A stretch of 64,000 nt of DNA from Rufibacter radiotolerans. Lineage in GTDB: Bacteria; Bacteroidota; Bacteroidia; Cytophagales; Hymenobacteraceae. Below are positions 1 through 64,000 of this stretch, in pieces. The notes beneath the pieces are model-generated. The model was not told the DNA's origin, did no database searches, and saw only the letters and a program-made list of their open reading frames with translations. The first letter of the stretch is position 1. Each line of letters starts with the position of its first letter. The stretch is taken from assembly GCF_001078055.1 (NCBI RefSeq), contig NZ_CP010777.1:952408-1016407 (forward strand), written 5' to 3'. Made by a program: the position numbers and the translations under genes.

Positions 1-48
1 CGTGCTGCCCGTGAACGCCAGAACCGGCGAGCCTATGAAATGGCCTGA
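1..48 (+). CDS. C-terminal end of an unidentified protein (cut by window start)
   Basis: The first 15 codons form an open frame (Arg/Ala/Glu-rich, ending in YEMA) followed by TGA. A good terminator hairpin lies 114 bases downstream, which fits the end of a plus-strand gene entering from the left. Too little is visible to name a family, and a chance open frame cannot be excluded. Confidence 0.4.
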   Translation, partial: RAARERQNRRAYEMA

Positions 49-161
49 GCAACGTAGCCCTACCCGCAAAGGCGGCCTGGACTAAAAGAGACACGATTGA
101 GGTTTGCTGTTCCTGGTTTTGGATAGCCATTCCTGAAAACTTGACCTAAGTGATTACTTGC

Positions 162-213
162 AAAAAGCTTCCCTTCAAAGGCATTTACAATGCTAATGAA
201 GGGAAGCTTTTTA
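162..213 (+). terminator. Rho-independent terminator
   Basis: A 16-bp perfect stem, AAAAAGCTTCCCTTCA paired with TGAAGGGAAGCTTTTT, ends in a T-rich run. It closes the gene that enters from the left edge. Confidence 0.75.
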
Positions 214-446
214 TTTTGCCTTCACCCTAAATCAATCTGAAGAGTTGCCTAAGATGAAATGAGGAATAATCGTAAAGTGAAATTCAGGAATGAGGGCCAA
301 GGCAATTGCTGAAAAGTATAATGGGTTATAAAAAGGACAGGGTGAGCTTTATAAGTAGATGTGATAGATTTAGAATTGGCGTAAAAATAATAATTGTAAT
401 ACGAACATATATATATAAAATGCAATATTGGTATTGAGTTAGTCAT

Positions 447-454
447 TATCTTTG
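447..454 (+). promoter_or_regulatory. Predicted Bacteroidota promoter (-7 box)
   Basis: TATCTTTG matches the Bacteroidota -7 consensus TAnnTTTG and lies 33 bases before the GTG start of the histidine kinase. A weak ATTG stands where a -33 box could be, but with short spacing (16 nt). Confidence 0.45.
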
Positions 455-486
455 TGCGTTTTTAAAAGGCAATAAAAGTCTGGGGC

Positions 487-1839
487 GTGGGTAGTATAGT
501 GATTGATTGGATAAAGCAAAAGTGGACTTACCTGGTAGGCTGTTCCGCAGAGTTCTCTATGGAGAACCGCGTTTACAACACGTTTTGTATTATCACGCTT
601 TTCGGGGTGGGGTACAATATCCCGTTTAACCTCATTACCGGACTGTACGGACCTTTCTTTGTGACCGTATTCCTTTTGGGACTGGTTTCATTTGCCTTGT
701 ATCTTTCCAGGTTTAAAGGCAAATACCAGCTGAGCTTTCTCATTTTGTCGGTGTCAATCCATGCGGGGCTAGGGATCAATTATTTCTTTAACGACGGGAT
801 TACGGGGCCTACGCTGGTGCTGTTGTCCTTGTTTTTCTTCCCTATTCTGGTGGTGGCCTCCAAGCGCCGCTACTGGATCTGGACCACCATTAACGTGGGA
901 CTTATTCTCACGCTGGCTTTGGTAGAATACCTGTACCCAGAGGTGATTCTAGGGCGCTACCTTACCCGCGAGACACGTTTTATTGACATGGTGTCTACCT
1001 ATCTGATTGTGATTATGTTGATTAGGGCCTGTACCGTTTTCCTGCTCAACCATTACAACAATGCCCATAAAGCGGCCCAGGAAGCCAATCTGGCCCTCCA
1101 GAAACTGAACCAGGAAAAGACCAAGCTGCTTTCCATTATTTCACATGATTTCAGGGCCCCATTAGCCAACATTCAGGGCTACCTGCAGTTTCTGACCAAA
1201 ACAGACATTGCCCCAGACCAGCGGTTAAAGATTAAAACGCAGCTGCTCCAAAACACGCAGACCACGCTAGATATGCTCACCAATGTGCTTACCTGGTCTA
1301 AAAGCCAGATGGAGGGCGGGGAAAAGGCACTGGTCTCCATTAACGTCAATACGGCGCTGTCTGCTTCCCTGGAGCTTTTCAAGGACATGGCCATCCATAA
1401 AGACATCACCCTTAAGTACAGCTTAGGGGAGGATATTTTCATTGTCAGCGACGAGGAGTTTCTGCAACTGGTGGCAAGAAACCTGGTCAACAACGCCATC
1501 AAATTCACAAAGCCCGGCGGAGCCATTGAGGTAAGTGCCGTTAAAAATGGGTCAAACCTGCTCTTATGCGTCAAAGACAGCGGAAACGGGGAACCTGCTA
1601 CCATCACCCCTGATATTTTCCTGCTGAACAGCGGCCCTTCTTACGGAACCAACCGGGAGAAAGGGGTAGGCTTAGGTCTGGTGCTTTGCCGCGAATTTGT
1701 GGAAGAGCAGCAGGGCCGCATCTGGTTTGAAACCCAGCCTACTTCAGGGGTTAGCTTCTTTGTAGAGGTTCCGTTGGTGCCAGAGAGGATGGAGCTTTCC
1801 TTTGTTTTAGAACAGACAGCCTTGCCTAAAGCGGTTTAA
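487..1839 (+). CDS. Membrane-bound sensor histidine kinase
   Basis: The roughly 190 N-terminal residues contain about six hydrophobic segments (around 30-50, 53-72, 80-100, 105-124, 131-150, 168-188) and no recognisable periplasmic sensor domain. A short coiled linker leads to the HisKA dimerisation domain with the phospho-acceptor His220 in SIISHDFRAPL. The HATPase domain follows, with an N-box (NLVNNAIKF, about 332-340), a G1 box DSGNG (364-368) and a G2 box GVGLGL (393-398). It should autophosphorylate and pass the phosphate to a response regulator. No response regulator gene is adjacent, so it is an orphan kinase and its signal is unknown. The start is GTG; an in-frame GTG four codons on and ATG at residue 25 are alternatives, but the -7 box at 447-454 suits the GTG. 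Confidence 0.88.
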   Translation: MGSIVIDWIKQKWTYLVGCSAEFSMENRVYNTFCIITLFGVGYNIPFNLITGLYGPFFVTVFLLGLVSFALYLSRFKGKYQLSFLILSVSIHAGLGINYFFNDGITGPTLVLLSLFFFPILVVASKRRYWIWTTINVGLILTLALVEYLYPEVILGRYLTRETRFIDMVSTYLIVIMLIRACTVFLLNHYNNAHKAAQEANLALQKLNQEKTKLLSIISHDFRAPLANIQGYLQFLTKTDIAPDQRLKIKTQLLQNTQTTLDMLTNVLTWSKSQMEGGEKALVSINVNTALSASLELFKDMAIHKDITLKYSLGEDIFIVSDEEFLQLVARNLVNNAIKFTKPGGAIEVSAVKNGSNLLLCVKDSGNGEPATITPDIFLLNSGPSYGTNREKGVGLGLVLCREFVEEQQGRIWFETQPTSGVSFFVEVPLVPERMELSFVLEQTALPKAV

Positions 1840-1922
1840 GCTCGTTTTTAAGAAATCTGGCGGAAAGCTTTACCCTTAAACCAATCCCTGTAAAAAAGCG
1901 GGCCGTTGAGTAATCCTTTTCT

Positions 1923-1973
1923 CTGGTTCAAGTTTTCAACTTAGACCTGCCGTGGGCTGAAGTTTGCAACTCC
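1923..1973. repeat. Intergenic repeat built on AAGTTTTCAACTT
   Basis: TTCAAGTTTTCAACTT and a second, degraded half (CTGAAGTTTGCAACTCC) form adjacent small palindromes. The same two-part unit recurs at 13162-13217, and a related one at 34630-34680. Confidence 0.6.
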
Positions 1974-2004
1974 CGGAAGGAAATAACCTCAAACTTTATG
2001 GATA

Positions 2005-2056
2005 TTAGAAGGTAATGCTGCCCGAAAAGAGGAAATTTTAGAAGGTAATGCTGCCC
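2005..2056. repeat. Short direct repeat (two 19-bp copies)
   Basis: TTAGAAGGTAATGCTGCCC occurs at 2005-2023 and again at 2038-2056, 33 bases apart, between the convergent kinase and M1 peptidase genes. Confidence 0.7.
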
Positions 2057-2094
2057 TGCCTTCTAGGTGGAGTCTGCGGTTAGGAAACGCTGCA

Positions 2095-2136
2095 CCGTTT
2101 TGAGGCTGTTTTGCATAAAACAGGCTTAAAACAGAA
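2095..2136. repeat. Chromosomal palindrome family, copy 1
   Basis: Imperfect inverted repeat of the form GTTTTGAGGCTGTTTT / AAAACAGGCTTAAAAC. It begins 10 bases beyond the M1 peptidase stop codon and could help end transcription there. Confidence 0.7.
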
Positions 2137-2145
2137 ATAGCTTAC

Positions 2146-3813
2146 TTATTCTACTTCCAAGCGTTTGCCGGTCACGTAAAAATTGGGTTCCACTAATATA
2201 TGAGAGGAGCCTTTCACCACTTTAGTGTCTTTCCAGCTGTTAGCCACGGGCTTGAGCCATTTGGGTTTTCCGTTGATCAGCACTTTCACGGGCATGGCGA
2301 AGGTGGGGAGGCAGTTGGTCCAGCGGTAGGAGAGTTTGTTGCCCTTGAGTTGGTATTCCAATTCGGGAATTCTGACATTACGCAGGTACTGGTCAAAGAA
2401 GGCGGTGAGGTTCATGCCGGTTTTCTGGACCAGGTACTGTTCAATTTGCGCGCCGGTCACAGTCTGGTGGTAGAAGTCCTGGTTGAGGCCACGCAAGATT
2501 TTCCGCCATTTCTTGTCATTGCCTACCAATTGCCGGAGCGTGTGCAGCATGTTGGCGCCCTTGTAATACATATCACCGGAGCCGGGGTAGTTGAGGTCAT
2601 ATTTGCCTACCACGGGACGGTCGTTTTTAATGGCTTTGCGGGTGCCAATCACGTAGGCGCTGCTGGCTTCTTTGCCGTAATGGTAGTCCAGAAAGAGGTT
2701 TTCTGAATAGGCCGTGAACGCCTCATGCACCCACATATCGGCAATGTCTTTGTAGGTGATGTTGTTGGCGAACCACTCATGGCCGCTTTCATGAATGATG
2801 ATGAAGTCAAACTTGAGGCCCCAACCGGTGCCGCTCAGGTCCCTGCCCAAATAGCCGTTCTGGTATTTATTGCCGTACGTCACCGAGCTCTGGTGCTCCA
2901 TGCCCAGGTAGGGCACCTCTACCAGTTTGTAGCCGTCTTCATAGAAAGGGTAGGGGCCGAACCAGTGCTCAAAAGCCTTGAGCATGCGGGGTACGTCTTT
3001 AAACTGCACTTTGGCTTTCTCCAGGTTCTCCGGCAAGACATAGTACGTGCAATCTAAGGGGCCTTTCTCCCCGGGGTACACCTCATAAAAGGAAGTATAG
3101 ACGCCCACGTTCACGTTCACGCCATAGTTGTTAATAGGGTTGGTGACGGCCCAATGATAGGTTCTGGTGCGGTCTGGGTGTTCCTCTACCTTCCGGAGCC
3201 TTCCGTTAGAGACGTCTACCAGCGGCATGGGCACGTTCACGCGTATCATCATGCTGTCGGGCTCGTCATACATGTGGTCCTTGTTGGGCCAGAAGAGGCT
3301 GGCGCCGTCGCCCTGCACCGAGGTAGCGATGAAAGGATTGCCCTTCGCGTCCTGTTTCCAGGTGACGCCGCCGGTCCAGGGTGGGTTCACGCTTACCTGG
3401 GGCTTGCCGCTGTAATACACCTCCACGCTCTGCACCGCGCCGGGCACCTGCGGTTCTTGCAACTGAATAAACCAGGCGTTTCCGTCTTGCCGTACCACCA
3501 GGTTCTGGCCGTTCTGCACCACCCGCTCCATGCGCATGGGTGGCTGCAGGTCCAGCTGCATGGTCTGGTGCGGCTTCAGGACTCTGTAGGTAACCTTGTT
3601 CATGCCTTGAAAGGTGCTGTCCTTGGGGTTTACCTTGATAGAGAGGTCATAGTGCGTTAGATCCCACCAGACGCGCTCTGGCGTAATAGAGCCGCGCAAG
3701 GTGTCATGCCGGGTAAAGGAGGGCGGCGTGTTTTGGGCCTGGGCCGAAGGCATAGATGCAGCCAGGAACAGGGAAAGTGCCGCAACAAACCACCGTACAT
3801 GAGTGAGTTTCAT
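2146..3813 (-). CDS. Secreted M1-family zinc metallopeptidase (aminopeptidase N-like)
   Basis: Predicted 555-residue exported protein. An N-terminal signal peptide ends near Ala-Gln-Ala, followed by a beta-rich N-terminal domain and the gluzincin catalytic domain. Zinc ligands are visible as HESGH (about 341-345) followed after 18 residues by Glu364 (WVHEAF), the M1 HExxH-x18-E signature. GMEHQ (about 304-308) stands at the place of the usual GAMEN exopeptidase loop, a divergent version. The protein is shorter than E. coli PepN (about 870 residues), as in the bacterial secreted M1 subfamily lacking the large C-terminal domain. An upstream in-frame TTG at 3819 is possible, but ATG at 3813 is the better start. 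It probably trims peptides in the periplasm or outside the cell. No operon partner. Confidence 0.88.
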   Translation of the reverse strand: MKLTHVRWFVAALSLFLAASMPSAQAQNTPPSFTRHDTLRGSITPERVWWDLTHYDLSIKVNPKDSTFQGMNKVTYRVLKPHQTMQLDLQPPMRMERVVQNGQNLVVRQDGNAWFIQLQEPQVPGAVQSVEVYYSGKPQVSVNPPWTGGVTWKQDAKGNPFIATSVQGDGASLFWPNKDHMYDEPDSMMIRVNVPMPLVDVSNGRLRKVEEHPDRTRTYHWAVTNPINNYGVNVNVGVYTSFYEVYPGEKGPLDCTYYVLPENLEKAKVQFKDVPRMLKAFEHWFGPYPFYEDGYKLVEVPYLGMEHQSSVTYGNKYQNGYLGRDLSGTGWGLKFDFIIIHESGHEWFANNITYKDIADMWVHEAFTAYSENLFLDYHYGKEASSAYVIGTRKAIKNDRPVVGKYDLNYPGSGDMYYKGANMLHTLRQLVGNDKKWRKILRGLNQDFYHQTVTGAQIEQYLVQKTGMNLTAFFDQYLRNVRIPELEYQLKGNKLSYRWTNCLPTFAMPVKVLINGKPKWLKPVANSWKDTKVVKGSSHILVEPNFYVTGKRLEVE

Positions 3814-3858
3814 AGTCAATAGGTTAAGAATTGGTCAACTAAAAGTGATGCCTGCCAG

Positions 3859-3914
3859 GTGCCTTTCCGTTTTGGGCCTGTTTTCCGGAAAACGGGCCCA
3901 AAACGGAAAGGCAC
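3859..3914. repeat. Chromosomal palindrome family, near-perfect copy
   Basis: This is the best inverted repeat of the family in the window. GGTGCCTTTCCGTTTTGGGC pairs almost perfectly with its complement around a central TTTTCCGGAAAA. It lies just upstream of the M1 peptidase and downstream of the threonine aldolase gene. Confidence 0.85.
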
Positions 3915-3948
3915 CGCTTTCTGAAATGAAAACTAAAAACGCTTTACC

Positions 3949-5001
3949 CTACCTCAACCTCTCAGAAAGCACCTGCACCTCTTCCAGAAACTGGTCTACC
4001 TGCTCCTGCGGGGTAGCCCAGGAAGTGATGAGCCTGACAGCCGAGAAGCCTTCCTCCATTTTCCGCCAGACAAAGAACCCGTACTTTTTTGAGAGCTCCA
4101 CAATAAGGGCATCTGGTAAAATAGGGAAAATCTGGTTGGTCTCAGGTTGGCTCAGGAAGGAGTACCCCAGGCCCTGCAACCGCACTGCCAGACGCTTGGC
4201 CATTTGGTTGGCGTGCCCGCCTAAGGTAAACATAAGGTTGTCTTTAAGCAATTCCGCAAACTGCATCCCAAACAGACGCCCCTTGGCCATGAGCGCGCCG
4301 CGTTGCTTTATGTAGTATTTGAAATCTTTCTGCAGGGCCGGGTTGGCCAGAACAATCGCCTCGCCTATAAGTCCGCCGCATTTGGTGGCGCCCAGGTAGA
4401 AGACGTCTGTGAGCGCGGCAATGTGGGCCAGGGTAAGGTCGTTTTTTTCGGCAGATAAGGCCATGGCCAGCCGGGCGCCGTCCAGGAACAGCAGCAGGTT
4501 GTTTTGCTGGCAGAAGGCGTAAAGGTCCTGCAGTTCCTGCCTGGTGTAAATGGTGCCGATCTCCGTGGAGTTGGAGATGTAGACAATGCGAGGCTTCACC
4601 GTGTGGTACTCCGGAAACTTGTTCAGCAGCGGCTGAATGGCCTCTGGCCGAAGCTTTCCGTCTAGGGTAGCCACCGTTTCTATCTTGTGACCGGTGGCTT
4701 CAATGGCCCCGGCCTCATGGTTGTTGATGTGGGCGGTCTCGGCGGCAATCACAGATTCATACGTCTTAAGGAAGGCCCCCGGCACAATGAGGTTGGCCAG
4801 GGTGCCGCCTGCCACCAGGTGCACGTCTACCTCGGGCTTTTGGCACAGCTGTTTAATGGCCGCCACAGACTCCAGGGTGAAGGTGTCGTTTCCGTAGCCG
4901 GGCTGCTGCGTGAGGTTGGTCTGCAGAAGGCGTTGCAGAATATTGGGGTGACAGCCTTCGCTGTAGTCATTGGTGAAACTGTATAGCATGGGTGCATTCA
5001 T
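3949..5001 (-). CDS. ltaE: Low-specificity L-threonine aldolase family protein
   Basis: PLP-dependent fold-type I lyase (350 residues) predicted to cleave L-threonine or allo-threonine to glycine and acetaldehyde. The N-terminus has the family's FTNDYSEGCHP start (related to RSDTVTxP). The cofactor lysine is in YLGATKCGGL (about residue 213) and the preceding LFLDGARLA provides the pyridine-nitrogen Asp. Length is typical. ATG 5001 has a good -7 box directly upstream. It is divergent from the aldo/keto reductase at 5130. Bacterial members of this family vary in substrate preference, so the exact amino acid is inferred. Confidence 0.85.
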   Translation of the reverse strand: MNAPMLYSFTNDYSEGCHPNILQRLLQTNLTQQPGYGNDTFTLESVAAIKQLCQKPEVDVHLVAGGTLANLIVPGAFLKTYESVIAAETAHINNHEAGAIEATGHKIETVATLDGKLRPEAIQPLLNKFPEYHTVKPRIVYISNSTEIGTIYTRQELQDLYAFCQQNNLLLFLDGARLAMALSAEKNDLTLAHIAALTDVFYLGATKCGGLIGEAIVLANPALQKDFKYYIKQRGALMAKGRLFGMQFAELLKDNLMFTLGGHANQMAKRLAVRLQGLGYSFLSQPETNQIFPILPDALIVELSKKYGFFVWRKMEEGFSAVRLITSWATPQEQVDQFLEEVQVLSERLR

Positions 5002-5020
5002 TAAATACCGGAGATTAAGC

Positions 5021-5028
5021 CAAAGATA
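5021..5028 (-). promoter_or_regulatory. Predicted promoter (-7 box) for threonine aldolase
   Basis: On the minus strand this reads TATCTTTG, a full TAnnTTTG match, 20 bases before the ATG, predicting a very short leader. A TTTG (plus-strand CAAA at 5052-5055) lies upstream, with slightly long spacing. Confidence 0.45.
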
Positions 5029-5129
5029 AGGCAGTATGCTAAACCATACCCCAAATTTCCTGGTGGGTTCATCCCAATTCCTTTAAATCCGTTTTACGGA
5101 TAATAGGAAAGTCTAAACTTCAATTCTCC

Positions 5130-6194
5130 ATGAACTACAATCTTTTAGGCGACACCGGGGTGCTGGTCTCTGAACTGTGCCTGGGCGCCATGACATTTGG
5201 CGGCGGCGATAACGCGGGAATCTGGGCCCAGATTGGCCAGTTGCAGCAAGATGAGGTAAAGCAACTGCTCAAAACCTCTGCAGATGCCGGCATCAATTTC
5301 ATAGACACCGCCAACGTGTACTCGTTCGGGCAGAGTGAGCAGCTGGTGGGCGAAGGTATTCGGCAGGTAGGCCTGAACCGCGATGACCTGTTCATTGCCA
5401 CCAAAGTGCGCGGCAAAATGGGCGAAGGCGTGAACCGGCAAGGCTTGTCCAGGTACCACGTGTTCCAGAGCGTAGACGCCAGCCTGCAGCGCCTGCAACT
5501 AGACCACATTGACCTGCTGTATGTGCATGGCGTAGATGAGGCTACCTCAGTGGAGCAGATTGTGCAAACCCTGCATGACGTGGTCATGACCGGGAAGGTG
5601 CGCTACGTGGGGGTTTGTAACTGGCCCGCCTGGATGGTCATGAAAGCCCTGGGTATTGCCCGTCAACATGGCTGGCATAGTTTCAAAGCCATGCAGTATT
5701 TCTATACCCCCGCTAACCGGGATGCCGAACGTGACCTTCTGCCCCTGGCCTTGGACCAGAACCTGGCCATGATGCCCTGGAGTCCATTGGCCGGCGGTTT
5801 CCTGTCCGGCAAGTTCACCCGCGACCAGACCACTACCGGCGGACAGAGCAGGAGAGACACCTTTGATTTTCCGGTTATTGACAAAGAGAAAGCCTATGAC
5901 CTCATTGACGTTCTGGTAGAGATAGGCAAGCAGTACCGGGTCTCCGCCGCCGAAGTCACCCTGGCCTGGGTTCGCCAGCAACCCGGCGTCACCAGCACCA
6001 TTATTGGCGCCAAGCGCCTAGACCAACTCCAATCCAACCTGCACTCTACCACCCTCACGCTCACGCCCCAGGATATAAAACAGATCAACACCGCCAGCCA
6101 ACACGAGAAAGGCTATCCCCACTGGATGGTAGACCGGCAGATGGCCGGCCGCTTTCCAGAAAATAAGGTAGCTAAAAAAGGGGAGGAGGAGTGA
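5130..6194 (+). CDS. Aldo/keto reductase
   Basis: NAD(P)H-dependent oxidoreductase with the (beta/alpha)8 AKR fold, 354 residues. The visible catalytic tetrad follows the AKR pattern: Asp in FIDTANVYSFGQSE, with Tyr a few residues on; Lys in LFIATKVRG; His in LLYVHGVDE. The C-terminal part has the cofactor-binding stretch GVTSTIIGAKRLDQL. It resembles the AKR11/12-type (YajO/IolS-like) soluble reductases acting on aldehydes or sugar-derived carbonyls; the substrate is unknown. The start ATG is the first in frame. It is divergently transcribed from ltaE and has no downstream partner. Confidence 0.87.
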   Translation: MNYNLLGDTGVLVSELCLGAMTFGGGDNAGIWAQIGQLQQDEVKQLLKTSADAGINFIDTANVYSFGQSEQLVGEGIRQVGLNRDDLFIATKVRGKMGEGVNRQGLSRYHVFQSVDASLQRLQLDHIDLLYVHGVDEATSVEQIVQTLHDVVMTGKVRYVGVCNWPAWMVMKALGIARQHGWHSFKAMQYFYTPANRDAERDLLPLALDQNLAMMPWSPLAGGFLSGKFTRDQTTTGGQSRRDTFDFPVIDKEKAYDLIDVLVEIGKQYRVSAAEVTLAWVRQQPGVTSTIIGAKRLDQLQSNLHSTTLTLTPQDIKQINTASQHEKGYPHWMVDRQMAGRFPENKVAKKGEEE

Positions 6195-6215
6195 TGTAGG
6201 GGCAGGAAGGAATAG

Positions 6216-6255
6216 GCGTTTTAGGGGTGTTTTGCGGAAAATGGGCTGGAAATGG
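6216..6255. repeat. Chromosomal palindrome family, degenerate copy
   Basis: GCGTTTTAGGGGTGTTTT followed by GGAAAATGGGCTGGAAATG keeps the layout of the family but pairs poorly. It lies 22 bases after the aldo/keto reductase stop. Confidence 0.45.
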
Positions 6256-6518
6256 GTTGGTCAGCAAGAGTGCATCATCCCCCGTCCCCTTTCAAAGGGG
6301 GACGATATACGCGGATCCAAGCGGTGGTTGGTGGCAGTAGTGGTTGTTGGTGAGAACGCCAACAACGGCGGGCGATATTAGGCCTACAGGAAGGAAGCAA
6401 CCGAGACCGCTCTTCCGGATTTGCAATCCAGAAGTTCCGAAAGGATGATTTGTAATCCCCGGCGGCGGTATCTTTGAATGGCAAGGGGGGCGGATGGCAG
6501 ATCAGAATAATCATGATA
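6256..6518. repeat. Cluster of short hairpins between AKR and STAS-like genes
   Basis: Non-coding stretch with several stem-loops: GTCCCC-TTTCAAA-GGGGGAC (about 6286-6304), GTTGTTGG...CCAACAAC (about 6345-6367), and at 6409-6470 a unit containing GGATTTGCAATCC and GATTTGTAATCCCC. The last unit recurs at 9831-9893. No convincing gene is present. Confidence 0.6.
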
Positions 6519-6830
6519 GCTCTCCAGTGTAAACACCCCTCTGCAGAGCTGCGCTCGCTGCCCCAAACTCTCGTTTGGGCAATCCTCAAGGGGAGAGTCT
6601 GCGGTGAAGAAGCGGTATTACGTTTTGGGGCTGTTTTCCGGAAAACGTGCTTAAAACACAGCATCGCAATCTTTCACGCATTTCCTCACGCATTCCCCTT
6701 TTCCAGCCTTTCGTCTGAGCGCCTAGCACTCGACCCGGTGCCGCGGGAGCGGCAGGCCCTGCGGGGCCAGGCGAGAGGGCACAGCGCGAGGGCGGAAGGC
6801 GGGGCCTCGCGGCCGTGAGCGCTCGGAGGG
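6519..6830 (+). repeat. Composite repeat of about 310 bp (copy 1)
   Basis: Three blocks in order: a unit starting GCTCTCCAGTGTAAACACCC and ending GGGGAGAGTCTGCGG (6519-6604); a copy of the chromosomal palindrome (about 6619-6660); and a very G/C-rich block bounded by CTGAGCGCCTAGCACTCG and GTGAGCGCTCGGAGG (6716-6830). The same three blocks occur in reverse order and opposite orientation at 42474-42781, with only scattered differences. Not obviously protein-coding. Confidence 0.8.
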
Positions 6831-6952
6831 AAGAGATGAAACAACTCAGCCTATGAAACCATAGATAAACCGTCCTTCCAAGGCGAAAGCAAATTCGTAT
6901 TCCTAACCCTTCCTCCTTATCGCTCTAAAGCGAAACAAAACCCTTTAACCAA

Positions 6953-7375
6953 CTACTCCTGAACTTCACCTGAAGAACTGGAAAGCCAGGCCAGGGCCTC
7001 TTGGTGGCATTGGAAGAATTGGAGTTCATAGCAGGCCTTAGAAGTCATAAGGCTCCCCTCCAGGTTTCGGGCATGAGATGGGTCTTCGGGGACAACCAAG
7101 GCTAGTTGCTGAACAGCTTGGTCACAGAGAAAAGGTACTACCTCATGGGTCATCCATACCAGGTCCTGGGGCATGGGGTTGCCGCGACGGCTATTGTCAG
7201 AGAGGAGCTTCTTGGCGTGGTGCTGGTGCACGGCCTCCAGCAAGGCGGCCGTTCCTCGCTGGTATTCAGAGGGGCTGGGTGGTTGCTGCCAGGCTAGCCC
7301 TAAAATGCCGGCTTGTGGGTAAAGTACTATCTCATAGAACCGGTTGATTGCCAAAGGAACGGGGATAAGATTCAT
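6953..7375 (-). CDS. Hypothetical protein, STAS/SpoIIAA-like
   Basis: A 140-residue soluble protein starting MNLIPVPLAINRFYEI. The open frame extends 35 codons further upstream, but those encode an implausible hydrophobic stretch, so ATG 7375 is chosen. The pattern of beta strand, WQQPPSPSEYQRG helix, and a conserved KKLLSDNSRRGNP / MTHEVVPFL segment resembles small Bacteroidota proteins with a STAS/SEC14-like fold. This is a family resemblance from memory, not a proven assignment. No catalytic motif is visible. It stands alone, and the next gene (arsC) is divergent. Confidence 0.65.
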   Translation of the reverse strand: MNLIPVPLAINRFYEIVLYPQAGILGLAWQQPPSPSEYQRGTAALLEAVHQHHAKKLLSDNSRRGNPMPQDLVWMTHEVVPFLCDQAVQQLALVVPEDPSHARNLEGSLMTSKACYELQFFQCHQEALAWLSSSSGEVQE

Positions 7376-7646
7376 GGCTTTATGGATGTAGTAGGTGAAT
7401 AAAATATTACATGATATATAGAATAGGAAGGGGATATGGAATAGAACTTTATAGGTACAAAAAGGAGAGGCAAAGCCCATCTTTGGGTTCTTTCAGTAGT
7501 TATACTGGTTTTAAAAGAATATGTACATTGGAAAGGCGAGTATTTTTACGGCCGCAAGAAGGAACGCCTGTTTTATTTTTTAAGCCCAATAAGTACCGTC
7601 GCCTACGCCTGATAATGCGTACCTTTCGGGCCTAAGCCAAACCCAT

Positions 7647-7988
7647 ATGATCACTATTTACCATAACAACCGCTGCAGCAAAAGCCGCGAAGTGCTGACT
7701 ATTCTGGAACAGGCCGGCCTACCCATGCAGGTGGTGCAATACCTGGTAGAGCCGCTCACCAAAGAAGAACTAAAGGCGTTGCTGGGCAAATTACAGTTGG
7801 GCCCCGAAGACATAATCAGGAAAGGGGAGAAGCTATACAAAGAAGTGTACGCCGGCCAGCACCTCACCCAGGACCAATGGCTAGACGTGTTGGTAGAGAA
7901 CCCCATTCTCATAGAGCGGCCCATAGTGGTCAACGGCGACAAAGCCGTGATTGCGCGCCCCCCAGAAAATGTATTAACTATTCTGTAA
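7647..7988 (+). CDS. arsC: Arsenate reductase (glutaredoxin-type ArsC)
   Basis: A 113-residue thioredoxin-fold protein with the catalytic Cys10 in IYHNNRCSKSRE, and the RPIVVNGDKAVIARPPE segment supplying conserved Arg residues of the family. It reduces arsenate to arsenite with glutaredoxin/glutathione-type reductants. In organisms lacking glutathione the physiological role may be a general thiol-linked function, as for many ArsC/YfgD relatives. Length is typical. No arsR, arsB or acr3 gene is adjacent, so it is not part of an ars operon here. Confidence 0.88.
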   Translation: MITIYHNNRCSKSREVLTILEQAGLPMQVVQYLVEPLTKEELKALLGKLQLGPEDIIRKGEKLYKEVYAGQHLTQDQWLDVLVENPILIERPIVVNGDKAVIARPPENVLTIL

Positions 7989-8053
7989 GCGGCCCAGAAG
8001 CGCGTTGGCTTTTAAAGAGGGGAAGTGCCTAAACTAAAAAGGCTATAAAACAG

Positions 8054-8089
8054 AAATCCCCCTCTACCGAACAGGCTGAGCGGGGATTT
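8054..8089. terminator. Hairpin between convergent arsC and csbD
   Basis: AAATCCCC (8054-8061) pairs with GGGGATTT (8082-8089) around a 20-base loop. It lies between two convergent genes, so it could serve both; the stem is short. Confidence 0.45.
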
Positions 8090-8116
8090 ACTGTACTTGA
8101 AATTAACGCTTATCTT

Positions 8117-8314
8117 CTATAGGGACCGTAACCAGTCTTTGATTTCAGACGAAGTTTTGCCTATTTTTTGCTGAAGTTTTCCCAGCCATTTGTCTTCCTG
8201 TCCTTCTTCGTAGGTCAGATCGTCATCGGTGAGGTCACCATAGGCCATCTTCATTTTGCCTTTGACTTCATTCCAGTTGCCGCGGGCTCTATATTCTCCT
8301 TCGTGAGTGTCCAT
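8117..8314 (-). CDS. CsbD-family stress protein
   Basis: A small, charged 65-residue protein. The stretch RGNWNEVKGKMKMAYGDLTD followed by a DDDLTYEEGQEDKWLGKLQQ segment matches the CsbD-like family (general stress proteins in Bacillus and many Bacteroidota). No enzymatic role is known for the family. Starts at ATG 8314. Monocistronic, convergent with arsC. Confidence 0.85.
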   Translation of the reverse strand: MDTHEGEYRARGNWNEVKGKMKMAYGDLTDDDLTYEEGQEDKWLGKLQQKIGKTSSEIKDWLRSL

Positions 8315-8502
8315 CTTAGTAAACGGTTAGGTTAATGTATGCCCAATGTACGCACTACCGCAGCGCAGGGTTGAACCAGAAACACTCCGTTTTTTAAAAA
8401 ATAGTCAATAATTTTTGCCGTGGTCCATATCAGCGGTAAAGTACTGTGCTATTATTTAGTATAACATATTGATTATCAGAATAATTAGGTTGGGTATGAA
8501 GA

Positions 8503-9570
8503 CTATTTCAGGTTTTTTAAAAATTCGCGCAAGGCCCTTGGGTCGTCAAAATCCTGTAGGGCGTACTCTATCTGCCTTATTTCCTCTTTTAGGCCTTTCT
8601 TGGCGCTCCTGAACTTGGCATCCATCTGTTTGGGTGTGCCCCCAAATTCGCGCATTAACTGCGCCTCTGGCCCCATAAAGTAGCTGCTCCGTTTCTCCTC
8701 CAGTTCCTGGATCTGCTCGGTGAGCAGGCGCACGTAGTAACTCAATTGTTCTTCTGGTACGGCCTGCAACAGCTGTTCCTGCTCATGCATGAATTCCATC
8801 TGCAGCCGCAGCAGCTCAAAGAAATCGTCCTGGTTGTAGGCAATGGTCACTTTCTTGATGGCTTCCTCTTTCCAGATGCGGGCAGTAGGGTCCATTTCCT
8901 TATCGGGGTGCAGGAGTTTGGCCAGGGTGGTGTACAGGCGGCGGCTGGCCTTGCTGATGCTCTGCAACTCAACCTTCACCTTGGCTTCCTGGGTTTTCTG
9001 GGCCGTGGCCTTTTGGCGGTTGGTACGCTGGGCTTCGCGCTTGTCCTGTTCTTCCTGCATCTGCTGGTCTAGGCGGGCCTGGAACGCGGCCAGGTCTGAG
9101 AGGTCCTCGGGGTTGAAGTCCACGCCTAGAACATTCTTGAGCAGCTGCTGGGTCTCTGCTTTGGTACCCTGGGGTTGGGAGGGCGCCTGCGGCGATGCCG
9201 GGGTTTCATAGCGTTGCAGCACCTCGGTCAGTTCCTCGGCCTCATAGTGGTGCACCAGCGTGTGGGCCTGGTCCTTGATAAAGGCCGAAAGGTTTTCCTG
9301 CTCCAACCGCGATAGGTCCTGCTCCTGGTGTGCCTGGTCCAGGAAATGCACCAGGACTACGCGCCGGGCCACCATTTCCCGCACCAATGGCTGCACCTCT
9401 TTCTGCACCCGCACCCGCGCCTGGTCCATAATCTTCGCCTGTTCCGCCACCTGCGCCTTCAACTCATCTATGGTCTGGATGCTGGCATTGAATTGCGCCT
9501 GGAGCTGAGAGAGGGAAGACTCCGTCTTAGGGGTGATTTGCGGGACTTGAGGCTTTTCTGAATGTGACAT
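8503..9570 (-). CDS. Coiled-coil protein with a degenerate J domain
   Basis: A 355-residue, highly charged, Gln/Glu-rich cytoplasmic protein. Residues about 15-80 and 165-205 look like coiled coil. Around residue 210-245 the stretch RLYTTLAKLLHPDKE has the helix II plus HPD motif of J domains, which stimulate DnaK-type ATPases; helix IV follows loosely (KKVTIAYNQDDFFELL). There is no Gly/Phe or zinc-finger region, so it is not DnaJ itself but a specialised DnaK co-chaperone candidate. Lone gene; spaced by repeat-rich DNA from pepD. Confidence 0.7.
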   Translation of the reverse strand: MSHSEKPQVPQITPKTESSLSQLQAQFNASIQTIDELKAQVAEQAKIMDQARVRVQKEVQPLVREMVARRVVLVHFLDQAHQEQDLSRLEQENLSAFIKDQAHTLVHHYEAEELTEVLQRYETPASPQAPSQPQGTKAETQQLLKNVLGVDFNPEDLSDLAAFQARLDQQMQEEQDKREAQRTNRQKATAQKTQEAKVKVELQSISKASRRLYTTLAKLLHPDKEMDPTARIWKEEAIKKVTIAYNQDDFFELLRLQMEFMHEQEQLLQAVPEEQLSYYVRLLTEQIQELEEKRSSYFMGPEAQLMREFGGTPKQMDAKFRSAKKGLKEEIRQIEYALQDFDDPRALREFLKNLK

Positions 9571-9681
9571 GGAAGATGAGGGGTAAGCTGAGTTTATGTT
9601 TTTCTGAATTTCTTTTTCCGCTTTTGCTGGCCTAGCAGCCGCTGTCGCCTGAGTCCTTATGCTTTGGTTGTTTCATCTTCG

Positions 9682-9800
9682 CCCTCCGAGCGCTCACGGC
9701 CGCGGGGCCCCGTCTTTCCCCTCGCACTGCCCTTGCGGCCTACCTTTGCCTTCTGCTCTTAGCAAGGGTCTGTCTAGGGCCACAAGCGAGGCGCTCAGAG
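9682..9800 (-). repeat. G/C-rich block, diverged third copy
   Basis: Begins CCCTCCGAGCGCTCACGGCC and ends AGGCGCTCAGAG, the same borders as the G/C-rich block at 6716-6830 (opposite orientation) and 42474-42600 (same orientation), but the interior has diverged. Confidence 0.65.
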
Positions 9801-9830
9801 TAAAGACTGGAATCGGGGAATGACAGTTGA

Positions 9831-9960
9831 GCTCTTCCGGATTTGCAATCCGGAAATACCGAAAGGGGGGATTTGCAATCCCCAGCGGTTGCGACTTTGT
9901 TCTTGGTTCCCGGCGGATTGCAAATCCGCTTTTCCTTTATTCGGGATTACAAATCCCGAA
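9831..9960. repeat. Cluster of GGATTTGCAATCC-type hairpins
   Basis: The unit 9831-9893 repeats that at 6409-6470. It is followed by perfect short palindromes GCGGATTGCAAATCCGC (9913-9929) and TCGGGATTACAAATCCCGA (9941-9959). All share a GATTnnAAATC-like core, suggesting one family. Confidence 0.7.
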
Positions 9961-9989
9961 CAGCACGGTGAAATGGGTATGGTTGTTTC

Positions 9990-10090
9990 GAGCACGTTTT
10001 CCGGGAAATAGGCCCAAAACGCTTTACCTCTTACTACAAAGCAGACTCCCCCCTTGAGGGGGGCGAAGGGGGGTGTTTACATAGGAGAGG
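9990..10090. repeat. Degraded palindrome copy plus GTGTTTAC unit
   Basis: 9990-10022 is a partial copy of the chromosomal palindrome. 10040-10090 (GCAGACTCCCCCCTTGAGG... GTGTTTACATAGGAGAGG) matches the edge unit of the composite repeat at 6519 and 42781. Together with 9682-9800 this is a third, eroded composite repeat. Confidence 0.55.
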
Positions 10091-10109
10091 GAATTAGGAG
10101 AAAATCCAC

Positions 10110-10320
10110 TGGCGCGAGTCTTCAGACTCGTGACTTGGGATAATGGGTAGTCTCCGGACTACCCTCATTGCAATGCAGTGAACCTGCGCTTTACTGATCC
10201 TATACATTTCCCCTTGTGGTTCCCGGTGAGTCTGCAGACTCATTTCATCCTTTTTCACGAGACAATAGTCTCGCGCCAGATTATCAATGGAAGATCAAAC
10301 CTGTGAGGTTTACAAAGCCT
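10110..10320. repeat. Cluster of five different short perfect hairpins
   Basis: Within 210 bases lie GCGAGTCTTCAGACTCGTG, GTAGTCTCCGGACTAC, GAGTCTGCAGACTC, GAGACAATAGTCTC and CCTGTGAGG...CCTCACAGG. Each has a stem of 5-9 bp with a tiny loop. Four share the AGTCT/AGACT word. No open frame of note. Confidence 0.65.
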
Positions 10321-10330
10321 CACAGGATTT

Positions 10331-10371
10331 ACCGTTTTAAGCCTGTTTTCTGAAAAACTGCCCCAAAACAG
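10331..10371. repeat. Chromosomal palindrome overlapping the end of pepD
   Basis: GTTTTAAGCCTGTTTTC / GAAAAACTGCCCCAAAAC. The left arm contains the pepD stop codon and the repeat encodes about the last 11 residues of that protein. Confidence 0.75.
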
Positions 10372-11836
10372 CTGTCTGCGCCTTTGGTATCTGTTTCAAG
10401 GTCTCCAGCAAAAAGCCCCAGTATTTCTGCACGGAGCTGATCTGCACTTTCTCGTCTGGGGAGTGGGCGCCGGTGATGGTAGGCCCGAAGGAGATCATTT
10501 CCATGTTGGGGTAGTGGGTACCCAGAATGCCGCACTCAAGGCCGGCGTGGCAGGCATTTACGTGCGGGGCTTCGTGGAACAGCTCACTGTAAATGCGACT
10601 CATGGTCTGCACAATGGCGCTGTCTGGTTTGGGTGTCCAGCCGGGGTAAGAGCCTTTCAAAGTTACGCCGGCGCCGGCCAGTTCAAAGGTACTCTGGATG
10701 GCCTGGGCCAGGTCCATTTTCTCTGAATCTACCGAGGAGCGGGTCAGGCACTGGATAGAATACGTTCCGTCTTTTACCTCTACGCGGGCCAGGTTATTAG
10801 ACGTCTGCACCAGACCGGCAATGGCCGGACTCATGCGGTGAATGCCGTTGGGGCAGGCATACAACACCCGTAGCAACTGGCTTTGGAAATCATAGGAAAT
10901 TGCCGCTTCGGGTAGGTCAATGTGCTCTGCCTGAAGTTGCAGGTTGGGGTCGGTGATGGAATATTCGCCTTTCAGGATCTCGGTTTGTTTGGCCAGGAAT
11001 TCCAGAAAGATTTCGGCTCTGGCTTCCGGCACGGCAATCTCCGCGAACGACTCCCTGGGGATGGCGTTGCGCAGGCTTCCGCCGTCAATGCTGTGCACGC
11101 GCGCATTGAATTTATCAGCGGCCTGAAACAGGATGCGGTTCATGAGTTTGTTGGCGTTGGCCCGACCCACATGAATGTCCATACCTGAGTGCCCGCCGGT
11201 GAGGCCCGTGAGGCTTACCCGGTAGGCGGTATAGTCAAAGGGAATGGTTTCCTCATTGTAAGAACCGGTGGCCGTTACGTCAATGCCGCCAGCGCAACCA
11301 ATGGTGAGCTCGCGGTCATCTTCGGTGTCCAGGTTGAGCATGATGGTGCCTTTGAGCAGTCCGCCATTCAGGCCCATGGCGCCGGTCATGCCGGTTTCCT
11401 CGTCAATGGTGAAGAGGCATTCCAGCGGCGGGTGGGCAATGTCTTTAGAGACAAGCAAAGCCATCATGGTGGCCACGCCAATGCCGTTGTCGGCGCCCAG
11501 GGTAGTGCCTTTGGCCTTTACCCAGTCGCCGTCTACGTACATGTCAATGCCCTGGCTCAGGAAGTCAAAATCGGTGTCGGCGTTTTTCTGGTGCACCATG
11601 TCCAGGTGGCTTTGCAGCACTACGGTCTGGCGGTCTTCCATGCCCGGGGTGGCCGGTTTCCGGATGATCACATTGCCTACCTCGTCGGTGATGGTGTCAA
11701 AGCCCTGGCTGTTGCCGAAGTCCTGGATGAACTTGATAACCCGCTCTTCTTTTTTAGACGGACGGGGAACGGCGTTGAGCGCCGCGAAATTTTGCCAGAG
11801 GGCTTTGGGTTCTAATGATTCTATCTGCGTACTCAT
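10337..11836 (-). CDS. pepD: Cytosol non-specific dipeptidase (aminoacyl-histidine dipeptidase)
   Basis: M20-family di-zinc peptidase of 499 residues that hydrolyses Xaa-His and other dipeptides in the cytoplasm. Metal-binding motifs are visible in order: LQSHLDMVHQ, GADNGIGVA, TIDEETGMTGA and NLDTED, with the C-terminal CHAGLECGIL and FGPTITGAHSPDE segments typical of PepD. The lid/dimerisation domain inserts around 215-390 (GLTGGHSGMDIH). No signal peptide. The terminal AVLGQFFRKQA is encoded by an intergenic palindrome that has overwritten the original C-terminus, so the tail is not a conserved part. Monocistronic, divergent from the 12121 oxidoreductase. Confidence 0.92.
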   Translation of the reverse strand: MSTQIESLEPKALWQNFAALNAVPRPSKKEERVIKFIQDFGNSQGFDTITDEVGNVIIRKPATPGMEDRQTVVLQSHLDMVHQKNADTDFDFLSQGIDMYVDGDWVKAKGTTLGADNGIGVATMMALLVSKDIAHPPLECLFTIDEETGMTGAMGLNGGLLKGTIMLNLDTEDDRELTIGCAGGIDVTATGSYNEETIPFDYTAYRVSLTGLTGGHSGMDIHVGRANANKLMNRILFQAADKFNARVHSIDGGSLRNAIPRESFAEIAVPEARAEIFLEFLAKQTEILKGEYSITDPNLQLQAEHIDLPEAAISYDFQSQLLRVLYACPNGIHRMSPAIAGLVQTSNNLARVEVKDGTYSIQCLTRSSVDSEKMDLAQAIQSTFELAGAGVTLKGSYPGWTPKPDSAIVQTMSRIYSELFHEAPHVNACHAGLECGILGTHYPNMEMISFGPTITGAHSPDEKVQISSVQKYWGFLLETLKQIPKAQTAVLGQFFRKQA

Positions 11837-12120
11837 ACAATCTCCTGCTGTTGGGCCCCGCGGTCACCGGTAAGGCGTCGCGAATGGGGCGGTTGGGGCT
11901 AGTTATGATGGGGTAAAGGTACTAAACAGAACGGACTACCAAGGGCGCGGGTTTAGGAAAACTGGCTTGGGTTTCTCTTTTCTTTTTACAAGATCGGCTT
12001 AAAAACAGACTATTTCTTTTAGATGCCCACTAAGCAAACCGCCAATATCAAAAGGAACTTCTTCTGGCCAAAAGAGTAAAATAGGAATTCGATGTTTCTA
12101 CATTTAAAAGGAAGTTAACC

Positions 12121-13071
12121 ATGGCAAAGCAAATGAAAGCCGCTTACTATAAGGAGTTTGGCGGGACAGATAAAATCACCGTAGGAAATATAGAGATTCC
12201 GGAAGTGGGCGAAGGCGAGGTTTTGGTACGCCTGAAGGCTGCCGGGGTAAACCCGGTAGACAACGCCGTACTGGCAGGGTACTTAAGTCAATTCCTGCCC
12301 ATGGGGTTCCCGGCCATTCCGGGCTGGGATATGGCCGGGGTGGTGGAAGAGCGGGGCTTTTCGGCGCGCCGTTTTCAGGTAGGCGACGAGGTGTACGCCT
12401 ACGCCCGCCGGCCCACCGTGCAATGGGGCACCTTCGCCGAGTACATCGTAATCCCGGAGAGCTATCTGGCGCACAAACCCAAAGGCATTTCATTTGAAGA
12501 AGCGGCCGGCATCCCTTTGGTGGGCCTAACGGCGTACCAATCTTTGTATGACGCCGGCAATCTGCAGTCGGGACAAACGGTTCTAATATTGGGTGCCTCG
12601 GGCGGCGTGGGAAGTTTGGGCATTCAGTTGGCCAAGGAAAAAGGCGCCACGGTCATTGGGGTAGCCAGCCAGAAAAACCACGCCTTTATGAAAGAGCTGG
12701 GCGCCAACCACACCATTGATTATACCGGCACCAACATCGGTGAGGCCGTAAAACAACTCTTCCCCCAAGGCGTGGACCTGATCTTTGACTGTGCCAGCGG
12801 CGACACCCTGCAACAAAGCCTGTCCGCGCTTAAACCAAACGGAACCCTGGTCTCCATCCTGCACCAGGGTGAAGGTCTGGACAAAAACATCCACTTTAAA
12901 TACGTGTTCGTGGAGCCCAACGCCGCCCAACTGGAAATCCTGCAGGACCTAGCCGAGGCCGGAAAACTGAAAGTACACGTTAGTGGCACTTATTCCCTGG
13001 ACCAAACCGCAGAAGCCCTCCAACAGATAGCCACCCACCACACCACCGGGAAGATTGTGATTAGTGTTTAG
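12121..13071 (+). CDS. NADP-dependent medium-chain oxidoreductase (quinone reductase type)
   Basis: A 316-residue zinc-independent MDR protein. An N-terminal GroES-like domain (VGEGEVLVRLKAAGVNPVDN; GFPAIPGWDMAGVVEE) is followed by a Rossmann domain with the nucleotide motif LGASGGVGSLGIQLAK (about 159-174). The lack of zinc-ligand cysteines places it with quinone oxidoreductase/zeta-crystallin-like enzymes that reduce quinones or enones using NADPH. Start ATG 12121 follows an A/T-rich leader. Single gene, divergent from pepD. The substrate cannot be told from sequence. Confidence 0.88.
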   Translation: MAKQMKAAYYKEFGGTDKITVGNIEIPEVGEGEVLVRLKAAGVNPVDNAVLAGYLSQFLPMGFPAIPGWDMAGVVEERGFSARRFQVGDEVYAYARRPTVQWGTFAEYIVIPESYLAHKPKGISFEEAAGIPLVGLTAYQSLYDAGNLQSGQTVLILGASGGVGSLGIQLAKEKGATVIGVASQKNHAFMKELGANHTIDYTGTNIGEAVKQLFPQGVDLIFDCASGDTLQQSLSALKPNGTLVSILHQGEGLDKNIHFKYVFVEPNAAQLEILQDLAEAGKLKVHVSGTYSLDQTAEALQQIATHHTTGKIVISV

Positions 13072-13099
13072 TTGTTAGTGAGTAGAAAGTGATGGTAAG

Positions 13100-13139
13100 A
13101 TGTTTTGAGCCTGTTTTCAGGAAAATGGCCTCAAAACGC
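13100..13139. repeat. Chromosomal palindrome, copy after the MDR gene
   Basis: TGTTTTGAGCCTGTTTTC / GGAAAATGGCCTCAAAAC, 28 bases past the oxidoreductase stop codon. Confidence 0.7.
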
Positions 13140-13161
13140 TGCCATCAACTTGCCCACTTTG

Positions 13162-13217
13162 CCTGGTTCAAGTTTTCAACTTGGACCTGCTATTCATCTG
13201 AAGTTTTCAACTTCAGT
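13162..13217. repeat. AAGTTTTCAACTT double hairpin
   Basis: GGTTCAAGTTTTCAACTTGG and CTGAAGTTTTCAACTTCAG stand side by side. The first half matches 1923-1950 nearly base for base. Confidence 0.7.
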
Positions 13218-13252
13218 GCGGCGAGAGCCGCAAAACCAAAATGCTATAAAAA

Positions 13253-13288
13253 AGAGAAGCCTGGCCTATTATTAGACCAGGCTTCTCT
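13253..13288. terminator. Bidirectional terminator
   Basis: AGAGAAGCCTGG pairs with CCAGGCTTCTCT; the hairpin is flanked by A-rich sequence on the left and T-rich sequence on the right. It lies between the convergent MDR (ends 13071) and DJ-1 family (ends 13306) genes. Confidence 0.75.
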
Positions 13289-13305
13289 GTATTAAGGGCT
13301 AAAAT

Positions 13306-13983
13306 TTACTTCAGCATCTTGAGCAGTTCATGCGCGGCTTCCTCAGAGGAGCCGGGGTTTTGGCCAGTGAGCAGCAGCCCGTCTTTTACAATATAAGAGC
13401 CCCAATCCGGGCCTTTGGAATAGACGCCGCCCAGTTCCTTCAGTTTATCTTCTAGCAGGAAAGGCACCACGTTGGTGAGTTGCACGGCTTCTTCTTCTGT
13501 ATTGGTGAAGCCGGTTACCTTCTTGCCTTTCACCAGCGGCTCGCCGTTGGCGCCTTTGGCATGGGTGAGCACGGCCGGTCCATGGCAGACGGCGGCTACA
13601 GGTTTGTTTTGCTTTGAGAAGGCCTCAATCAAAGAGATAGAGTCGCGGTCAGTGGTCAGGTCCCAGAGCGGGCCGTGGCCGCCGGGGTAGAAAACGGCGT
13701 CATAGTCCTCGGCTTTCACCTCGCTTAATTTATGCGTGTGGGCCAGTTTTTCCTGCAGGGCCTTGTCTTCATTAAACCGTTTGGTGGCGTCGGTCTGGGC
13801 ATCTGGCTCTGAGCTTTTGGGGTCAATTGGTGGTTGTCCGCCTTTAGGCGAGGCCAGGGTAACGTCTACCCCCGCATCTGCCATCACATAGTACGGTGCC
13901 GCGAATTCTTCAATCCAGAAGCCGGTTTTCTTGCCGGTATCGCCTAACTGGTCATGGGATGTTAATACAAATAATACTTTCAT
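13306..13983 (-). CDS. DJ-1/PfpI superfamily protein (Hsp31/glyoxalase III-like)
   Basis: A 225-residue class I glutamine amidotransferase-like protein. The nucleophilic elbow AVCHGPAVL places Cys133 and His134, and an acidic residue for the active site is offered by GFWIEEFAAPY (about 22-32). The layout, with YPGGHGPLWDL and GAN/EP insertions, matches the Hsp31-like glyoxalase III/protein deglycase branch that converts methylglyoxal to lactate or repairs glycated groups. Cytoplasmic, no signal peptide. Monocistronic. Family assignment is firm; the precise reaction is inferred. Confidence 0.87.
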   Translation of the reverse strand: MKVLFVLTSHDQLGDTGKKTGFWIEEFAAPYYVMADAGVDVTLASPKGGQPPIDPKSSEPDAQTDATKRFNEDKALQEKLAHTHKLSEVKAEDYDAVFYPGGHGPLWDLTTDRDSISLIEAFSKQNKPVAAVCHGPAVLTHAKGANGEPLVKGKKVTGFTNTEEEAVQLTNVVPFLLEDKLKELGGVYSKGPDWGSYIVKDGLLLTGQNPGSSEEAAHELLKMLK

Positions 13984-14352
13984 AGGTGTGATGTGTCTGG
14001 TAAATGGTTCATGAATGCTTAGAATGACCGCAACTGGGCCCAGGCCTGGCGTTCCGCCCTAATGGGCAAATTACTCCAAAGGCCTTTTCCTTATACGGTT
14101 TGCGTGGAGATAGAACGGGCCAAGTGAGTCCATAGAAGGCTTACCTACAGGAAACCACCCAAAGGGCAAGATGTTCTGTTATATCCCTGTTTTTGGTAAA
14201 ACAGCAGCAATGAACCTGGTGCAAGTGGAAAAGCAGCGCTCCTGCAGGACCGCCAAGGCAAATATTTGACTCTTCCGCTTGCTAAGAAATGTAGAAAGGC
14301 AGAATGGGAATTATGGCTTTGGTTTAGTACTTTGGCTTTATAAAATAAGACT
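13984..14352. other. Intergenic space between divergent DJ-1 and hydrolase genes
   Basis: About 370 bases with no supported gene. It must hold the promoters of both flanking genes, but I see no clean TAnnTTTG box. A weak palindrome remnant (TGTTTTTGGTAAAACAG, about 14187-14203) is visible. Confidence 0.4.
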
Positions 14353-15204
14353 ATGGACCAGCGAATCATAAACCTCTTTGACGAATACACCCACGCTCCG
14401 CTTACCCGCAAGGAGTTTCTGGGCAGGTTAGCCAAGTTAACTGGCAGCCTTACGCTGGCCATGGCCATGCTGCCTTTGCTGGAAAACAACTATGCCCAGG
14501 CGGCCACCGTGTTTGATAAAGACATCAAAGCCGAAGATGTGACCTACCCCGGGGCGGACGGCGTGACCATGAAGGCGTTTCAGGCGCGGCCCGAAGGCAA
14601 AAAACTAGGCACGGTGCTGGTCATCCATGAGAACCGGGGTTTGAACCCGCATATCAAAGACGTAGCCATGCGGGTGGCGCAGGCCGGTTTTCTGGCGCTG
14701 GCGCCAGACGCGCTGTCGCCGTTTGGGGGTACGCCCACCAATGAGGACCAGGCCCGCGAACTGTTCGCCAAGCTAGACGCGAAACAAAATCTGCAGAATT
14801 TCCTGAACGGCTTGGAGTACCTGAAGAAACACAAAAACGGAAACGGCAAAACCGGCTGCGTAGGCTTTTGCTGGGGCGGCGCCCTAGCCAACCAACTGGC
14901 TATCCATTCCCCTGACCTGGATGCCGCCGTGGCGTACTACGGCCGTCAACCAGAGGCCGCCGATGTGCCCAAGATCAAAGCTGAACTGCTGTTGCACTAC
15001 GGCGGCCTGGACGAGCGCGTAAACGCCGGCATTCCGGCCTTTGAACAAGCCCTGAAAGCCAGCAACATCAAGTACCAACTCTTTGTCTACGAAGGCGCCA
15101 ACCACGCCTTCAACAACAATACCTCACCCACCCGCTACAATGAGCCCGCAGCCAAATTGGCCTGGGAACGCACGTTGGAATTGTTTAACCGAAAACTGAA
15201 GTAG
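14353..15204 (+). CDS. Exported dienelactone hydrolase-family protein
   Basis: Alpha/beta hydrolase of 283 residues. The first 50 residues (TRKEFLGRLAK then a hydrophobic stretch ending YAQA) look like an export signal resembling the Tat style seen in YghX-type hydrolases. The DLH triad is visible: Cys173 in GFCWGG, Asp220 in YGGLDERV, His251 in GANHAFNN, plus the oxyanion-side VIHENRGLNPHI. Members open dienelactones and related lactones or esters; the real substrate here is unknown. Standalone gene. Confidence 0.85.
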   Translation: MDQRIINLFDEYTHAPLTRKEFLGRLAKLTGSLTLAMAMLPLLENNYAQAATVFDKDIKAEDVTYPGADGVTMKAFQARPEGKKLGTVLVIHENRGLNPHIKDVAMRVAQAGFLALAPDALSPFGGTPTNEDQARELFAKLDAKQNLQNFLNGLEYLKKHKNGNGKTGCVGFCWGGALANQLAIHSPDLDAAVAYYGRQPEAADVPKIKAELLLHYGGLDERVNAGIPAFEQALKASNIKYQLFVYEGANHAFNNNTSPTRYNEPAAKLAWERTLELFNRKLK

Positions 15205-15229
15205 CAGGAGGAGAAATAGGAATGCGTAG

Positions 15230-15460
15230 AACGTTGAAGTGTAACGTCGCCACAGAATAGGTGTGTAGCGTCGTTACACCGTAACGACGTAATTCTGCTG
15301 GGAAACGCATTTTGGTTTCCTGTGTCTGATGAAATGCTACCCTAGCCGCCCTTGTTGGTGTTGTCACCAACAAGCAAGAGGTTGTAAGTCCCTCGGTCTG
15401 TCCCCCGACAGACCGAAATTTCACTTGAAGGCAGTGTCCTGTCAGGGGACAGACCATGGA
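15230..15460. repeat. Cluster of short perfect hairpins after the hydrolase gene
   Basis: Includes GTAACGTCG...CGTCGTTAC (about 15241-15277), CTTGTTGGTGTTGTCACCAACAAG as two 10-base arms around TTGT (15352-15375), CGGTCTGTCC paired across CCGACAGACCG (15394-15415), and GTCCTGTC/GGGGACAGAC (about 15436-15452). No gene seen. Confidence 0.65.
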
Positions 15461-15462
15461 AT

Positions 15463-15544
15463 AGGAAGGATTTTGGTCGCGAACGGTAATGACAAAGATT
15501 ACATGTTACTGCCGTTCGCCCACAAGGTCCTTTCAGGATGACAA
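15463..15544. repeat. CCTTTCAGGATGACA repeat, copy 1
   Basis: Imperfect inverted repeat whose right half (GTTCGCCCACAAGGTCCTTT then CAGGATGACA) is identical to that at 30023-30053. The left half carries the degraded partner GGAAGGATTTTGGTCGCGAA. Confidence 0.7.
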
Positions 15545-15658
15545 AAGAAAGAAACAGGAAGAGTAGAACAACAGAGGCTGCGTGCGAACATAAATGGACG
15601 CTTGCGCCCTAGTGTACTAAACTATGTAAAAACCAACTCCTTCTTAACTGCCTACTCA

Positions 15659-15697
15659 GGTTTTAGGCCCGTTTTTTAGAGAACGGGCCTAAAATGC
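15659..15697. repeat. Chromosomal palindrome upstream of GH92
   Basis: GGTTTTAGGCCCGTTTTTT / GAGAACGGGCCTAAAAT, a well-paired copy immediately before the predicted promoter of the mannosidase. Confidence 0.75.
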
Positions 15698-15704
15698 AAA
15701 CCCC

Positions 15705-15734
15705 TTTCCACTTCTGAAATCTCTCTTATCTTTG
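15705..15734 (+). promoter_or_regulatory. Predicted promoter of the first GH92 gene
   Basis: TTTC (15705-15708) and TATCTTTG (15727-15734) are 18 bases apart, close to the Bacteroidota TTTG/TAnnTTTG promoter. The start codon follows 45 bases later. Confidence 0.5.
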
Positions 15735-15778
15735 GGGCTTAAGTCACCTTGACCTAACGTGTCTTGTCTCCCGAGCCC

Positions 15779-18073
15779 ATGAAAAAGCTGTTTTTCCTTT
15801 CGTTGCTGCTAAGCTGTTTTTCCGCCTTCGCGCAAAAGCCGGCGTTTGATTTGGTGCGGTGGGTAAACCCGATGATTGGCACGCACAAAATGGGGCATAC
15901 CTACCCGGGGGCTACAGCGCCATTCGGCATGGTACAACTCTCGCCAGATACGGATACCATTCCGTATGAAATGGGCGGCAAGTACAACAAAGACGTGTAT
16001 AAGTATTGCGCCGGTTACCAGTATGATGACCCCACCATTGTGGGCTTCAGCCACACGCATTTCTCAGGCACCGGCCATTCAGATTTAGGCGATTTTCTGC
16101 TCATGCCTACCGTCGGCAAGCTGCAACTGAACCCCGGCACCGAAGACAAACCCGAGACCGGTTACCGCTCCAAATTTTCGCATAACAACGAGCGCGCCGA
16201 GCCTGCCTACTACAGTGTTAAGCTAGACGACCATAACATCACCGCCGAACTCACCGCCACCAACCGCGTGGGCATGCACCAGTACACGTTCCCTAAATCT
16301 GAAGAGGCTCACGTGATTCTGGACCTCATGCACGGCATCTACAACTACGAGGACAAAAACACCTGGACCTTCCTGCGCATAGAGAATGATACCTTGATTA
16401 CCGGCTACCGGCAGACTAACGGCTGGGCACGAACCCGCACCGTGTATTTTGCTATGTCCTTTTCCAAACCGTTCACCAGCTTCGGCAACAAAGACTACAG
16501 CAAAGCGCAGGTGTACAAAGGCTTCTGGCGGAAGTTTGACCAAAGCAAGAACTTCCCCGAGATAGCCGGCAAGCAGATACGTGCGTATTTCGATTTCAAG
16601 ACCCAGGAAGGGGAGAAGCTGAAGGTGAAATTCGCGTTGTCGCCGGTGAGTACGGCCGGGGCCTTGGCCAACATGCGCGCCGAGATTCCGCACTGGGATT
16701 TTGACCGCGTAAAGCGTGCGAGCCAGGCCCAGTGGAATCAGGAGCTGGGCAAGGTGCGGGCCGTGCTGCCCACCAAAGACGACTACATCAACTTCTATAC
16801 GGCGCTTTACCATACGTTTTTGGGCCCCACCACCTATCAGGACGTTGACGGCCAGTACCGCGGGTTGGACCAGAACAACCACCAGGCCAAGGGCTTCACT
16901 AACTACACTACTTTCTCACTCTGGGACACCTACCGCGCCCTGCACCCCTGGTTCAACATTGTGCAGCCCAAACGCAACGCAGATATGGTGGAATCTATGC
17001 TGGCGCATTATGACCAGAGCGTCCACAAGATGTTGCCCGTGTGGTCGCACCACGCTAATGAGAATTGGTGCATGATTGGTTACCACAGCGTGTCGGTGAT
17101 TGCCGATGCCATAATCAAGGGCACTTACCAGGGAGACGCCAACCGTGCCCTGGATGCCTGCGTAACCACCGCACGCCAAAGCTATTATGACGGCCTCCAA
17201 TATTACATGGAGCTGGGCTTCGTGCCCGAAGACAAGAACGGTTCCTCGGTTTCCAAAACGCTGGAGTACGCCTATGACGATTGGTGCATCGCGCAGGTGG
17301 CCCAGAAATTGAACCGCAGTGACGTATACCAGGAGTTCAGCCGCCGGTCCCAGAACTGGAAAAACGTGTATGACAAAAGCATTGGCTACATGCGGCCCAA
17401 ACTAAGCGACGGCACCTTCAAAAAGGAGTTTGACGTGCTCAGCACCCACAACCAGGGCTTCATTGAAGGCAACGCCTGGAACTACAGCCTCTACGTGCCG
17501 CACGCCCCGCAGGAAATGATTCAGGCCATGGGCGGCAACCAGAAGTTTGTGCCCCACCTGGACTCGCTCTTCACCATGCACCTGCCGGACGAGTTTTTCA
17601 AAGACACCGAGGACATCACCCGCGAGGGCATTATTGGCAACTACGTGCACGGCAACGAACCTGCCCACCACGTGGCTTACCTATATAACTGGACGGATCA
17701 ACCCTGGAAAACCCAGGAACGCGTGCGCATGATTCTCAAAAAGCAGTACCACCCCACGCCAGATGGCCTGGGCGGCAACGATGACTGCGGCCAGATGAGC
17801 GCCTGGTACCTGTTCAGCTCCCTCGGTTTTTACCCCGTGGCCCCGGGCTCAGACCAGTACGCATTGGGCAGTCCGGCCGTGAAGGAGGCCGCCATCCAAC
17901 TGGAGAACGGAAAGTCCTTTACCATTGAAGCCAGAAACCAAAGCGAGAAAAACGTGTATGTGCAGAAGGTGGAACTCAACGGAAAACTGCTTACTCAACC
18001 GTTTCTTAATCATAAAGACATGGTAAAAGGCGGGAAACTCACCTTTTACATGAGTGCCAAGCCCAGAAAATAA
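15779..18073 (+). CDS. GH92 family alpha-mannosidase, exported
   Basis: A 764-residue protein with a clear signal peptide (MKKLFFLSLLLSCFSAFAQ) and the two GH92 domains. Family landmarks in order: NPMIGTHKMGHTYPGATAPF, GFSHTHFSGTGHSD, FSLWDTYRALHPWF, ENWCMIGYHSVSV, LEYAYDDWCIAQ, FIEGNAWNYSLY and GGNDDCGQMSAWYLF. GH92 enzymes are calcium-dependent inverting exo-mannosidases acting on alpha-1,2/1,3/1,4/1,6 mannosides of N-glycans or yeast mannan; linkage preference cannot be read here. ATG 15779 is chosen over a TTG five codons earlier because it starts the signal peptide. The aldo/keto reductase follows after 22 bases, so the two probably form an operon. Confidence 0.92.
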   Translation: MKKLFFLSLLLSCFSAFAQKPAFDLVRWVNPMIGTHKMGHTYPGATAPFGMVQLSPDTDTIPYEMGGKYNKDVYKYCAGYQYDDPTIVGFSHTHFSGTGHSDLGDFLLMPTVGKLQLNPGTEDKPETGYRSKFSHNNERAEPAYYSVKLDDHNITAELTATNRVGMHQYTFPKSEEAHVILDLMHGIYNYEDKNTWTFLRIENDTLITGYRQTNGWARTRTVYFAMSFSKPFTSFGNKDYSKAQVYKGFWRKFDQSKNFPEIAGKQIRAYFDFKTQEGEKLKVKFALSPVSTAGALANMRAEIPHWDFDRVKRASQAQWNQELGKVRAVLPTKDDYINFYTALYHTFLGPTTYQDVDGQYRGLDQNNHQAKGFTNYTTFSLWDTYRALHPWFNIVQPKRNADMVESMLAHYDQSVHKMLPVWSHHANENWCMIGYHSVSVIADAIIKGTYQGDANRALDACVTTARQSYYDGLQYYMELGFVPEDKNGSSVSKTLEYAYDDWCIAQVAQKLNRSDVYQEFSRRSQNWKNVYDKSIGYMRPKLSDGTFKKEFDVLSTHNQGFIEGNAWNYSLYVPHAPQEMIQAMGGNQKFVPHLDSLFTMHLPDEFFKDTEDITREGIIGNYVHGNEPAHHVAYLYNWTDQPWKTQERVRMILKKQYHPTPDGLGGNDDCGQMSAWYLFSSLGFYPVAPGSDQYALGSPAVKEAAIQLENGKSFTIEARNQSEKNVYVQKVELNGKLLTQPFLNHKDMVKGGKLTFYMSAKPRK

Positions 18074-18095
18074 GTACCCTTTTAAAATTCAACAT

Positions 18096-19091
18096 ATGCC
18101 TTATACTCCTTCGTCTGCTCGCTACAGTGAGATGGAATACCGCCGCTGCGGCAACAGCGGGTTAAAATTACCGGCCCTGTCTTTAGGGCTGTGGCACAAT
18201 TTCGGGCACGTAGATGTGCTGGAAAACTCGCGCCAGATTCTGCATGATGCTTTTGATGCCGGCGTCACGCACTTTGACCTGGCCAACAACTACGGTCCGC
18301 CGCCGGGCTCCGCCGAAGAGAACTTCGGGAAGATCCTGCTGGAGGATTTCAGGGGCTACCGCGATGAGCTCATCATTTCTACCAAGGCCGGCTACAAAAT
18401 GTGGGAAGGCCCGTACGGCGAGTGGGGTTCTAAAAAATACCTGGTCTCCAGCCTGGACCAGAGCCTTAAGCGCATGAACCTGGACTATGTGGATATTTTC
18501 TACCACCACCGCCCAGATCCCAACACGCCCCTGGAAGAATCCATGGCAGCCCTGGACCTGATTGTGCGGCAAGGCAAGGCGCTATACGTGGGCCTCTCCA
18601 ACTATGAGGTGCCGGAGGCTACCCGCGCCATCCAAATTTTAAAAGACTTGGGCACGCCTTGTCTGATTCACCAGCCCAAGTACTCTATGTTCGTGCGCTG
18701 GGTAGAAGACGGCCTGCTGGATTTGCTGGAAAAGGAGGGGGTAGGCTGCATTCCGTTCTCACCGCTGGCGCAGGGCCTGCTCACCAACAAGTACCTTAAA
18801 GGCATCCCCGAAGGGTCCCGCGCCGCCAAAGCGCACGGTTTCCTTAAAGAGGAAGACATCACGGAAGAGAAACTTGCCCAGATCAAGAAACTAAATGAAT
18901 TAGCGGAAGGTCGGAACCAAAGCCTGGCTCAAATGGCCCTTGCCTGGTTGCTGAAAGACCCGCGCGTGACCTCGGTATTGATTGGCGCCAGCTCTCCCGC
19001 CCAGCTTGCGGACTCTTTGAAAGGCATGAAAAATACTCAGTTCAGTTCAGATGAATTGGCGCAGATTGAAACCATTCTGCAAAACAGCTAA
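18096..19091 (+). CDS. Aldo/keto reductase, YghZ/L-glyceraldehyde 3-phosphate reductase type
   Basis: A 331-residue AKR14-like enzyme. Landmarks: MEYRRCGNSGLKLPALSLGL, the Asp/Tyr pair in THFDLANNYGPPPGSAEENF, Lys in IISTKAGYKMW, His in DIFYHHRPDP, and the C-terminal VTSVLIGASSPAQL that binds NADP(H). The relatives YghZ and Kv-beta reduce aldehydes, including L-glyceraldehyde 3-phosphate and methylglyoxal. ATG 18096 is the best start; the open frame runs further upstream into the mannosidase gene. It is probably co-transcribed with the GH92 gene, suggesting a role in handling sugar-derived aldehydes. Confidence 0.88.
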   Translation: MPYTPSSARYSEMEYRRCGNSGLKLPALSLGLWHNFGHVDVLENSRQILHDAFDAGVTHFDLANNYGPPPGSAEENFGKILLEDFRGYRDELIISTKAGYKMWEGPYGEWGSKKYLVSSLDQSLKRMNLDYVDIFYHHRPDPNTPLEESMAALDLIVRQGKALYVGLSNYEVPEATRAIQILKDLGTPCLIHQPKYSMFVRWVEDGLLDLLEKEGVGCIPFSPLAQGLLTNKYLKGIPEGSRAAKAHGFLKEEDITEEKLAQIKKLNELAEGRNQSLAQMALAWLLKDPRVTSVLIGASSPAQLADSLKGMKNTQFSSDELAQIETILQNS

Positions 19092-19113
19092 AGGGGGAAT
19101 CTCCTTTTTTGAT

Positions 19114-19157
19114 TTCTGTTTTAGGCCTGTTTTTCTAAAAACAGGCCTAAAACAGAA
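19114..19157. repeat. Chromosomal palindrome, perfect copy
   Basis: TTCTGTTTTAGGCCTG pairs without mismatch with CAGGCCTAAAACAGAA around a T/A-rich centre. It lies 22 bases after the aldo/keto reductase stop. Confidence 0.85.
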
Positions 19158-19213
19158 AAATAAATCCTGCCTCCCGCTGCCTCCTTCCAACTGGATTAGC
19201 GGCGAAAATACCT

Positions 19214-20083
19214 ATGTTGCCCACCTCCCTTATGACGGATATGACCTTCAAATTTATACACCTGCCAGCGTTCAGGGTCTTTTGCTTCTTCAGCCTTTTA
19301 ATGGTAGCCGTTTCTTGTACCCAACCATCGCAGTCCGGGAGCCAAACAGGGCAAAAAAGTGAGGTAGCTTTGAAGGTGATGTCGTACAACATCCGCCACG
19401 CGAACCCACCTTCCAAACCTAAGTTTATTGACCTGGACGCCATTGTGGCGGTGATCAAGGCCCAGAATCCAGATGTGGTGGCCCTACAGGAGGTAGATGT
19501 GAACACCATCCGTTCCGGTGGGATAGACCAGGCCAAGATCATTGCCCAGAAATTGGGCATGCATTATTTCTTCGGGAAAGCGCTGGACTATGATGGCGGA
19601 GACTATGGGGTGGCTATTCTTTCCAGGTTTCCGCTGGAAGATGCCTCGGCCGTGCCGCTGCCCTCTGTTGCAGGCACAAATGCCGAGCCCCGGGTAGTGG
19701 CTTTCGCCACCGTTCTAATCTCCAAAAAGCAACGCCTTATCTTTGCCAGCACGCACCTGGATGAAAAGGGAAACCCGCAGAACCGGCTGCTGCAACTAGA
19801 GAAAATAGCCCAGGTAAAAGGCGGCGTGAAACTACCGTTCATCATTGCCGGCGACTTCAACGCTACGCCCGGTTCAGAAACTATCCAGCGCCTGGATGCG
19901 CTCTTCACCAGAACCTGCAAGGACTGCGCGCCCACGTTCCCGGTCCTCAACCCCAGCAAAACCCTTGATTTTATTGGGTACGCTCCCGCCGCCAGGTTCA
20001 AGGTAGTCAGTCACCAGGTCATTCAGGAAACCTATGCCTCAGATCACCTGCCCATTGTAGCGGAGATCAGATTATTGCCTTAA
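19214..20083 (+). CDS. Lipoprotein of the endonuclease/exonuclease/phosphatase (EEP) family
   Basis: A 289-residue protein with a lipobox (LLMVAVSC) about 35 residues in, followed by the DNase I-like fold. Metal and catalytic motifs: VMSYNIRHA, VVALQEVD, STHLDE, IIAGDFNATPGS and the terminal ASDHLPIVAEI. Such exported EEP proteins hydrolyse phosphodiesters or phosphate esters; the substrate is not determined by sequence. ATG 19214 is first in frame; ATG at 19232 or 19241 would give a more ordinary signal peptide. Convergent with the second GH92 gene. Confidence 0.85.
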   Translation: MLPTSLMTDMTFKFIHLPAFRVFCFFSLLMVAVSCTQPSQSGSQTGQKSEVALKVMSYNIRHANPPSKPKFIDLDAIVAVIKAQNPDVVALQEVDVNTIRSGGIDQAKIIAQKLGMHYFFGKALDYDGGDYGVAILSRFPLEDASAVPLPSVAGTNAEPRVVAFATVLISKKQRLIFASTHLDEKGNPQNRLLQLEKIAQVKGGVKLPFIIAGDFNATPGSETIQRLDALFTRTCKDCAPTFPVLNPSKTLDFIGYAPAARFKVVSHQVIQETYASDHLPIVAEIRLLP

Positions 20084-20092
20084 TTGGTGGTT

Positions 20093-20136
20093 CTTGTTTT
20101 GGGCCTATTTTTTGAAAAACAGGCCCAAAACAGAAA
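20093..20136. repeat. Chromosomal palindrome after the EEP gene
   Basis: CTTGTTTTGGGCCTATTTT / AAAACAGGCCCAAAACAG, 9 bases past the stop codon and directly abutting a terminator. Confidence 0.8.
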
Positions 20137-20171
20137 AGGCTTTCCTCGCACAAGAGGAAAGCCTTTTTCTG
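20131..20171. terminator. Bidirectional terminator between EEP and GH92 genes
   Basis: CAGAAAAGGCTTTCCTC pairs with GAGGAAAGCCTTTTTCTG around a 6-base loop. Convergent genes end on both sides. Confidence 0.85.
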
Positions 20172-20200
20172 TTTTAGAAGATAGGGAAACTTTAGGCTGC

Positions 20201-22501
20201 CTATTGCCTGGAAAACGAATAAGGGAAAGCACTTTCCCCCTTGCCCCGTTTTTTGTTGGGCTCGGGTCCCATGTCAAACCTCAAAGTGCCGCCTTTGAGT
20301 AAGTCAAAATGGTCTACAAAGTTCTTCCCGTAGGTTTTACCGTTCATCTTAAGCGACTGCACATACAGGTTTTCAGCACTGTTCTTAGGCGCTTCTATCA
20401 CCAGCTTTTTCCCGTTCTCCAAGGTGATGGTCATCTTAGGAAAGAGGGGTGCGCCCAGCACGTATTGGGTGGTGCCGGGGCAGACGGGGTAGAAGCCCAT
20501 GGCACTGAATACGTACCAGGCGCTGGTCTGGCCGTTATCCTCGTCGCCGCAGTAGCCGTCTGGGGTGGGTTTGTACATGCGGTTCATGGTCTCGCGGGCC
20601 CAATACTGGGTTTTCCAGGGGGCGCCGGCATAGTTGTAGAGGTAGATCATGTGTTGGATGGGCTGGTTGCCGTGCGCGTACTGCCCCATGTTGGCGATCT
20701 GCATCTCGCGTATCTCATGGATCACGCTGCCGTAGTAACTCTCGTCATAGACCGGCGGCAGGGTGAACACTGAGTCCAGTTTTTTGACGAAGTTCTCTTT
20801 CCCGCCCATCAGATTCACCAGGCCCTGCACGTCATGGAACACGCTCCAGGAGTAATGCCAGCTGTTGCCCTCGGTGAAGGCATCGCCCCACTTGAAGGGG
20901 TTGAACGGGGCCTGGAACGTGCCGTTCTGGTTCTTGCCGCGCATGAGGCCGGTGGCAGGGTCAAAGAGGTGGCGGTAGTTCTGGCTGCGCTTGGCGTAGA
21001 GGTCAATCTCGGCTTGGGGTTTTTTCAGGGCTTTGGCCAATTGGTAAATGGTGAAATCATCATAGGCGTACTCCAGGGTGCGGGCGGCGTTCTCGTTGAT
21101 CTTCACGTCATACGGCACATAGCCCAGGGTCTTGTAATACTCGGCGCCCTTGCGGCCGATGGCGGAGATAGGACCTTCGTTGTTGGCCCCGTGCACCAGC
21201 GCCTCATACAGTTTCTGAATGTCATAGCCGCGCAGGCCTTTGAGGTAGGCGTCGGCCACTACCGAGGCGGAGTTGTTGCCCACCATGATATCGGCGTAGC
21301 CGGGGCTGGACCACTCCGGCAGCCAACCGCCTTCCTTGAAATCATTGATGAGGCCTTCCTGCATCTCTTTGTTGATGCCGGGGTACATCAGGTTCAAAAA
21401 CGGGTAGAGCGCCCGGAACGTGTCCCAGAAGCCGGTGCCGGCGAAGCGGTATCCCGGCAGCGTCTGGCCGGTATAGGGGCTGTAGTGCACCACCTGGTTC
21501 TGGGCGTTGAGCTCATACATCTTGTGCGGGAAAAACAGGGTGCGGTAGAGGCAAGAATAGAAGGTCCGCTGCTGCTCGTCAGTGCCGCCCTCTACTTTAA
21601 TCCGGCTCATGGTTTGGTTCCACTGGGCTTTGGCTTTCCGTTTGGTGGCCTCAAAATCGTCCTGCGCCAGCTCACGGCTCAGGTTCAGTTCGGCCTGCTC
21701 AAAACTGATGAATGACGAAGCTACCTTCAGGTGCACCTTTTCGCCTTTGGTGGTTTTAAACCCAATCACCGCCCCGGTGTGCGCGGCAGTAAGTTCCAGG
21801 GAATCCTTCACCAACGCCTTGCCCCGGAACGTGCGGGCGAGGGAAAATTTCTTGTCCACGTAGATGACAAAGTAGTTCTTAAAGTTCTTGGGGTTGCTGC
21901 GGGCGGCGCGAGTGGTGTAGCCTATGATTTTGTTTTCAGAAGGGATCACCTTGATGTAGGAGCCCCGGTCCAGGGCATCAATCACCAGAAAAGAGTTGTC
22001 ATTTTTGGGGAAGGTAAAACGGAACTGGGCGGCGCGCTCGGTAGGGGTGAGTTCGGTGGTGACATCATGATCCGCTAAGTACACGCTGTAGTAATAGGGT
22101 TTGGCGACCTCGGATTTGTGCGAGAACCAGCTGGCGCGGGCGTCCTGGTCAAACCGCAGCTTGTCGGTGACGGGCATGATCACAAACTGCCCGTAGTCGT
22201 TCATCCAGGGACTGGGCTGGTGGGTCTGCTTGAAGCCTCTTATTTTATCAGCGGCGTAGGTGTAGGCCCAGCCGTGGCCCATGGTGCCGGTCTGCGGGGT
22301 CCAGAGGTTCATACCCCAGGGCACGCCTATGGTCGGGTAGGTGTTACCGTTGGAAAGCTCGGGTTTGGAGTCGGTGCCCATAAGGGTGTTCACCAGTTCC
22401 TCGGGTTCAAAAGTACCATTGGTTTTCTTTTGCGCGTTGGCCAAGGAGGCCTGAAGGAAAACCAAGGAGAATAGCAGGCAAAAGGGAAGGCGGAAGGTCA
22501 T
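20201..22501 (-). CDS. GH92 family alpha-mannosidase, exported (second paralogue)
   Basis: A 766-residue GH92 enzyme with a signal peptide ending LANAQ. Landmarks: NGNTYPTIGVPWGMN, GFKQTHQPSPWMNDYG, GTGFWDTFRALYPF, GNNSASVVADAY, LEYAYDDFTIYQLA, FTEGNSWHYSWS and GDEDNGQTSAWYVFSAMGF. It differs strongly from the paralogue at 15779, including PWMND in place of the GTGHSD loop, so the two probably prefer different mannosidic linkages. Expected to act in the periplasm on alpha-mannosides. No SusC/SusD genes flank either enzyme. Stop at 20201 is followed by the bidirectional terminator. Confidence 0.92.
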   Translation of the reverse strand: MTFRLPFCLLFSLVFLQASLANAQKKTNGTFEPEELVNTLMGTDSKPELSNGNTYPTIGVPWGMNLWTPQTGTMGHGWAYTYAADKIRGFKQTHQPSPWMNDYGQFVIMPVTDKLRFDQDARASWFSHKSEVAKPYYYSVYLADHDVTTELTPTERAAQFRFTFPKNDNSFLVIDALDRGSYIKVIPSENKIIGYTTRAARSNPKNFKNYFVIYVDKKFSLARTFRGKALVKDSLELTAAHTGAVIGFKTTKGEKVHLKVASSFISFEQAELNLSRELAQDDFEATKRKAKAQWNQTMSRIKVEGGTDEQQRTFYSCLYRTLFFPHKMYELNAQNQVVHYSPYTGQTLPGYRFAGTGFWDTFRALYPFLNLMYPGINKEMQEGLINDFKEGGWLPEWSSPGYADIMVGNNSASVVADAYLKGLRGYDIQKLYEALVHGANNEGPISAIGRKGAEYYKTLGYVPYDVKINENAARTLEYAYDDFTIYQLAKALKKPQAEIDLYAKRSQNYRHLFDPATGLMRGKNQNGTFQAPFNPFKWGDAFTEGNSWHYSWSVFHDVQGLVNLMGGKENFVKKLDSVFTLPPVYDESYYGSVIHEIREMQIANMGQYAHGNQPIQHMIYLYNYAGAPWKTQYWARETMNRMYKPTPDGYCGDEDNGQTSAWYVFSAMGFYPVCPGTTQYVLGAPLFPKMTITLENGKKLVIEAPKNSAENLYVQSLKMNGKTYGKNFVDHFDLLKGGTLRFDMGPEPNKKRGKGESAFPYSFSRQ

Positions 22502-22625
22502 GCGTTTAGGAGGCGTTTTCTGGAAATCAGCCCTAAAGTAGCAGTTTTCTCCAGGAAGCGGTAATGCACCGGAAAGAAGGGCAGAGGATTTGCTGAGTAG
22601 GTTTGGTCCAACCCAAAAAAAGGAG

Positions 22626-22669
22626 CCGTTTCAGGCCTGTTTTCCCAAAAACGAGCCTAAAACAGAAAA
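22626..22669. repeat. Chromosomal palindrome between GH92 and the ACP-like gene
   Basis: CGTTTCAGGCCTGTTTTCC / AAAAACGAGCCTAAAACAG, next to the terminator of the ACP-like gene. Confidence 0.7.
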
Positions 22670-22670
22670 G

Positions 22671-22710
22671 CAGAAAGCCCGGCAAGAGATTTCTCCGGCC
22701 GGGCTTTCTG
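22671..22710 (-). terminator. Terminator of the acyl-carrier-like gene
   Basis: CAGAAAGCCCGGC pairs with GCCGGGCTTTCTG, 26 bases after the stop codon at 22736. Confidence 0.75.
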
Positions 22711-22735
22711 GGTTAAAAGGGTAAACTTCCGTCTC

Positions 22736-22984
22736 CTAATTCTTGGAATGGATAGAGACGTACTCCACGAAATCACCCACTGTGTTCAGGGGCACTTCGT
22801 CTGGGATCACAATCTTAAAGCGCTTTTCCAGGGCCAGGATAATGTCTACCACGTCGGCGGTGTCAAAGCCCAGTTCTTTGTGTAACTGAGAAGTGACCCG
22901 TAGGCGGTTTGGTTGGATGCGTTTAATTCTGCTGATGATATGGACCACCTTCTGCGCGATAGATGGTGCTGTTGCAGTTACCAT
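22736..22984 (-). CDS. Acyl carrier-like protein with Thr at the phosphopantetheine site
   Basis: An 82-residue four-helix ACP-like protein; the C-terminal half (VVDIILALEKRFKIVIPDEV, then VGDFVEYV) is typical of fatty-acid ACPs. In place of the conserved DSL motif it has GFDTADVV, with Thr42 (codon ACC) where the 4'-phosphopantetheine-bearing serine should be. It therefore may not be modified, or may be modified on Thr, and could act as a non-canonical carrier or partner protein rather than the housekeeping ACP. No fatty-acid or polyketide gene is adjacent; it has its own terminator. Confidence 0.8.
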   Translation of the reverse strand: MVTATAPSIAQKVVHIISRIKRIQPNRLRVTSQLHKELGFDTADVVDIILALEKRFKIVIPDEVPLNTVGDFVEYVSIHSKN

Positions 22985-23044
22985 AAAGTGTTATGCTGGT
23001 AAGTAAAAGTAAATAAACAGGGTGCTGACCTGGTCAGCGGGGAA

Positions 23045-23207
23045 GAGCCTGTTTAAATTTTGGATTGGTAAGCGAAAGTGGCAAGAGCAAGGTTCTGAGG
23101 AAGCCGTTTTTAAGCCTCGTAGCAGCGCTACGAAGGTGATAAAAGGGCGAAGTCAGGTTCTTGTTATGGCCACTTACAGCACCAAAGGCAAATTTTAAAC
23201 ATGCTCT
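23045..23207. repeat. Long imperfect inverted repeat (about 160 bp)
   Basis: AGAGCCTGTTTAAATTTTGG at the left end faces the complement of AGAGCATGTTTAAAATTTGC at the right end, with pairing extending inward (AAGTGGC / GCCACTT and a central TCGTAGC...GCTACGA hairpin). It has the look of a small non-autonomous element or remnant; no open frame or target duplication is evident. Confidence 0.6.
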
Positions 23208-23214
23208 AGGAGAT

Positions 23215-23246
23215 AAAAGCGGACGCAAAATGCGCCCGCCTTTAAA
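23215..23246 (-). terminator. Terminator of the efflux operon
   Basis: On the minus strand AAAGGCGGGCGC faces GCGTCCGCTTT with one bulge, followed by a short T run; it begins 30 bases past the RND pump stop codon. Confidence 0.6.
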
Positions 23247-23275
23247 ATCATTCCTTATTCAGGTGGTGTGTTTTA

Positions 23276-26200
23276 TTATACCAGGGCTACGTGACCCATT
23301 TCTTCTTTCTTGGCTTCCAGTTCAGCGGTTTCGCGTTCCAGCTCCTCTGCTGTCTTATCAACAAGAATGATCTCTGTATGTTTATCTAAACCGAACTTGG
23401 CCAGGATGCGGTCAAACAGATAATAGATAATTGGTACCACAATCAGGGTCAGGAACATAGAGGAGGTAAGACCCCCAATCAATGCCCAGGCCAGACCTTT
23501 TTTGGTGGCACCCACGGCGCCGCCGGCTAAGGCAATAGGCAACATACCAATCACCATGGCCAGGGTGGTCATCAGGATCGGGCGGAAACGGATGCGCACG
23601 GCTTCCAGCAAGGCATGCTTCACATCATGGCCTTCTTTCTTCATCTGGTTGGTAAAGTCTACCACCATGATCGCGTTCTTGGCTACCAGACCAATCATCA
23701 TGATAATCCCCAGAATGGAGAAGATGCTCAACGTCTGCGCCGATAAGGCCAGGGCCAGCAAGGCCCCAATGATAGCTAACGGAATAGAGAACAATACCAC
23801 TAGCGGGTACACATACGAGTCATACAGCGCTACCATGATCAGGTACACAAAGATGATAGAGGCCAGCAAGGCAATACCCAGGGTACCAAAGCCTTCGCTC
23901 TGGTTTTTCAGGTCACCGGCATAGTCAATAGTTACGCCGGCCGGCACTTTCACGTCAGCCATTTTGGCCTGGATGTCAGCACCCACGGAACCGGACGGAC
24001 GACCGATTACCTGTGCGTTCACGTTCACCGAGGCTACGCGGTTGGTACGCTCTAACTGAGACGGACCGGTAGACTGCTTCACGTCAGCGAACTGTGACAG
24101 ACGTACCAATCTGCCCTGGTTGTTCACAAAAGAAAGGTTGCCAATGTCTGACACGCTGCGGCGGTCAAACTCATCTAACCGGATGTTGATGTCATAATCC
24201 TCGGTACCGGAACGGAAACTGGCGTCTGTGTTACCGCTAAAGGCCATCTGCATGCCGGCGCCCACGCTTTCCAGGGAAAGACCAACGCTGGCCATTTTCT
24301 CCCGGTCCACCACTACCTCTACTTCAGGGTTACCGCCTTCTACAGAGGTTTTCACGTCTACCGTTCCGCTTACGCCTTCCACTACGCCCATCACGCGCTG
24401 CGAGAAGGCCAGCAAGGTGTCCAGGCTAGGGCCCGAAAGCACCACCTGGATAGGGGCCTGGGCGTTACCTACCAGACCTACCGGTACCGGCGAAACTTCT
24501 ACGTTCGGGATCTTGCTCTCAATATCGGCTTTGGCCTGACGGCTGAACTGCTGCGTGCTGAACGTTCTTTCCTTCACGTCTACCAGCGTCACAGACACCT
24601 CAGATTTGTAGGCCGAGTTCTGGCCCTGCTGCGAAGAAGCCGTGGTGCCCACCGTGGTGAACACGCGTTTCACTTCCGGAATGCTCTTCAGGTACTGCTC
24701 CACTTGTTTGGTGGCCAGGTTGGTTTGCTCCACGGTAGAGTTTTTAGGCAACTCCAGCTGTAAGCTCACCTCCCCGCGGTCACCCGCCGGAATAAACTCA
24801 GAACCAATAAAGCCAAACTTCACCAGCATAAAGGAAGACACCAGCATTAACAAGGTCACGGCCAGCGTGATGAACTTATGACCGAAGGCCCACTGCAAGG
24901 CGGCGGTAAAACCGTCAATGATTCTGTCCAGTAAGCGCTCAAAAGCCAGGATGAACCGGCCAAAGAAGTTCTGGTCAGACACGTGCTCCAGACGAGAGAA
25001 CCGGCTGGCCAGCAATGGAATTAAGGTGAAGGCCACAAACAGGGAGATCATGGTGGCCACGGACACCACCACGGCAAACTGCCGGAGAATGTCAGACACC
25101 AGACCGGTAGACAAGGCAATAGGCACGAACACCACCACAATTACCAGGGTAATGGAGGTAACCGTGGCACTGATTTCCCGGATACCGTCATAGGCGGCCT
25201 GGGCCGGGGTTTTACCCATTTCCATGTGGCGGTGAATGTTCTCAATTACCACAATGGCATCATCCACCAGAATACCTACCACCAATGAAAGAGCCAGCAG
25301 GGACATCAGGTTCAAGGAGAACCCGAAGAGGTACATCACAATAAAGGTAGCCACCAGGGAGGCCGGGATGGAGATCATTACAATCACCGCGTTGCGCAAT
25401 GAGTGCAGGAACAAGAGCATGACCACGGCAACCAAGATTACGGCTATCACCAAGTCATGCATCACGGAGTCAGCGGCTTCCATGGTGAAAAGCGAGCTGT
25501 CATTGGCGATGTTGAATTTCAGGCCCTGGGCTGCATAGGTGGTCTCCAGTTTGGCCAGGGCCTCTCTGGTGAGGCGGCTTACCTCCACGGCGTTGGCGTC
25601 TGACTGTTTCTGGATGGTAATACCCACCGAGGAGGTAGAGTTGATACGGGTCAACACTTCCACGTCTTTCTGGGTATCCTGCACCTCGGCCACATCACCC
25701 AGGCGCACAATCCCGGTTTGGTCTTCTTTGATCACCAGGTTCCGGATCTGGGACAGGTCCTGGAATTTACCCGATAAACGGATCTGGGTCTGACCGGCTT
25801 CGTCCTTGATCTTTCCGGTAGGGAAATCCAGGTTGGAGTTTCTGATCTTCTGCTGCACCTGCAAAATGGAGATGCCGTAGGCTTCCAGCTTGCTGGCGTT
25901 CACGTTCACCTTTATCTCACGTTCCTGCCCACCCAGAATCTTGATTGCAGCCATACCCTGCACTCGGGAGAGCTCTGGCTTGATCTTGTTCTCAATCAGG
26001 TCAAAGAATTCCGTGGCCGGCATGTTGGCGGTGGCCCCCATCTTAATGATAGGCAAATCGTCAAAGTCAAACTTATTAAGGGTAGGCGTGTCTGCATCAT
26101 CTGGGAGGCGTGACAGCACCGTGTTGATCTTGCGCTGGGCGTCCTGCAGACTCTGGTCTACGTTGGTGCCCTGGTTCAATTGCACGGTAATGATAGAGAA

Positions 26201-26461
26201 ACTCTCCAGCGAGGTGCCTTTGATTTCCTTCACGTTCTCCAAAGAAGACAAAACCTCTTCAATCTCCTTGGTCACGGAGTTTTCTACCTCATTAGGCGAA
26301 GCCCCCGGGTAAAGGGTAGTGATGGTGAGTACGGGCGGGCTGAACTTAGGAAGCAGCTCGTAGTTAAGCGCTTTATAAGAGACAACGCCCAGCAAGGTGA
26401 GTACGGTGAAGACCACCACTACCAGGGTTGACCGCTGTATAGATACTTTGGTTATATTCAT
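23276..26461 (-). CDS. RND multidrug efflux permease (HAE1/AcrB type)
   Basis: A 1061-residue inner-membrane pump with the usual two repeats of one plus five transmembrane helices separated by large periplasmic loops. N-terminal helix NITKVSIQRSTLVVVVFTVL is followed by the porter-domain motif LYPGASPNEVE. The proton-relay pair is in helix 4 (VVGILVDDAIVVIENI), and the helix 11 region has the usual GLVAKNAIMVVDF. It exports lipophilic compounds by proton antiport together with the adaptor and TolC-type channel encoded just upstream. Last gene of the operon; a terminator follows. Substrate range unknown. Confidence 0.93.
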   Translation of the reverse strand: MNITKVSIQRSTLVVVVFTVLTLLGVVSYKALNYELLPKFSPPVLTITTLYPGASPNEVENSVTKEIEEVLSSLENVKEIKGTSLESFSIITVQLNQGTNVDQSLQDAQRKINTVLSRLPDDADTPTLNKFDFDDLPIIKMGATANMPATEFFDLIENKIKPELSRVQGMAAIKILGGQEREIKVNVNASKLEAYGISILQVQQKIRNSNLDFPTGKIKDEAGQTQIRLSGKFQDLSQIRNLVIKEDQTGIVRLGDVAEVQDTQKDVEVLTRINSTSSVGITIQKQSDANAVEVSRLTREALAKLETTYAAQGLKFNIANDSSLFTMEAADSVMHDLVIAVILVAVVMLLFLHSLRNAVIVMISIPASLVATFIVMYLFGFSLNLMSLLALSLVVGILVDDAIVVIENIHRHMEMGKTPAQAAYDGIREISATVTSITLVIVVVFVPIALSTGLVSDILRQFAVVVSVATMISLFVAFTLIPLLASRFSRLEHVSDQNFFGRFILAFERLLDRIIDGFTAALQWAFGHKFITLAVTLLMLVSSFMLVKFGFIGSEFIPAGDRGEVSLQLELPKNSTVEQTNLATKQVEQYLKSIPEVKRVFTTVGTTASSQQGQNSAYKSEVSVTLVDVKERTFSTQQFSRQAKADIESKIPNVEVSPVPVGLVGNAQAPIQVVLSGPSLDTLLAFSQRVMGVVEGVSGTVDVKTSVEGGNPEVEVVVDREKMASVGLSLESVGAGMQMAFSGNTDASFRSGTEDYDINIRLDEFDRRSVSDIGNLSFVNNQGRLVRLSQFADVKQSTGPSQLERTNRVASVNVNAQVIGRPSGSVGADIQAKMADVKVPAGVTIDYAGDLKNQSEGFGTLGIALLASIIFVYLIMVALYDSYVYPLVVLFSIPLAIIGALLALALSAQTLSIFSILGIIMMIGLVAKNAIMVVDFTNQMKKEGHDVKHALLEAVRIRFRPILMTTLAMVIGMLPIALAGGAVGATKKGLAWALIGGLTSSMFLTLIVVPIIYYLFDRILAKFGLDKHTEIILVDKTAEELERETAELEAKKEEMGHVALV

Positions 26462-26503
26462 TTTCTGGATGTACTAATTAGAAAATTACTTACTTCTTGT
26501 TTC

Positions 26504-27556
26504 TTAGAGGGCGGTCACCTGAATGCCTTCACGCAGGTTGATCTGGCCGCTCTGCACTACTTTCTCGCCGGGGGCAATGCCTTCCAGAATCTCTACCTGG
26601 TCCTGGGTCACGGTGCCCACTTTCACTTTGCGCAGATAGGCCTTGTTGTTTTTTACCACGTACACGCTAGGGTCCTGGATGCTCCCTACGATGGCCTGAC
26701 GGGCCAGTAACAGGGCATCACGCTGGTCAGCAATCTCAAAAGAGGCGGTGCCGTACATACCGGCGCGCAGGTTGTTGTTAGAGGCGTTTTTCACTTCAAT
26801 CTCCACGTCATACTTCAAGGTAGGATCAGACTGGGCGCCAATGGCGGTCACGGTGCCTTCGTATTCAGTGCCTCCGCCGGCGTTGGCTGTCACTTTCACT
26901 TTCTGGCCTTTTCTTACCAGCAGCACTTCAGACTCAGACACCTTCACGTTCAGTTTCAGGCGGTCTACGTTCACAATGTCATACATTTTGGTACCCATGC
27001 TCAAGTAAGAACCTACCTCAATGTACATCTCATTGATCTCGCCGCTGATTGGGGCGGTAATGCGGGTTTTGGTCAGGCGCTGGCGGGCAGCCACTAACTG
27101 GGCTCTGGTCACGTTCACGTTCAGGCGGGCGTCTTCCAGCTGCCGTTTGGTAATGGCGTCACCGGCGGCCAGGTTCTCAAAACGGGCCAGGTCTCTTTTG
27201 GCTTTCTCGGCGTTGGCCTGGGCCGTGGCCAGGTCTGCGTTCATGGTGTTACTTTCTACCTGTACCAGTAACTCACCGGCCCGTACCTTGTCTCCTTTGC
27301 GCTTAAGCACGCGCTGGATCTGGCCAGAGGTTTCGGCCATGAGGGTAAGGCTCTGCACGGGCTTGAAATTACCCTGCGCAGTAAAGGACTTGTCTAATTT
27401 GGCAGCTTTGGCTTCAGTAAGCGATACCGGAATGGCGTCACTTTTGATCTCGGCCACGGCGGCCTTTTCCGTCATCTCTTTTTTGTTTTTGTTCAGGGTA
27501 TAGGCCACAGCGCCAATGAGAACAAGCACCACTACGATATAAATCAGTTTTTTCAT
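26504..27556 (-). CDS. RND efflux periplasmic adaptor (membrane fusion protein)
   Basis: A 350-residue HlyD/AcrA-family protein: N-terminal membrane anchor or signal (YIVVVLVLIGAVAYTL), lipoyl half-motif GQIQRVLKRKGDKVRAGELL, alpha-helical hairpin (about 105-160, Ala/Glu/Lys-rich), second lipoyl half TRITAPISGEINEMYIEVG, then a beta-barrel and membrane-proximal domain ending GIQVTAL. It bridges pump and outer-membrane channel. It starts 25 bases after the tolC-like stop and ends 42 bases before the pump, consistent with one transcript. Confidence 0.92.
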   Translation of the reverse strand: MKKLIYIVVVLVLIGAVAYTLNKNKKEMTEKAAVAEIKSDAIPVSLTEAKAAKLDKSFTAQGNFKPVQSLTLMAETSGQIQRVLKRKGDKVRAGELLVQVESNTMNADLATAQANAEKAKRDLARFENLAAGDAITKRQLEDARLNVNVTRAQLVAARQRLTKTRITAPISGEINEMYIEVGSYLSMGTKMYDIVNVDRLKLNVKVSESEVLLVRKGQKVKVTANAGGGTEYEGTVTAIGAQSDPTLKYDVEIEVKNASNNNLRAGMYGTASFEIADQRDALLLARQAIVGSIQDPSVYVVKNNKAYLRKVKVGTVTQDQVEILEGIAPGEKVVQSGQINLREGIQVTAL

Positions 27557-27581
27557 CTTTTTAAGAATGTACAGGTAGGTG

Positions 27582-28937
27582 TTATTTGATAAGGGTTTGT
27601 AGTTCGCCGCGGGCTTTTAAGTAGTCCAGCTGGGCTATTTTATATTTTAATCTTTCGCTGTTCAGGTTGGTTTCTGCTGAGCGGAGGTTTACCTCTGCCT
27701 CCAGAAGATCTGTGAGCGGGGCCAGGCCTTCACGGTACAGGTCATTGGTGGTTTTGTAGACTTCCTGGGCCAGTTTCACGTTACGCTCCTGGCTCTGGAT
27801 AGACAGTTGGCTGGTGGCTATTTGCTTGATGGCGTTGCCCAGGCCCATTTGGGTACCCAGTTCCAGGTTCTTCATGTCCAGTTCCACTTTTCTTTCTTCC
27901 ATCTGCGCCTGTTTTACCTGATTTTTGCGCTGGAAGCCGTCAAAGATGGGAATGTTCAGGCGCAGGCCCAGCACGAAGGTGTTGAACCAGGGTCTGCTGG
28001 TGTCATAGAAGTTGAACTCATTGCGTTGGGCCTGGTAGGTATATTGGCCAATGCCCGCCAGGGTAGGGAAGGCACGACCTTTAATGTTCTTGATGTTAAG
28101 GCCGTACAGTTTTTTCTGGGTCTGCAGCAACTGGTAGTCTACCCGGTTAGCAAATACCTCGCCGGCGTTAGCATTCACCGGAAGCACCGTGTTGGCCAGG
28201 GTAGTGGCCTCTGACAGCTCAAAGTCCTGGTCCATGGGCATGCCCATAAAGAACTTAAGCGCGTTTTTCTGCTGCTCATAGGCCGCCAGAAGCGTTTGCC
28301 GTTGGTTTTCCAGGTTGGTGCGGCTCACGGTGATGCGGCTCACGTCTACCTTCTTCACAAAGTCATTCTTGTACTGCAGGGTCAGGATCTTCTCCAGTTG
28401 CACCAGACGGTTGAAGTTGGCCTCAATGGTCTTGAACTGCTCTTTGGTTTGCAGGGCCTGCAGGTACGCGGAGCTTACGTTGTAGATCACGTCTTCCTTG
28501 CTCATTTGCGTGCGCAGGCGGTACAGGTCACGGGTGGTGGCTGCCGCCTCAAGGCCTACAAAATAAGACTTGCTGAAGATGAGTTGAGACAGTTCCAGCC
28601 CGCCGTTGGTGTTATACTTAGTGCCGAACTGCACGGGCACCGTGGTGCCGGGCTTACCAATGATCTCTCCTGGAAGGATCTGGGTTGGGATGGACGGGAA
28701 CACGTTGAACTGACCCACGCCATTTACCTGCGGTAGGCCAGAGCCTTTGGTTTCCTTTATTCTGTACTCGGCGCTTTCTTCATCTAGCTGGCCTTTTTGA
28801 ATGCTTATGTTGTTGGTAGTGGCAAAGGTAATTGCCTCCTCAAGCGTAAGAATAGTGGCTTGGGGCGTTGTCTGTGCATAACTGAGCCTGGCCACCAGTA
28901 CCAGCAGAAGACTCAGTAGGAAATGCTTTTTATTCAC
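27582..28937 (-). CDS. TolC-family outer membrane efflux channel
   Basis: A 451-residue outer membrane factor with a signal peptide (LLLVLVARLSYAQ) and the two OEP repeats of long amphipathic helices (TLEEAITFATTNN near residue 35; DLYREGLAPLTDLLEAEVNL near 400, typical of OEP proteins). First structural gene of the efflux operon. The start codon is GTG. A predicted operator palindrome (28971-28996) sits 34 bases upstream, between this gene and its regulator. Confidence 0.9.
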   Translation of the reverse strand: MNKKHFLLSLLLVLVARLSYAQTTPQATILTLEEAITFATTNNISIQKGQLDEESAEYRIKETKGSGLPQVNGVGQFNVFPSIPTQILPGEIIGKPGTTVPVQFGTKYNTNGGLELSQLIFSKSYFVGLEAAATTRDLYRLRTQMSKEDVIYNVSSAYLQALQTKEQFKTIEANFNRLVQLEKILTLQYKNDFVKKVDVSRITVSRTNLENQRQTLLAAYEQQKNALKFFMGMPMDQDFELSEATTLANTVLPVNANAGEVFANRVDYQLLQTQKKLYGLNIKNIKGRAFPTLAGIGQYTYQAQRNEFNFYDTSRPWFNTFVLGLRLNIPIFDGFQRKNQVKQAQMEERKVELDMKNLELGTQMGLGNAIKQIATSQLSIQSQERNVKLAQEVYKTTNDLYREGLAPLTDLLEAEVNLRSAETNLNSERLKYKIAQLDYLKARGELQTLIK

Positions 28938-28970
28938 GGTGTAAACGGGTAATTGGTTTGTGTATAAGTA

Positions 28971-28996
28971 GTTGGTTCAGTTAAACGAGAACCAAA
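28971..28996. promoter_or_regulatory. Predicted operator B of the efflux regulator
   Basis: GTTGGTTC-N10-GAACCAAA, a 26-base palindrome 34 bases before the tolC-like start. It matches site A at 29529-29554 in both arms and spacing. Confidence 0.6.
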
Positions 28997-29008
28997 TCGT
29001 TAAAAAAA

Positions 29009-29476
29009 TTACTTCTTTCTTTCCTTCAGCCAGTTCTCCATCAGTTTGGGAACCTCCTGGGAGAGGTATTCCATGAACTCCACGCGTTCTTCCATAAGCT
29101 TGTTCATCTCTGGGTTGGAGGTACCTCTAAGCTCATTGGCCTGGCGCACCAGTTTACTGAAGGACAGTACCTGCTCCATTTTATTGACTACCTCCTGGTG
29201 CCAGTTCTCCAGCAGCGCCCCAAAGTACCGTTTGCGGTCGCCGGGGTAGGTGGTGTACTCAATCAGGCGCATCTGCAAAAGCATGTTCAATGCATTGCTG
29301 GTGGCACTCTTACTTATGTTGAGCGTCTCAATGATCTCTTCAAAGGAGAGGTAAGGTCTATCTGTGACAAACAGCAAGCCCATAATGCGGCCGGTAGCGG
29401 GCGGAAAGCCCTGCTGCTCGTGGAAAATCCCTATTTTCTCAATTAATTTTCTTTGCTCTTCAGATAATTGCGCCAC
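29009..29476 (-). CDS. GbsR/MarR-type transcriptional regulator
   Basis: A 155-residue winged-helix regulator. The N-terminal helix LIEKIGIFHEQQGFPPATGR and the recognition segment EEIIETLNISKSATSNALNM are characteristic of the GbsR branch of MarR proteins; a long C-terminal helix serves dimerisation. It heads the tolC-adaptor-RND operon and is co-oriented, so it probably represses the pump and itself, releasing DNA when a ligand binds. Two identical-type palindromes, one before its own promoter and one before tolC, are the likely binding sites. Start codon GTG at 29476. Confidence 0.87.
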   Translation of the reverse strand: MAQLSEEQRKLIEKIGIFHEQQGFPPATGRIMGLLFVTDRPYLSFEEIIETLNISKSATSNALNMLLQMRLIEYTTYPGDRKRYFGALLENWHQEVVNKMEQVLSFSKLVRQANELRGTSNPEMNKLMEERVEFMEYLSQEVPKLMENWLKERKK

Positions 29477-29508
29477 TTGGTTATTCTTTGTTTAGCCTAA
29501 GAACGCTG

Positions 29509-29516
29509 CAAAGGTA
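29509..29516 (-). promoter_or_regulatory. Predicted promoter (-7 box) of the efflux operon
   Basis: Minus-strand TACCTTTG fits TAnnTTTG; the start codon lies 32 bases downstream. The -33 region falls at about 29535-29540, inside operator A. Confidence 0.45.
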
Positions 29517-29528
29517 GAATTAAGTTTC

Positions 29529-29554
29529 TTTAGTTCATAATTTACAGAACCAAA
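29529..29554. promoter_or_regulatory. Predicted operator A of the efflux regulator
   Basis: TTTAGTTC-N10-GAACCAAA overlaps the -33 region of the predicted regulator promoter, which suits repression by steric block. See operator B at 28971. Confidence 0.6.
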
Positions 29555-29766
29555 ATTTATTCTTTTTCGGAGGGGTATTTTCTATGACTAAAAGGCGGTT
29601 TTGGAGCACCCAAAACTTTAACAGGAAAGCCTTGGGAAGGTTTCTCATAAAAGGGGCCACGTAAGAACTGCTTTTCCTGATTGGGGTGCAAAGATAGGAG
29701 AAAACCAACGCCTTTCCTGCGTAAACCTCCAACAAAACTGGCGTTTTGCCTCTAACCCCGAGCAGT
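29555..29766. other. Intergenic space upstream of the efflux regulator
   Basis: About 210 bases without a supported gene; a small minus-strand open frame here (29535-29735) has no start context or domain. Nothing else recognised. Confidence 0.4.
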
Positions 29767-29809
29767 TCCGTTTTAAGGCCGGTTTCCTAAAAGTAACCTT
29801 AAAACAGAA
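29767..29809. repeat. Chromosomal palindrome, partly degraded
   Basis: CCGTTTTAAGGCCGGTTTCC / AAAAGTAACCTTAAAACAG. Stands alone in a 750-base intergenic region. Confidence 0.65.
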
Positions 29810-29960
29810 TTGGTGTGGTTATGGGTGGGTAAGTTAAGTAGCCTGTGTCTCGTGGTCGATCAATCTTACTTGGAGTTTGCTTGGAGGTGACCCTTGTGTG
29901 AGTACCTAAGCCGATCTTCTTATAAATTCTGCCTTTTTATACATTCTGTCTCCTAAAACA

Positions 29961-30053
29961 TTTTGTCATCCTGAAAGGATCTCGGTGGCGAACGGCAGTA
30001 GCGCAACAGCCTAGGCTTATCTAGTTCGCCCACAAGGTCCTTTCAGGATGACA
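29961..30053. repeat. CCTTTCAGGATGACA repeat, copy 2 (inverted-repeat ends)
   Basis: TTTTGTCATCCTGAAAGGAT at the left end faces GTCCTTTCAGGATGACA at the right, forming a 93-base imperfect palindrome with inner GGCGAAC/GTTCGCC arms. Copy 1 is at 15463-15544. Confidence 0.75.
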
Positions 30054-30122
30054 GAAGAAGAAGAAGAAGAAGAAGAAGAAGAAGAAGAAGAAGAAGAAGA
30101 AGAAGAAGAAGAAGAAGAAGAA
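30053..30122. repeat. GAA trinucleotide microsatellite, about 23 units
   Basis: An uninterrupted run of AGA/GAA triplets over 70 bases begins at the edge of the CCTTTCAGGATGACA repeat. It is intergenic, roughly 100 bases beyond the M28 peptidase stop codon. Slippage should make its length variable between isolates. Confidence 0.9.
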
Positions 30123-30146
30123 TTCGACCTTGCTAGCCATTAAAAG

Positions 30147-30201
30147 CAGACTCCCGTTTTGGGGCTGTTTTCAGAAAAACGGCCCCAAAACGGGAGTCTG
30201 C
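30147..30201. repeat. Chromosomal palindrome, long near-perfect copy
   Basis: GCAGACTCCCGTTTTGGGGC pairs with its complement around TGTTTTCAGAAAAAC. It lies 22 bases beyond the M28 stop codon and could end that transcript. Confidence 0.8.
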
Positions 30202-30222
30202 CAAAGGAATACTTCTGAAAGC

Positions 30223-31863
30223 CTATTTCTTATAGCGGCCCCCGAAAAAGTCGTTGGGGTTCCAGGTGGGGCGTTCCTTGGTGTTGGCTATCTGGTAACT
30301 GATCAAGAAGTTCAACTGCACGTATTTCTTGCCGGCCTCAAAGTCAAAAGAGTCATTGAGTTCATCCTGGGGCTTGTGGTAGAATGCGGCGCGCCAGACC
30401 TCTACCTGCTTGTTAAGGTTGTTCTGGCCGTCTTTGGTTTTGTTGCCGTATTTGATGTGCAACGCCGGAATGCCCTGCATCACGAAGCTGTACTGGTCGC
30501 TCCGGATAAAACGGTTCTGGTCGGGCTCTGGATCTGCCTCCACGCTTATGCCTAAGTAACTGGCGGCCTTGGCCACCGGCTGGGCCAGGGAAGAGTGCTC
30601 CGCGCCCAGCGCCACCGCCGACAACAAAGGGGCAATAATGGTGGGCATATCCGTATTAATGTTGGCTACTATCTTTTGTTGCGGTACGGTAGGGTGTTTA
30701 GCAAAGTAGGCCGAACCCAGCAGTCCCATTTCCTCACTGGCCAGCAGCACAAATAGCACCGATCGCTTCGGCTTCACTTTTAAATTAGAATACGCCCGGG
30801 CAATTTCCAGCACGCTGGCCACCCCCGAGGCATTGTCATGGGCGCCGTTGTAAATGGAGTCACCTTTCACGGGTGTGCCTACGCCGGTATGGTCAAGGTG
30901 CGCGCTGTGCACCACGTATTCCTCCCGCAGGGTGGCGTCTGACCCGGTAATCTTGCCTACTACATTATAAGTGTCAAAATCATGGTACGTAGAGGTGTAG
31001 TTGCTTTGCAGCCTGGCCGGCAGCGCCGCCGAAATAGGGGTGCCTTTTTTCAGGCTGGCCGTAACCTGGGCCGTGTCCAGCCCTGCGCCCTGAAGCATAG
31101 CATGAAAGGTAGCGGCATTGACGTAGGAAAGCAGTTTGATCTGGTTAGTGACAAAGCTGCGCGAGGCCGCTACGTTGCCCTGGGCATCCATGACGCCATA
31201 CACGCCGCGTGAGAGGTCTGGCACCGTAGCCCGGGGACTGGCGTTGGTGCTCCCAACCACTACCCCCACAGCACCGTGATCAGCGGCGTTCTTTAAGATC
31301 ACCATCAGGTCTGAGCTGGCAGCGGCCACAGTGGAATGGAAGCTTTTAGGGGCTCCCCGCAAGATCACTACCACTTTGCCTTTCACATCCAGCCGGGCGT
31401 AATCATCATACCCTACCTCTGGGGCGGTAATGCCGTACCCGGAGAAGGCCAGGGGCGCATCTACCGTAATGGTGGGGTTCTGCGGGTTGGGGTAAATGGT
31501 GAAGTCCTTACCCGCTGCCAGGGTGGTAGTTCCCTGGTTGGAGGTAAGGCTGAGGATGGCGTCTTTGCCGGTAATGGCTTTCCTGATTCTCACCTTCTGC
31601 AGGTACGTGCCGTTTTCGCCGGCCGGCTGCACGCCTGTGCTTTTAAATTGCTGCACCACGTAGTCTACCGCCATCTGGTAACCGGGCGTGCCGGGCATGC
31701 GGCCCAGCAATTTATCATCTGCCAGGTACTGGATATGTCCTTTAAGGGCCTCGGGTTTTACCTGGCTCAGGGCTTTGGTGACATCTTTGTCTACTTGCAA
31801 CTTCTGGGCGGAGATTGGCCCGGCCAGCAGCAGGGCGCTTATCAGGTAAGGGAGTAGCTTCAT
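30223..31863 (-). CDS. Exported M28-family metallopeptidase with PA domain
   Basis: A 546-residue protein starting MKLLPYLISALLLAGPISAQ, a signal peptide; the open frame extends 46 codons upstream through an unlikely leader, so ATG 31863 is used. A PA (protease-associated) insert lies in the middle (YDDYARLDVKGKVVVILRGA through GAVGVVVGSTNA). The di-zinc centre motifs follow: HSAHLDHTGVG, YNGAHDNASGVASVLEIAR and LASEEMGLLGS. It is predicted to release N-terminal amino acids or act on peptides in the periplasm. Monocistronic. Confidence 0.88.
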   Translation of the reverse strand: MKLLPYLISALLLAGPISAQKLQVDKDVTKALSQVKPEALKGHIQYLADDKLLGRMPGTPGYQMAVDYVVQQFKSTGVQPAGENGTYLQKVRIRKAITGKDAILSLTSNQGTTTLAAGKDFTIYPNPQNPTITVDAPLAFSGYGITAPEVGYDDYARLDVKGKVVVILRGAPKSFHSTVAAASSDLMVILKNAADHGAVGVVVGSTNASPRATVPDLSRGVYGVMDAQGNVAASRSFVTNQIKLLSYVNAATFHAMLQGAGLDTAQVTASLKKGTPISAALPARLQSNYTSTYHDFDTYNVVGKITGSDATLREEYVVHSAHLDHTGVGTPVKGDSIYNGAHDNASGVASVLEIARAYSNLKVKPKRSVLFVLLASEEMGLLGSAYFAKHPTVPQQKIVANINTDMPTIIAPLLSAVALGAEHSSLAQPVAKAASYLGISVEADPEPDQNRFIRSDQYSFVMQGIPALHIKYGNKTKDGQNNLNKQVEVWRAAFYHKPQDELNDSFDFEAGKKYVQLNFLISYQIANTKERPTWNPNDFFGGRYKK

Positions 31864-32015
31864 GGGTAGAATTGCGTTTGCCAATACAATTGAAGCAGGG
31901 AATTTACTAAATAAAGTTTGAACCAGAGGCAGGCCTGAAAAGCGGGGAAAGAGCCCGCGCATACACAGAGGAAGTAAGGCCCCAATAGAGGTGGGTACCA
32001 ATAAGTGGTTTTGGT

Positions 32016-32059
32016 TTTGGTTTAAGCCTCTTTTCCGGAAAACGGCTCTTAAACAGAAG
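32016..32059. repeat. Chromosomal palindrome upstream of M28 gene
   Basis: GGTTTAAGCCTCTTTTCCGG / GGAAAACGGCTCTTAAAC; central TTTTCCGGAAAA as in the 3859 copy. Confidence 0.7.
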
Positions 32060-32098
32060 GGGCTTCTAAGGTTGCCTATACCAGAAGAACAAAAACAA

Positions 32099-32128
32099 AA
32101 ATCCCCGCCACGAAGGGTGGCGGGGATT
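32099..32128 (-). terminator. Terminator of the 37-codon gene
   Basis: AAATCCCCGCCAC pairs with GTGGCGGGGATT. On the minus strand it is followed by a run rich in T (TTTTTGTTTTTG), so it works for minus-strand transcription coming from the small gene at 32177-32290. Confidence 0.8.
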
Positions 32129-32176
32129 CCATTACTCTTTGGTAGGTTTAATCAGTTGTAGGTACCTGTTCTTAGA

Positions 32177-32290
32177 TTATCGCTGGTTCTGCCGCACCGG
32201 CACCGGAATAGGCTGCAGGGTAGGGCCGGTTAAACTGGAAATCAATTTTTTCAGTAACGAGGCGATGGACGGAAGCGTGGTATTTTTCAT
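32177..32290 (-). CDS. Small 37-residue protein, hypothetical
   Basis: ATG to TAA, 37 codons: starts MKNTTLPSIASLLKKLISSL and ends PIPVPVRQNQR. The first 20 residues could form an amphipathic helix with a KK pair; the tail is Pro/Val-rich and basic. A strong minus-strand terminator lies 49 bases after the stop, and about 600 bases of otherwise unexplained DNA lie upstream, so a separate short transcript is likely. I do not recognise the family. It could be a small membrane-associated peptide or a toxin/leader-like peptide; function is not inferable. Confidence 0.55.
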   Translation of the reverse strand: MKNTTLPSIASLLKKLISSLTGPTLQPIPVPVRQNQR

Positions 32291-32672
32291 GTTTGGTAAA
32301 TACGAGTTTAACTAAAGTGTAAGCAGGGAAACCCCGTTCTGCGGTCAAAGGTCACAGCGCCTTTCTTTTCTTCTATAACTATCAACGCCGGAAAGGGTTT
32401 TTGATTTTACGGAAGCAAAATATTTGGTTGCCTCCGGGCCAGAAACTTTCTTACCGTTGATGATTCTTGTACAGACAACAATTGTGCCAGCCTTAAGCGT
32501 TCCTCAATCATTTATATTTACGTTTTTCAATAGACCTTCAGCCGATAAAAGCATAAAAAGATCTTTTTGTGCCCGTTCTTAGAAGCTGTCACCGCCAAAC
32601 ATCATTCCCTTAAAAAGACTTGGCCGGGCTTAGTTAAAGGCAAACCCGCAGAATTTCCATCCTTCTCTGCTT
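32291..32672. other. Intergenic space upstream of the small gene
   Basis: About 380 bases with no open frame worth calling. It should contain the promoter of the 37-codon gene, but no clear box could be assigned. Confidence 0.35.
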
Positions 32673-32714
32673 TTCTGTTTTAGCACGGTTTTAAGAAAAA
32701 CGGGCCAGAAACGC
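32673..32714. repeat. Chromosomal palindrome, degraded copy
   Basis: TTCTGTTTTAGCACGGTTTTA / GAAAAACGGGCCAGAAACG, upstream of the DUF6600-like gene. Confidence 0.55.
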
Positions 32715-32905
32715 ATAGGCAGTGGCTCTGCGTCTGCTTTTTCTAAGATAGCTTAAATTTTTAACATTATAATATAGTGAAACCTCAATTTTAGGCAAGG
32801 TGTTTGCTTTTGCATTGCAAGGCAGAAAATCCGAAGCGTAAGCGCCTAAGGCCTTGGTGTTTGCTAGGTGAAACTCTACCCCCGTGTACCTTAACTAAAA
32901 CCAGT

Positions 32906-34213
32906 ATGAAATCTTATTTACAACGAATGTGGGCACTGGGAGTGGTGGCCTTCATTTTCTTCAGCCTGATGGGGAGCGCAGAAGTTCAGGCCCGCCCAGG
33001 AGACCGGGTGTCCTTCCGGACGTTCTATGATGAGCTGGAGCCCTACGGCCGCTGGATCAATGACCCCGAGTACGGCTACGTCTGGTCGCCGGACGTGGAG
33101 CGCAATTTCCAACCGTACGCCACCCGCGGCCACTGGGTCATGACCGACTACGGCAACACTTGGGTCTCTGACTATGACTGGGGCTGGGCGCCGTTTCACT
33201 ACGGCCGCTGGATGTTTGACGACTACTACGGCTGGCTCTGGATTCCGGGCAACGAGTGGGGACCGGCCTGGGTAGACTGGCGCCACAACAACGGCTATTA
33301 CGGCTGGGCGCCCATGGGCCCGCGGGTAACTTATTATGTGCCTGCCTCCCGGTGGGTATTTGTTCCGGTGCGCTACATCACGCATCCGCGCATCTATTCT
33401 TATTGTGTGCCCAGAACCCAGGTAGTGAACATCTACCACAACACCACCATCATCAATAACTACTATGAGCGCGATAACCGCAAGTATGTGTATGGGCCCA
33501 GAAGCCAGGACATAGAGCGCGCCACCAATAGAAAAGTGAACGTGTACCGGGTAGAAAACGACAGCCGGGCCGGCCGAACCGCGGTAGCAGAAAACTCCGT
33601 GAGAATCTACCGCCCTGAGATTGACAACAACCGTCGGTCAGAGGCACCTGCCCGGGTAGAAAACCGGGACAACAGCCTTACCCGCTCCCGGTACGCAGAC
33701 AGCAACGCCTCCGGTACCAGAACCGACAGAAGCAGCAGCGGTGCAGTACGAAACAGAACAGCGGTAGAAACCCAACCGGGTGCAACTCGTTCCAGCGGCG
33801 AGGTGAATACCTCTTCCGTGGGCCGCAGCCGGACAGGTTCGGCCGTTGAGCAGCGCACGTCAGAGGACAGCAGAGTACGGGAACGGGAAAGCATACGCAG
33901 AACATCACCGGCCTCACATACAGAGGCCCAGCCTGACCGGTCCACCCGCACCGACTACCCTGCCCGCACCCGGGAAATGGAGCCGCGTGAATCCAGGTCA
34001 CGGTCTAGCGTAGAGGGGCCTGCACCCCGGTCAGAGAGTAGCCCTGTGTACCGCAGCAGCGAGTCTTCCGTACAGGGGCAACCGCAGCCCCGCACACGGC
34101 AAATGCCCGCGGCCACCCCGGCGCCCCGCCAGGAGCAACCTCAAGCACAGCCGGAGCACCGGTCTTCAGGCGGTGAGGCTCCTGCCCGTGAGAGTCGTCG
34201 CACCCGCAATTAA
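32906..34213 (+). CDS. Exported DUF6600-like protein with Arg/Ser-rich tail
   Basis: A 435-residue exported protein. A signal peptide (about 1-29) is followed by a Trp/Tyr/Gly-rich domain of about 150 residues (YDELEPYGRWINDPEYGYVW; GWAPFHYGRWMFDDYYGW; WVDWRHNNGYYGWAPMG) that matches the tandem W/Y repeats of DUF6600 proteins. From about residue 215 the sequence is low-complexity and disordered, rich in Arg, Ser, Pro and Gln. Role unknown; the family is usually found at the cell surface. ATG 32906 is chosen because it begins the signal peptide; 34 upstream codons are open but unlikely. Confidence 0.8.
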   Translation: MKSYLQRMWALGVVAFIFFSLMGSAEVQARPGDRVSFRTFYDELEPYGRWINDPEYGYVWSPDVERNFQPYATRGHWVMTDYGNTWVSDYDWGWAPFHYGRWMFDDYYGWLWIPGNEWGPAWVDWRHNNGYYGWAPMGPRVTYYVPASRWVFVPVRYITHPRIYSYCVPRTQVVNIYHNTTIINNYYERDNRKYVYGPRSQDIERATNRKVNVYRVENDSRAGRTAVAENSVRIYRPEIDNNRRSEAPARVENRDNSLTRSRYADSNASGTRTDRSSSGAVRNRTAVETQPGATRSSGEVNTSSVGRSRTGSAVEQRTSEDSRVRERESIRRTSPASHTEAQPDRSTRTDYPARTREMEPRESRSRSSVEGPAPRSESSPVYRSSESSVQGQPQPRTRQMPAATPAPRQEQPQAQPEHRSSGGEAPARESRRTRN

Positions 34214-34242
34214 TTTGTTTTATTAGAGTAATGAATGATGGG

Positions 34243-34273
34243 AAAGCCGCACCTCTTTGGGGTGCGGCTTTTT
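34243..34273 (+). terminator. Terminator of the DUF6600-like gene
   Basis: AAAGCCGCACC pairs with GGTGCGGCTTT and is followed by T residues, 29 bases after the stop codon. Confidence 0.85.
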
Positions 34274-34489
34274 GTTTATAAGGAGGAGAAAGCTTGAGGT
34301 GGTATTATCTACCTTAAGTCGCTTTTCAAGATGAAATATTTGGGGAGGAGGGGATTTTTGCAAGTTTAGTCATTACTGTCTCAATATGTAATATCGCAGT
34401 TCCTTCTCCCTGAGGGAGAAGGGTAGGATGAGGGGGATGTTGCCAGTTAGAAAGACCAATACTATTAAATATGCCTGTTTTGGTTAGAA

Positions 34490-34770
34490 AAAGACTACTG
34501 TTTAGTAGTTCCACTACTCCGGGAGCCACGAGCTTCCGGTGCATAGTAAGGGGAGTAGAACTCCCGGGCAAGACAATCCCGAAGCGGAATATATCCCCAA
34601 ACAACATGCGCGGAAAAGCAATGAAAACTATGCCAGAAGGAAGTTGAAAACTTCCAACATTGTACCCACAAGTTGAAAACTTGCGGGAGGTATAAGTCTG
34701 GTGCGAGCGTTTGTGCCAGGAACCACCGCTGCCCCCTCACCCTAGCCCTCTCCCCTAGGGAGAGGGAATT
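34490..34770. repeat. Cluster of short hairpins including AAGTTGAAAACTT
   Basis: Contains GAAGTTGAAAACTTC (about 34630-34645) and CAAGTTGAAAACTTG (about 34670-34685), related to the repeats at 1923 and 13162, plus CCCTAGCCCTCTCCCCTAGGG-type inverted words. No gene supported. Confidence 0.6.
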
Positions 34771-34778
34771 CTGCAATA

Positions 34779-34819
34779 GCGTTTTGAGGCTGTTTTCCAT
34801 AAAATAGGCTCAAAACGAA
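34779..34819. repeat. Chromosomal palindrome, copy near gltD end
   Basis: GCGTTTTGAGGCTGTTTTCC / AAAATAGGCTCAAAACG. Confidence 0.7.
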
Positions 34820-34841
34820 GACCATTAAGGACTATAAATAA

Positions 34842-34876
34842 AAGCCCCAACCTCACCAATAGGCAAAGCGGGGCTT
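34842..34876 (-). terminator. Terminator of gltBD
   Basis: AAGCCCC pairs with GGGGCTT around a long loop; on the minus strand a T-rich run follows. It lies 53 bases after the gltD stop. Confidence 0.55.
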
Positions 34877-34928
34877 CTGAAAAACAAATTGCTAGGCCTC
34901 GTGCTACGTGATACGCACTACCTGATAC

Positions 34929-36383
34929 TTAAAACAGCTGGTACTTAGATATCTCCTTAGACGGTAACTCAGAGTCTCCCATCAAATACACATCAATGGC
35001 GCGGGCGGCTTCGCGGCCGTCTGAGATGGCCCAGACCACCAGGGATTGCCCACGGCAAGCGTCACCCGCCGAGAAGATGCCCGGTACGTTGGTTTGCCAG
35101 TCACGCAGCTTGAAGTTGCCGCGGCGGTCATATTCAAACTGAAAGTTAACCGAGAAGGCATCATGCTCCGGGCGTTCGTAGCCAATGGCGATGAGGGCCA
35201 GGTCGCAGGGCAGGATACGCTCGGTGTTGGGTTTCTCGGTGTACTCACTTTGGTTTTTCCATTCCAGCTCTACTACGCGCAGGCCTTTCACGTTTCCGTT
35301 TTCATCGGCAATGAATTCCTTGTTCAGCCAACCGTAGCTCCGGTCGCACCCTTCTTCATGCGAGGAAGAAGAAGAGAACGTAGCCGGCAGCTCGGGCCAC
35401 GGGTTGGCCGGGTGGCGCTCAGAGCTGGGCATGTAGCGGTACTGCAACTGGGTAATGGTTTTGGCAAAGTGGCGGTTGGCCGTGCCCACGCAGTCAGAAC
35501 CGGTATCGCCGCCGCCAATCACCAGCACGTGCTTGCCTTCGGCGTGGATGTCCTGCTCTGGCGCGATGGCCACCCCGTCTACCCGGCGGTTGTGCAGGGC
35601 CAGGTAATCCATGGCAAAATGGATGCCTTTCAGGTGGTTGCCCGGAATAGAAATGGATCGCGGCTTGGAAGACCCAATGGCCAGCAGCACCGCGTCATAT
35701 TTGCGGTACAGTTTCTTGAGGGTGGTTTCATGGCCAATACGGCGATTGTATTTGAACTTAATGCCCTCGGCCTCCAGGATGGCTAACCGGCGGTCAATGG
35801 TCCATTTCTCCAGTTTAAAGTCCGGAATACCGTAGCGCAACAGGCCCCCGGCTTTCTCGTCTCTCTCGTACACGGTCACCTTGTGGCCGGCCTGGTTCAG
35901 CTGGGCGGCGGCGGCCAATCCGGCCGGGCCGGAACCCACAATGGCTACTTTCTTACCGGTCCGGTACTGCGGTGGGTTCGGCTTCACCAGGCCCAGCTCA
36001 AACGACTTCTCGGCAATAGACTTTTCTATGTGCTCAATGGCCACGGCCGGTTTGTTGATAGACAATACGCAGCTGCTTTCACAAGGCGCGGGGCAAATCC
36101 GGCCCGTGAACTCCGGGAAGTTGTTGGTGCTGTACATCACGCGCACGGCCCGTTCCCAATCGCCCTCAGATACCGCATCATTGAAATCCGGAATCAGGTT
36201 ACCCAAGGGGCATCCGTTGTGGCAGAAAGGAATGCCGCAATCCATGCAGCGGGTGGCCTGTATCCTGGTCTTTTCCTCTGGGAACGGAAGGTAAATCTCG
36301 TTGGAGTCGTTAATGCGGGTTTTGGGGTCGCGGGTGCCAGGCAGCTCGCGGCCAAATTTCAGGAATCCGTCTGCTTTTCCCAT
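34929..36383 (-). CDS. gltD: Glutamate synthase, small subunit
   Basis: A 484-residue NADPH-binding beta subunit. It supplies electrons from NAD(P)H through FAD and two 4Fe-4S clusters to the large subunit. N-terminal Cys clusters are visible: CMDCGIPFCHNGCPLGN (about 42-58) and CPAPCESSC (about 97-105). The FAD motif is GSGPAGLAAAAQLNQAGH and the NADPH motif GGGDTGSDCVGTANR. Its ATG overlaps the gltB stop by one base (TAATG), a classic translational coupling, so the two subunits are made from one transcript. Confidence 0.95.
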   Translation of the reverse strand: MGKADGFLKFGRELPGTRDPKTRINDSNEIYLPFPEEKTRIQATRCMDCGIPFCHNGCPLGNLIPDFNDAVSEGDWERAVRVMYSTNNFPEFTGRICPAPCESSCVLSINKPAVAIEHIEKSIAEKSFELGLVKPNPPQYRTGKKVAIVGSGPAGLAAAAQLNQAGHKVTVYERDEKAGGLLRYGIPDFKLEKWTIDRRLAILEAEGIKFKYNRRIGHETTLKKLYRKYDAVLLAIGSSKPRSISIPGNHLKGIHFAMDYLALHNRRVDGVAIAPEQDIHAEGKHVLVIGGGDTGSDCVGTANRHFAKTITQLQYRYMPSSERHPANPWPELPATFSSSSSHEEGCDRSYGWLNKEFIADENGNVKGLRVVELEWKNQSEYTEKPNTERILPCDLALIAIGYERPEHDAFSVNFQFEYDRRGNFKLRDWQTNVPGIFSAGDACRGQSLVVWAISDGREAARAIDVYLMGDSELPSKEISKYQLF

Positions 36384-39300
36384 TATGCCAGTACGTTTAC
36401 GGTTTCAGTTTCTTTTACTTGTTGCAGCGCCTTTTTCAGGTCATGCGGCACCACTTTCAGGAAGTGTTGGCGGTGCTGTTCCCAGTTGGCCAGAAACTCC
36501 TGCGCCAGCACGCTGCCGGTGTAGGCCACGTGCTCCTGCAGTTTCTCCACAATCCAGAGTAGGTCCTCGGGGTCTGGTTCTTCCAGGCCAATCATGTCCA
36601 GGTTGCACTGCTCCACATGGGCAGGATCTGGGGCGTAGAGGTAGGCCACACCGCCGCTCATACCGGCCCCGAAATTTTTGCCAATCTCTCCCAGCACCAG
36701 TACCTTACCGCCGGTCATGTACTCGCAACCGTGGTCGCCAATGCCTTCCACCACGGCCTCAGCACCGGAGTTGCGCACGCAGAAGCGCTCCCCGGCTAGG
36801 CCGTTGATGTAGACTTTGCCGGCCGTAGCGCCGTACAGGGCCACATTCCCGATGAGAATATGCTCATGCGGCAGGTACTGGGTATCCTGGAAGGGTTGTA
36901 AAATCAATTTTCCGCCAGACAGGCCTTTGCCCAGGTAGTCATTGGCCTCACCGCGCAGGCGGAACGTGATACCCGGCGCCAGGAAAGCCCCAAAGCTCTG
37001 GCCCGCCGAGCCGTAGAAAGTGGTTTTAAAGCTGTCTTCCGGCAGGCCGTGCTTCCCGAAGGTTTTGGAGATTTCATAAGACAACATGGTGCCCACCGCG
37101 CGGTCCACGTTGATGATGCGGTACTCCACCTCGGTGTTGCCTTTCTTCAGGTCGCGGATCAATTTCTTGTCCAGCACCTTGTTGATTTCATGGTCCTGCT
37201 CAATCTGCTTGTAGGTACCCACGTTGCGCGGCACGTACTCCTGGTGCAGGATAGGCGAGAGGTCCAGATTCTTCAGTTTCCAGTGGTTCAGGTCGGTTCT
37301 GATTTTGAGGATCTGCGACTGGCCCACCATCTCATTGATGGTCCTGAAGCCCAGAGACGCCATGATCTGGCGAAGTTCCAGGGCCAGGAAGGTGAACAGG
37401 TTCACCACGTGGTCTGGGTCGCCGGTGAAGAGCTTGCGCAGTTCCGGGTCTTGGGTGGCCACACCTACGGGGCAGGTATTGAGGTGACACTTGCGCATCA
37501 TCACGCAGCCTTCTACAATTAGGGCGGCGGTGGCCACACCGTATTCCTCAGCGCCTAACAGCGTCGCCACGGCCAGGTCATAGCCGGTCAGAATCTTCCC
37601 GTCGGTCTGCAATACCACGCGGCTGCGCAGGTTATTTTTGATGAGGGTCTGGTGCGCCTCGGCTAAGCCTATTTCCCAGGGAAGACCCGTGTGCCGGATA
37701 GAGCTCAAAGGGCTGGCCCCGGTACCGCCGTCGGCCCCCGAGATCATGATGGCGTCTGCCTTGGCTTTGGCCACGCCCGAGGCGATGGTGCCTACACCGG
37801 CCTCGGCCACCAGCTTCACGTTGACGCGGGCCCGCGGGTTGGCGTTCTTCACATCAAAGATGAGCTGCTTCAGGTCTTCAATAGAATAGATGTCATGGTG
37901 CGGCGGCGGCGAAATCAAACCTACGCCAGGGGTAGAGCAGCGCACGCGGGCAATCCAGTGGTCCACTTTGTGGCCCGGTAACTGGCCGCCCTCGCCGGGC
38001 TTGGCGCCTTGGGCAATTTTAATCTGAATCTCATCGGCGTTAGCCAGGTAATGGCTGGTCACGCCAAATCTTCCGGAGGCCACCTGCTTCACGCGGGAAC
38101 GCTCTGAGTCGCCGTTGGGGCGCTTGATGTAACGGGCCTCGTCCTCGCCGCCCTCGCCGCTGTTGCTTTTGCCACCAATGCGGTTCATGGCAATGGCCAG
38201 CGTGCTGTGCGCCTCATACGAAATAGACCCAAAAGACATAGCGCCTGTGGCGAAACGTTTCAAAATGGCCGAAACCGGCTCTACCTCCTCCAGAGGCACC
38301 GATTGCCGTTTCCGGAACTCAAAAAGGTTGCGGAGAGTGATGGTGGACTGCTGGTGCTCCCGTATGGCCTTGGAATATTCCTTGTATAATAAGTAGTCGT
38401 TCAGGCGGGTGGATTTCTGCAGCAGGTGAATCACCTTGGGCGTGAGCAAGTGCTCCTCGCCGTCGCGGCGCCACTGGTAGAAGCCCCCGGACTCCAGCAG
38501 GTTCTCCAGGTCTGGGTAGGCGCTTTGGTGCTTGGTGAGCGTCTCGCGTTCCAGGTCCTCAAAGTTGAGGCCTTCCAAACGGTTCACGGTGCCTTTAAAG
38601 CATTTCTCAATCACCTCCTGGCCAATGCCCAGAATCTCGAAGATCTGGGAGCTTTGGTATGACTGCAGCGTGCTGATACCCATCTTAGATAGAATCTTAA
38701 GCAGGCCATTGTCTACCGCGTAGATGAAATTTTGGAAGTAATGGGTGTAGGGTTGCGCATTGTCCAGTTTGTGCTGGTCATGCAGGCTTTTGATGGTGTC
38801 ATAGATCAGGAACGGGTACACCGCGCTGGCACCGTAGCCAATGATGGTGGCGAAGTGGTGGGTTTCCCAGGCATCGCCGGCCTCGGCTACCAGCCCGGCC
38901 TTGGTGCGCAGGCGCTTCTCAATCAAATGGTGGTGCACCGCGCCTACCGCCAGCAAAGACGGAATAGCGGCCCTATCGGCCTGGATCTTACGGTTAGAGA
39001 TAATCAGAATTTTCTTGCCTGCACGCACGGCGGCCTCGGCCTCGGCGCAGATGCGGTCAATGTCGCGCTGCAGGTTGCCGGGCTCACGGGTGGAGAAGGT
39101 GGCATCCAGCAGTTCATGCTCAAAGCCTTCCTCTTTCAGGAACACTAGTTTCTGGAATTCCACGGGGTCTAGCACGGGCTGCGAGATATGGATCTGGCGC
39201 ACGTGCAGCTCGCTTTCATCCAGAATGTTCAAGGACTCGCCCACGCGGGTGAAAAGCGACATTACCAACCGCTCTCTAATAGAGTCAATGGGCGGATTGC

Positions 39301-40888
39301 TCACCTGCGCGAAGAACTGCTTGAAGTAGTTAGACACATGCTGGCTCTGGCGCGAAAGCACCGCCAGCGGCGTATCGGAGCCCATGCTGCCCACCGGTTC
39401 ATAGCCCGTGGCGGCCATGGGTTCTACCAGCATCTTCAGGTCTTCGCGGGTGTAGCCGTAGGCCTTCTGCCGCTGCCGAAGCTCCTCTGGGGAGCAAGGC
39501 TGCAGCAAGACGCGGGGCTCGGGGCGCAGGCGCAGCTTGATGCGGTTTTTCTGAATCCAATCAAAATACGGCTTGTCATTGCAGACCAGTTGCTTGATTT
39601 CCTCGTCCTCAAAGATTCTGCCCTGGGAGATGTCTGCCAGCAGCATTTTGCCCGGCTGCAGGCGGCCGCGTTTGATCACGTCTTTGGGGTCTACGCACAG
39701 CGCGCCAGCCTCAGAGGCCATGACCAGGCGGCCTTGCCGGGTGAGGCAGTAGCGCACGGGGCGCAGGCCGTTGCGGTCCAGGGTGGCGCCAATCTGGGTG
39801 CCGTCGGTGAAGAAGAGAGCGGCGGGACCGTCCCAGGGCTCCATCATGGACGCGTGGTATTTGTAGAACGCCTTTTTGTAAGTGTCCATGTGCTGGTTGT
39901 TCTGCCAGGCCTCAGGCACCAGCATCATCATGACATGCGGCAACGGCCTTCCCGACAAAGTCAGGAGCTCCACCAGCGCATCCAGGTTGGCAGAGTCAGA
40001 ATCCTCGGGGTTGGTGATAGGAATCAGCCACTGCATTTCCTCTGGCGTGAACAGGGGAGAGGACATAAGCGCCTCCTTGGACTTCATCTTGTTCACGTTC
40101 CCGCGTATGGTGTTGATCTCGCCGTTATGGGCAATAAACCGGAACGGCTGGGCCAGGCGCCAGTTGGGGAAGGTGTTAGTGGAGAAGCGGGAGTGCACCA
40201 CGGCTATCGCCGATTTCAGCTCGGGGTGGCGCAGGTCATGGTAGTAGCGCTCCAGCTGGTCGGTTTTGAGCTGGCCTTTATAGATGATGGTGCGGCTGGA
40301 GAAGCTGGCAATGTAAAATGTTCCGTTCTCGCCGCGCACGCTTTTGCGGGTCTCGTTGCTGATAAGGTTACGCAGTACAAACAGCTTGCGCTCTAAGTCC
40401 TCGCCTTTGATAGACGGGTCTACGGGCTGCACAAACACCTGCTCAATGTAGGGTTCCACGGCTTTGGCGCCGTGGCCGGGTACCTGACCGTTTACCGGCA
40501 CCAGGCGGTAACCGATCAGGTTCAGGCGAAGCTTGCGCAGGCAGTTGTTGAGGATCTTGCGGGATTTCTCGCGCACTTCATACACGGCCGGGAAAAAGAC
40601 CATGCCCACGCCGTAGCTGCCTTCGGGGGGAAGCGTAATGGCAAACTCGGCTAATTCTTTTTTGAAAAACTCATGGGGTAACTGCAGGAGAATACCTGCG
40701 CCGTCGCCGGTCTCGGGGTCACTGCCGGTGGCCCCGCGGTGTTCCATGTTCTTGAGCATGGTGAGCGCATCTTTCACGGTGGCATGCGACTTCTGGCCAT
40801 CTAAGTTGACCACGCAACCAACGCCGCAGGCGTCATGCTCTAGTTCGGGTGTGTACAACCCTTTTTTGTTCTCATCAGCCTGATTCAT
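36383..40888 (-). CDS. gltB: Glutamate synthase, large subunit
   Basis: A 1501-residue alpha subunit, normal length. It converts L-glutamine and 2-oxoglutarate into two L-glutamates. Cys21 (HDACGVG), exposed after removal of a short propeptide, is the amidotransferase nucleophile; RFSTNTFPNWRLAQPFRF and HNGEIN belong to the class II GATase domain. The FMN/2-oxoglutarate synthase domain follows (GEGGEDEARY, GAKPGEGGQLPGHKV, SGADGGTGASPL), with the 3Fe-4S ligands in CVMMRKCHLNTCPVGVATQ, and a C-terminal GXGXG helix domain (GKNFGAGMSGGVAYLY). Forms the GOGAT heterodimer with gltD; ammonia assimilation. Confidence 0.96.
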   Translation of the reverse strand: MNQADENKKGLYTPELEHDACGVGCVVNLDGQKSHATVKDALTMLKNMEHRGATGSDPETGDGAGILLQLPHEFFKKELAEFAITLPPEGSYGVGMVFFPAVYEVREKSRKILNNCLRKLRLNLIGYRLVPVNGQVPGHGAKAVEPYIEQVFVQPVDPSIKGEDLERKLFVLRNLISNETRKSVRGENGTFYIASFSSRTIIYKGQLKTDQLERYYHDLRHPELKSAIAVVHSRFSTNTFPNWRLAQPFRFIAHNGEINTIRGNVNKMKSKEALMSSPLFTPEEMQWLIPITNPEDSDSANLDALVELLTLSGRPLPHVMMMLVPEAWQNNQHMDTYKKAFYKYHASMMEPWDGPAALFFTDGTQIGATLDRNGLRPVRYCLTRQGRLVMASEAGALCVDPKDVIKRGRLQPGKMLLADISQGRIFEDEEIKQLVCNDKPYFDWIQKNRIKLRLRPEPRVLLQPCSPEELRQRQKAYGYTREDLKMLVEPMAATGYEPVGSMGSDTPLAVLSRQSQHVSNYFKQFFAQVSNPPIDSIRERLVMSLFTRVGESLNILDESELHVRQIHISQPVLDPVEFQKLVFLKEEGFEHELLDATFSTREPGNLQRDIDRICAEAEAAVRAGKKILIISNRKIQADRAAIPSLLAVGAVHHHLIEKRLRTKAGLVAEAGDAWETHHFATIIGYGASAVYPFLIYDTIKSLHDQHKLDNAQPYTHYFQNFIYAVDNGLLKILSKMGISTLQSYQSSQIFEILGIGQEVIEKCFKGTVNRLEGLNFEDLERETLTKHQSAYPDLENLLESGGFYQWRRDGEEHLLTPKVIHLLQKSTRLNDYLLYKEYSKAIREHQQSTITLRNLFEFRKRQSVPLEEVEPVSAILKRFATGAMSFGSISYEAHSTLAIAMNRIGGKSNSGEGGEDEARYIKRPNGDSERSRVKQVASGRFGVTSHYLANADEIQIKIAQGAKPGEGGQLPGHKVDHWIARVRCSTPGVGLISPPPHHDIYSIEDLKQLIFDVKNANPRARVNVKLVAEAGVGTIASGVAKAKADAIMISGADGGTGASPLSSIRHTGLPWEIGLAEAHQTLIKNNLRSRVVLQTDGKILTGYDLAVATLLGAEEYGVATAALIVEGCVMMRKCHLNTCPVGVATQDPELRKLFTGDPDHVVNLFTFLALELRQIMASLGFRTINEMVGQSQILKIRTDLNHWKLKNLDLSPILHQEYVPRNVGTYKQIEQDHEINKVLDKKLIRDLKKGNTEVEYRIINVDRAVGTMLSYEISKTFGKHGLPEDSFKTTFYGSAGQSFGAFLAPGITFRLRGEANDYLGKGLSGGKLILQPFQDTQYLPHEHILIGNVALYGATAGKVYINGLAGERFCVRNSGAEAVVEGIGDHGCEYMTGGKVLVLGEIGKNFGAGMSGGVAYLYAPDPAHVEQCNLDMIGLEEPDPEDLLWIVEKLQEHVAYTGSVLAQEFLANWEQHRQHFLKVVPHDLKKALQQVKETETVNVLA

Positions 40889-41190
40889 CTACTTTAAAAT
40901 AATGTTTGTAGTAGGGTGAATCAGTAATTTGGGTAAATATTGCTAAAGAAACAACTTAAATATTGATAAAAATGTAGCGAACAAGCGTTAGGGTTAATAA
41001 AATTATAAAATACAATTGCCAAAAATCAAATATTGGCAGTATGGCTTTGTTAATCCTTTATCTATATGTGAAAATGAAAATCAGGGGTTTTAAAATTTTT
41101 AAGGCAGTTTGAGGTATTACCTTGTAAGGAAAGGCCTTGCTTTGTATCTCTTATAAAACCTGCCGCTGTTTAGGAGAAAGGCGAAGTAGG
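40889..41190. promoter_or_regulatory. A/T-rich upstream region of gltBD
   Basis: About 300 bases, far richer in A/T than the neighbouring genes, that must contain the gltBD promoter and any nitrogen-responsive sites. A GCCAA...TTGGC inverted repeat lies at about 41017-41037. I could not assign a clean -7 box. Confidence 0.4.
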
Positions 41191-41229
41191 TTTGATGCTG
41201 TTTTTAGAAAAACACCTTTAAAACAGGAA
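41191..41229. repeat. Chromosomal palindrome, eroded copy
   Basis: TTTGATGCTGTTTTTAG / AAAAACACCTTTAAAACAG; about 50 bases from the next copy at 41281. Confidence 0.5.
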
Positions 41230-41280
41230 TACACCCAACACTTGCTCAGACTCGCAGGTTAAGTCATCAACCCTCAAAAA

Positions 41281-41322
41281 CCGTTTTGAGGAAGTTTTTA
41301 GAAAAACAGGCCCTAAACAGGA
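41281..41322. repeat. Chromosomal palindrome overlapping the end of ypdA
   Basis: CCGTTTTGAGGAAGTTTTTAG / AAAAACAGGCCCTAAACAG. The right arm contains the TAG stop of the ypdA-like gene (41313-41315). Confidence 0.65.
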
Positions 41323-42311
41323 AGCCAGGTCTGGCTGAGGTCTTGCTGCAAAATATGCCGAACTATCTTCTCGGCATGGTCGCGGGAATTCTCAATAAAC
41401 CACAGGTGCGTGTCCATGCCCCCGCATACCACGCCGGCCAGGTACAACCCCGGTTGGTTCGTTTCCATGGTTTCTGTATTGTGCTGCGGGTACAGCTTAT
41501 CATCTGGAGACAGTTGCACGCCAAACCGGCGGAGCAGGTCAAAGTTGGGTTTGTAGCCGGTGAGCGCCAGCACGAAGTCATTTTCAATGGTGGCCATCCC
41601 GTCAGGGGTCTGGATATCTACCTGGCCCGGACGCACGGCCATGAGCGATGCGTTGAAATAGGCTTTGATGCTGCCTTCCTTGATGCGGTTCTCAATATCA
41701 GGCTTCACCCAATACTTCACCCGCCTTCCAATTTCGGGGCCCCGCACCACCATAGTCACCTGGGCGCCCTTGCGGTAGGTTTCCAGCGCCGCGTCTACCG
41801 AAGAGTTGCTAGCGCCTACCACTACCACCTTCTGCATGGCGTAGTAATGCGGGTCTTTGTAGTAGTGGGTCACCTGCGGAAGGTCTTCCCCGGGGATGTC
41901 CATGGTGGCCGGCAAATCATAAAAGCCCGTGGAGACAACGACCTTTCGGGCGTGATAGGTTGCCTTAGACGTCTGAACCACGAATCCTTTATCCACTTTC
42001 TCCACCGAGGCTACTTCCTCAAAAAGGCGCACGTTCAGGTTGAATTTGAGGGTCACCCTGCGGTAGTACTCCAGGGCCTCCGCGCGGCGCGGCTTAGGGT
42101 TATCTGAGATGAACGGGATGCCGCCAATCTCGAGTTTCTCTGAGGTAGAGAAAAAGGTCATGTTCTGCGGGTAGTTATACAACGAATTGACCAGGCAACC
42201 TTTCTCCACAATCACATAGGACAATCCTGCCTTTTGCGCTTCAATCCCACAGGTCAACCCGATGGGACCCGCGCCAATCACCACTATATCTACTCCTTCA
42301 CTGCTACTCAT
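41313..42311 (-). CDS. ypdA: YpdA-type bacillithiol disulfide reductase
   Basis: A 332-residue FAD/NADPH-dependent thioredoxin-reductase-like flavoprotein without the CxxC redox pair. FAD motif VIGAGPIGLTCGIEAQKAG is at the N-terminus, NADPH motif VVVVGASNSSVDAALETYR is in the middle, and LALTGYKPNFDLL is near the C-terminus. YpdA proteins reduce oxidised bacillithiol, the low-molecular-weight thiol of many Firmicutes and Bacteroidota, so the cell probably uses bacillithiol. A TAnnTTTG-like box sits only 5-12 bases upstream of the ATG, which would imply a leaderless transcript if real. The stop codon comes from a palindromic repeat. Confidence 0.87.
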   Translation of the reverse strand: MSSSEGVDIVVIGAGPIGLTCGIEAQKAGLSYVIVEKGCLVNSLYNYPQNMTFFSTSEKLEIGGIPFISDNPKPRRAEALEYYRRVTLKFNLNVRLFEEVASVEKVDKGFVVQTSKATYHARKVVVSTGFYDLPATMDIPGEDLPQVTHYYKDPHYYAMQKVVVVGASNSSVDAALETYRKGAQVTMVVRGPEIGRRVKYWVKPDIENRIKEGSIKAYFNASLMAVRPGQVDIQTPDGMATIENDFVLALTGYKPNFDLLRRFGVQLSPDDKLYPQHNTETMETNQPGLYLAGVVCGGMDTHLWFIENSRDHAEKIVRHILQQDLSQTWLPV

Positions 42312-42473
42312 ACCGCAAATCTACGAAAGCTACCGGTGGAAGATTAAGGTTTTTGCTTTCGCTAGTTTTTCCGTTCACGGGTTGGGATATGCTATGCTGT
42401 TTGATAAAGAATTTGCTTTCGCCTTGGAAGGACGGCTTGTCTATGGCTTCATGGGCATTTTTGTTTCAATTGT

Positions 42474-42781
42474 CTCTCCGAGCGCTCACGGCCGCGGGGC
42501 CCCGCCTTCCGCCCTCGCGCTGTACCCTCTCGCCTGGCCCCGCAGGGCCTGCCGCATCCGCGGCACCGGGTCGAGTGCTAGGCGCTCAGACGAAAGGCTG
42601 GAATCGGAAAGAGAAGAAAATGCTTTTTAAGGCCGTTTTCAGAAAAATAGCTCCTAAACGCAATTCCACTTTATAACTGCAGCGCTACCTATTAAGCGCA
42701 GACTCTCCCCTTGAGGATTGCCCAAACGAGAGTTTGAGGCAGCGAGCGAAGCTCTGAAAAGGGGTGTTTACATGGGAGAGC
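42474..42781 (-). repeat. Composite repeat of about 310 bp (copy 2, inverted)
   Basis: Mirror of 6519-6830: a G/C-rich block from GAGCGCTCACGGCCGCGG to GTGCTAGGCGCTCAGACG, then the palindrome (42623-42660), then CGCAGACTCTCCCCTTGAGG through GGGTGTTTACATGGGAGAGC. Sequence identity to the first copy is obvious by eye across all three blocks. Confidence 0.8.
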
Positions 42782-43420
42782 ACATCTGTAGTAGATGATC
42801 CTTCCTTCACTAAACATGTAAGTCACGGAAATAACTTCCGCGCCATAGAAGAAGGCCATTGGAGCAGACACTCGTAGGAGCTGCTAACGCTACGAGGTCT
42901 TTTGAGCCAGCGCAGTCTGGCAAGAAGCAAGCATTCTTTCCCTCCGCCTGAAAGGCAATACAGGCATTGCAGCGGACCAACCAGCATTAGGTCTAACTGC
43001 CCTGGACCTGGCGGAGGGCCGCCACGCGTAGCCCGAAGCATGGGCAGGGGCAAGCAGCGGCTATCCAAACAGCAAGGACGTAAGCTCCCTATGCAACAGA
43101 TAGCCTTTACCCGGTGGTACCGCGGTGAAGCCCCGCCTGTCTGAGCGGCAGAGAGTTCGGGGCTTCTTGATTCTTTTGGTTACTTTTCTCATCAAGGAGA
43201 AAAGTGACAGACGCAGGCAGGCCGCGACTCCCGCCCCAAGGCTTGGCAGGAAGAGAATAGGAAGTAAGGGCTTATTGGCAAATGGAGCAGCAGTTTCAGT
43301 CGTTAGTGAGAACCCCAACAACGGCGAGCAAAGAAAGTCACGGAAGTAAATCCACGCCAAAACAGAAGCCAAAACCCTCTGCCAAAAGAAAAACGTTAAC
43401 ACCAATTGCACCACCTTACA
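42782..43420. other. Repeat-rich non-coding stretch before the FUSC gene
   Basis: About 640 bases with stem-loops such as ACTCGTAGGAGC...GCTACGAGGT (about 42869-42900) and GAAGCCCCG...CGGGGCTTC (about 43131-43170). The words CCCCAACAACGGCGAGC near 43310 recall CGCCAACAACGGCGGGC at 6355, so this looks like an extension of the same repeat complex. Short open frames here show no domain. Confidence 0.5.
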
Positions 43421-43460
43421 ACCGTTTTAAAGCTGTTTTCCCGAAAACACCCCCAAAACA
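43421..43460. repeat. Chromosomal palindrome before FUSC gene
   Basis: CCGTTTTAAAGCTGTTTTCC / GAAAACACCCCCAAAACA, 38 bases ahead of the FUSC start codon. Confidence 0.6.
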
Positions 43461-43498
43461 ACCTAAGCCTATCTTCAAAATTTCCGTACAGCAGGGGC

Positions 43499-45652
43499 AT
43501 GAACAACAAGGTAAGAGAGCTGCAGTCTTTCTTCTACAGTCAAAATTTCTATGACGGAATCCGGACCACCATTGGGGTCCTGATCCCTTCTTTGCTCATG
43601 GCGTACCTGGGGCATTTGCAATGGGGCATCGCCATGTCATTGGGTGCTATTGGCGCCAGTTTGGCAGATGCTCCCGGCCCCGTCCTTCATAAACGCAACG
43701 GCATGCTGGCCTGCATTGCCCTTTGCACGGTGGTAGCGGCCCTGACGGGGTTTGCGCGCATGAATGCGGTCACGTTGGGGCTGGAGATTCTGGTGCTTAG
43801 CTTCTTGTGCTCCATGTTGCAGGTGTACGGCATGCGGGCATCGCTCATTGGGTTGGCGGCGCTGCTGGTCATGATCCTGACCATGGACCATGAAATGACG
43901 CCGGTCCAGATAGTGATGTACAGTGGACTGGTGCTGGTAGGGGGCGTGTGGTACTTACTCCTCAGTTTGCTGTCTTTTCAGATGATGCCCTACCGGCCGG
44001 CCCAGCAGGCTTTGGGGGAATGCATACGCGAAGTGGCGAAGTTCCTCCGGATAAAAGCCTCTTTCTATCAACCGCAGACCGACCTGGAAGGGGAGTATAA
44101 GCGGCTGGTGACCCAGCAGATGGTGGTGAGCGAGAAACAGGACGCCGTGCGGGAGCTGTTGTTCAAGAGCCGCCAGATCGTGAGCGAATCCACAGATGCC
44201 GGAAGGGGCCTGGTCATGACCTTTGTAGACCTGGTAGATTTATACGAGCAGATCACGGCCATCCATTATGACTACACCACCATCCGGGAAAAGTTTGGCC
44301 CCACCGGCATCTTGCAGGAAGTTTCTGAAGTAATTGAGATGCTGGCCAATGAACTGGATAACATTGGTTTTGCCATCCAGGCCAATTTGCGGCACACCAA
44401 CCTGGTGGACCTCACCCAAAAGCTGGAGGGGCTCAAAAACCGCATGGACGCTGTGGCCGGGCAGGAGGCAGGGGAGAGTACGCTGGTGCTGAAGAAGATC
44501 TACGTCAACCTAAGAACCATAGCGCAACGGCTAGCCGATATTCTCTCCTACGCTAACGCCAAAGGCGTACAGCATCCCAGCAAGGTAAGAGAGCAGGAGT
44601 TTGGGCTTTTTGTGACAAAGCAAAAGCTGGACCTTGGCATTTTCCTCAACAACCTTACCCTTAATTCCTCCATCTTCCGGTTTTCAGTGCGGGTGGCCGT
44701 GGTGGCCGTTTTTGCCTACACGCTCACCAAACTGGTGCCCTATGGGCAGCACAGCTACTGGGTGCTACTCACAGTGGTCTTCATCTTAAAGCCGGCCTTC
44801 AGCCTGACCAAGCAGCGCAATTACCAGCGGGTGATTGGTACGTTGATAGGGGGCATTATTGGGTTGGCGGTGCTGTACCTGGTCAAGAATGACACGGCTC
44901 TGTTCTTTATTTTGCTGGTGTTCATGACCGGCTTTTACAGCGTGCAGCGCCTTAACTATGTGCTTAGTGTGGTGCTCATGACGCCCTTCATGCTGATTCT
45001 GTTCAAGTTTCTGGGGGGCGGCGGGTTCGCGCTGCTGGAGGAACGGGTGGTAGACACGTTGGTGGGCTGCGGAATCGCGTTTGCGGCCACCTACCTTATT
45101 TTCCCTAATTGGGAATCTGAGCAACTGGCCAAGTTTCAGGTGGGCGTGCTGCGGGCCAACCTGAAATACCTGCAGGTGCTGGCCGACGGCCTGTCCGGGA
45201 AGGACATTCCGGAATTGCAGTACAAACTGGCCCGGAAGGATGTGTACGTGCATTCGGCTAACCTGTCGGCGGCCTTTCAGCGCATGGTAGGTGAACCCAA
45301 GAGCAAGCAGTTGAACAGTAAGAGGGTGTATGAATTTGTGGTCTTGAACCATGTGCTCTCTTCCTACATCGCCACCATCGCCTCAGACAAAAGGAAAATC
45401 AACGCGCCCCATTCCAAGGCGTTTCTGCGGCCGGTGCGCCGGGCCATTAACTCCTTGGTAGAGGCCATAAGGCAACTGGATCCTGAGTTCACCTATCCTG
45501 AGCAGGAAACAACCCTCCAGGAAACCGCCGCTCCAGTTGCCCTGTCCAAAGACGATCAGCTGTTGGCCGAGCAGCTGGAGTTCATTAGAAAGCTGTGCGC
45601 AGATATCTTAAAGCAGAATCCTACCAAAGGCATTCCCCTTAACCCGCAATAG
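43499..45652 (+). CDS. FUSC-family inner membrane protein (YccS-like)
   Basis: A 717-residue protein with two membrane blocks: about six helices between residues 20 and 170 (IGVLIPSLLMAYLGHL, MLACIALCTVVAALTGF, LIGLAALLVMILTM) and a second block about 400-530 (VAVVAVFAYTLTKLVPYGQH, VIGTLIGGIIGLAVLYLV). Each is followed by a helical cytoplasmic domain. This duplicated layout is that of FUSC/YccS proteins, related to aromatic acid exporters and aluminium-activated malate transporters. The substrate is unknown. ATG 43499 is used; the open frame upstream crosses a palindromic repeat and is not real coding. Confidence 0.85.
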   Translation: MNNKVRELQSFFYSQNFYDGIRTTIGVLIPSLLMAYLGHLQWGIAMSLGAIGASLADAPGPVLHKRNGMLACIALCTVVAALTGFARMNAVTLGLEILVLSFLCSMLQVYGMRASLIGLAALLVMILTMDHEMTPVQIVMYSGLVLVGGVWYLLLSLLSFQMMPYRPAQQALGECIREVAKFLRIKASFYQPQTDLEGEYKRLVTQQMVVSEKQDAVRELLFKSRQIVSESTDAGRGLVMTFVDLVDLYEQITAIHYDYTTIREKFGPTGILQEVSEVIEMLANELDNIGFAIQANLRHTNLVDLTQKLEGLKNRMDAVAGQEAGESTLVLKKIYVNLRTIAQRLADILSYANAKGVQHPSKVREQEFGLFVTKQKLDLGIFLNNLTLNSSIFRFSVRVAVVAVFAYTLTKLVPYGQHSYWVLLTVVFILKPAFSLTKQRNYQRVIGTLIGGIIGLAVLYLVKNDTALFFILLVFMTGFYSVQRLNYVLSVVLMTPFMLILFKFLGGGGFALLEERVVDTLVGCGIAFAATYLIFPNWESEQLAKFQVGVLRANLKYLQVLADGLSGKDIPELQYKLARKDVYVHSANLSAAFQRMVGEPKSKQLNSKRVYEFVVLNHVLSSYIATIASDKRKINAPHSKAFLRPVRRAINSLVEAIRQLDPEFTYPEQETTLQETAAPVALSKDDQLLAEQLEFIRKLCADILKQNPTKGIPLNPQ

Positions 45653-45727
45653 CTATCCAATGATTAGCTCTTATAAGGGATTTGGTGCTAATCTGGCAGA
45701 AATAATTTCACATTTAAATACTTCTGC

Positions 45728-45760
45728 TTTGGCAGTTGCTTGGAAAGTCGGTTATTTATG
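45728..45760 (+). promoter_or_regulatory. Possible promoter of the YceI gene
   Basis: TTTG (45728-45731) and TATTTATG (45753-45760), 21 bases apart, approximate the Bacteroidota promoter; the start codon is 113 bases further on. Confidence 0.3.
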
Positions 45761-45873
45761 TATAAATATGTAGGTACATTAAATGTAATGATGTAATTCC
45801 AACTCCCCCAAGAGGCCTACGTATAAAGTCAGACTTCAGGGCGAAGCAATCCTTAATCCCAAATCCCAAAACT

Positions 45874-46410
45874 ATGGCAAATGTAAAATGGTCCATTGAC
45901 CCTACCCACAGCGAAGTTCAGTTCAAGGTAAAACACTTGATGATCACCACTGTGACGGGCTATTTCAAGAAATTTAACCTGGAGGTGGAGACCGAGACCG
46001 ATGATTTCTCCACGGCCTCCAGCATTGTGTTCACCGCCGATGTAGATTCCATTGACACCAACAATGAGCAGCGTGACACGCACCTGAAGTCAGCCGATTT
46101 CTTTGATTCCAGCACCCACGGCGAGGTACGGTTTGTAGGAAAGCGGTACGAGAAAACGGGCCAGGACTCCGCTAAACTGCACGGCGACCTTACCATCAGG
46201 GGCACCACCAAGCCGGTCACTGTAGATGTAGAATTCGGTGGTATTGTGGTAGACCCTTACGGCCAGACCAAAGCCGGCTTTACCGTGAGCGGAAAGATCA
46301 GCCGCAAAGACTTCGGCCTTACCTGGAACGCTGTGACCGAGGCCGGCAGCGTGGTGGTAAGCGATGACATCCGGCTGTTAGCTGAAATTCAATTAGTGAA
46401 ACAAGCATAA
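45874..46410 (+). CDS. YceI-family lipid-binding-like protein
   Basis: A 178-residue lipocalin-like beta-barrel protein. The signature VKWSIDPTHSEVQFKVKHLM, then TADVDSIDTNNEQRDTHLKS and GRISRKDFGLTW-type end (here GKISRKDFGLTW) are diagnostic of YceI. Family members bind isoprenoid chains such as polyprenyl phosphate. There is no signal peptide, so this one is cytoplasmic, unlike E. coli YceI. Single gene with its own terminator. Confidence 0.88.
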   Translation: MANVKWSIDPTHSEVQFKVKHLMITTVTGYFKKFNLEVETETDDFSTASSIVFTADVDSIDTNNEQRDTHLKSADFFDSSTHGEVRFVGKRYEKTGQDSAKLHGDLTIRGTTKPVTVDVEFGGIVVDPYGQTKAGFTVSGKISRKDFGLTWNAVTEAGSVVVSDDIRLLAEIQLVKQA

Positions 46411-46432
46411 CCACCCATCCATATTCAGAAGG

Positions 46433-46465
46433 AAAGCCCGGTGCCCACCATGGTACCGGGCTTTT
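46433..46465 (+). terminator. Terminator of the YceI gene
   Basis: AAAGCCCGGT pairs with ACCGGGCTTT followed by TTT, 23 bases after the stop. Confidence 0.85.
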
Positions 46466-46664
46466 TCTTTGGGGAATGTTTTTGAGGACCCTAAAAGGCA
46501 ATATTGCACTTAAATTGGTACTATTCTATGAATATACAAGTGTTAAATTAATTTAACAACATCTAAAACCTTGGGGAGGGCTTGCCGTACTTATACAGTT
46601 TAGCTAGTAGAATGGTAGTGAAAACAGGCATTAGGTTTAACAGAGTAAGCGTAGCATTCCCCTT

Positions 46665-47207
46665 ATGAATAATTCTTTCGGTATAGACATTATCCCTGAT
46701 AACGAGGTAGATAGATTAAAAAAGTTATACAATTACCAGATTTTAGACGCAGAAACAGAGGGTACCTTTAAACACATTGCTGCACTGGCGGCCCATGTTT
46801 TCAAAGTACCCATCGCCCTGGTTTCTTTCGTAGACGCGGCTACCGTGTGGTTCAAGGGCAACGTGGGCATGGACGGCGTACCCGGGGTAGACCGCGGCAT
46901 CAGCCTCTGTTCCCTTTCCATCCTTCAGGAGGAAGCCACCATTTTCAGGAACGCAATAGAAGAGAAGTGCCTGCTGACCAATCCCTTGGTAGCCGGTGAG
47001 TTTGGGCTTCGGTTTTACGCGGCAGTTCCTTTGCGCACCCATGACGGGTTCAACCTGGGCTCCGTCTGCATTGTAGACAAAGTCCCCCGTGAGTTTACCC
47101 CCGAAGACCTGGTTACCCTGGAGTACATGGCCAAGTTGGTGATGGATGAACTGGAGCTTTGGAAATGTAAGCTGTACCTGGAAAACAAGAATAAAATATC
47201 GGCTTAA
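46665..47207 (+). CDS. GAF-domain protein
   Basis: A 180-residue, single-domain protein. The N-terminal DNEVDRLKKLYNYQILDAET-like helix and the ALVSFVDAATVWFKGNVGMD / SLCSLSIL / GFNLGSVCIVDKVPREF segments match GAF sensor domains that precede kinases and diguanylate cyclases. Here no output domain follows, so it could be a free-standing small-molecule or redox sensor acting through another protein. Flanked by a terminator on each side, so monocistronic. Confidence 0.85.
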   Translation: MNNSFGIDIIPDNEVDRLKKLYNYQILDAETEGTFKHIAALAAHVFKVPIALVSFVDAATVWFKGNVGMDGVPGVDRGISLCSLSILQEEATIFRNAIEEKCLLTNPLVAGEFGLRFYAAVPLRTHDGFNLGSVCIVDKVPREFTPEDLVTLEYMAKLVMDELELWKCKLYLENKNKISA

Positions 47208-47221
47208 CCTCAAAGATTCTT

Positions 47222-47268
47222 AAAACAGAAAGGCCCTGTGCATTGAATGCACGGGGCCTTTCTGTTTT
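47222..47268. terminator. Terminator after the GAF gene
   Basis: AAAACAGAAAGGCCCTGTGC pairs with its complement to 47268, with A and T runs on either side, so it can work in both directions. Confidence 0.85.
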
Positions 47269-47330
47269 GAAGGTGGCAAAAGTGCTGGCCAACCTCTCTA
47301 TGGCCTTACCTGAATTCTGTTGATGCCCAA

Positions 47331-47370
47331 GCTGTTTTGAGGCCGTTTTCAGGGAAACAGGGCAAAAACG
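47331..47370. repeat. Chromosomal palindrome between GAF and TPR genes
   Basis: GCTGTTTTGAGGCCGTTTTC / GGAAACAGGGCAAAAACG. Confidence 0.65.
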
Positions 47371-47426
47371 CTATCCCCCACTTTTCTTCATTTCCTTTAT
47401 TGACATGGAGCTTAGACGCAAGCGGT

Positions 47427-48623
47427 TTATAAAGAGGCCCTTATCCAAGTGTAGCCCAGTACGCAGATATAGAACCCAGTGAGTAGGTTGCCTGAAAGCG
47501 CGGGGTCAATGAATTGGGTAATCACCGTGGCGGCGCCCAGCGTGGCTATTCCCCAAGTGATAAGGGTTGATTTGCGGCGCGGGGCTTTGTACTCCAGCTG
47601 CAGCGTGCCAGCCACCGGGAACAGCATGCCCAGCAATACTATCCCCAGCGTTCCGGCCTCCGGTAGATCAATGGCAAAATTGGTGACCAGCGCACTGATA
47701 CCCCCCAGGAACAAGGCCAGGAAAAGGTTGGAGCCGTCTATCTGCTCCTGGCTCAGGGCATGCCGACCGTAGCGGTTAAACCGCAGCATGGTATTGAAGA
47801 TGAGGTCTGAGAACCAGGTGAAAAAGATGAGCATAAAGTAAAACGGCAGGAGCAGGGGCATGACGCGCACCAGTATGATCATACCAATGTACATGCCCCA
47901 CCGGGCCCCACCACTCAATGATGCCATTTTATAACTGAACTGAAGAAAGCCCCGGTAGATCCAGTATTTGGCCTTGAGCGCCTCCACCAGGCCTTCGCGG
48001 GCGAAGTCTGAGGTGGGGTTCAGGCGCAGCGCTTCCTGAAAGTGGTGCAGGGCCTGTTTGTATTGGGCCTGCTCCAGGTAGACCCAACCCTGGTTGGTGT
48101 GGGTTTGGTGGTTGTCTGGCGCGTGCAGAAAGGCATTCCCGAAGCTTTCGGTGGCCATTTCCTTGTGCCCCAGGCGGTTCAGGGCCCGGGCTTTCAGGTT
48201 CAGGCAACTCACGTCCTCGGGCTCTACGGCCAGGCCTTCCTCGGCACTGGCCAGGGCCTCTTTCCACTGGCTACGGCTAAAGCAGATGCTGCCCAGCACA
48301 AAATGGTAAGTGGCCTCATAGGGTTCCAGGGTTAAGGCTTCCCAGATGGCGCGCTCACTTTCTGCCAGGCGCTCTTCCTGCAAATGAATAAGGCTGAGAA
48401 TATAGAAAGCATAGTCCAGGTCGGGCTCCTCGGCAATGGCTTGCTGGGCTTCCTGCAGGGCCTCCTGAGGTTTGTTGAGGTGCAGAAGGCACAGTGCCAG
48501 GTAAGCGTGGTTGAGGCCATTGTGGACATCCTCGGTTAAGGCGCTTCTCAGTTCCTTTTCAGCTAAATCATACTTCTTCTGCTGAAGCAGGAGCAGGGCC
48601 CGGTCTTGGTTAATGGTTTGCAT
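47427..48623 (-). CDS. TPR-repeat protein with C-terminal membrane segments
   Basis: A 398-residue protein. Residues about 1-220 contain roughly six tetratricopeptide repeats (ALLLLQQKKYDLAEKELRSA; GWVYLEQAQYKQALHHFQEA and others). Residues about 235-398 hold four or five hydrophobic helices (MYIGMIILVRVMPLLLPFYF; GIVLLGMLFPVAGTL; TGFYICVLGYTWI). The TPR domain would face the cytoplasm. It starts 78 bases after the TPR-AAA ATPase gene in the same direction, so the two probably work together, perhaps in assembling or remodelling a membrane complex. Specific partner unknown. Confidence 0.75.
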   Translation of the reverse strand: MQTINQDRALLLLQQKKYDLAEKELRSALTEDVHNGLNHAYLALCLLHLNKPQEALQEAQQAIAEEPDLDYAFYILSLIHLQEERLAESERAIWEALTLEPYEATYHFVLGSICFSRSQWKEALASAEEGLAVEPEDVSCLNLKARALNRLGHKEMATESFGNAFLHAPDNHQTHTNQGWVYLEQAQYKQALHHFQEALRLNPTSDFAREGLVEALKAKYWIYRGFLQFSYKMASLSGGARWGMYIGMIILVRVMPLLLPFYFMLIFFTWFSDLIFNTMLRFNRYGRHALSQEQIDGSNLFLALFLGGISALVTNFAIDLPEAGTLGIVLLGMLFPVAGTLQLEYKAPRRKSTLITWGIATLGAATVITQFIDPALSGNLLTGFYICVLGYTWIRASL

Positions 48624-48701
48624 GCGTGAGGGAATAGAAGGGCAGCCACTACCGGCTGCCTTTTGGTTGAGGAAAGTAAAAGCGGATTTACCTGTGATGG
48701 A

Positions 48702-50045
48702 TTACTTCTTCACGCCCATGTAGTCCAGAATCTCATCATAGAGGCCGTTCTCGTTGGCGTACAGTGCGTAGTTACGGGCAGTGGTAAACCATTCCTTGGT
48801 AGAGGGTTTTACCTGGTCCAGGGCTTTGAGCAGGTCGTTCTGTTCAATGGGCAGCGGCTGGCCTTTTTTCATGGATTCGCGCAGCTTTAGCTCTATCGCC
48901 ACGTCTACAATGGCTTTTAAATCGGCACCCGAGAAGTCTTTGGCTTTTTTGGCGATGGCTTCCAGGTTGAGTTTTTGGGAGGGTTTGCCATGGAGGAGCA
49001 CTTCCAGAATGGCTTCCTTGGCGGCCTGGTCTGGGGGCGTCACAAACACAATGCGGTCAAAGCGGCCCGGCCTCCGGAAAGCGGAGTCCATGTTCCAGGG
49101 CGTGTTGGTGGCGGCCAAAATTAGAACCCCTTCATTGGAGTGCTCCACGCCGTCCAGCTCAGACAGGAACTGGTTGATGAGGTGGCGGCCACCGCTCTTG
49201 CGCATGTCGGTGCGGGAGGCGCCCAGGGCATCTACCTCGTCAAAAAACAGCACGCAAGGCGCCTGGGCACGGGCCAGTTCAAAGACCTGGTGCAGGTTCT
49301 TCTCTGAGTTGCCAATCCACATGTCCAGAATGTCATTGATGCCCACTGACAGGAAAGAGGCGTTCACCTGACCGGCGGTGGCGCGGGCCAGCAGCGTTTT
49401 TCCGCAGCCCGGCGGACCGTACATGAGAATGCCGCCGCCAACCTGCTTACCGTAGGCTTTGTACAGCTCTGGGTGCTGCAGCGGATGAATGATCTTCATC
49501 TCAATCTCCTCCTTCACCTTCTCCATACCGCCCACGTCTTTGAACTTAATGGTAGGTCTTTCCAGCGAAGGGTATATTTCGCGTTCGGGGGCTTGGGTGG
49601 GTACCTTCAGGTCCAGCTCAGAGAAACCGGGGTAGGCTTGCTGGGTAAGGGCAGTTTCCAGCTCTTTGTCTTGCAGGCCCGGGTTCTGGCGGGTGGCCAG
49701 CTGGTATTTCTCCAGCGCCTCTTTGGGTTCCTGGTGGGCCAGCAACAGGCGGGCGTGCAGCAGGTTCACTTCGGCGGGGCTGTAGTCCAGGCTGTGCAAC
49801 TCCTCCACAATCACAAACACAGCCGAGTGCTTGCCAAGCTGCAGGTACGTGGCGGCCAGCAGTAATTTAAGGCTATGGTCTTGCGGGGCGTGTTGCAGGC
49901 CCAGGAGCAAATGCTTTTCAGCCTCTTCCCACTGGCCCAGGTTAGAGTAAGTGGCCACCACATGCTTGCGCAGCGGGGTGTTGTTGGGCGAAAACATGAG
50001 GGCTTCAAGCAGTCCCTGCAGGGCTATCTCGTCGGGGGTAGGCAT
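48702..50045 (-). CDS. AAA+ ATPase with N-terminal TPR domain
   Basis: A 447-residue cytoplasmic protein. TPR-like helices (about 1-135) precede a classical AAA module: FKDVGGMEKVKEEIEMKI (about 168-185), Walker A GPPGCGKT (210-217), Walker B CVLFFDEVDA (264-273), an AATNTP sensor (311-316) and RRPGRFDR Arg fingers (324-331), then a helical lid. It resembles the single-ring CDC48/spastin-type ATPases that unfold or remodel protein targets chosen by the TPR domain. ATG 50045 is chosen; a longer frame upstream runs through a palindromic repeat. Co-oriented with the TPR-membrane gene downstream. Confidence 0.85.
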   Translation of the reverse strand: MPTPDEIALQGLLEALMFSPNNTPLRKHVVATYSNLGQWEEAEKHLLLGLQHAPQDHSLKLLLAATYLQLGKHSAVFVIVEELHSLDYSPAEVNLLHARLLLAHQEPKEALEKYQLATRQNPGLQDKELETALTQQAYPGFSELDLKVPTQAPEREIYPSLERPTIKFKDVGGMEKVKEEIEMKIIHPLQHPELYKAYGKQVGGGILMYGPPGCGKTLLARATAGQVNASFLSVGINDILDMWIGNSEKNLHQVFELARAQAPCVLFFDEVDALGASRTDMRKSGGRHLINQFLSELDGVEHSNEGVLILAATNTPWNMDSAFRRPGRFDRIVFVTPPDQAAKEAILEVLLHGKPSQKLNLEAIAKKAKDFSGADLKAIVDVAIELKLRESMKKGQPLPIEQNDLLKALDQVKPSTKEWFTTARNYALYANENGLYDEILDYMGVKK

Positions 50046-50146
50046 GGGCGTGTCTTTTTTAAGGACAGGTAAGTTAGTATAAATTGTTGAAGGTCGAAGG
50101 AGAGGAGGGGGCCTTTTACGGGTTTTTGTGGGTACTTCAAGTGAGT

Positions 50147-50186
50147 GCGTTTTAAAGCCGTTTTCCTTAAAACAGGCCCAAAACGC
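50147..50186. repeat. Chromosomal palindrome between the AAA gene and nadA
   Basis: GCGTTTTAAAGCCGTTTTCC / TTAAAACAGGCCCAAAACGC; located in the divergent promoter region. Confidence 0.7.
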
Positions 50187-50337
50187 CTTTCTATCTTTTG
50201 TAATTGGTGCCGCATCACCTCCGGTAGTGACATTTATCATATTTCTTCTCCAGGGGAAAGATTCTCTTTGTAGCGCCAAATCTTTTCCTTTTCAGAAAGA
50301 AAAAGACCAGCGTATCTCCCAATATGAACCCCAGACT

Positions 50338-51324
50338 ATGACCATCACTGAGCTACAGGAAAAATATAAAAAGACGGAGCCCGTCACCAACCTCACCGAC
50401 GACCAACTCAAAGAGGAGATCTTACGACTGAAGAAAGAGAAGAACGCCGTTATTCTGGCCCACTATTACCAGGAGTGGAAGATACAGGAGATAGCCGATT
50501 ACGTGGGCGACAGCCTGGGCCTCTCGCAGCAGGCGGCCAAAACCGAGGCCGATGTGATTGTGTTTGCCGGCGTGCATTTCATGGCCGAGACCGCCAAGAT
50601 TCTGTCGCCGCAGAAGAAGGTTTTGCTACCAGACCTGGATGCGGGCTGCTCCCTGGCAGATTCCTGTCCGGCAGACGCCTTCCAGAAATTCAAAGACGCG
50701 CACCCCGGCCATGTGGTGGTGAGTTACGTGAACTGCACCGCCGAGATCAAGGCCCTGAGTGATATTATCTGCACCTCTTCCAACGCCAAAAAGATCATAG
50801 ACTCTATCCCGCAGGAGACGCCCATCATTTTTGCGCCAGACGTGAACCTGGGCCGCTACCTCAAAAAAGTGACCGGCCGTGACCTGGTGCTCTGGGACGG
50901 GGCCTGCATTGTGCATGATTCCTTCTCCTTAGACAAAATAAAGTCTCTGCAGGAACAGCACCCACAGGCCAAGATATTGGCGCACCCAGAGTGCAGCCAC
51001 GCTATTCTGGAAATAGCAGACTACGTGGACTCCACGGCCAAGATGCTGGACTACAGCCAGAAAGACGCTACCTCTACCTACATTGTGGTCACCGAAGAAG
51101 GTATTCTGCACCAGATGCGCAAGGCCTCGCCGGAGAAGCTTTTCCTGCCCGCCCCTCTGGTCACCTACACCGAGTGCGCCTGCGGAGAATGCCCGTACAT
51201 GCGCCTGAATACCCTGGAGAAACTCTACCTGTGTCTGCTGCGCGAAGAACCGGCCATTGACCTGGACGAAGACCTTCGGCTGAAAGCCCTGGCACCCATC
51301 CAACGCATGTTGGAACTTTCATAA
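50338..51324 (+). CDS. nadA: Quinolinate synthase
   Basis: A 328-residue enzyme that condenses iminoaspartate with dihydroxyacetone phosphate to quinolinate in de novo NAD synthesis. The 4Fe-4S ligands are offered by the Cys residues in [11 protein letters not shown] (104/110), the conserved [12 protein letters not shown], and [26 protein letters not shown] and [12 protein letters not shown] are family signatures. Three-domain length is normal. ATG 50338 is chosen; the open frame begins earlier but contains a palindromic repeat. Followed after 66 bases by nadB. Confidence 0.94.
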
Positions 51325-51390
51325 CCCAAGAACTGCCGCCCAAGCCTAAACCTTGGTGGGCGGCAGGATACTCTTAAAAAGTTTCAAGCC

Positions 51391-52980
51391 ATGAAAGAAG
51401 TAGACGTATTGGTGATCGGGTCTGGCATAGCCGGTTTAAGCTATGCTTTAAAGGTAGCCGACCGCCAGCCAGACAAAAAGATTCTGGTGGCGGCCAAGGC
51501 CGGGGTGTTGGATACCAATACCAGCTTTGCCCAGGGCGGCATTGCCGCCGTGCTTGACCTGGCCACCGACTCTTACCAGAAACACATAGAAGACACCATG
51601 GAAGCCGGCGCCTGGCTCTGTGACCCCGCGGTGGTAGAGCTGGTGGTGAAAGAGGCCCCAGACCGCATTACAGACCTGGTGGCCTGGGGCGTGTCTTTTG
51701 ACCTGAACGCCGGCGGCGATTTCCATTTGTGCAAAGAAGGGGGCCACTCCGAGAACCGCATCCTGCATGTCAAGGACCAGACCGGCGTGTCCCTTGAAAA
51801 AGCCCTAAGCCAGCAACTAAAACAGCGGACCAACATAGAAGTGCTTACCCACCACTTCGCCATAGACCTAATCATAGACGAAGCGAAAGACGGCGGTACC
51901 ACCTGCCGGGGCGCCCTGCTGCTGAACGTGAAGGCCCAGGAATTGGTGCGCGTCACGGCACGGGTAACCCTGCTGGCCACCGGTGGGGCGGGGCAGGTAT
52001 ACCACGCTACCACTAACCCGGTAATTGCCACCGGCGACGGCGTGGCCATGGCCAGCAGGGCAGGGGCGGCCATTGAGCACATGGAATTTGTGCAGTTCCA
52101 CCCAACGGCCTTGTTCAACCCGGGTCATAAACCCTCTTTTCTGGTCTCTGAAGCAGTACGAGGCTATGGCGGTATTTTAAGAAACTCTGCCGGCCGGGCA
52201 TTTATGGAAGACTATGACCCGCGCGGCTCCCTGGCCTGCCGCGATGTGGTGGCCCGGGCCATTGAGGCTGAAATGAAGAAAGAGGCTGCCCATAGCATGT
52301 TCCTGGACGTGACCCACCTGGACCCCGACGCCTTTCAGGCCCACTTCCCTACCATCACCCAACGGTGCAAGAGCCTGGGCATTGATCCGGCCACAGACCT
52401 GGTACCGGTGGTGCCCGCGGCGCATTATTTCTGCGGCGGCGTAAAAGTAGATACCCAGGCCAGAACCAGCATTGAGAACCTGTATGCCTGCGGCGAATGT
52501 GCCTCGACAGGCCTGCACGGTGCCAACCGCCTGGCCTCTAACTCTTTGCTGGAAGCCCTGGTCTTTGCGCACAGGGCCTGTGAAGACACCTGCGGCAAAC
52601 TAACCAACATAGACCTGGTAGACGTGGTGCCGGCCTGGTTTGCCATACCCGTTCGGCCCCCAGAGAACCCGGCCCAGCTAGATTGGCTGCGCGAAGAAGT
52701 ACAAACGCTCATGAGTAGCAATGCCGGTATTTTCAGGAGTAGAAAAGAGCTTTTTGAGCTACGCGGGCGGCTGAAGCAGTTAGCAGATGAAGTGGAGATG
52801 ATGGTGGGCCTGTCGCCTTTGTCGCTGCAGCTATGTGAGCTGGACAACCTGCTCACCGTGGCACTGTTGGTAGTAGAGGCGGCCATCAACCGGAAAGAAT
52901 CCATTGGTTTGCATTACCTGGCCCCCGACCTTGAGAGCACCCCGCAACCCGCAGCGCTGGCAGAGGTGGAACCCACCTGA
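51391..52980 (+). CDS. nadB: L-aspartate oxidase
   Basis: A 529-residue FAD enzyme oxidising L-aspartate to iminoaspartate, which feeds NadA. FAD-binding VIGSGIAGLSYALKVA is at the N-terminus, NTSFAQGGIAAVLD follows, and ENLYACGECASTGLHGANRL with SNSLLEAL marks the fumarate-reductase/succinate-dehydrogenase-type fold. Same strand as nadA and a strong terminator after it, so nadAB form one unit; nadC is not in the window. Confidence 0.94.
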   Translation: MKEVDVLVIGSGIAGLSYALKVADRQPDKKILVAAKAGVLDTNTSFAQGGIAAVLDLATDSYQKHIEDTMEAGAWLCDPAVVELVVKEAPDRITDLVAWGVSFDLNAGGDFHLCKEGGHSENRILHVKDQTGVSLEKALSQQLKQRTNIEVLTHHFAIDLIIDEAKDGGTTCRGALLLNVKAQELVRVTARVTLLATGGAGQVYHATTNPVIATGDGVAMASRAGAAIEHMEFVQFHPTALFNPGHKPSFLVSEAVRGYGGILRNSAGRAFMEDYDPRGSLACRDVVARAIEAEMKKEAAHSMFLDVTHLDPDAFQAHFPTITQRCKSLGIDPATDLVPVVPAAHYFCGGVKVDTQARTSIENLYACGECASTGLHGANRLASNSLLEALVFAHRACEDTCGKLTNIDLVDVVPAWFAIPVRPPENPAQLDWLREEVQTLMSSNAGIFRSRKELFELRGRLKQLADEVEMMVGLSPLSLQLCELDNLLTVALLVVEAAINRKESIGLHYLAPDLESTPQPAALAEVEPT

Positions 52981-53027
52981 TCACATGGGGCGTTTATAAG
53001 GCTTTGACAGATACCCTTCTAAAAAAG

Positions 53028-53065
53028 ATTCCCCGGTTCCTCTCACCTAAGAGGTACCGGGGAAT
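53028..53065. terminator. Terminator of nadAB
   Basis: ATTCCCCGGT-CCTCT pairs with AGAGG-ACCGGGGAAT and is followed by TTTT. It could also serve the convergent SRPBCC gene. Confidence 0.8.
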
Positions 53066-53068
53066 TTT

Positions 53069-53110
53069 CTGTTTTAGGGCTGTTTTCTCTAAAATAGGCG
53101 TAAAATAGAA
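53069..53110. repeat. Chromosomal palindrome, last copy before the cassette array
   Basis: TCTGTTTTAGGGCTGTTTTC / TAAAATAGGCGTAAAATAGA; abuts the nadAB terminator. Confidence 0.7.
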
Positions 53111-53161
53111 AGCAGGCATGAAGATGTTTTAAGCTGATCCCATGCAATTAAAGTGGAAGGT

Positions 53162-53620
53162 TTAAAAAGGGAAGGCTGTCCCATCTTTCTCTACAAAGGC
53201 AGGTAAAGAAACGCCAATGATATGTTGCCAGCCTGCCTCAAAGTTCTTGCGCGCAAAGTCTGGGTTAGACGCCGGAAAGGTTTCCAGCCCAGTGTGGGTG
53301 AGGAGGACCTTGGTTTCATTTTCCTCCAGGGGTATGAGTTCAAAGGTGACCAAGGTGTTGCCCTCATACCCGTCATACCGCCAGGTGTGGGTCAGTTTAC
53401 GGCCTGGTTCAACCGCCGTGATTTCGCAAAGGTGTAGATACGAGTTTTCTTCGGTTCCGCCTACAAACTGGAATTTGAATCCTACCTCGGGCCGGAACAC
53501 CGCCAGGTCAAAAAACCACTGCTTCATCTGGTCTTTATCCGTGATGGCTTGCCAGACCTTGGCTGCTGGGGCGTTTACCGTTTGCTCAACTTTGATAGGG
53601 TCTTGGGGCATGGGTACCAT
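53162..53620 (-). CDS. SRPBCC/AHSA1-domain protein
   Basis: A 152-residue START-like (Bet v1 fold) protein: VEQTVNAPAAKVWQAITDKD at the N-terminus, TAVEPGRKLTHTWRYDG in the middle, and FEAGWQHIIGVSLPAFVE at the end are typical of activator-of-Hsp90-ATPase-1-like (AHSA1) SRPBCC proteins. These bind hydrophobic ligands; the ligand is unknown. Either ATG 53620 or ATG 53611 may be used. Base composition is like the chromosome, and no attC-type sequence follows its stop, so I treat it as the fixed gene flanking the far end of the array. Confidence 0.85.
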   Translation of the reverse strand: MVPMPQDPIKVEQTVNAPAAKVWQAITDKDQMKQWFFDLAVFRPEVGFKFQFVGGTEENSYLHLCEITAVEPGRKLTHTWRYDGYEGNTLVTFELIPLEENETKVLLTHTGLETFPASNPDFARKNFEAGWQHIIGVSLPAFVEKDGTAFPF

Positions 53621-53655
53621 ATTCTTTTTTAGAGGGCTGGGGCTGAGGATGCAGA

Positions 53656-53709
53656 GTTTAACGTGCTGGGCTTTGCCATGGCGTAGCTATGGTAAAGGTG
53701 TTGTTAGCG
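53656..53709 (-). other. attC site of cassette C16 (array terminus)
   Basis: 54 bases. Plus-strand borders GTTTAAC and GTTAGCG; the latter complements CGCTAAC at the start of C16 (54206-54212). Arms CTTTGCCAT/ATGGTAAAG pair. It lacks the GGCC-GTC-GGCC hairpin, so it is a different attC subtype. Confidence 0.75.
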
Positions 53710-53755
53710 ACTGACTATTTTAAGTAATAGCATTAATGACGTTTGTCTGTCAGGT

Positions 53756-54184
53756 TTAATCATTACCTATTAAATTATATACCCCAAACAGATACTCTTC
53801 CTTTTTCAGCTTAGTTGAGTCACAACCAAATTCAGCCGTCTTAAAGACTACATATTCATTATTCCTCATCTTCAACATCTGTCGTGTTCCAGAAGGCTTC
53901 TTAATGGTGTCTCCCAAACTTATAGCTTCATACACACCAGTGTCCTCCCCAAATAAGTCAAGAGTATCCATGTTATTTTGAAAATCTATTAACACCACTG
54001 TAGGTGTAGAATGGTTTGACTTATCGAGATACTTCTTCTGAATAACACCCTCAAACTTCATTTTGCCAAAGTCTTCATTCCATGTACAATTATGGAAATT
54101 AGTACTTGGAATACAGAAATATATTACCAAGATAAAAGCCCCAAAGAACAGCAATGGTATAGTTCTATTCCTTGGATTTTTCAT
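53756..54184 (-). CDS. Cassette C16: small membrane-anchored protein, hypothetical
   Basis: A 142-residue protein with one N-terminal membrane segment (TIPLLFFGAFILVIYFCIP) and an extracytoplasmic domain of short beta-like stretches (GVIQKKYLDKSNHSTPTVVL; TIKKPSGTRQMLKMR). Two cysteines (in HNCTW and FGCDS) could form a disulfide. The NHSTPTV context recalls small exported Bacteroidota proteins of unknown function. Last cassette of the array; ends 47 bases before its attC border. Confidence 0.7.
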   Translation of the reverse strand: MKNPRNRTIPLLFFGAFILVIYFCIPSTNFHNCTWNEDFGKMKFEGVIQKKYLDKSNHSTPTVVLIDFQNNMDTLDLFGEDTGVYEAISLGDTIKKPSGTRQMLKMRNNEYVVFKTAEFGCDSTKLKKEEYLFGVYNLIGND

Positions 54185-54205
54185 TTTCTATTAATTAAGG
54201 CTTAC

Positions 54206-54337
54206 CGCTAACGATTTGTAGCTTAGTGAAGGGCGGGTTTTTTAGTACTAAAGTTCATGCAAAGTAAAAACGCTCAGCCTTGCACTAGCCTTACTTCGAA
54301 GCAAGTAAGCCCGCCTTTTACCAAGCCGTTGTTATGC
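54206..54337 (-). other. attC site of cassette C15 (long variant)
   Basis: 132 bases. Borders CGCTAAC and GTTATGC; the latter complements GCATAAC at 54937. Arms GAAGGGCGGG and CCCGCCTTTTAC pair, with an inner GCCTTGC.../TACTTCGAAGCAAGTA hairpin. About twice the size of its neighbours and unrelated in its core. Confidence 0.75.
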
Positions 54338-54838
54338 GTTCGTTATTTTTTTCCTTATTACTTTCCATTTTTTAAATCCTCCGATTAGATATAGTAATCC
54401 AATTGCCAATGCGACAAATGAATATGCTATTTCTGTTGTCGAGTGTTTGCTTCGCGTAGTTTCATAGATTAATTCTCCAAGTCCACGGAATATATAAATA
54501 CCCCCAATTAAAAATATTACGGGCTTTAGGAACGGCATTTTGGGGAGTTTATCGTCGGCTAACAGTCCATAAAGGCCAAAAACTAAAAATACTAAAGCAA
54601 CAACAATTGTTAGTAAATATGGAAATGATGAATGGATTTCTGAAAGTTCATTCATTTGTTTACTAATACCAAATAACTTAAACACTTGAACCATCCAAAT
54701 CAGTCCGATAAGATGTACAAATGCAATTAATAAGTTTATGTATCCGCCTAGTTTCAGCATAAATAGTTTAATACCTGTTTTTAGATAATCTTCATATATT
54801 TCGGAATTTAATTGAATCAGTTTAAGATTCTTATTCAT
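54332..54838 (-). CDS. Cassette C15: four-helix membrane protein, hypothetical
   Basis: A 168-residue integral membrane protein with four predicted helices (LGGYINLLIAFVHLIGLIWM; SFPYLLTIVVALVFLVFGLY; FLKPVIFLIGGIYIFRGLGE; IAYSFVALAIGLLYLIGGF) and a basic C-terminus. No family recognised. The last codons overlap the attC border, so the cassette has almost no 3' untranslated space. Confidence 0.72.
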   Translation of the reverse strand: MNKNLKLIQLNSEIYEDYLKTGIKLFMLKLGGYINLLIAFVHLIGLIWMVQVFKLFGISKQMNELSEIHSSFPYLLTIVVALVFLVFGLYGLLADDKLPKMPFLKPVIFLIGGIYIFRGLGELIYETTRSKHSTTEIAYSFVALAIGLLYLIGGFKKWKVIRKKITNA

Positions 54839-54936
54839 TCACATTAATGCATAGATGAAATAGACTGAAAAGTGTCATAAAATTTACCTTCTTAGCAGGC
54901 GCATACAATTATTTGGCGTTGAATCTGTATAATGAA

Positions 54937-55005
54937 GCATAACGGACTCGTGTAAAAAACGTGCAAGGCCGTCGGCCGTAGCATGATTTTTACACAATGT
55001 TATGG
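54937..55005 (-). other. attC site of cassette C14
   Basis: 69 bases. Borders GCATAAC / GTTATGG; arms GTGTAAAAA and TTTTTACAC pair around GGCC-GTC-GGCC. GTTATGGCC complements GGCCATAAC at 55437-55445. Confidence 0.9.
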
Positions 55006-55425
55006 CCTGTTTTTCCTTATTAGCGCATACAGGGCTTCAATTTTCATTGATTCTTCTAAAGTCCACTTTCTCATTGTGTTTAAGTTGACCATTCTTGCGA
55101 AGTCGTTTCCACCCTCAATTATATAGTTGTACTTATTCCCTTTAAACCAAACAACAGCGTAGTATATTTCCCCTCCATGCTTTTGCTGATAGAAACGCTT
55201 TACCTTTGTTTCTTTAAAAAGTGCTTTCAAATCGGCTGTTTCTGGTCCATTCAATTTTACCGTTTTAGCTTGTTGGGAAGCAAGGTCACGATGGTTATGC
55301 TGAAGTCCTGCCGTTGTCCCTGCACGTTTGAAGTCTTTATAAATAAATATTGAATCTGCTTCAATTTGGCAGAAAGCTGGAATTGTAAATAGTATCAGGA
55401 AGGCTAGAAGTAATATCTTTTTCAT
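55000..55425 (-). CDS. Cassette C14: exported protein, hypothetical
   Basis: A 141-residue protein with a signal peptide (MKKILLLAFLILFTIPAFCQ). The mature part has AGLQHNHRDLASQQAKTVKL and a YYAVVWFKGNKYNYIIEGG strand-turn-strand stretch, ending in a charged helix. No known domain recognised. Stop codon falls inside the attC right border (R' end). Confidence 0.72.
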   Translation of the reverse strand: MKKILLLAFLILFTIPAFCQIEADSIFIYKDFKRAGTTAGLQHNHRDLASQQAKTVKLNGPETADLKALFKETKVKRFYQQKHGGEIYYAVVWFKGNKYNYIIEGGNDFARMVNLNTMRKWTLEESMKIEALYALIRKNRP

Positions 55426-55438
55426 ATTTATAAATTGG

Positions 55439-55506
55439 CCATAACGGACTAGTATAAACTACGGCGAAGGCCGTCGGCCGATGCTGGCGTTTATGCAGTG
55501 TTACCA
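55439..55506 (-). other. attC site of cassette C13
   Basis: 68 bases. Borders CCATAAC / GTTACCA; arms GTATAAAC and GTTTATGC around GGCC-GTC-GGCC. GTTACCAGC complements GCTGGTAAC at 55912-55920. Confidence 0.9.
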
Positions 55507-55513
55507 GCAGGTT

Positions 55514-55891
55514 TTATTTAACTTTTATAATCTTCCCGAAAATTTTACTTATGTGAAGATAGCTTGCATTGGGAGGGCTATGTTTTCTAGGGTCGGTCTC
55601 TACAGTAGAAAAACTAAGTGTATCCTTTAATATATCAGCTAATGATATCTCAATACGTTGGGTCGAGAAATTATCTTGAAGGTAGATTGTTGAATGAGAA
55701 TATCTAATCGTGCCTTTAACTATACCTCCATTCTTCAATTTTTTTGAATAGGTGCTATCAGAGAAAATGATTGAGTTGTCATCCAGATAATATTGATGGT
55801 CATATTTAATTACATATTCCCCAGATAGCTTTTCTTTTCTTTGAGAGATGGGAATTACGCTTACTAGTATGAAAATCAGAATTTGATACAT
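55514..55891 (-). CDS. Cassette C13: exported beta-rich protein, hypothetical
   Basis: A 125-residue protein with a short N-terminal hydrophobic segment (YQILIFILVSVIPI) and alternating polar/apolar strands (GEYVIKYDHQYYLDDNSIIF; GGIVKGTIRYSHSTIYLQDN). Looks like a small single-domain envelope protein. Not recognised. Confidence 0.68.
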   Translation of the reverse strand: MYQILIFILVSVIPISQRKEKLSGEYVIKYDHQYYLDDNSIIFSDSTYSKKLKNGGIVKGTIRYSHSTIYLQDNFSTQRIEISLADILKDTLSFSTVETDPRKHSPPNASYLHISKIFGKIIKVK

Positions 55892-55913
55892 CTCTTATCA
55901 TTATTAAACTTGC

Positions 55914-55981
55914 TGGTAACGGACTAGGCTAAGCGGCGGCGGAGGCCGTCGGCCGAGGATGCCGTTTAGGTGTTGTTACGC
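55914..55981 (-). other. attC site of cassette C12
   Basis: 68 bases. Borders TGGTAAC / GTTACGC; arms CTAAGCGGC and GCCGTTTAG around GGCC-GTC-GGCC. GTTACGC complements GCGTAAC at 56510. Confidence 0.9.
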
Positions 55982-55997
55982 GAAGTTGTTTTTATTT

Positions 55998-56495
55998 TTA
56001 CACCTGCTCTTTTGTTAGCTCTAAAGAAGTTTTTTCCTGCTGTAATTCATTTTCAATCTTATTGAGCAGATATATCACTACCAATGGCACTATGTTGACA
56101 ACAAGGAAAGCTTCTTCGTGGTCCGTGTTCCAGTTATATTCAAAGCTTGACAAGGCAGCATTAAGTTTTAACAGCATACCTTCTGTTAGGTCAAAACCGA
56201 TAATCACCCCTAATCCTGAAATATACTGAAAACTATAGCCCGCAACGGCGAAACCAATGATTTGCAAAATTTGATTAATTCTAGAGGGTAACATCCCTTT
56301 TGTTGGGTTCTTTAGCAATATTAGTCCGCAAGCAATTGAGAATAAGAATAGCATTAACATGGCGAATAGAAAAAGAACTGCATAGCCATTGAATGCTTCG
56401 GTCTGTAATATGTAATGAATCAGAATCACAAGTCCGATGAATCCGCCAATTATCTGATACCAGCTAAGAATTTTTATTTCAGTATCTAATTTCAT
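55998..56495 (-). CDS. Cassette C12: four-helix membrane protein, hypothetical
   Basis: A 165-residue membrane protein with helices near IIGGFIGLVILIHYIL, GYAVLFLFAMLMLFLFSIAC, ILQIIGFAVAGYSFQYISGL and VVNIVPLVVIYLLN, and a charged C-terminal tail. ATG 56495 is chosen over an adjacent TTG. No family recognised. Confidence 0.7.
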   Translation of the reverse strand: MKLDTEIKILSWYQIIGGFIGLVILIHYILQTEAFNGYAVLFLFAMLMLFLFSIACGLILLKNPTKGMLPSRINQILQIIGFAVAGYSFQYISGLGVIIGFDLTEGMLLKLNAALSSFEYNWNTDHEEAFLVVNIVPLVVIYLLNKIENELQQEKTSLELTKEQV

Positions 56496-56509
56496 CAAAT
56501 ATCAATTAT

Positions 56510-56576
56510 GCGTAACGGATAGTATAAACGGCGGCTGAGGCCGTCGGCCGATGCTGGTGTTTACACAATGTTGGCT
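56510..56576 (-). other. attC site of cassette C11
   Basis: 67 bases. Borders GCGTAAC / GTTGGCT; arms GTATAAACGG and TGTTTACAC around GGCC-GTC-GGCC. GTTGGCTA complements TAGCCAAC at 57634. Confidence 0.9.
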
Positions 56577-57624
56577 AAAGTATTTTTATCTGTAGGTATT
56601 GGAAATCTTTATTGAGGTCGCCTCCCTCATCCCAAAATGCCTGTGCATGGAGAACCTTCACAACAATTGTGTTTGCGTCCTGCCAATAAATCTCCTGAGG
56701 CTCTAAAGCGGCCATCCATTTGCTGAAGCTCGCCTCCAGTTCTTTCTTTATAGTTTTGCTGTCGATGATTTTGTACAACTGAAAGTCGGTAGTCTGGTCG
56801 TAAGGGTTGGTGTACAGAGAAACAATATACCGCCCGTCAGGGGAAATATAGGGATAATCATTGAAGCTGATAATCTCCTCACCTTTTTCAGAACTGTAGA
56901 GCATGTACTCACTTCCTTCATAGTACCCGATTGAGAGCAGAAACGAATTAAGGAGTTCTGAATGTCCAACGTAAGTGTAGTCCTTCCTACTTTCCTCTGC
57001 ATTGGGTGAGCTTACATACTTCTTTTTCTGCCCATTACCTGTGGATACAATGAGTACAGTATCTTTCTGCGAGACTAAGGTGTTGCGAGGAACAATAAAC
57101 TTATCTTTCTCTTGCTTATCTTTCTCAAATTCATCTTTGCTGATTAGGTTAATCTTCAATTTGCCATTAATAGTCGCATTGTCAGAAGTCAGGTATAAAT
57201 CCTTGGCTGTCAGCTTAACCTGTATGAGAGGCCCTACATCAAGTTTGGGTATATTCACTACCTCCCAGCCAGATGACTGAATTTGCTGGCCGTTTCTCAC
57301 AAAGCTTCTCCCTATGCGTTCTTTTATCTGGTACCAGCTTGCTGCCTCCCCAATGACTTCCACCTTGTAGCCATATTCTAGCGTCTCTAAAACTGCTGAC
57401 TGCTTATCGGGCTTCTCATAGATATTGCTCCCTTTTGGATTTGTGACATAAAGAGTCTTTATGGTAGGTATCTCAAACACGTCCACCTTAGCTTCTGGAG
57501 CATGCTTTTCAATTTGGCTAACCGTCGGCACTTTGTTTTCGGTTCTTTTCAAACTGTCTGAATTTGAGCAGCCTAAGGAGACGCCTATCAAGGGGAGTAA
57601 GAGAATGATATTTGAATTTTTCAT
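56575..57624 (-). CDS. Cassette C11: lipoprotein with SH3-like domain
   Basis: A 349-residue protein, the largest cassette product. Signal peptide with lipobox (IGVSLGCSNSD) is followed at about residues 55-115 by a bacterial SH3-like stretch (YVTNPKGSNIYEKPDKQSAV; YKVEVIGEAASWYQIKERIG). The remaining 230 residues are unassigned but contain repeating strand-like segments (YTYVGHSELLNSFLLSIGYY; PYISPDGRYIVSLYTN, reminiscent of a single WD/PD40-type blade). Probably periplasmic or surface-anchored; binding partner unknown. The stop codon abuts the attC. Confidence 0.72.
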   Translation of the reverse strand: MKNSNIILLLPLIGVSLGCSNSDSLKRTENKVPTVSQIEKHAPEAKVDVFEIPTIKTLYVTNPKGSNIYEKPDKQSAVLETLEYGYKVEVIGEAASWYQIKERIGRSFVRNGQQIQSSGWEVVNIPKLDVGPLIQVKLTAKDLYLTSDNATINGKLKINLISKDEFEKDKQEKDKFIVPRNTLVSQKDTVLIVSTGNGQKKKYVSSPNAEESRKDYTYVGHSELLNSFLLSIGYYEGSEYMLYSSEKGEEIISFNDYPYISPDGRYIVSLYTNPYDQTTDFQLYKIIDSKTIKKELEASFSKWMAALEPQEIYWQDANTIVVKVLHAQAFWDEGGDLNKDFQYLQIKIL

Positions 57625-57634
57625 CTAATATTTT

Positions 57635-57702
57635 AGCCAACGTACTGGGCTAAACGGCGGCGACAGCCGTCGGCTGGAGTTGCCGTTTAGGTGATGTTGT
57701 AA
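57635..57702 (-). other. attC site of cassette C10 (compensatory variant)
   Basis: 68 bases. Borders AGCCAAC / GTTGTAA. The central hairpin is AGCC-GTC-GGCT instead of GGCC-GTC-GGCC, a paired change that keeps the stem. Arms CTAAACGGC/GCCGTTTAG. GTTGTAAAGC complements GCTTTACAAC at 58139. Confidence 0.9.
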
Positions 57703-57720
57703 AGCGTTATTTTTAAGCAT

Positions 57721-58131
57721 TTATTGGTTGACTTTGCATATTGCAAAAGTTTTCCTGTCTGACAGTAGATATAAGTGATATGTCTTTTCGTATTTGTTTT
57801 CAGTGATTGAAGATTTAGCCATATTCAATATATCCAGGTTATTACGATATAAGTAATCGTCTAATTCAATATTTAAGTAGTAGGTGCCTTTTTTAAATCT
57901 GTCACTTGTTACGATTGAATTTTCCAAGTTTCGAAAAGCCAAGGAGTCGATTGTAAAAAGGCTGTATTCCATCATAGGTTCAAGAAACCTACTTTCTTTC
58001 CCTGATTGAATCAAGGTCGGCTTGTAAACTCTATCAAATTCAGCCATTTCATTTACATCATCAAACAGTTCGGAGTCTGTTTGACAACTGACAAATAGTA
58101 ACGCGGCTAAAAGTAAAAAAAGTCGGTTCAT
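57721..58131 (-). CDS. Cassette C10: lipoprotein, hypothetical
   Basis: A 136-residue lipoprotein (MNRLFLLLAALLFVSC). Upstream in-frame codons run into the attC, so ATG 58131 is used. The mature protein is acidic at first (DDVNEMAEFD) and later has IELDDYLYRNNLDILNMAKS. No domain recognised. Confidence 0.7.
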   Translation of the reverse strand: MNRLFLLLAALLFVSCQTDSELFDDVNEMAEFDRVYKPTLIQSGKESRFLEPMMEYSLFTIDSLAFRNLENSIVTSDRFKKGTYYLNIELDDYLYRNNLDILNMAKSSITENKYEKTYHLYLLSDRKTFAICKVNQ

Positions 58132-58141
58132 TTTTAATGCT

Positions 58142-58209
58142 TTACAACGGTTAGTATAAAAAACGTGCAAGGCCGTCGGCCGAAGCATGATTTTTATACA
58201 ATGTTATAT
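58142..58209 (-). other. attC site of cassette C9
   Basis: 68 bases. Borders TTACAAC / GTTATAT; arms GTATAAAAA and TTTTTATAC around GGCC-GTC-GGCC. GTTATATGC complements GCATATAAC at 58683. Confidence 0.9.
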
Positions 58210-58232
58210 GCAGCTTTTTTTTCTTGTTTGTA

Positions 58233-58649
58233 TCAATAATTACCATTCTTGTTCAAAAGCAATTTATTGAAGTCCTGAACAAACCTTGGAATGCAAGTTT
58301 GATCGGTCTTGAACTTGAATTTCATACACTGTTCTTCATAAGTGCCGCCTACTTGTCCATTAACATATAGATTTCCATTCGGCTCTATCGAGAACTCTAC
58401 GAATCCGTCAGAGTCGTTGTCTTCAATTCTTGCTGAACCTTTTAGTGATGAGTAAAGGTCGAGTAGATTCTTGCAAAAGCTTTCTATTTCATCACGTCTT
58501 ACACAAAAGTGGGAAGTCCCGCTGAAGTCACCCGAACGCACCTTAAGGTCGAAAGTGAAATTTATCTGAACCAAGTACCTTGTTGCAAAAGAGAGCTTTT
58601 CAGTTTGTGAATTAGTTTGCAGCTCAATTATGTCATCAAGTTCTAGCAT
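58233..58649 (-). CDS. Cassette C9: cytoplasmic protein, possibly WapI/immunity-like
   Basis: A 138-residue soluble protein without signal peptide, the only clearly cytoplasmic product in the array. The order of elements (FSGTSHFCVRRDEIESFCKN, LLDLYSSLKGSARI, FSIEPNGNLYVNGQVGG, FKFKTDQTCIPRFVQDFNKL) resembles small WapI/DUF6228-type proteins, some of which are immunity proteins to toxins. This is a loose resemblance from memory and should be taken as a hint only. Confidence 0.6.
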   Translation of the reverse strand: MLELDDIIELQTNSQTEKLSFATRYLVQINFTFDLKVRSGDFSGTSHFCVRRDEIESFCKNLLDLYSSLKGSARIEDNDSDGFVEFSIEPNGNLYVNGQVGGTYEEQCMKFKFKTDQTCIPRFVQDFNKLLLNKNGNY

Positions 58650-58684
58650 AAAGGTTCTATGGCTTATTTGTAATCTAAAGTTGC

Positions 58685-58752
58685 ATATAACGTCTAGTAT
58701 AAACAGCGGGCGAGGCCGTCGGCCGAAGGCTGACGTTTATACCTTGTTGCCA
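58685..58752 (-). other. attC site of cassette C8
   Basis: 68 bases. Borders ATATAAC / GTTGCCA; arms GTATAAAC and GTTTATAC around GGCC-GTC-GGCC. GTTGCCAG complements CTGGCAAC at 59317. Confidence 0.9.
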
Positions 58753-58756
58753 GGAG

Positions 58757-59302
58757 TTATTTTTCAATACTTCTCCAGTTTGACCACACACCGAATGCTC
58801 CTAAGCCTATTCCAAACAATCCGCCAAACATTGCTCCCCATATTGAGCCGCCGACCCAAGCATATCCTATCATTTTTCTGAAGTCTTCAGGTACATTAAT
58901 GAATGTTCTTTTGTAGAAGTCGGGGCTCAAAGTTGCCAGACCCATTGCAATCAGTCCACCAATGACCCAGCATAGGTATACAAATCCTACCACTCTAAGT
59001 AAATGCCTGAACCCGAAGCTAAAAGTCGATTGTCCTTTAGTCACAAAACCGATTGTCGCAACAAAAACTAGGGTGAACACTATCCCATAAAGTAGTCCCT
59101 CAAATATTCCCTGAGCTATGCTAGCGGCCCAAATGCCTTCAAAGTCCCAGCCCATAACATTGCGGAAATAAGTAGGACTAACAAATCCGTTAATAAGATT
59201 AGTAGTTGCCCCAATAAACCCACTTGCTAAGACGCTGGTAATTGCGACCCAAAGAATAGTTAGGTAATTGGTTTCTTTTCTGTAGTCAAAAGTTGAATTC
59301 AT
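58757..59302 (-). CDS. Cassette C8: four-helix membrane protein, hypothetical
   Basis: A 181-residue integral membrane protein with Gly/Ala-rich helices (ITSVLASGFIGATTNLI; GIFEGLLYGIVFTLVFVAT; LLRVVGFVYLCWVIGGLIAM; GSIWGAMFGGLFGIGLGAF). ATG 59302 is used because the earlier ATG would lie inside the attC. Glycine-zipper-like packing in the last helix. No family recognised. Confidence 0.7.
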   Translation of the reverse strand: MNSTFDYRKETNYLTILWVAITSVLASGFIGATTNLINGFVSPTYFRNVMGWDFEGIWAASIAQGIFEGLLYGIVFTLVFVATIGFVTKGQSTFSFGFRHLLRVVGFVYLCWVIGGLIAMGLATLSPDFYKRTFINVPEDFRKMIGYAWVGGSIWGAMFGGLFGIGLGAFGVWSNWRSIEK

Positions 59303-59317
59303 ATTTTTATTAATTAC

Positions 59318-59383
59318 TGGCAACGGTTAGTATAAGCGGCGACGAAGGCCGTCGGCCGAGATGCAGTTTATACAGTGTTAGGT
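59318..59383 (-). other. attC site of cassette C7
   Basis: 66 bases. Borders TGGCAAC / GTTAGGT; arms TATAAGC/GTTTATA around GGCC-GTC-GGCC. GTTAGGTGCC complements GGCACCTAAC at 59937. Confidence 0.9.
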
Positions 59384-59917
59384 GCCGCTTTTTTTCTTTT
59401 TATTTATGAAAAGCCATATAATGAGAGGAATTAGCCCTAGGGTTGTAGTTATTCCCAATCCTATATAGCCGTCTTGCCATGAATTGCTAGTCCTTTCGTA
59501 GCTGTTAGACCACGAAAAATAGTACTCCCAATAATCCCCGTTCCATAAACCAATTGCGTAATCCTTTTTCCAATCCGCTTTTTTGAATTTATATTCGTCT
59601 CCACTTACTACTTGGGCAATATGCCTTATATATTGTCTCCTCCCAAGCCCAGGAATCAATGAGTCAACTTTCTGATTTAAGTCGCTTGTGTAATCCTCGT
59701 AATAATCCCTGTGCCAAGTGAAGTATTCTCTGTTTGATGGCAATCGGCCGTTTTCTACTTTAAATTGATTGATGAAGATTACTGACGGCTTTATATTCTT
59801 TTCTACAAAGTCTATGTTCCGTTGAATTTGGTTTGGAGTGTCGAGGAATATAGAGAAACCATAGATTAATATAAAAACAGCCCATATTATTGATACAATC
59901 GCTAAAACTGTTTTCAT
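59378..59917 (-). CDS. Cassette C7: membrane protein with extracytoplasmic loop, hypothetical
   Basis: A 179-residue protein with an N-terminal helix (VLAIVSIIWAVFILIYGF), a loop of about 120 aromatic-rich residues (REYFTWHRDYYEDYTSDL; YAIGLWNGDYWEYYFSW) and a C-terminal helix (LGITTTLGLIPLIIWLFI) ending in KKKK. Likely both ends in the cytoplasm with the Tyr/Trp-rich loop outside. Unassigned. Confidence 0.7.
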   Translation of the reverse strand: MKTVLAIVSIIWAVFILIYGFSIFLDTPNQIQRNIDFVEKNIKPSVIFINQFKVENGRLPSNREYFTWHRDYYEDYTSDLNQKVDSLIPGLGRRQYIRHIAQVVSGDEYKFKKADWKKDYAIGLWNGDYWEYYFSWSNSYERTSNSWQDGYIGLGITTTLGLIPLIIWLFINKKKKSGT

Positions 59918-59939
59918 TAGCTTTTTTTATCGAAGTGGC

Positions 59940-60006
59940 ACCTAACGTACTTGTGTAAACGACGGCGAGGCCGTCGGCCGATGCTGGCGTTTACACGTTG
60001 TTAGGT
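59940..60006 (-). other. attC site of cassette C6
   Basis: 67 bases. Borders ACCTAAC / GTTAGGT; arms TGTAAACG/CGTTTACA around GGCC-GTC-GGCC. GTTAGGTC complements GACCTAAC at 60749. Confidence 0.9.
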
Positions 60007-60040
60007 CTAGTTTTTCTTTTCAGTGACCTCACATCTTCTT

Positions 60041-60082
60041 ACTGTTTTTAGCCTGTTTTGGTAAAAGTAGCCCGAAAACACG
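60041..60082. repeat. Chromosomal palindrome copy inside cassette C6
   Basis: ACTGTTTTTAGCCTGTTTTGG / AAAAGTAGCCCGAAAACACG: the same family seen throughout the left 53 kb, here between the C6 stop codon and its attC. Confidence 0.65.
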
Positions 60083-60138
60083 TTTTTTGAGTCACTCTTT
60101 TTTTGCAGTCAAACAAGGAGAAGTTGCCACTCAGTTTA

Positions 60139-60714
60139 TCATTTGAATTTTACTGTTTCTATAATTTTCAGTAAGGCCTCATGGTCAGCGGTACCAAGGT
60201 CTTTTCCAACTATGGTAAATTCATAGGCGGTTTCACTTCCCTGTAGTTTAATACCTCTGAAATGTGCTCCTGTAACTCCTTTTCCTACTTGTTTTGGGAT
60301 TACAACCTTTGCTTTAACTCCATTGATTCTCTTCTCTTCAAATTTCTGGGTAACAAGCTTTTCTTGCATGGTCGGAACATCTTTGTCCGTCGGAACAAAC
60401 ACGAATCGGGACATGTCGGCGCCTTCTTTCAAAAGCTTTTCCCTTACTCTTTCTGGAACCACTATTTGTTTCCTTCCGTCATCACTTAGACTCTCTGTGC
60501 CTAGGCTAAAGATAACCCCTAAAGTGTCACTGCTGGAGGTAATTATGTCACCTTGGAATGCGTCAATTACTGGGCCCTCATATCTTAGGTATTTCCATTC
60601 TGGTGGAACCTTCAATGTGAATGATTGCGTCTCTATCTCTGTCCAGCCTGAATAAGTGCAGGAAGAGGTAAGGGCAAAACATATTACTAAAAACAGAGGA
60701 GAAGTAGACTTCAA
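60139..60714 (-). CDS. Cassette C6: lipoprotein, hypothetical
   Basis: A 191-residue lipoprotein (lipobox FALTSSC). The mature part begins with FTLKVPPEWKYLRYEG, a pattern common in small PsbP-like lipoproteins of Bacteroidota, and ends with DLGTADHEALLKIIETVKF, again typical of that fold. The start is TTG; no in-frame ATG precedes the signal peptide. Function unknown. Its 3' region carries a host palindrome. Confidence 0.7.
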   Translation of the reverse strand: MKSTSPLFLVICFALTSSCTYSGWTEIETQSFTLKVPPEWKYLRYEGPVIDAFQGDIITSSSDTLGVIFSLGTESLSDDGRKQIVVPERVREKLLKEGADMSRFVFVPTDKDVPTMQEKLVTQKFEEKRINGVKAKVVIPKQVGKGVTGAHFRGIKLQGSETAYEFTIVGKDLGTADHEALLKIIETVKFK

Positions 60715-60749
60715 TTTTATGTTTTGAATTTTTTACTATTATAAATTAG

Positions 60750-60818
60750 ACCTAACGGTCTCGTATAAACAGCGAGCAAGGCCGTCGGCCGTAGCTTGTT
60801 GTTTATACAATGTTAGCG
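60750..60818 (-). other. attC site of cassette C5
   Basis: 69 bases. Borders ACCTAAC / GTTAGCG; arms GTATAAAC and GTTTATAC around GGCC-GTC-GGCC. GTTAGCGGC complements GCCGCTAAC at 61354. The C5 reading frame now runs into this site. Confidence 0.9.
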
Positions 60819-61333
60819 GCTGGCATTTTTTTCACCTCTCCAGAGCAATTCTTTTCACCTCTCCAGAGCAATTCTTTTCCTTTTCTCTTTTTCAAATACA
60901 TTTTCCTAGTAGTCATATACCGTTCACCAAAGAACAGGTATTTTCTGCGTCGGCTTAAACCCTGTCCCTGTTTAACTACGTGACCATCTAAATGGAATGA
61001 GTACAACTTTCCGTTTTTAAAGAGAAATCTTTTCGGTCTGTATCCGTTGCTAGATAAAGTCCGAGCAATCAAATCTACAGAATCGGCAGAATGCTCTGGT
61101 TCAAAGTCGAGATGTATTACACTTACATCTTCCACTCTGTACTTTCCTGTTCCTTTGTTATGTGACAATTCTCCGCTGAATTCATATTTGAATGTGGAGT
61201 CCTTATTTAGTTGAATTCTTGTAACGAAGAATCCCAAGTCGGCTACGTTACTTGAATAATAACCCGCTAAATTCTTTTGACTGCAAGAATCAAGTGAAAG
61301 TAATACCAAGATTAAAATAGCGAAATTTCTCAA
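60803..61333 (-). CDS. Cassette C5: lipoprotein with altered C-terminus, hypothetical
   Basis: A 176-residue lipoprotein (LLSLDSCSQK) with strand-rich middle (IQLNKDSTFKYEFSGELSHN; KGTGKYRVEDVSVIHLDFEP), reminiscent of small exported proteins that bind substrates through a beta-sandwich; not assigned. TTG start. A 23-bp tandem duplication (60829-60874) within the last codons changes the frame: with one copy the protein would end GEKNASR at a TAA in the attC border, whereas now it reads on and ends KKMPAANIV inside the attC. Confidence 0.7.
   Translation of the reverse strand: MRNFAILILVLLSLDSCSQKNLAGYYSSNVADLGFFVTRIQLNKDSTFKYEFSGELSHNKGTGKYRVEDVSVIHLDFEPEHSADSVDLIARTLSSNGYRPKRFLFKNGKLYSFHLDGHVVKQGQGLSRRRKYLFFGERYMTTRKMYLKKRKGKELLWRGEKNCSGEVKKMPAANIV
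60829..60874. repeat. 23-bp tandem duplication in the end of C5
   Basis: TTTTCACCTCTCCAGAGCAA plus TTC occurs twice in direct succession (60829-60851, 60852-60874). As 23 is not a multiple of three it shifts the reading frame. Confidence 0.9.
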
Positions 61334-61355
61334 TTCTATATTTTTTATTGCTTGC

Positions 61356-61423
61356 CGCTAACGTCTAGTGCATGAGACATGCAAGGCCGTCGGCCGTAAC
61401 ATGGCTTATGCACCTTGTTAGCA
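61356..61423 (-). other. attC site of cassette C4
   Basis: 68 bases. Borders CGCTAAC / GTTAGCA; arms TGCATGAGACATGC / ACATGGCTTATGCA around GGCC-GTC-GGCC. GTTAGCAC complements GTGCTAAC at 61841. Confidence 0.9.
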
Positions 61424-61427
61424 CCTG

Positions 61428-61820
61428 TTATTTTTCTAGTTCTCTACCGAACCCCATTTTAAGGTAGGTTTTTTCTATTTCATTTACAGGACGCTTCTTG
61501 TATTCAGAATAAATGGCGTAAACTTCATCTAGAGATTTTACTCCAGCATCATAGTTTGCTTTACCCCATTTATAAATCGCCAAGCCTCTTTTCGTATCGT
61601 AAATCCCTGGTTTTATTTGTATTCCGTCGTTCTCGTGTCCCTTAATTGATGTAAAGAAGTCGAATCTACCTCCTTCTTCTGTTTCCTTTAGAATATATGC
61701 CTTTAAATCGGATTGGGAAAGAGTAGTAGTTGATGTTTGGCTACTTTGTTGAGCTACTTTTTCAGAACAGCTTGTTAGAACTTGTAAAAGAATGAATGAT
61801 GCAATTAGAGCTTTTGACAT
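61428..61820 (-). CDS. Cassette C4: lipoprotein, hypothetical
   Basis: A 130-residue lipoprotein (LLQVLTSCSEK) with a Ser/Thr/Gln-rich linker and a compact domain (GGRFDFFTSIKGHENDGIQI; YDAGVKSLDEVYAIYSEYKK) containing a final helix-rich KRPVNEIEKTYLKM. No family recognised. Confidence 0.7.
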   Translation of the reverse strand: MSKALIASFILLQVLTSCSEKVAQQSSQTSTTTLSQSDLKAYILKETEEGGRFDFFTSIKGHENDGIQIKPGIYDTKRGLAIYKWGKANYDAGVKSLDEVYAIYSEYKKRPVNEIEKTYLKMGFGRELEK

Positions 61821-61841
61821 TATTTATGTTTAATTAATTGG

Positions 61842-61908
61842 TGCTAACGGTCTCGTGTAAACGACGGCGAAGGCCGTCGGCCGAGGTGACGTTTATACCT
61901 TGTTGGCA
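61842..61908 (-). other. attC site of cassette C3
   Basis: 67 bases. Borders TGCTAAC / GTTGGCA; arms TGTAAACG/CGTTTATA around GGCC-GTC-GGCC. GTTGGCAG complements CTGCCAAC at 62468. Confidence 0.9.
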
Positions 61909-61918
61909 GACGTAATTT

Positions 61919-62455
61919 TTAGTTCATCCATTTAGCGTTGAAGTTACTGACAAAAAAGGTGTCTACTGAAACCCCGTTTTTATCCTCAAAATGGCAATTG
62001 ATTTTTATTGTCCATTTCTCCTTGAGTTCTTGCTTTGTCGCATTGAGGTTATTTATTTTTAAACTAAAGTAAGCAGTGTCGCCTACTGGTTTTACTTCAA
62101 AGCCATTGCTAAAATCAAAAATCCTTTCTTTTTGAGTCGTATCGAGTAAATAAGTTTTAGAGTATGAGAGGTTTTCTTTTTGTGCAAGCCTTTTGAAAAC
62201 ACTGTCAAGCATCCAAAACTTTACTTTTACTAATTCAAAGTTCCCAGAAGAATCGATTGTTAACTCCCCGTAAGGTTTTTCCTCCTCCTCAAAAGGTCGG
62301 TTATCTGAAGGATAATATTCTGAACTAGGCAACCTTAAGTATTTATTCCCATTATAGGTAAACGAGGGAAAAGGCTTCTCTTCGACTTTCCGTTTTGTTT
62401 CTTTGCATGAGCTTAGCAACGAAATAGTAAATACAAGTATTAATATTTTCTTCAT
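61919..62455 (-). CDS. Cassette C3: lipoprotein, hypothetical
   Basis: A 178-residue lipoprotein (TISLLSSCKET). The mature part is acidic near residue 50 (NRPFEEEEKPYGELTID) and has strand-rich segments (GFEVKPVGDTAYFSLKIN; KINCHFEDKNGVSVDTFFVS). No domain recognised. Confidence 0.7.
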   Translation of the reverse strand: MKKILILVFTISLLSSCKETKRKVEEKPFPSFTYNGNKYLRLPSSEYYPSDNRPFEEEEKPYGELTIDSSGNFELVKVKFWMLDSVFKRLAQKENLSYSKTYLLDTTQKERIFDFSNGFEVKPVGDTAYFSLKINNLNATKQELKEKWTIKINCHFEDKNGVSVDTFFVSNFNAKWMN

Positions 62456-62468
62456 TTTTATTTATGAC

Positions 62469-62520
62469 TGCCAACGGTTAGGCTACAAAGCGTTTTGATG
62501 CTTTGTAGCTGTTGTTGTAT
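62469..62520 (-). other. attC site of cassette C2 (short variant)
   Basis: 52 bases. Borders TGCCAAC / GTTGTAT; arms GGCTACAAAGC and GCTTTGTAGCT pair. It lacks the GGCC hairpin, like the terminal site at 53656. GTTGTATG complements CATACAAC at 62986. Confidence 0.85.
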
Positions 62521-62531
62521 GAAGTTTAATT

Positions 62532-62954
62532 TTACACCCCTTCTAATATCAATTTTAGTAAAAATAAGCTTACTCCGGTTGGTATCAGTAAAAGCAAGAA
62601 GAGCATACATTTGTCAAAAAATTTGATTCCATTCTTCCCCTTTGGAGGAGAATCCCATCTAGTGGCCAAGATTAAGGGTCTCTTATAAATAAATAGCGAT
62701 AAGTAGTTCAGAAGTCGGAGTAGCATTAAATATATCAAAGGATTGAAATAGAAAAATTCTCTATTGTCAAAATTTATCACTCTCCATAGTCCAAAGGTTC
62801 CTATTAATAGTGCGCCTATGATGTGGATTGAGAATATTTTCTCGTTGAATAATTTGTAATAATATTTATCCTTTTGCCTTGATGAATTGCTGATTGTCAA
62901 AAAACAATATCCAATTCCTATTACTATACTCAGAATTAAACCTATATTATTCAT
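62532..62954 (-). CDS. Cassette C2: four-helix membrane protein, hypothetical
   Basis: A 140-residue integral membrane protein: helices near IGLILSIVIGIGYCFLTI, IFSIHIIGALLIGTFGLW, FNPLIYLMLLRLLNYLSLFI and CMLFLLLLIPTGVSLFLLKL. A basic loop (SPPKGKNGIKFFDK) precedes the last helix. Unassigned. Confidence 0.7.
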   Translation of the reverse strand: MNNIGLILSIVIGIGYCFLTISNSSRQKDKYYYKLFNEKIFSIHIIGALLIGTFGLWRVINFDNREFFYFNPLIYLMLLRLLNYLSLFIYKRPLILATRWDSPPKGKNGIKFFDKCMLFLLLLIPTGVSLFLLKLILEGV

Positions 62955-62986
62955 AGGTAAGTAGCATATTAAATTTTACATATTGC

Positions 62987-63054
62987 ATACAACGTCTAGT
63001 ATAAACGACGGACGAGGTCGTCGGCCGAAGGTTGACGTTTATGCCTTGTTGGGT
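62987..63054 (-). other. attC site of cassette C1 (wobble variant)
   Basis: 68 bases. Borders ATACAAC / GTTGGGT. The hairpin reads GGTC-GTC-GGCC, a single change giving a wobble-type pair. Arms GTATAAACG/CGTTTATG. GTTGGGTGGC complements GCCACCCAAC at 63533. Confidence 0.88.
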
Positions 63055-63070
63055 GGCGTTGTTTTTTCTT

Positions 63071-63113
63071 TTCCATTTTTAGCCTGTTTTTAAGAAAACT
63101 AATCAAAATCAGG
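63071..63113. repeat. Chromosomal palindrome copy inside cassette C1
   Basis: CATTTTTAGCCTGTTTTTAAG / GAAAACTAATCAAAATCAGG: eroded member of the family; it provides the TGA stop codon of C1. Confidence 0.5.
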
Positions 63114-63516
63114 CTGTTGTAGATTCTTTTCTTTCTTTAAACCATCTAATGATTGCCAGAGCGCCAATCGAGCAAGAGATAGCTAAAGAGTAAAATATCT
63201 GGTTTGCAATGATGTTTGAAACCACTCTTTCATAGTCATATCCATAAATCTGCTCTAAGATTTTCTCAGTGAAAGAAAGGCTAATAAATAGACCTATGAC
63301 AGAGAAAAGGGTCGAGTAAAATATTTTTTCAAAAGTAGTGAAGCTAAAAAGGGGTAGAAGGTATAAAGCGGAAAGACATATAGTCAAAAACAGAATAGCA
63401 TAGTGCATATACCAGTCAACTCCGCCTTTCTGAAAAAGTGAATCGGTGAATACTGACCATATTACTATAACCAGAAAAATGAACAGATACCTTTTCGATG
63501 ACAGCCTTTCTATCAT
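63109..63516 (-). CDS. Cassette C1: four-helix membrane protein, hypothetical
   Basis: A 135-residue membrane protein directly behind the recombinase, thus the most recently placed cassette if the usual insertion polarity holds. Helices: YLFIFLVIVIWSVFTDSLF; WYMHYAILFLTICLSALYL; IFYSTLFSVIGLFISLSF; IFYSLAISCSIGALAIIRW. Ends in KERKESTTA, with the stop codon contributed by a palindromic repeat. No family recognised. Confidence 0.7.
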   Translation of the reverse strand: MIERLSSKRYLFIFLVIVIWSVFTDSLFQKGGVDWYMHYAILFLTICLSALYLLPLFSFTTFEKIFYSTLFSVIGLFISLSFTEKILEQIYGYDYERVVSNIIANQIFYSLAISCSIGALAIIRWFKERKESTTA

Positions 63517-63532
63517 AATATTTAATTATCAA

Positions 63533-63683
63533 TGCCACCCAACTACTGTATATACGTACCACCTACGGTTATCTGACCTATGTGCGTAAGTGTGAAAGCC
63601 CGTTTTACTTGGTTCCTTCCCCGGCCAGTTTTGTCTTTGGTTTTTTCCATAGTCGGTATTAAAGGTAAGATAAGAGTATTTTA
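63533..63683 (-). other. attI-like junction next to the recombinase
   Basis: The array begins at GTTGGGTGGC on the minus strand (plus-strand GCCACCCAAC, 63533-63542), about 140 bases beyond the recombinase stop codon. By position this 140-base stretch is the attI region. It has no attC-like fold that I can see. A 35-codon open frame (63543-63650, minus strand) ends exactly at the junction and may be incidental. No terminator is visible, so transcripts of the recombinase gene could continue into the cassettes. Confidence 0.6.
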
Positions 63684-64000
63684 CTACAAGGTATCCAGCG
63701 GGCTCTTTATTTTGTCCACCGCATAAGTGGTGATGTGCGTGTAAATCTCGGTGGTCTTACTTGATTTGTGGCCTAGCAAGGTTTGGATGTAGCGCAAATC
63801 GGTGCCTTGCTCCAGCAGGTGCGTGGCGAAGGAATGCCTTAGCGTATGGGGGGTGGCCTTGGTTTTGATCCCTGCCTTTTCCATAGCTAACCGGAATACA
63901 TTTCTGATGCTCTCCACGGAGTATTGCCCCCCAAACTGCCCCTCAAACAACCACTCCTTCGGCCGGTAGGCCTTATAGTACTCCCTAAGGCTTTCCAGGA
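63684..64000 (-). CDS. Tyrosine recombinase, C-terminal 104 residues (cut by window end)
   Basis: Catalytic domain of a phage-integrase-family recombinase; the gene starts beyond the window. Visible residues: [12 protein letters not shown] (His-x-x-Arg), [15 protein letters not shown] (His and the Tyr nucleophile), and a KIKSPLDTL tail resembling the SPLD end of many IntI proteins. The region before the HTLRH box ([15 protein letters not shown], then [18 protein letters not shown]) lacks the roughly 20-35-residue insertion with paired His seen in IntI, and looks like a XerC/D-like recombinase instead. It is co-directional with the cassettes. It is the best candidate for the enzyme that moves them. 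Confidence 0.85.

Follow-up and report, generated by a model that had tools for sequence, protein, structure and literature searches.

An integron-like cassette array in a Bacteroidota chromosome, probably served by a tyrosine recombinase without the IntI insert

The window, i.e. the whole 64,000-nt stretch of DNA that was analysed, contains an array of 16 cassettes (53662-63542, minus strand), each consisting of one ORF and one attC-like palindrome. Judging from its sequence, we consider it highly probable that the array is the principal one of an integron-like system of gene capture. In such a system, a tyrosine recombinase free of the IntI insert likely recombines folded attC sites and inserts circular cassettes at attI and, likely, at attI copies elsewhere. 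The 16 ORFs (125-349 aa) all lie on the minus strand and alternate with the 16 palindromic sites, and the array ends at an attI-like site adjoining the gene for a 490-aa tyrosine recombinase, the 3′ end of which is in the window. The earlier note had already recorded 16 one-strand ORFs and 16 palindromes, with boundaries at 53656-63542 that agree with those found here, and its observation that the array is more A/T-rich than the preceding DNA agrees with a G+C content per kb of 0.33-0.40 (54001-63000) versus 0.44-0.60 (1-53000). No family was found when 53000-64000 was compared with Rfam at E 1. The features are as follows.

53162-53620, minus: AHSA1-type protein gene, the first beyond the array, not a cassette
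53662-54211, minus: cassette 16 (distal end), ORF 53756-54184 (142 aa), short attC 53662-53705
54212-54942, minus: cassette 15, ORF 54332-54838 (168 aa), long attC 54212-54330 (right core placed to within 6 nt)
54943-55444, minus: cassette 14, ORF 55000-55425 (141 aa), attC 54943-55001
55445-55919, minus: cassette 13, ORF 55514-55891 (125 aa), attC 55445-55502
55920-56515, minus: cassette 12, ORF 55998-56498 (166 aa), attC 55920-55977
56516-57640, minus: cassette 11, ORF 56575-57624 (349 aa, SH3_3 domain), attC 56516-56572
57641-58147, minus: cassette 10, ORF 57721-58188 as listed (overruns the cassette; start likely within it), attC 57641-57698
58148-58690, minus: cassette 9, ORF 58233-58649 (138 aa), attC 58148-58205
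58691-59323, minus: cassette 8, ORF 58757-59323 as listed (188 aa), attC 58691-58748
59324-59945, minus: cassette 7, ORF 59378-59917 (179 aa), attC 59324-59379
59946-60755, minus: cassette 6, ORF 60139-60714 (191 aa), attC 59946-60002
60756-61361, minus: cassette 5, ORF 60803-61333 (176 aa, lipobox), attC 60756-60814
61362-61847, minus: cassette 4, ORF 61428-61820 (130 aa, lipobox), attC 61362-61419
61848-62474, minus: cassette 3, ORF 61919-62455 (178 aa, lipobox), attC 61848-61904
62475-62992, minus: cassette 2, ORF 62532-62954 (140 aa), short attC 62475-62516
62993-63542, minus: cassette 1, ORF 63109-63516 (135 aa), attC 62993-63050
63543-63610, minus: attI-like site, ACATAGGTCAGATAACCGTAGGTGGTACGTATATACAGTA|GTT as read on the minus strand; predicted crossover G|TT, the G pairing with C at 63543
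63684-64000, minus: 3′ end of the recombinase gene (104 codons and stop)
L007:16092-17564 (G000:C1:1016091-1017563): whole recombinase gene, 490 aa, mostly outside the window and read from the genome
L007:17673-18065, plus: divergent companion gene beside the recombinase, outside the window

The product of cassette 9 belongs to the WapI-like immunity family PF24716 (E 7.1e-12). For the companion and nine of the 16 cassette products, PADLOC gave no matches and NCBIfam two weak ones.

The attC-like sites are imperfect palindromes with YAAC/GTTR cores that can be folded, as expected of an integron, and measure 61-64 nt in 13 cases and 47, 49 and 124 nt in one case each. Ten of the 19 consensus pairs have changed on both sides with pairing kept, so that the consensus fold stands with its compensatory changes; folded singly, not every site adopts it, full agreement being seen in one of four and partial agreement in a second. 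When a covariance model was trained on 15 of the 16 sites and run against the whole genome, it recovered 14 of the 16, which follows by construction and serves as a sensitivity check only. The outer arm is about 13 bp long with a nearly fixed bottom-strand wobble: at arm position 10 it is found on the bottom strand in 87% and on the top strand in 0% of 79 cassettes (a sample in which cassettes spanning an undetected site were kept), and in 10 of 10 cases in Flavobacterium. The conserved attC core described earlier is confirmed, and the central hairpin is highly similar among sites. Such similarity could also be expected of repetitive intergenic palindromes lying between ordinary genes and conferring no cassette mobility, a scarcely credible reading in view of the orientation of the sites, the attI boundary, and the two properties of the cassettes described below.

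The first is that each cassette begins with a sequence that pairs with the distal arm of its own attC and not with those of others, with none of 200,000 permutations as strong for the 16 cassettes. The mean complementary run is 7.6 nt versus 2.7 nt in non-own pairs; in the 79-cassette sample it is 6.4 versus 2.9, and in 10 cassettes of Flavobacterium enshiense 8.3 versus 3.3. We take this own-end complementarity as the mark of circular units. The second is the existence of cassette-length copies: 4 of 80 matches have both ends at cassette boundaries, and among them is cassette 14, for which a 93% identical copy spanning the cassette is located 885 kb away (G000:C1:1892797-1893301; L082:7798-8302). 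Together, these properties mark the cassettes as units that apparently move in circular form. In addition, DNA 84% identical to cassette 4 is found near an attI-like site away from the recombinase in another genome (G004, L183).

We also considered whether the array might be decayed, the immobile relic of a once active integron. Broken recombinase copies do occur in relatives, one in two pieces with a stop (G011:C111) and one with four stops (G021:C10), and some of the attI-like sites distant from the recombinase look degenerate. Nevertheless, this explanation is improbable, since the window recombinase retains an open reading frame and its catalytic residues, cassettes with 90-93% DNA identity reside at different places and in different species, and few cassettes are common to the window array and the fetched arrays of its congeners. 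The earlier note would have given up a mobile integron had relatives carried the same 16 genes in unchanged order and had the palindromes not folded as attC bottom strands; the fetched arrays of relatives differ in gene content, and the consensus attC fold described above exists.

The recombinase matches Phage_integrase (PF00589, E 8.7e-42), and its residues R348, H437, R440, H463 and Y472 are invariant among 15 aligned relatives. It was noted earlier that the IntI insert is missing, and indeed residues 201-248 of IntI4 have no counterpart, the recombinase matches skipping profile positions about 181-240. The spacing from Arg I to His II is 89-94 in 29 Bacteroidota rows versus 131 in IntI1 (10 further Bacteroidota rows and three other IntI could not be parsed). 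In a 64-row tree in which bootstrap had not settled, the four IntI rows group together with 100/100 support, none of the 39 Bacteroidota rows falling within their clade, and the highest scores of the catalytic core are with XerA models and structures. As the IntI-specific additional domain is absent, the locus is not an integron by the IntI-based definition; thus, of the sedentary chromosomal integron proposed in the earlier note, the integron-type architecture and the cassettes as units hold, and the name integron, taken in that sense, does not.

The recombinase carries two extra N-terminal domains weakly resembling HARP/XPB-type modules, the fold being likened, again weakly, to that of XPB. 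The best HARP (PF07443) score, 21.4 bits in the relative L071, is below the gathering cut-off of 25, three other relatives (L108, L086 and L098) match at E 0.01-0.03, and the window recombinase has no match at E 0.1. A phmmer search of PDB with the L071 N-terminus found nothing at E 10, and Foldseek found no match to the N-terminal model at E 0.001. Most of the top Foldseek rows were reverse transcriptases (E 0.03-0.3, query TM at most 0.20), which we dismissed as noise.

Association of such recombinases with attC arrays extends well beyond this locus. The recombinase is present in all 16 genomes of the genus, including its own, and attC model matches occur in the same 16, among the matches listed. 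The attC sites lie 3′ of the recombinase at its own locus, at both remnants and at 21 of the 22 other loci of the family; some sites near family recombinases give a second, lower score on the opposite strand and were not counted apart. A site detector independent of the attC model gave counts (downstream same strand/downstream opposite/upstream same/upstream opposite) of 77/4/1/0 at 25 family loci, 53/5/2/0 at 38 other Bacteroidota loci and 2/0/3/1 at 45 loci of other phyla, none of which had at least two such sites. L084, which shares a contig with L060, is omitted from these counts, as are L096 and the two remnants (L078 and L079), while L085 is counted beside L063 from one and the same contig; another scan kept the best 80 of 591 stretches. 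Arrays in a single orientation 3′ of the recombinase are seen in its own family, some Flavobacteriaceae, Mediterranea and a Pontibacter plasmid that carries transfer genes. The Flavobacterium and Mediterranea sites were identified from repeated words, the generic detector recovering few or none of them.

This one-sided, one-strand adjacency of recombinase and array, at its own locus, at the family loci and in other families, makes it very improbable that the system is a sedentary chromosomal integron of the textbook type, with an IntI that is located elsewhere or was missed and an adjacent recombinase that is incidental. The attC architecture is integron-like, and TIGR02249 gives the recombinase 201 bits, in two pieces; however, the IntI cut-off was exceeded in none of 39 genomes among the matches listed, in a search run without a positive control.

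At the predicted attI crossover, GTT is found in 23 of 24 aligned loci, three of these 23 having diverged (L061, with no GTT, was left out of the attI counts), and between-species DNA similarity stops within 3 bp of the crossover in 10 pairs among the 71 rows listed. The position of attI beside the recombinase gene, with its predicted crossover at G|TT, is likewise that of an integron. As the recombinase stop is 141 nt from the attI boundary, the window array is not a CALIN, i.e. an attC cluster without a neighbouring recombinase, a description that applies only to satellite arrays. The single 16-cassette array of the earlier note is real, and the account given there is incomplete: the chromosome has several arrays, of which this is one, and several have their own attI-like site, an example of such a satellite attI being G000:C1:4512028-4512060.

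We read 48 such satellite sites away from the recombinase in relatives, 41 of them followed by attC sites; they fit the pattern made from the main attI and start arrays. Possibly, if doubtfully, they are the remains of whole integrons that have lost the recombinase gene and not docks used in trans. In favour of this, a fragment of 27 aa resembling the recombinase was found close to one of the 48 (L177; E 7e-4), yet in the fetched stretch, about 1 kb upstream, the other 47 show no recombinase-like sequence at E 0.01. Moreover, the first cassettes at L206 and L215 are a 90-91% match to main-array cassettes of other species, a sign of fairly recent intake. Five matches in which a palindrome had been read a second time, from the opposite strand, were excluded from this analysis.

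A recombinase without the IntI insert and scattered attI look-alikes, mostly with cassette sites, suggest that integron-type gene capture in Bacteroidota is likely the work of a different enzyme family. The neighbouring recombinase would be the acting enzyme, and its substrate would be folded single-stranded attC hairpins, presumably of the bottom strand (the plus strand of the window), the only one on which the outer-arm wobble pairs. The N-terminal domains, with their weak resemblance to HARP/XPB-type DNA-binding modules, may replace the IntI insert in recognising folded DNA; circular cassettes would be inserted at the attI beside the recombinase gene, and the extra attI sites may be served in trans. 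The recombinase is reversed relative to the textbook arrangement, as stated earlier, and points in the same direction as the cassettes, so that their transcription would be initiated within attI or ahead of it. We would give an even chance to a broader proposal, namely a second integron class across Bacteroidota. Its recombinase, distinct from IntI and equipped with fork-type DNA-binding domains, would read folded attC hairpins and act in trans on many attI docks of one genome, the platform being the whole chromosome and not a single array. If there are indeed several attI docks per genome, the integron becomes a genome-wide system instead of one locus. Bacteroidota are prominent in soil, in the sea and in the gut and, given the plasmid copy with transfer genes, such a system would provide a testable route for genes to spread.

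Comparison with sedentary chromosomal integrons that have IntI, such as those of Vibrio, shows the same one-ORF, one-attC cassettes on one strand, YAAC/GTTR cores, crossover at G|TT, homogeneous attC sites within an array, and attI beside the recombinase gene. The present system differs in a recombinase that is outside the IntI clade, lacks the insert and has two extra N-terminal domains, in its outer attC arm, which spans about 13 bp and nearly always has a wobble at bp 10, and in its several attI-like sites per genome and divergent companion gene. The insert is described as essential for integron function in PMC8138268, where it is also said not to be fully conserved in an integron-like subgroup, and as a defining trait of IntI in PMC9668308. 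Earlier integrons from the same broad bacterial group rest on IntI detection (Salinibacter ruber M1, PMC9024848; intI in the Bacteroidetes/Chlorobi group, PMC2426708), and Bacteroidota appear in integron lists (PMC8618304, PMC9668308), whereas here no IntI exceeded the cut-off in 39 genomes among the matches listed. Among the matches listed from the open-access literature, no paper describes a Bacteroidota integron that is served by a recombinase other than IntI. The reversed integrons of Treponema use intI (PMC3607928), while the enzyme here is not IntI. The catalytic core is like that of XerA/XerD-type recombinases, which it differs from in being linked to attC arrays, and the N-terminal fold, weakly resembling that of XPB as in HARP/XPB damage-recognition domains, is here likewise linked to such arrays. 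What we regard as new are the 48 attI-like sites away from the recombinase, the weak resemblance of the two N-terminal domains to HARP/XPB modules and the wobble arm of about 13 bp. Finally, cassettes outside the main array recall the attG route by which cassettes enter genomes (Loot et al. 2024, cited in PMC11023631 and described in PMC12901181); attG, however, diverges from classical att sites according to PMC12901181, while the sites found here fit the main-attI pattern and start arrays.

The genome is a single contig of 4.82 Mb, and its stretch G000:C1:952408-1016407 (the window) closes with an array laid out as follows:

53662-63542, minus strand: 16 cassettes, c1 to c16, with c1 next to the attI-like site
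60825-60870: tandem duplication of 23 bp (96%), where the ORF of cassette 5 ends
63543-63610: attI-like site
63684-64000, minus strand: 3′ end of the recombinase gene

As the earlier note had claimed, 16 ORFs on one strand, here the minus, alternate with 16 palindromic sites, and the A/T-richness ascribed to the region is likewise apparent, with G+C per kb of 0.33-0.40 in 54001-63000 versus 0.44-0.60 in 1-53000. A central GGCCGACGGCC-type hairpin is common to 13 of 15 aligned window sites. The earlier note had also considered that the palindromes might not fold as attC. This holds in part for single sites, but not for the consensus: RNAalifold applied to 15 sites, excluding the long site of cassette 15, yielded an outer R arm, a 9-pair L stem and a terminal hairpin, with changes on both sides in 10 of the 19 consensus pairs. 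When four sites were folded singly as DNA, the plus (bottom) strand had a lower minimum energy than the other strand in each, while the full consensus fold was the minimum in only one, and a second formed the L stem and terminal hairpin. The cassette products (53656-63542) appear mostly envelope-bound: nine of 16 have a TM-like stretch, three more have a lipobox by pattern, and c6 and c11 have one by eye.

If cassettes exist as circular units, each must be able to pair its start with its own R″ arm. Complementarity runs in the window averaged 7.6 nt for own pairs versus 2.7 for all other pairs (16 cassettes) and 3.2 for linear neighbours; the own pair topped its row in 14 of 16 cassettes, and the observed own-pair sum was reached by none of 200,000 permutations. 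Cassette 15 had a run of 2, dependent on the choice of core. Across the own locus and 26 others, a pattern search recovered 79 cassettes, with means of 6.4 for own pairs, 2.9 for neighbours and 2.9 for random pairs; the run was as short as 2 in 16 of these cassettes. Flavobacterium enshiense DK69 gave 8.3 versus 3.3 (10 cassettes), and smaller sets pointed in the same direction: 6.4 versus 3.7 in L103 (Mediterranea sp. An20; 7 cassettes), 6.0 versus 2.8 in L110 (3) and 7.0 versus 3.5 in L092 (3). From 11431 onward, L103 has short cassette sites with ATTA rather than GTTA as the right core, and own-end complementarity still exceeds non-own.

The canonical attC R box is 7 bp long; here the outer arm extends past the core to about 13 bp, with pairing at positions 11-13 in 70-82% of cassettes (79 examined). 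At position 10, which is near-invariant, A occupies the cassette start in 75 of 79 and G the R″ complement in 70 of 79. The bottom strand thus has a T·G wobble there in 87% of cassettes, whereas the top strand, where A faces C, has a wobble in 0%. The pattern is kept in 10 of 10 Flavobacterium cassettes, and we infer that this wobble may be a cue for strand choice.

In 23 of 24 aligned loci, a GTT, mostly as ...TATACANTA/GTT, closes the conserved stretch 3′ of the recombinase stop; L061 lacks it, and L068, L069 and L070 are diverged. Interspecies DNA similarity spans recombinase and attI and ends within 3 bp of G/TT in at least 10 pairs (among the matches listed, 71 of 342), the remaining listed matches ending earlier or continuing past it. 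The attI contains an inverted repeat resembling attC L boxes, such as GATAAACG...CGTTTATC at 4512 kb.

R1, a covariance model built from the window sites, finds 32 places in the own genome (33 rows minus one re-read palindrome), 14 of them in the main array and the other 18 spread over nine locations. The attI pattern matched four times there, at the main site and at array starts at 862.9, 1893.3 and 4512.0 kb, and its reversed control had no match in the same genome; by eye, attI was also seen at 504 and 2310 kb, with half-sites at 784 and 3735 kb. Single attC-like sites at G000:C1:573726 and 1571300 were, by eye, without recognisable attI. A similar pattern matched 60 times across 17 of the 39 genomes (reversed, 2): 10 adjoin a recombinase, two are own satellites, i.e. 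attI-like sites without an adjacent recombinase gene, and all 48 others were examined. R1 sites follow 41 of these 48, with 99 downstream in the expected orientation, none downstream in the other and two upstream, the median distance to the nearest being 545 bp; of the seven without them, four had less than 0.9 kb of contig remaining and three about 3.5 kb. No recombinase remnants were found in the own satellite stretches (best tblastn E 0.93), and one of the 48 had a recombinase-like fragment (L177, 27 aa, E 7e-4). One recombinase gene therefore seems to serve several docks, presumably acting on them in trans.

Across 39 genomes including the own, the recombinase (E <= 1e-40) is present in 27 and R1 sites (E <= 0.01) in 24, both including all 16 of the genus. 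The own locus has R1 sites 3′ of the recombinase and in the expected orientation, as do 21 of the 22 other family loci (L049-L070) and both remnants (L078, L079); the exception, L055, has about 220 bp of sequence beyond the stop and one R1 site on the other side. Among the order-level loci L071-L077, R1 detected sites in one of seven, L074. An R1-independent detector (cores plus L-box complementarity, threshold 8) counted sites downstream on the same strand, downstream opposite, upstream same and upstream opposite as 77/4/1/0 for 25 Hymenobacteraceae loci, in which one contig appears twice, 53/5/2/0 for 38 loci of other Bacteroidota and 2/0/3/1 for 45 of other phyla; at least two downstream same-strand sites occurred in 17 of 25, 9 of 38 and 0 of 45 loci, respectively, the last set including three IntI loci (L146, L158, L163) in which arrays are expected 5′ and at most 2.3 kb of that side was covered. 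At the same place, arrays with very different attC sequence are present in Flavobacterium enshiense, Seonamhaeicola, Algibacter and Mediterranea sp. An20. On a 73.8-kb Pontibacter kalidii plasmid that also has transfer genes, five R1 sites lie 3′ of a copy of the recombinase; an IS110-type transposase gene sits within the plasmid's cassette array (L164, 17177-18532). A related recombinase lies among many dispersed repeats on the clostridial chromosome of Oceanirhabdus sp. W0125-5 (L116), where the attC detector found no array.

Contrary to the earlier note's alternative that relatives carry the same 16 genes, a search of 69 loci at E 1e-4 left 13 of the 16 cassette proteins unmatched; c5 and c6 are distantly matched in other species (39% and 28%), and c14 has a match in the own genome. 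The c14 copy lies 885 kb off at a satellite attI, 93% identical over 506 bp, with both ends at cassette cores. Among 80 DNA matches of at least 200 bp outside the recombinase, four had both ends no more than 8 bp from a boundary in one of the loci, 24 had one such end and 52 had none, such positions making up 0.7% of the total. Besides c14, the four comprise the array by a broken recombinase in G011 (L067), matched at 90% by the first cassette of a G008 satellite (L215), the G013 main array (L051), matched at 91% by a G006 satellite (L206), and L061, matched at 77% by L182. For cassette 4, a relative (G004, L183) has an 84% match with a boundary at one end. The G013 array contains an 854-bp duplication, 98% identical (L051, 7641-8492 and 11203-12055), one end of which is a cassette boundary. 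None of the 69 loci yielded the window's flanking genes AHSA1, NadA, NadB or TPR; the platform therefore lies in different surroundings, within the flanks examined.

In 19 of 22 family loci, the recombinase has next to it a divergent companion gene, which encodes 130 aa with a CxxC...FCSxxC motif; the exceptions are L069, L070 and L066, the last of which ends inside the recombinase. This companion also occurs on the P. kalidii plasmid and in some Flavobacteriia loci. In the gap between the two genes (L007:17565-17672 in the own locus, and 14 others), the palindrome beats all 200 mononucleotide shuffles in eight of 15 loci; L051 and L057 have perfect 24 + 24 nt palindromes (48-nt dyads) of differing sequence. 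Our guess is that the companion could be a regulator and the palindrome its operator.

The recombinase, of 490 aa, is directed toward the array, its stop 141 nt from the attI boundary. The catalytic residues R348, H437, R440, H463 and Y472 are unchanged in 15 relatives. The IntI insert is missing, as noted earlier: residues 201-248 of IntI4 (2a3v) have no counterpart, family proteins skip TIGR02249 profile positions about 181-240 (among the matches listed), and the distance from Arg I to His II is 89-94 in the 29 Bacteroidota rows that could be parsed (10 could not) versus 131 in IntI1 (3 other IntI unparsed). The protein reaches 201 bits with TIGR02249, the IntI model, for which the cut-off is 265. 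The NCBIfam model that fits it best, NF040815 of the archaeal XerA type, gives 210.8 bits (cut-off 220), and the title of this model also contains “integron integrase”. Nothing exceeded the TIGR02249 cut-off in the 39 genomes including the own, nor in 14 control genomes, which leaves this search with no positive control. In a 64-row tree, four IntI rows form one clade (100/100) and three Xer rows another (100/99); the 39 Bacteroidota rows fall outside both, and the best tree does not unite them in a single clade, with the bootstrap unsettled.

From these sequence comparisons, the array very probably works like an integron, in the manner described here, although by the IntI test it does not count as one. 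In the work on IntegronFinder 2.0, Bacteroidetes had earlier yielded only In0 elements, to which a complete Salinibacter integron was then added (PMC9024848); older work listed intI from the Bacteroidetes/Chlorobi group (PMC2426708), and reviews place Bacteroidota among the integron-bearing phyla (PMC8618304, PMC9668308).
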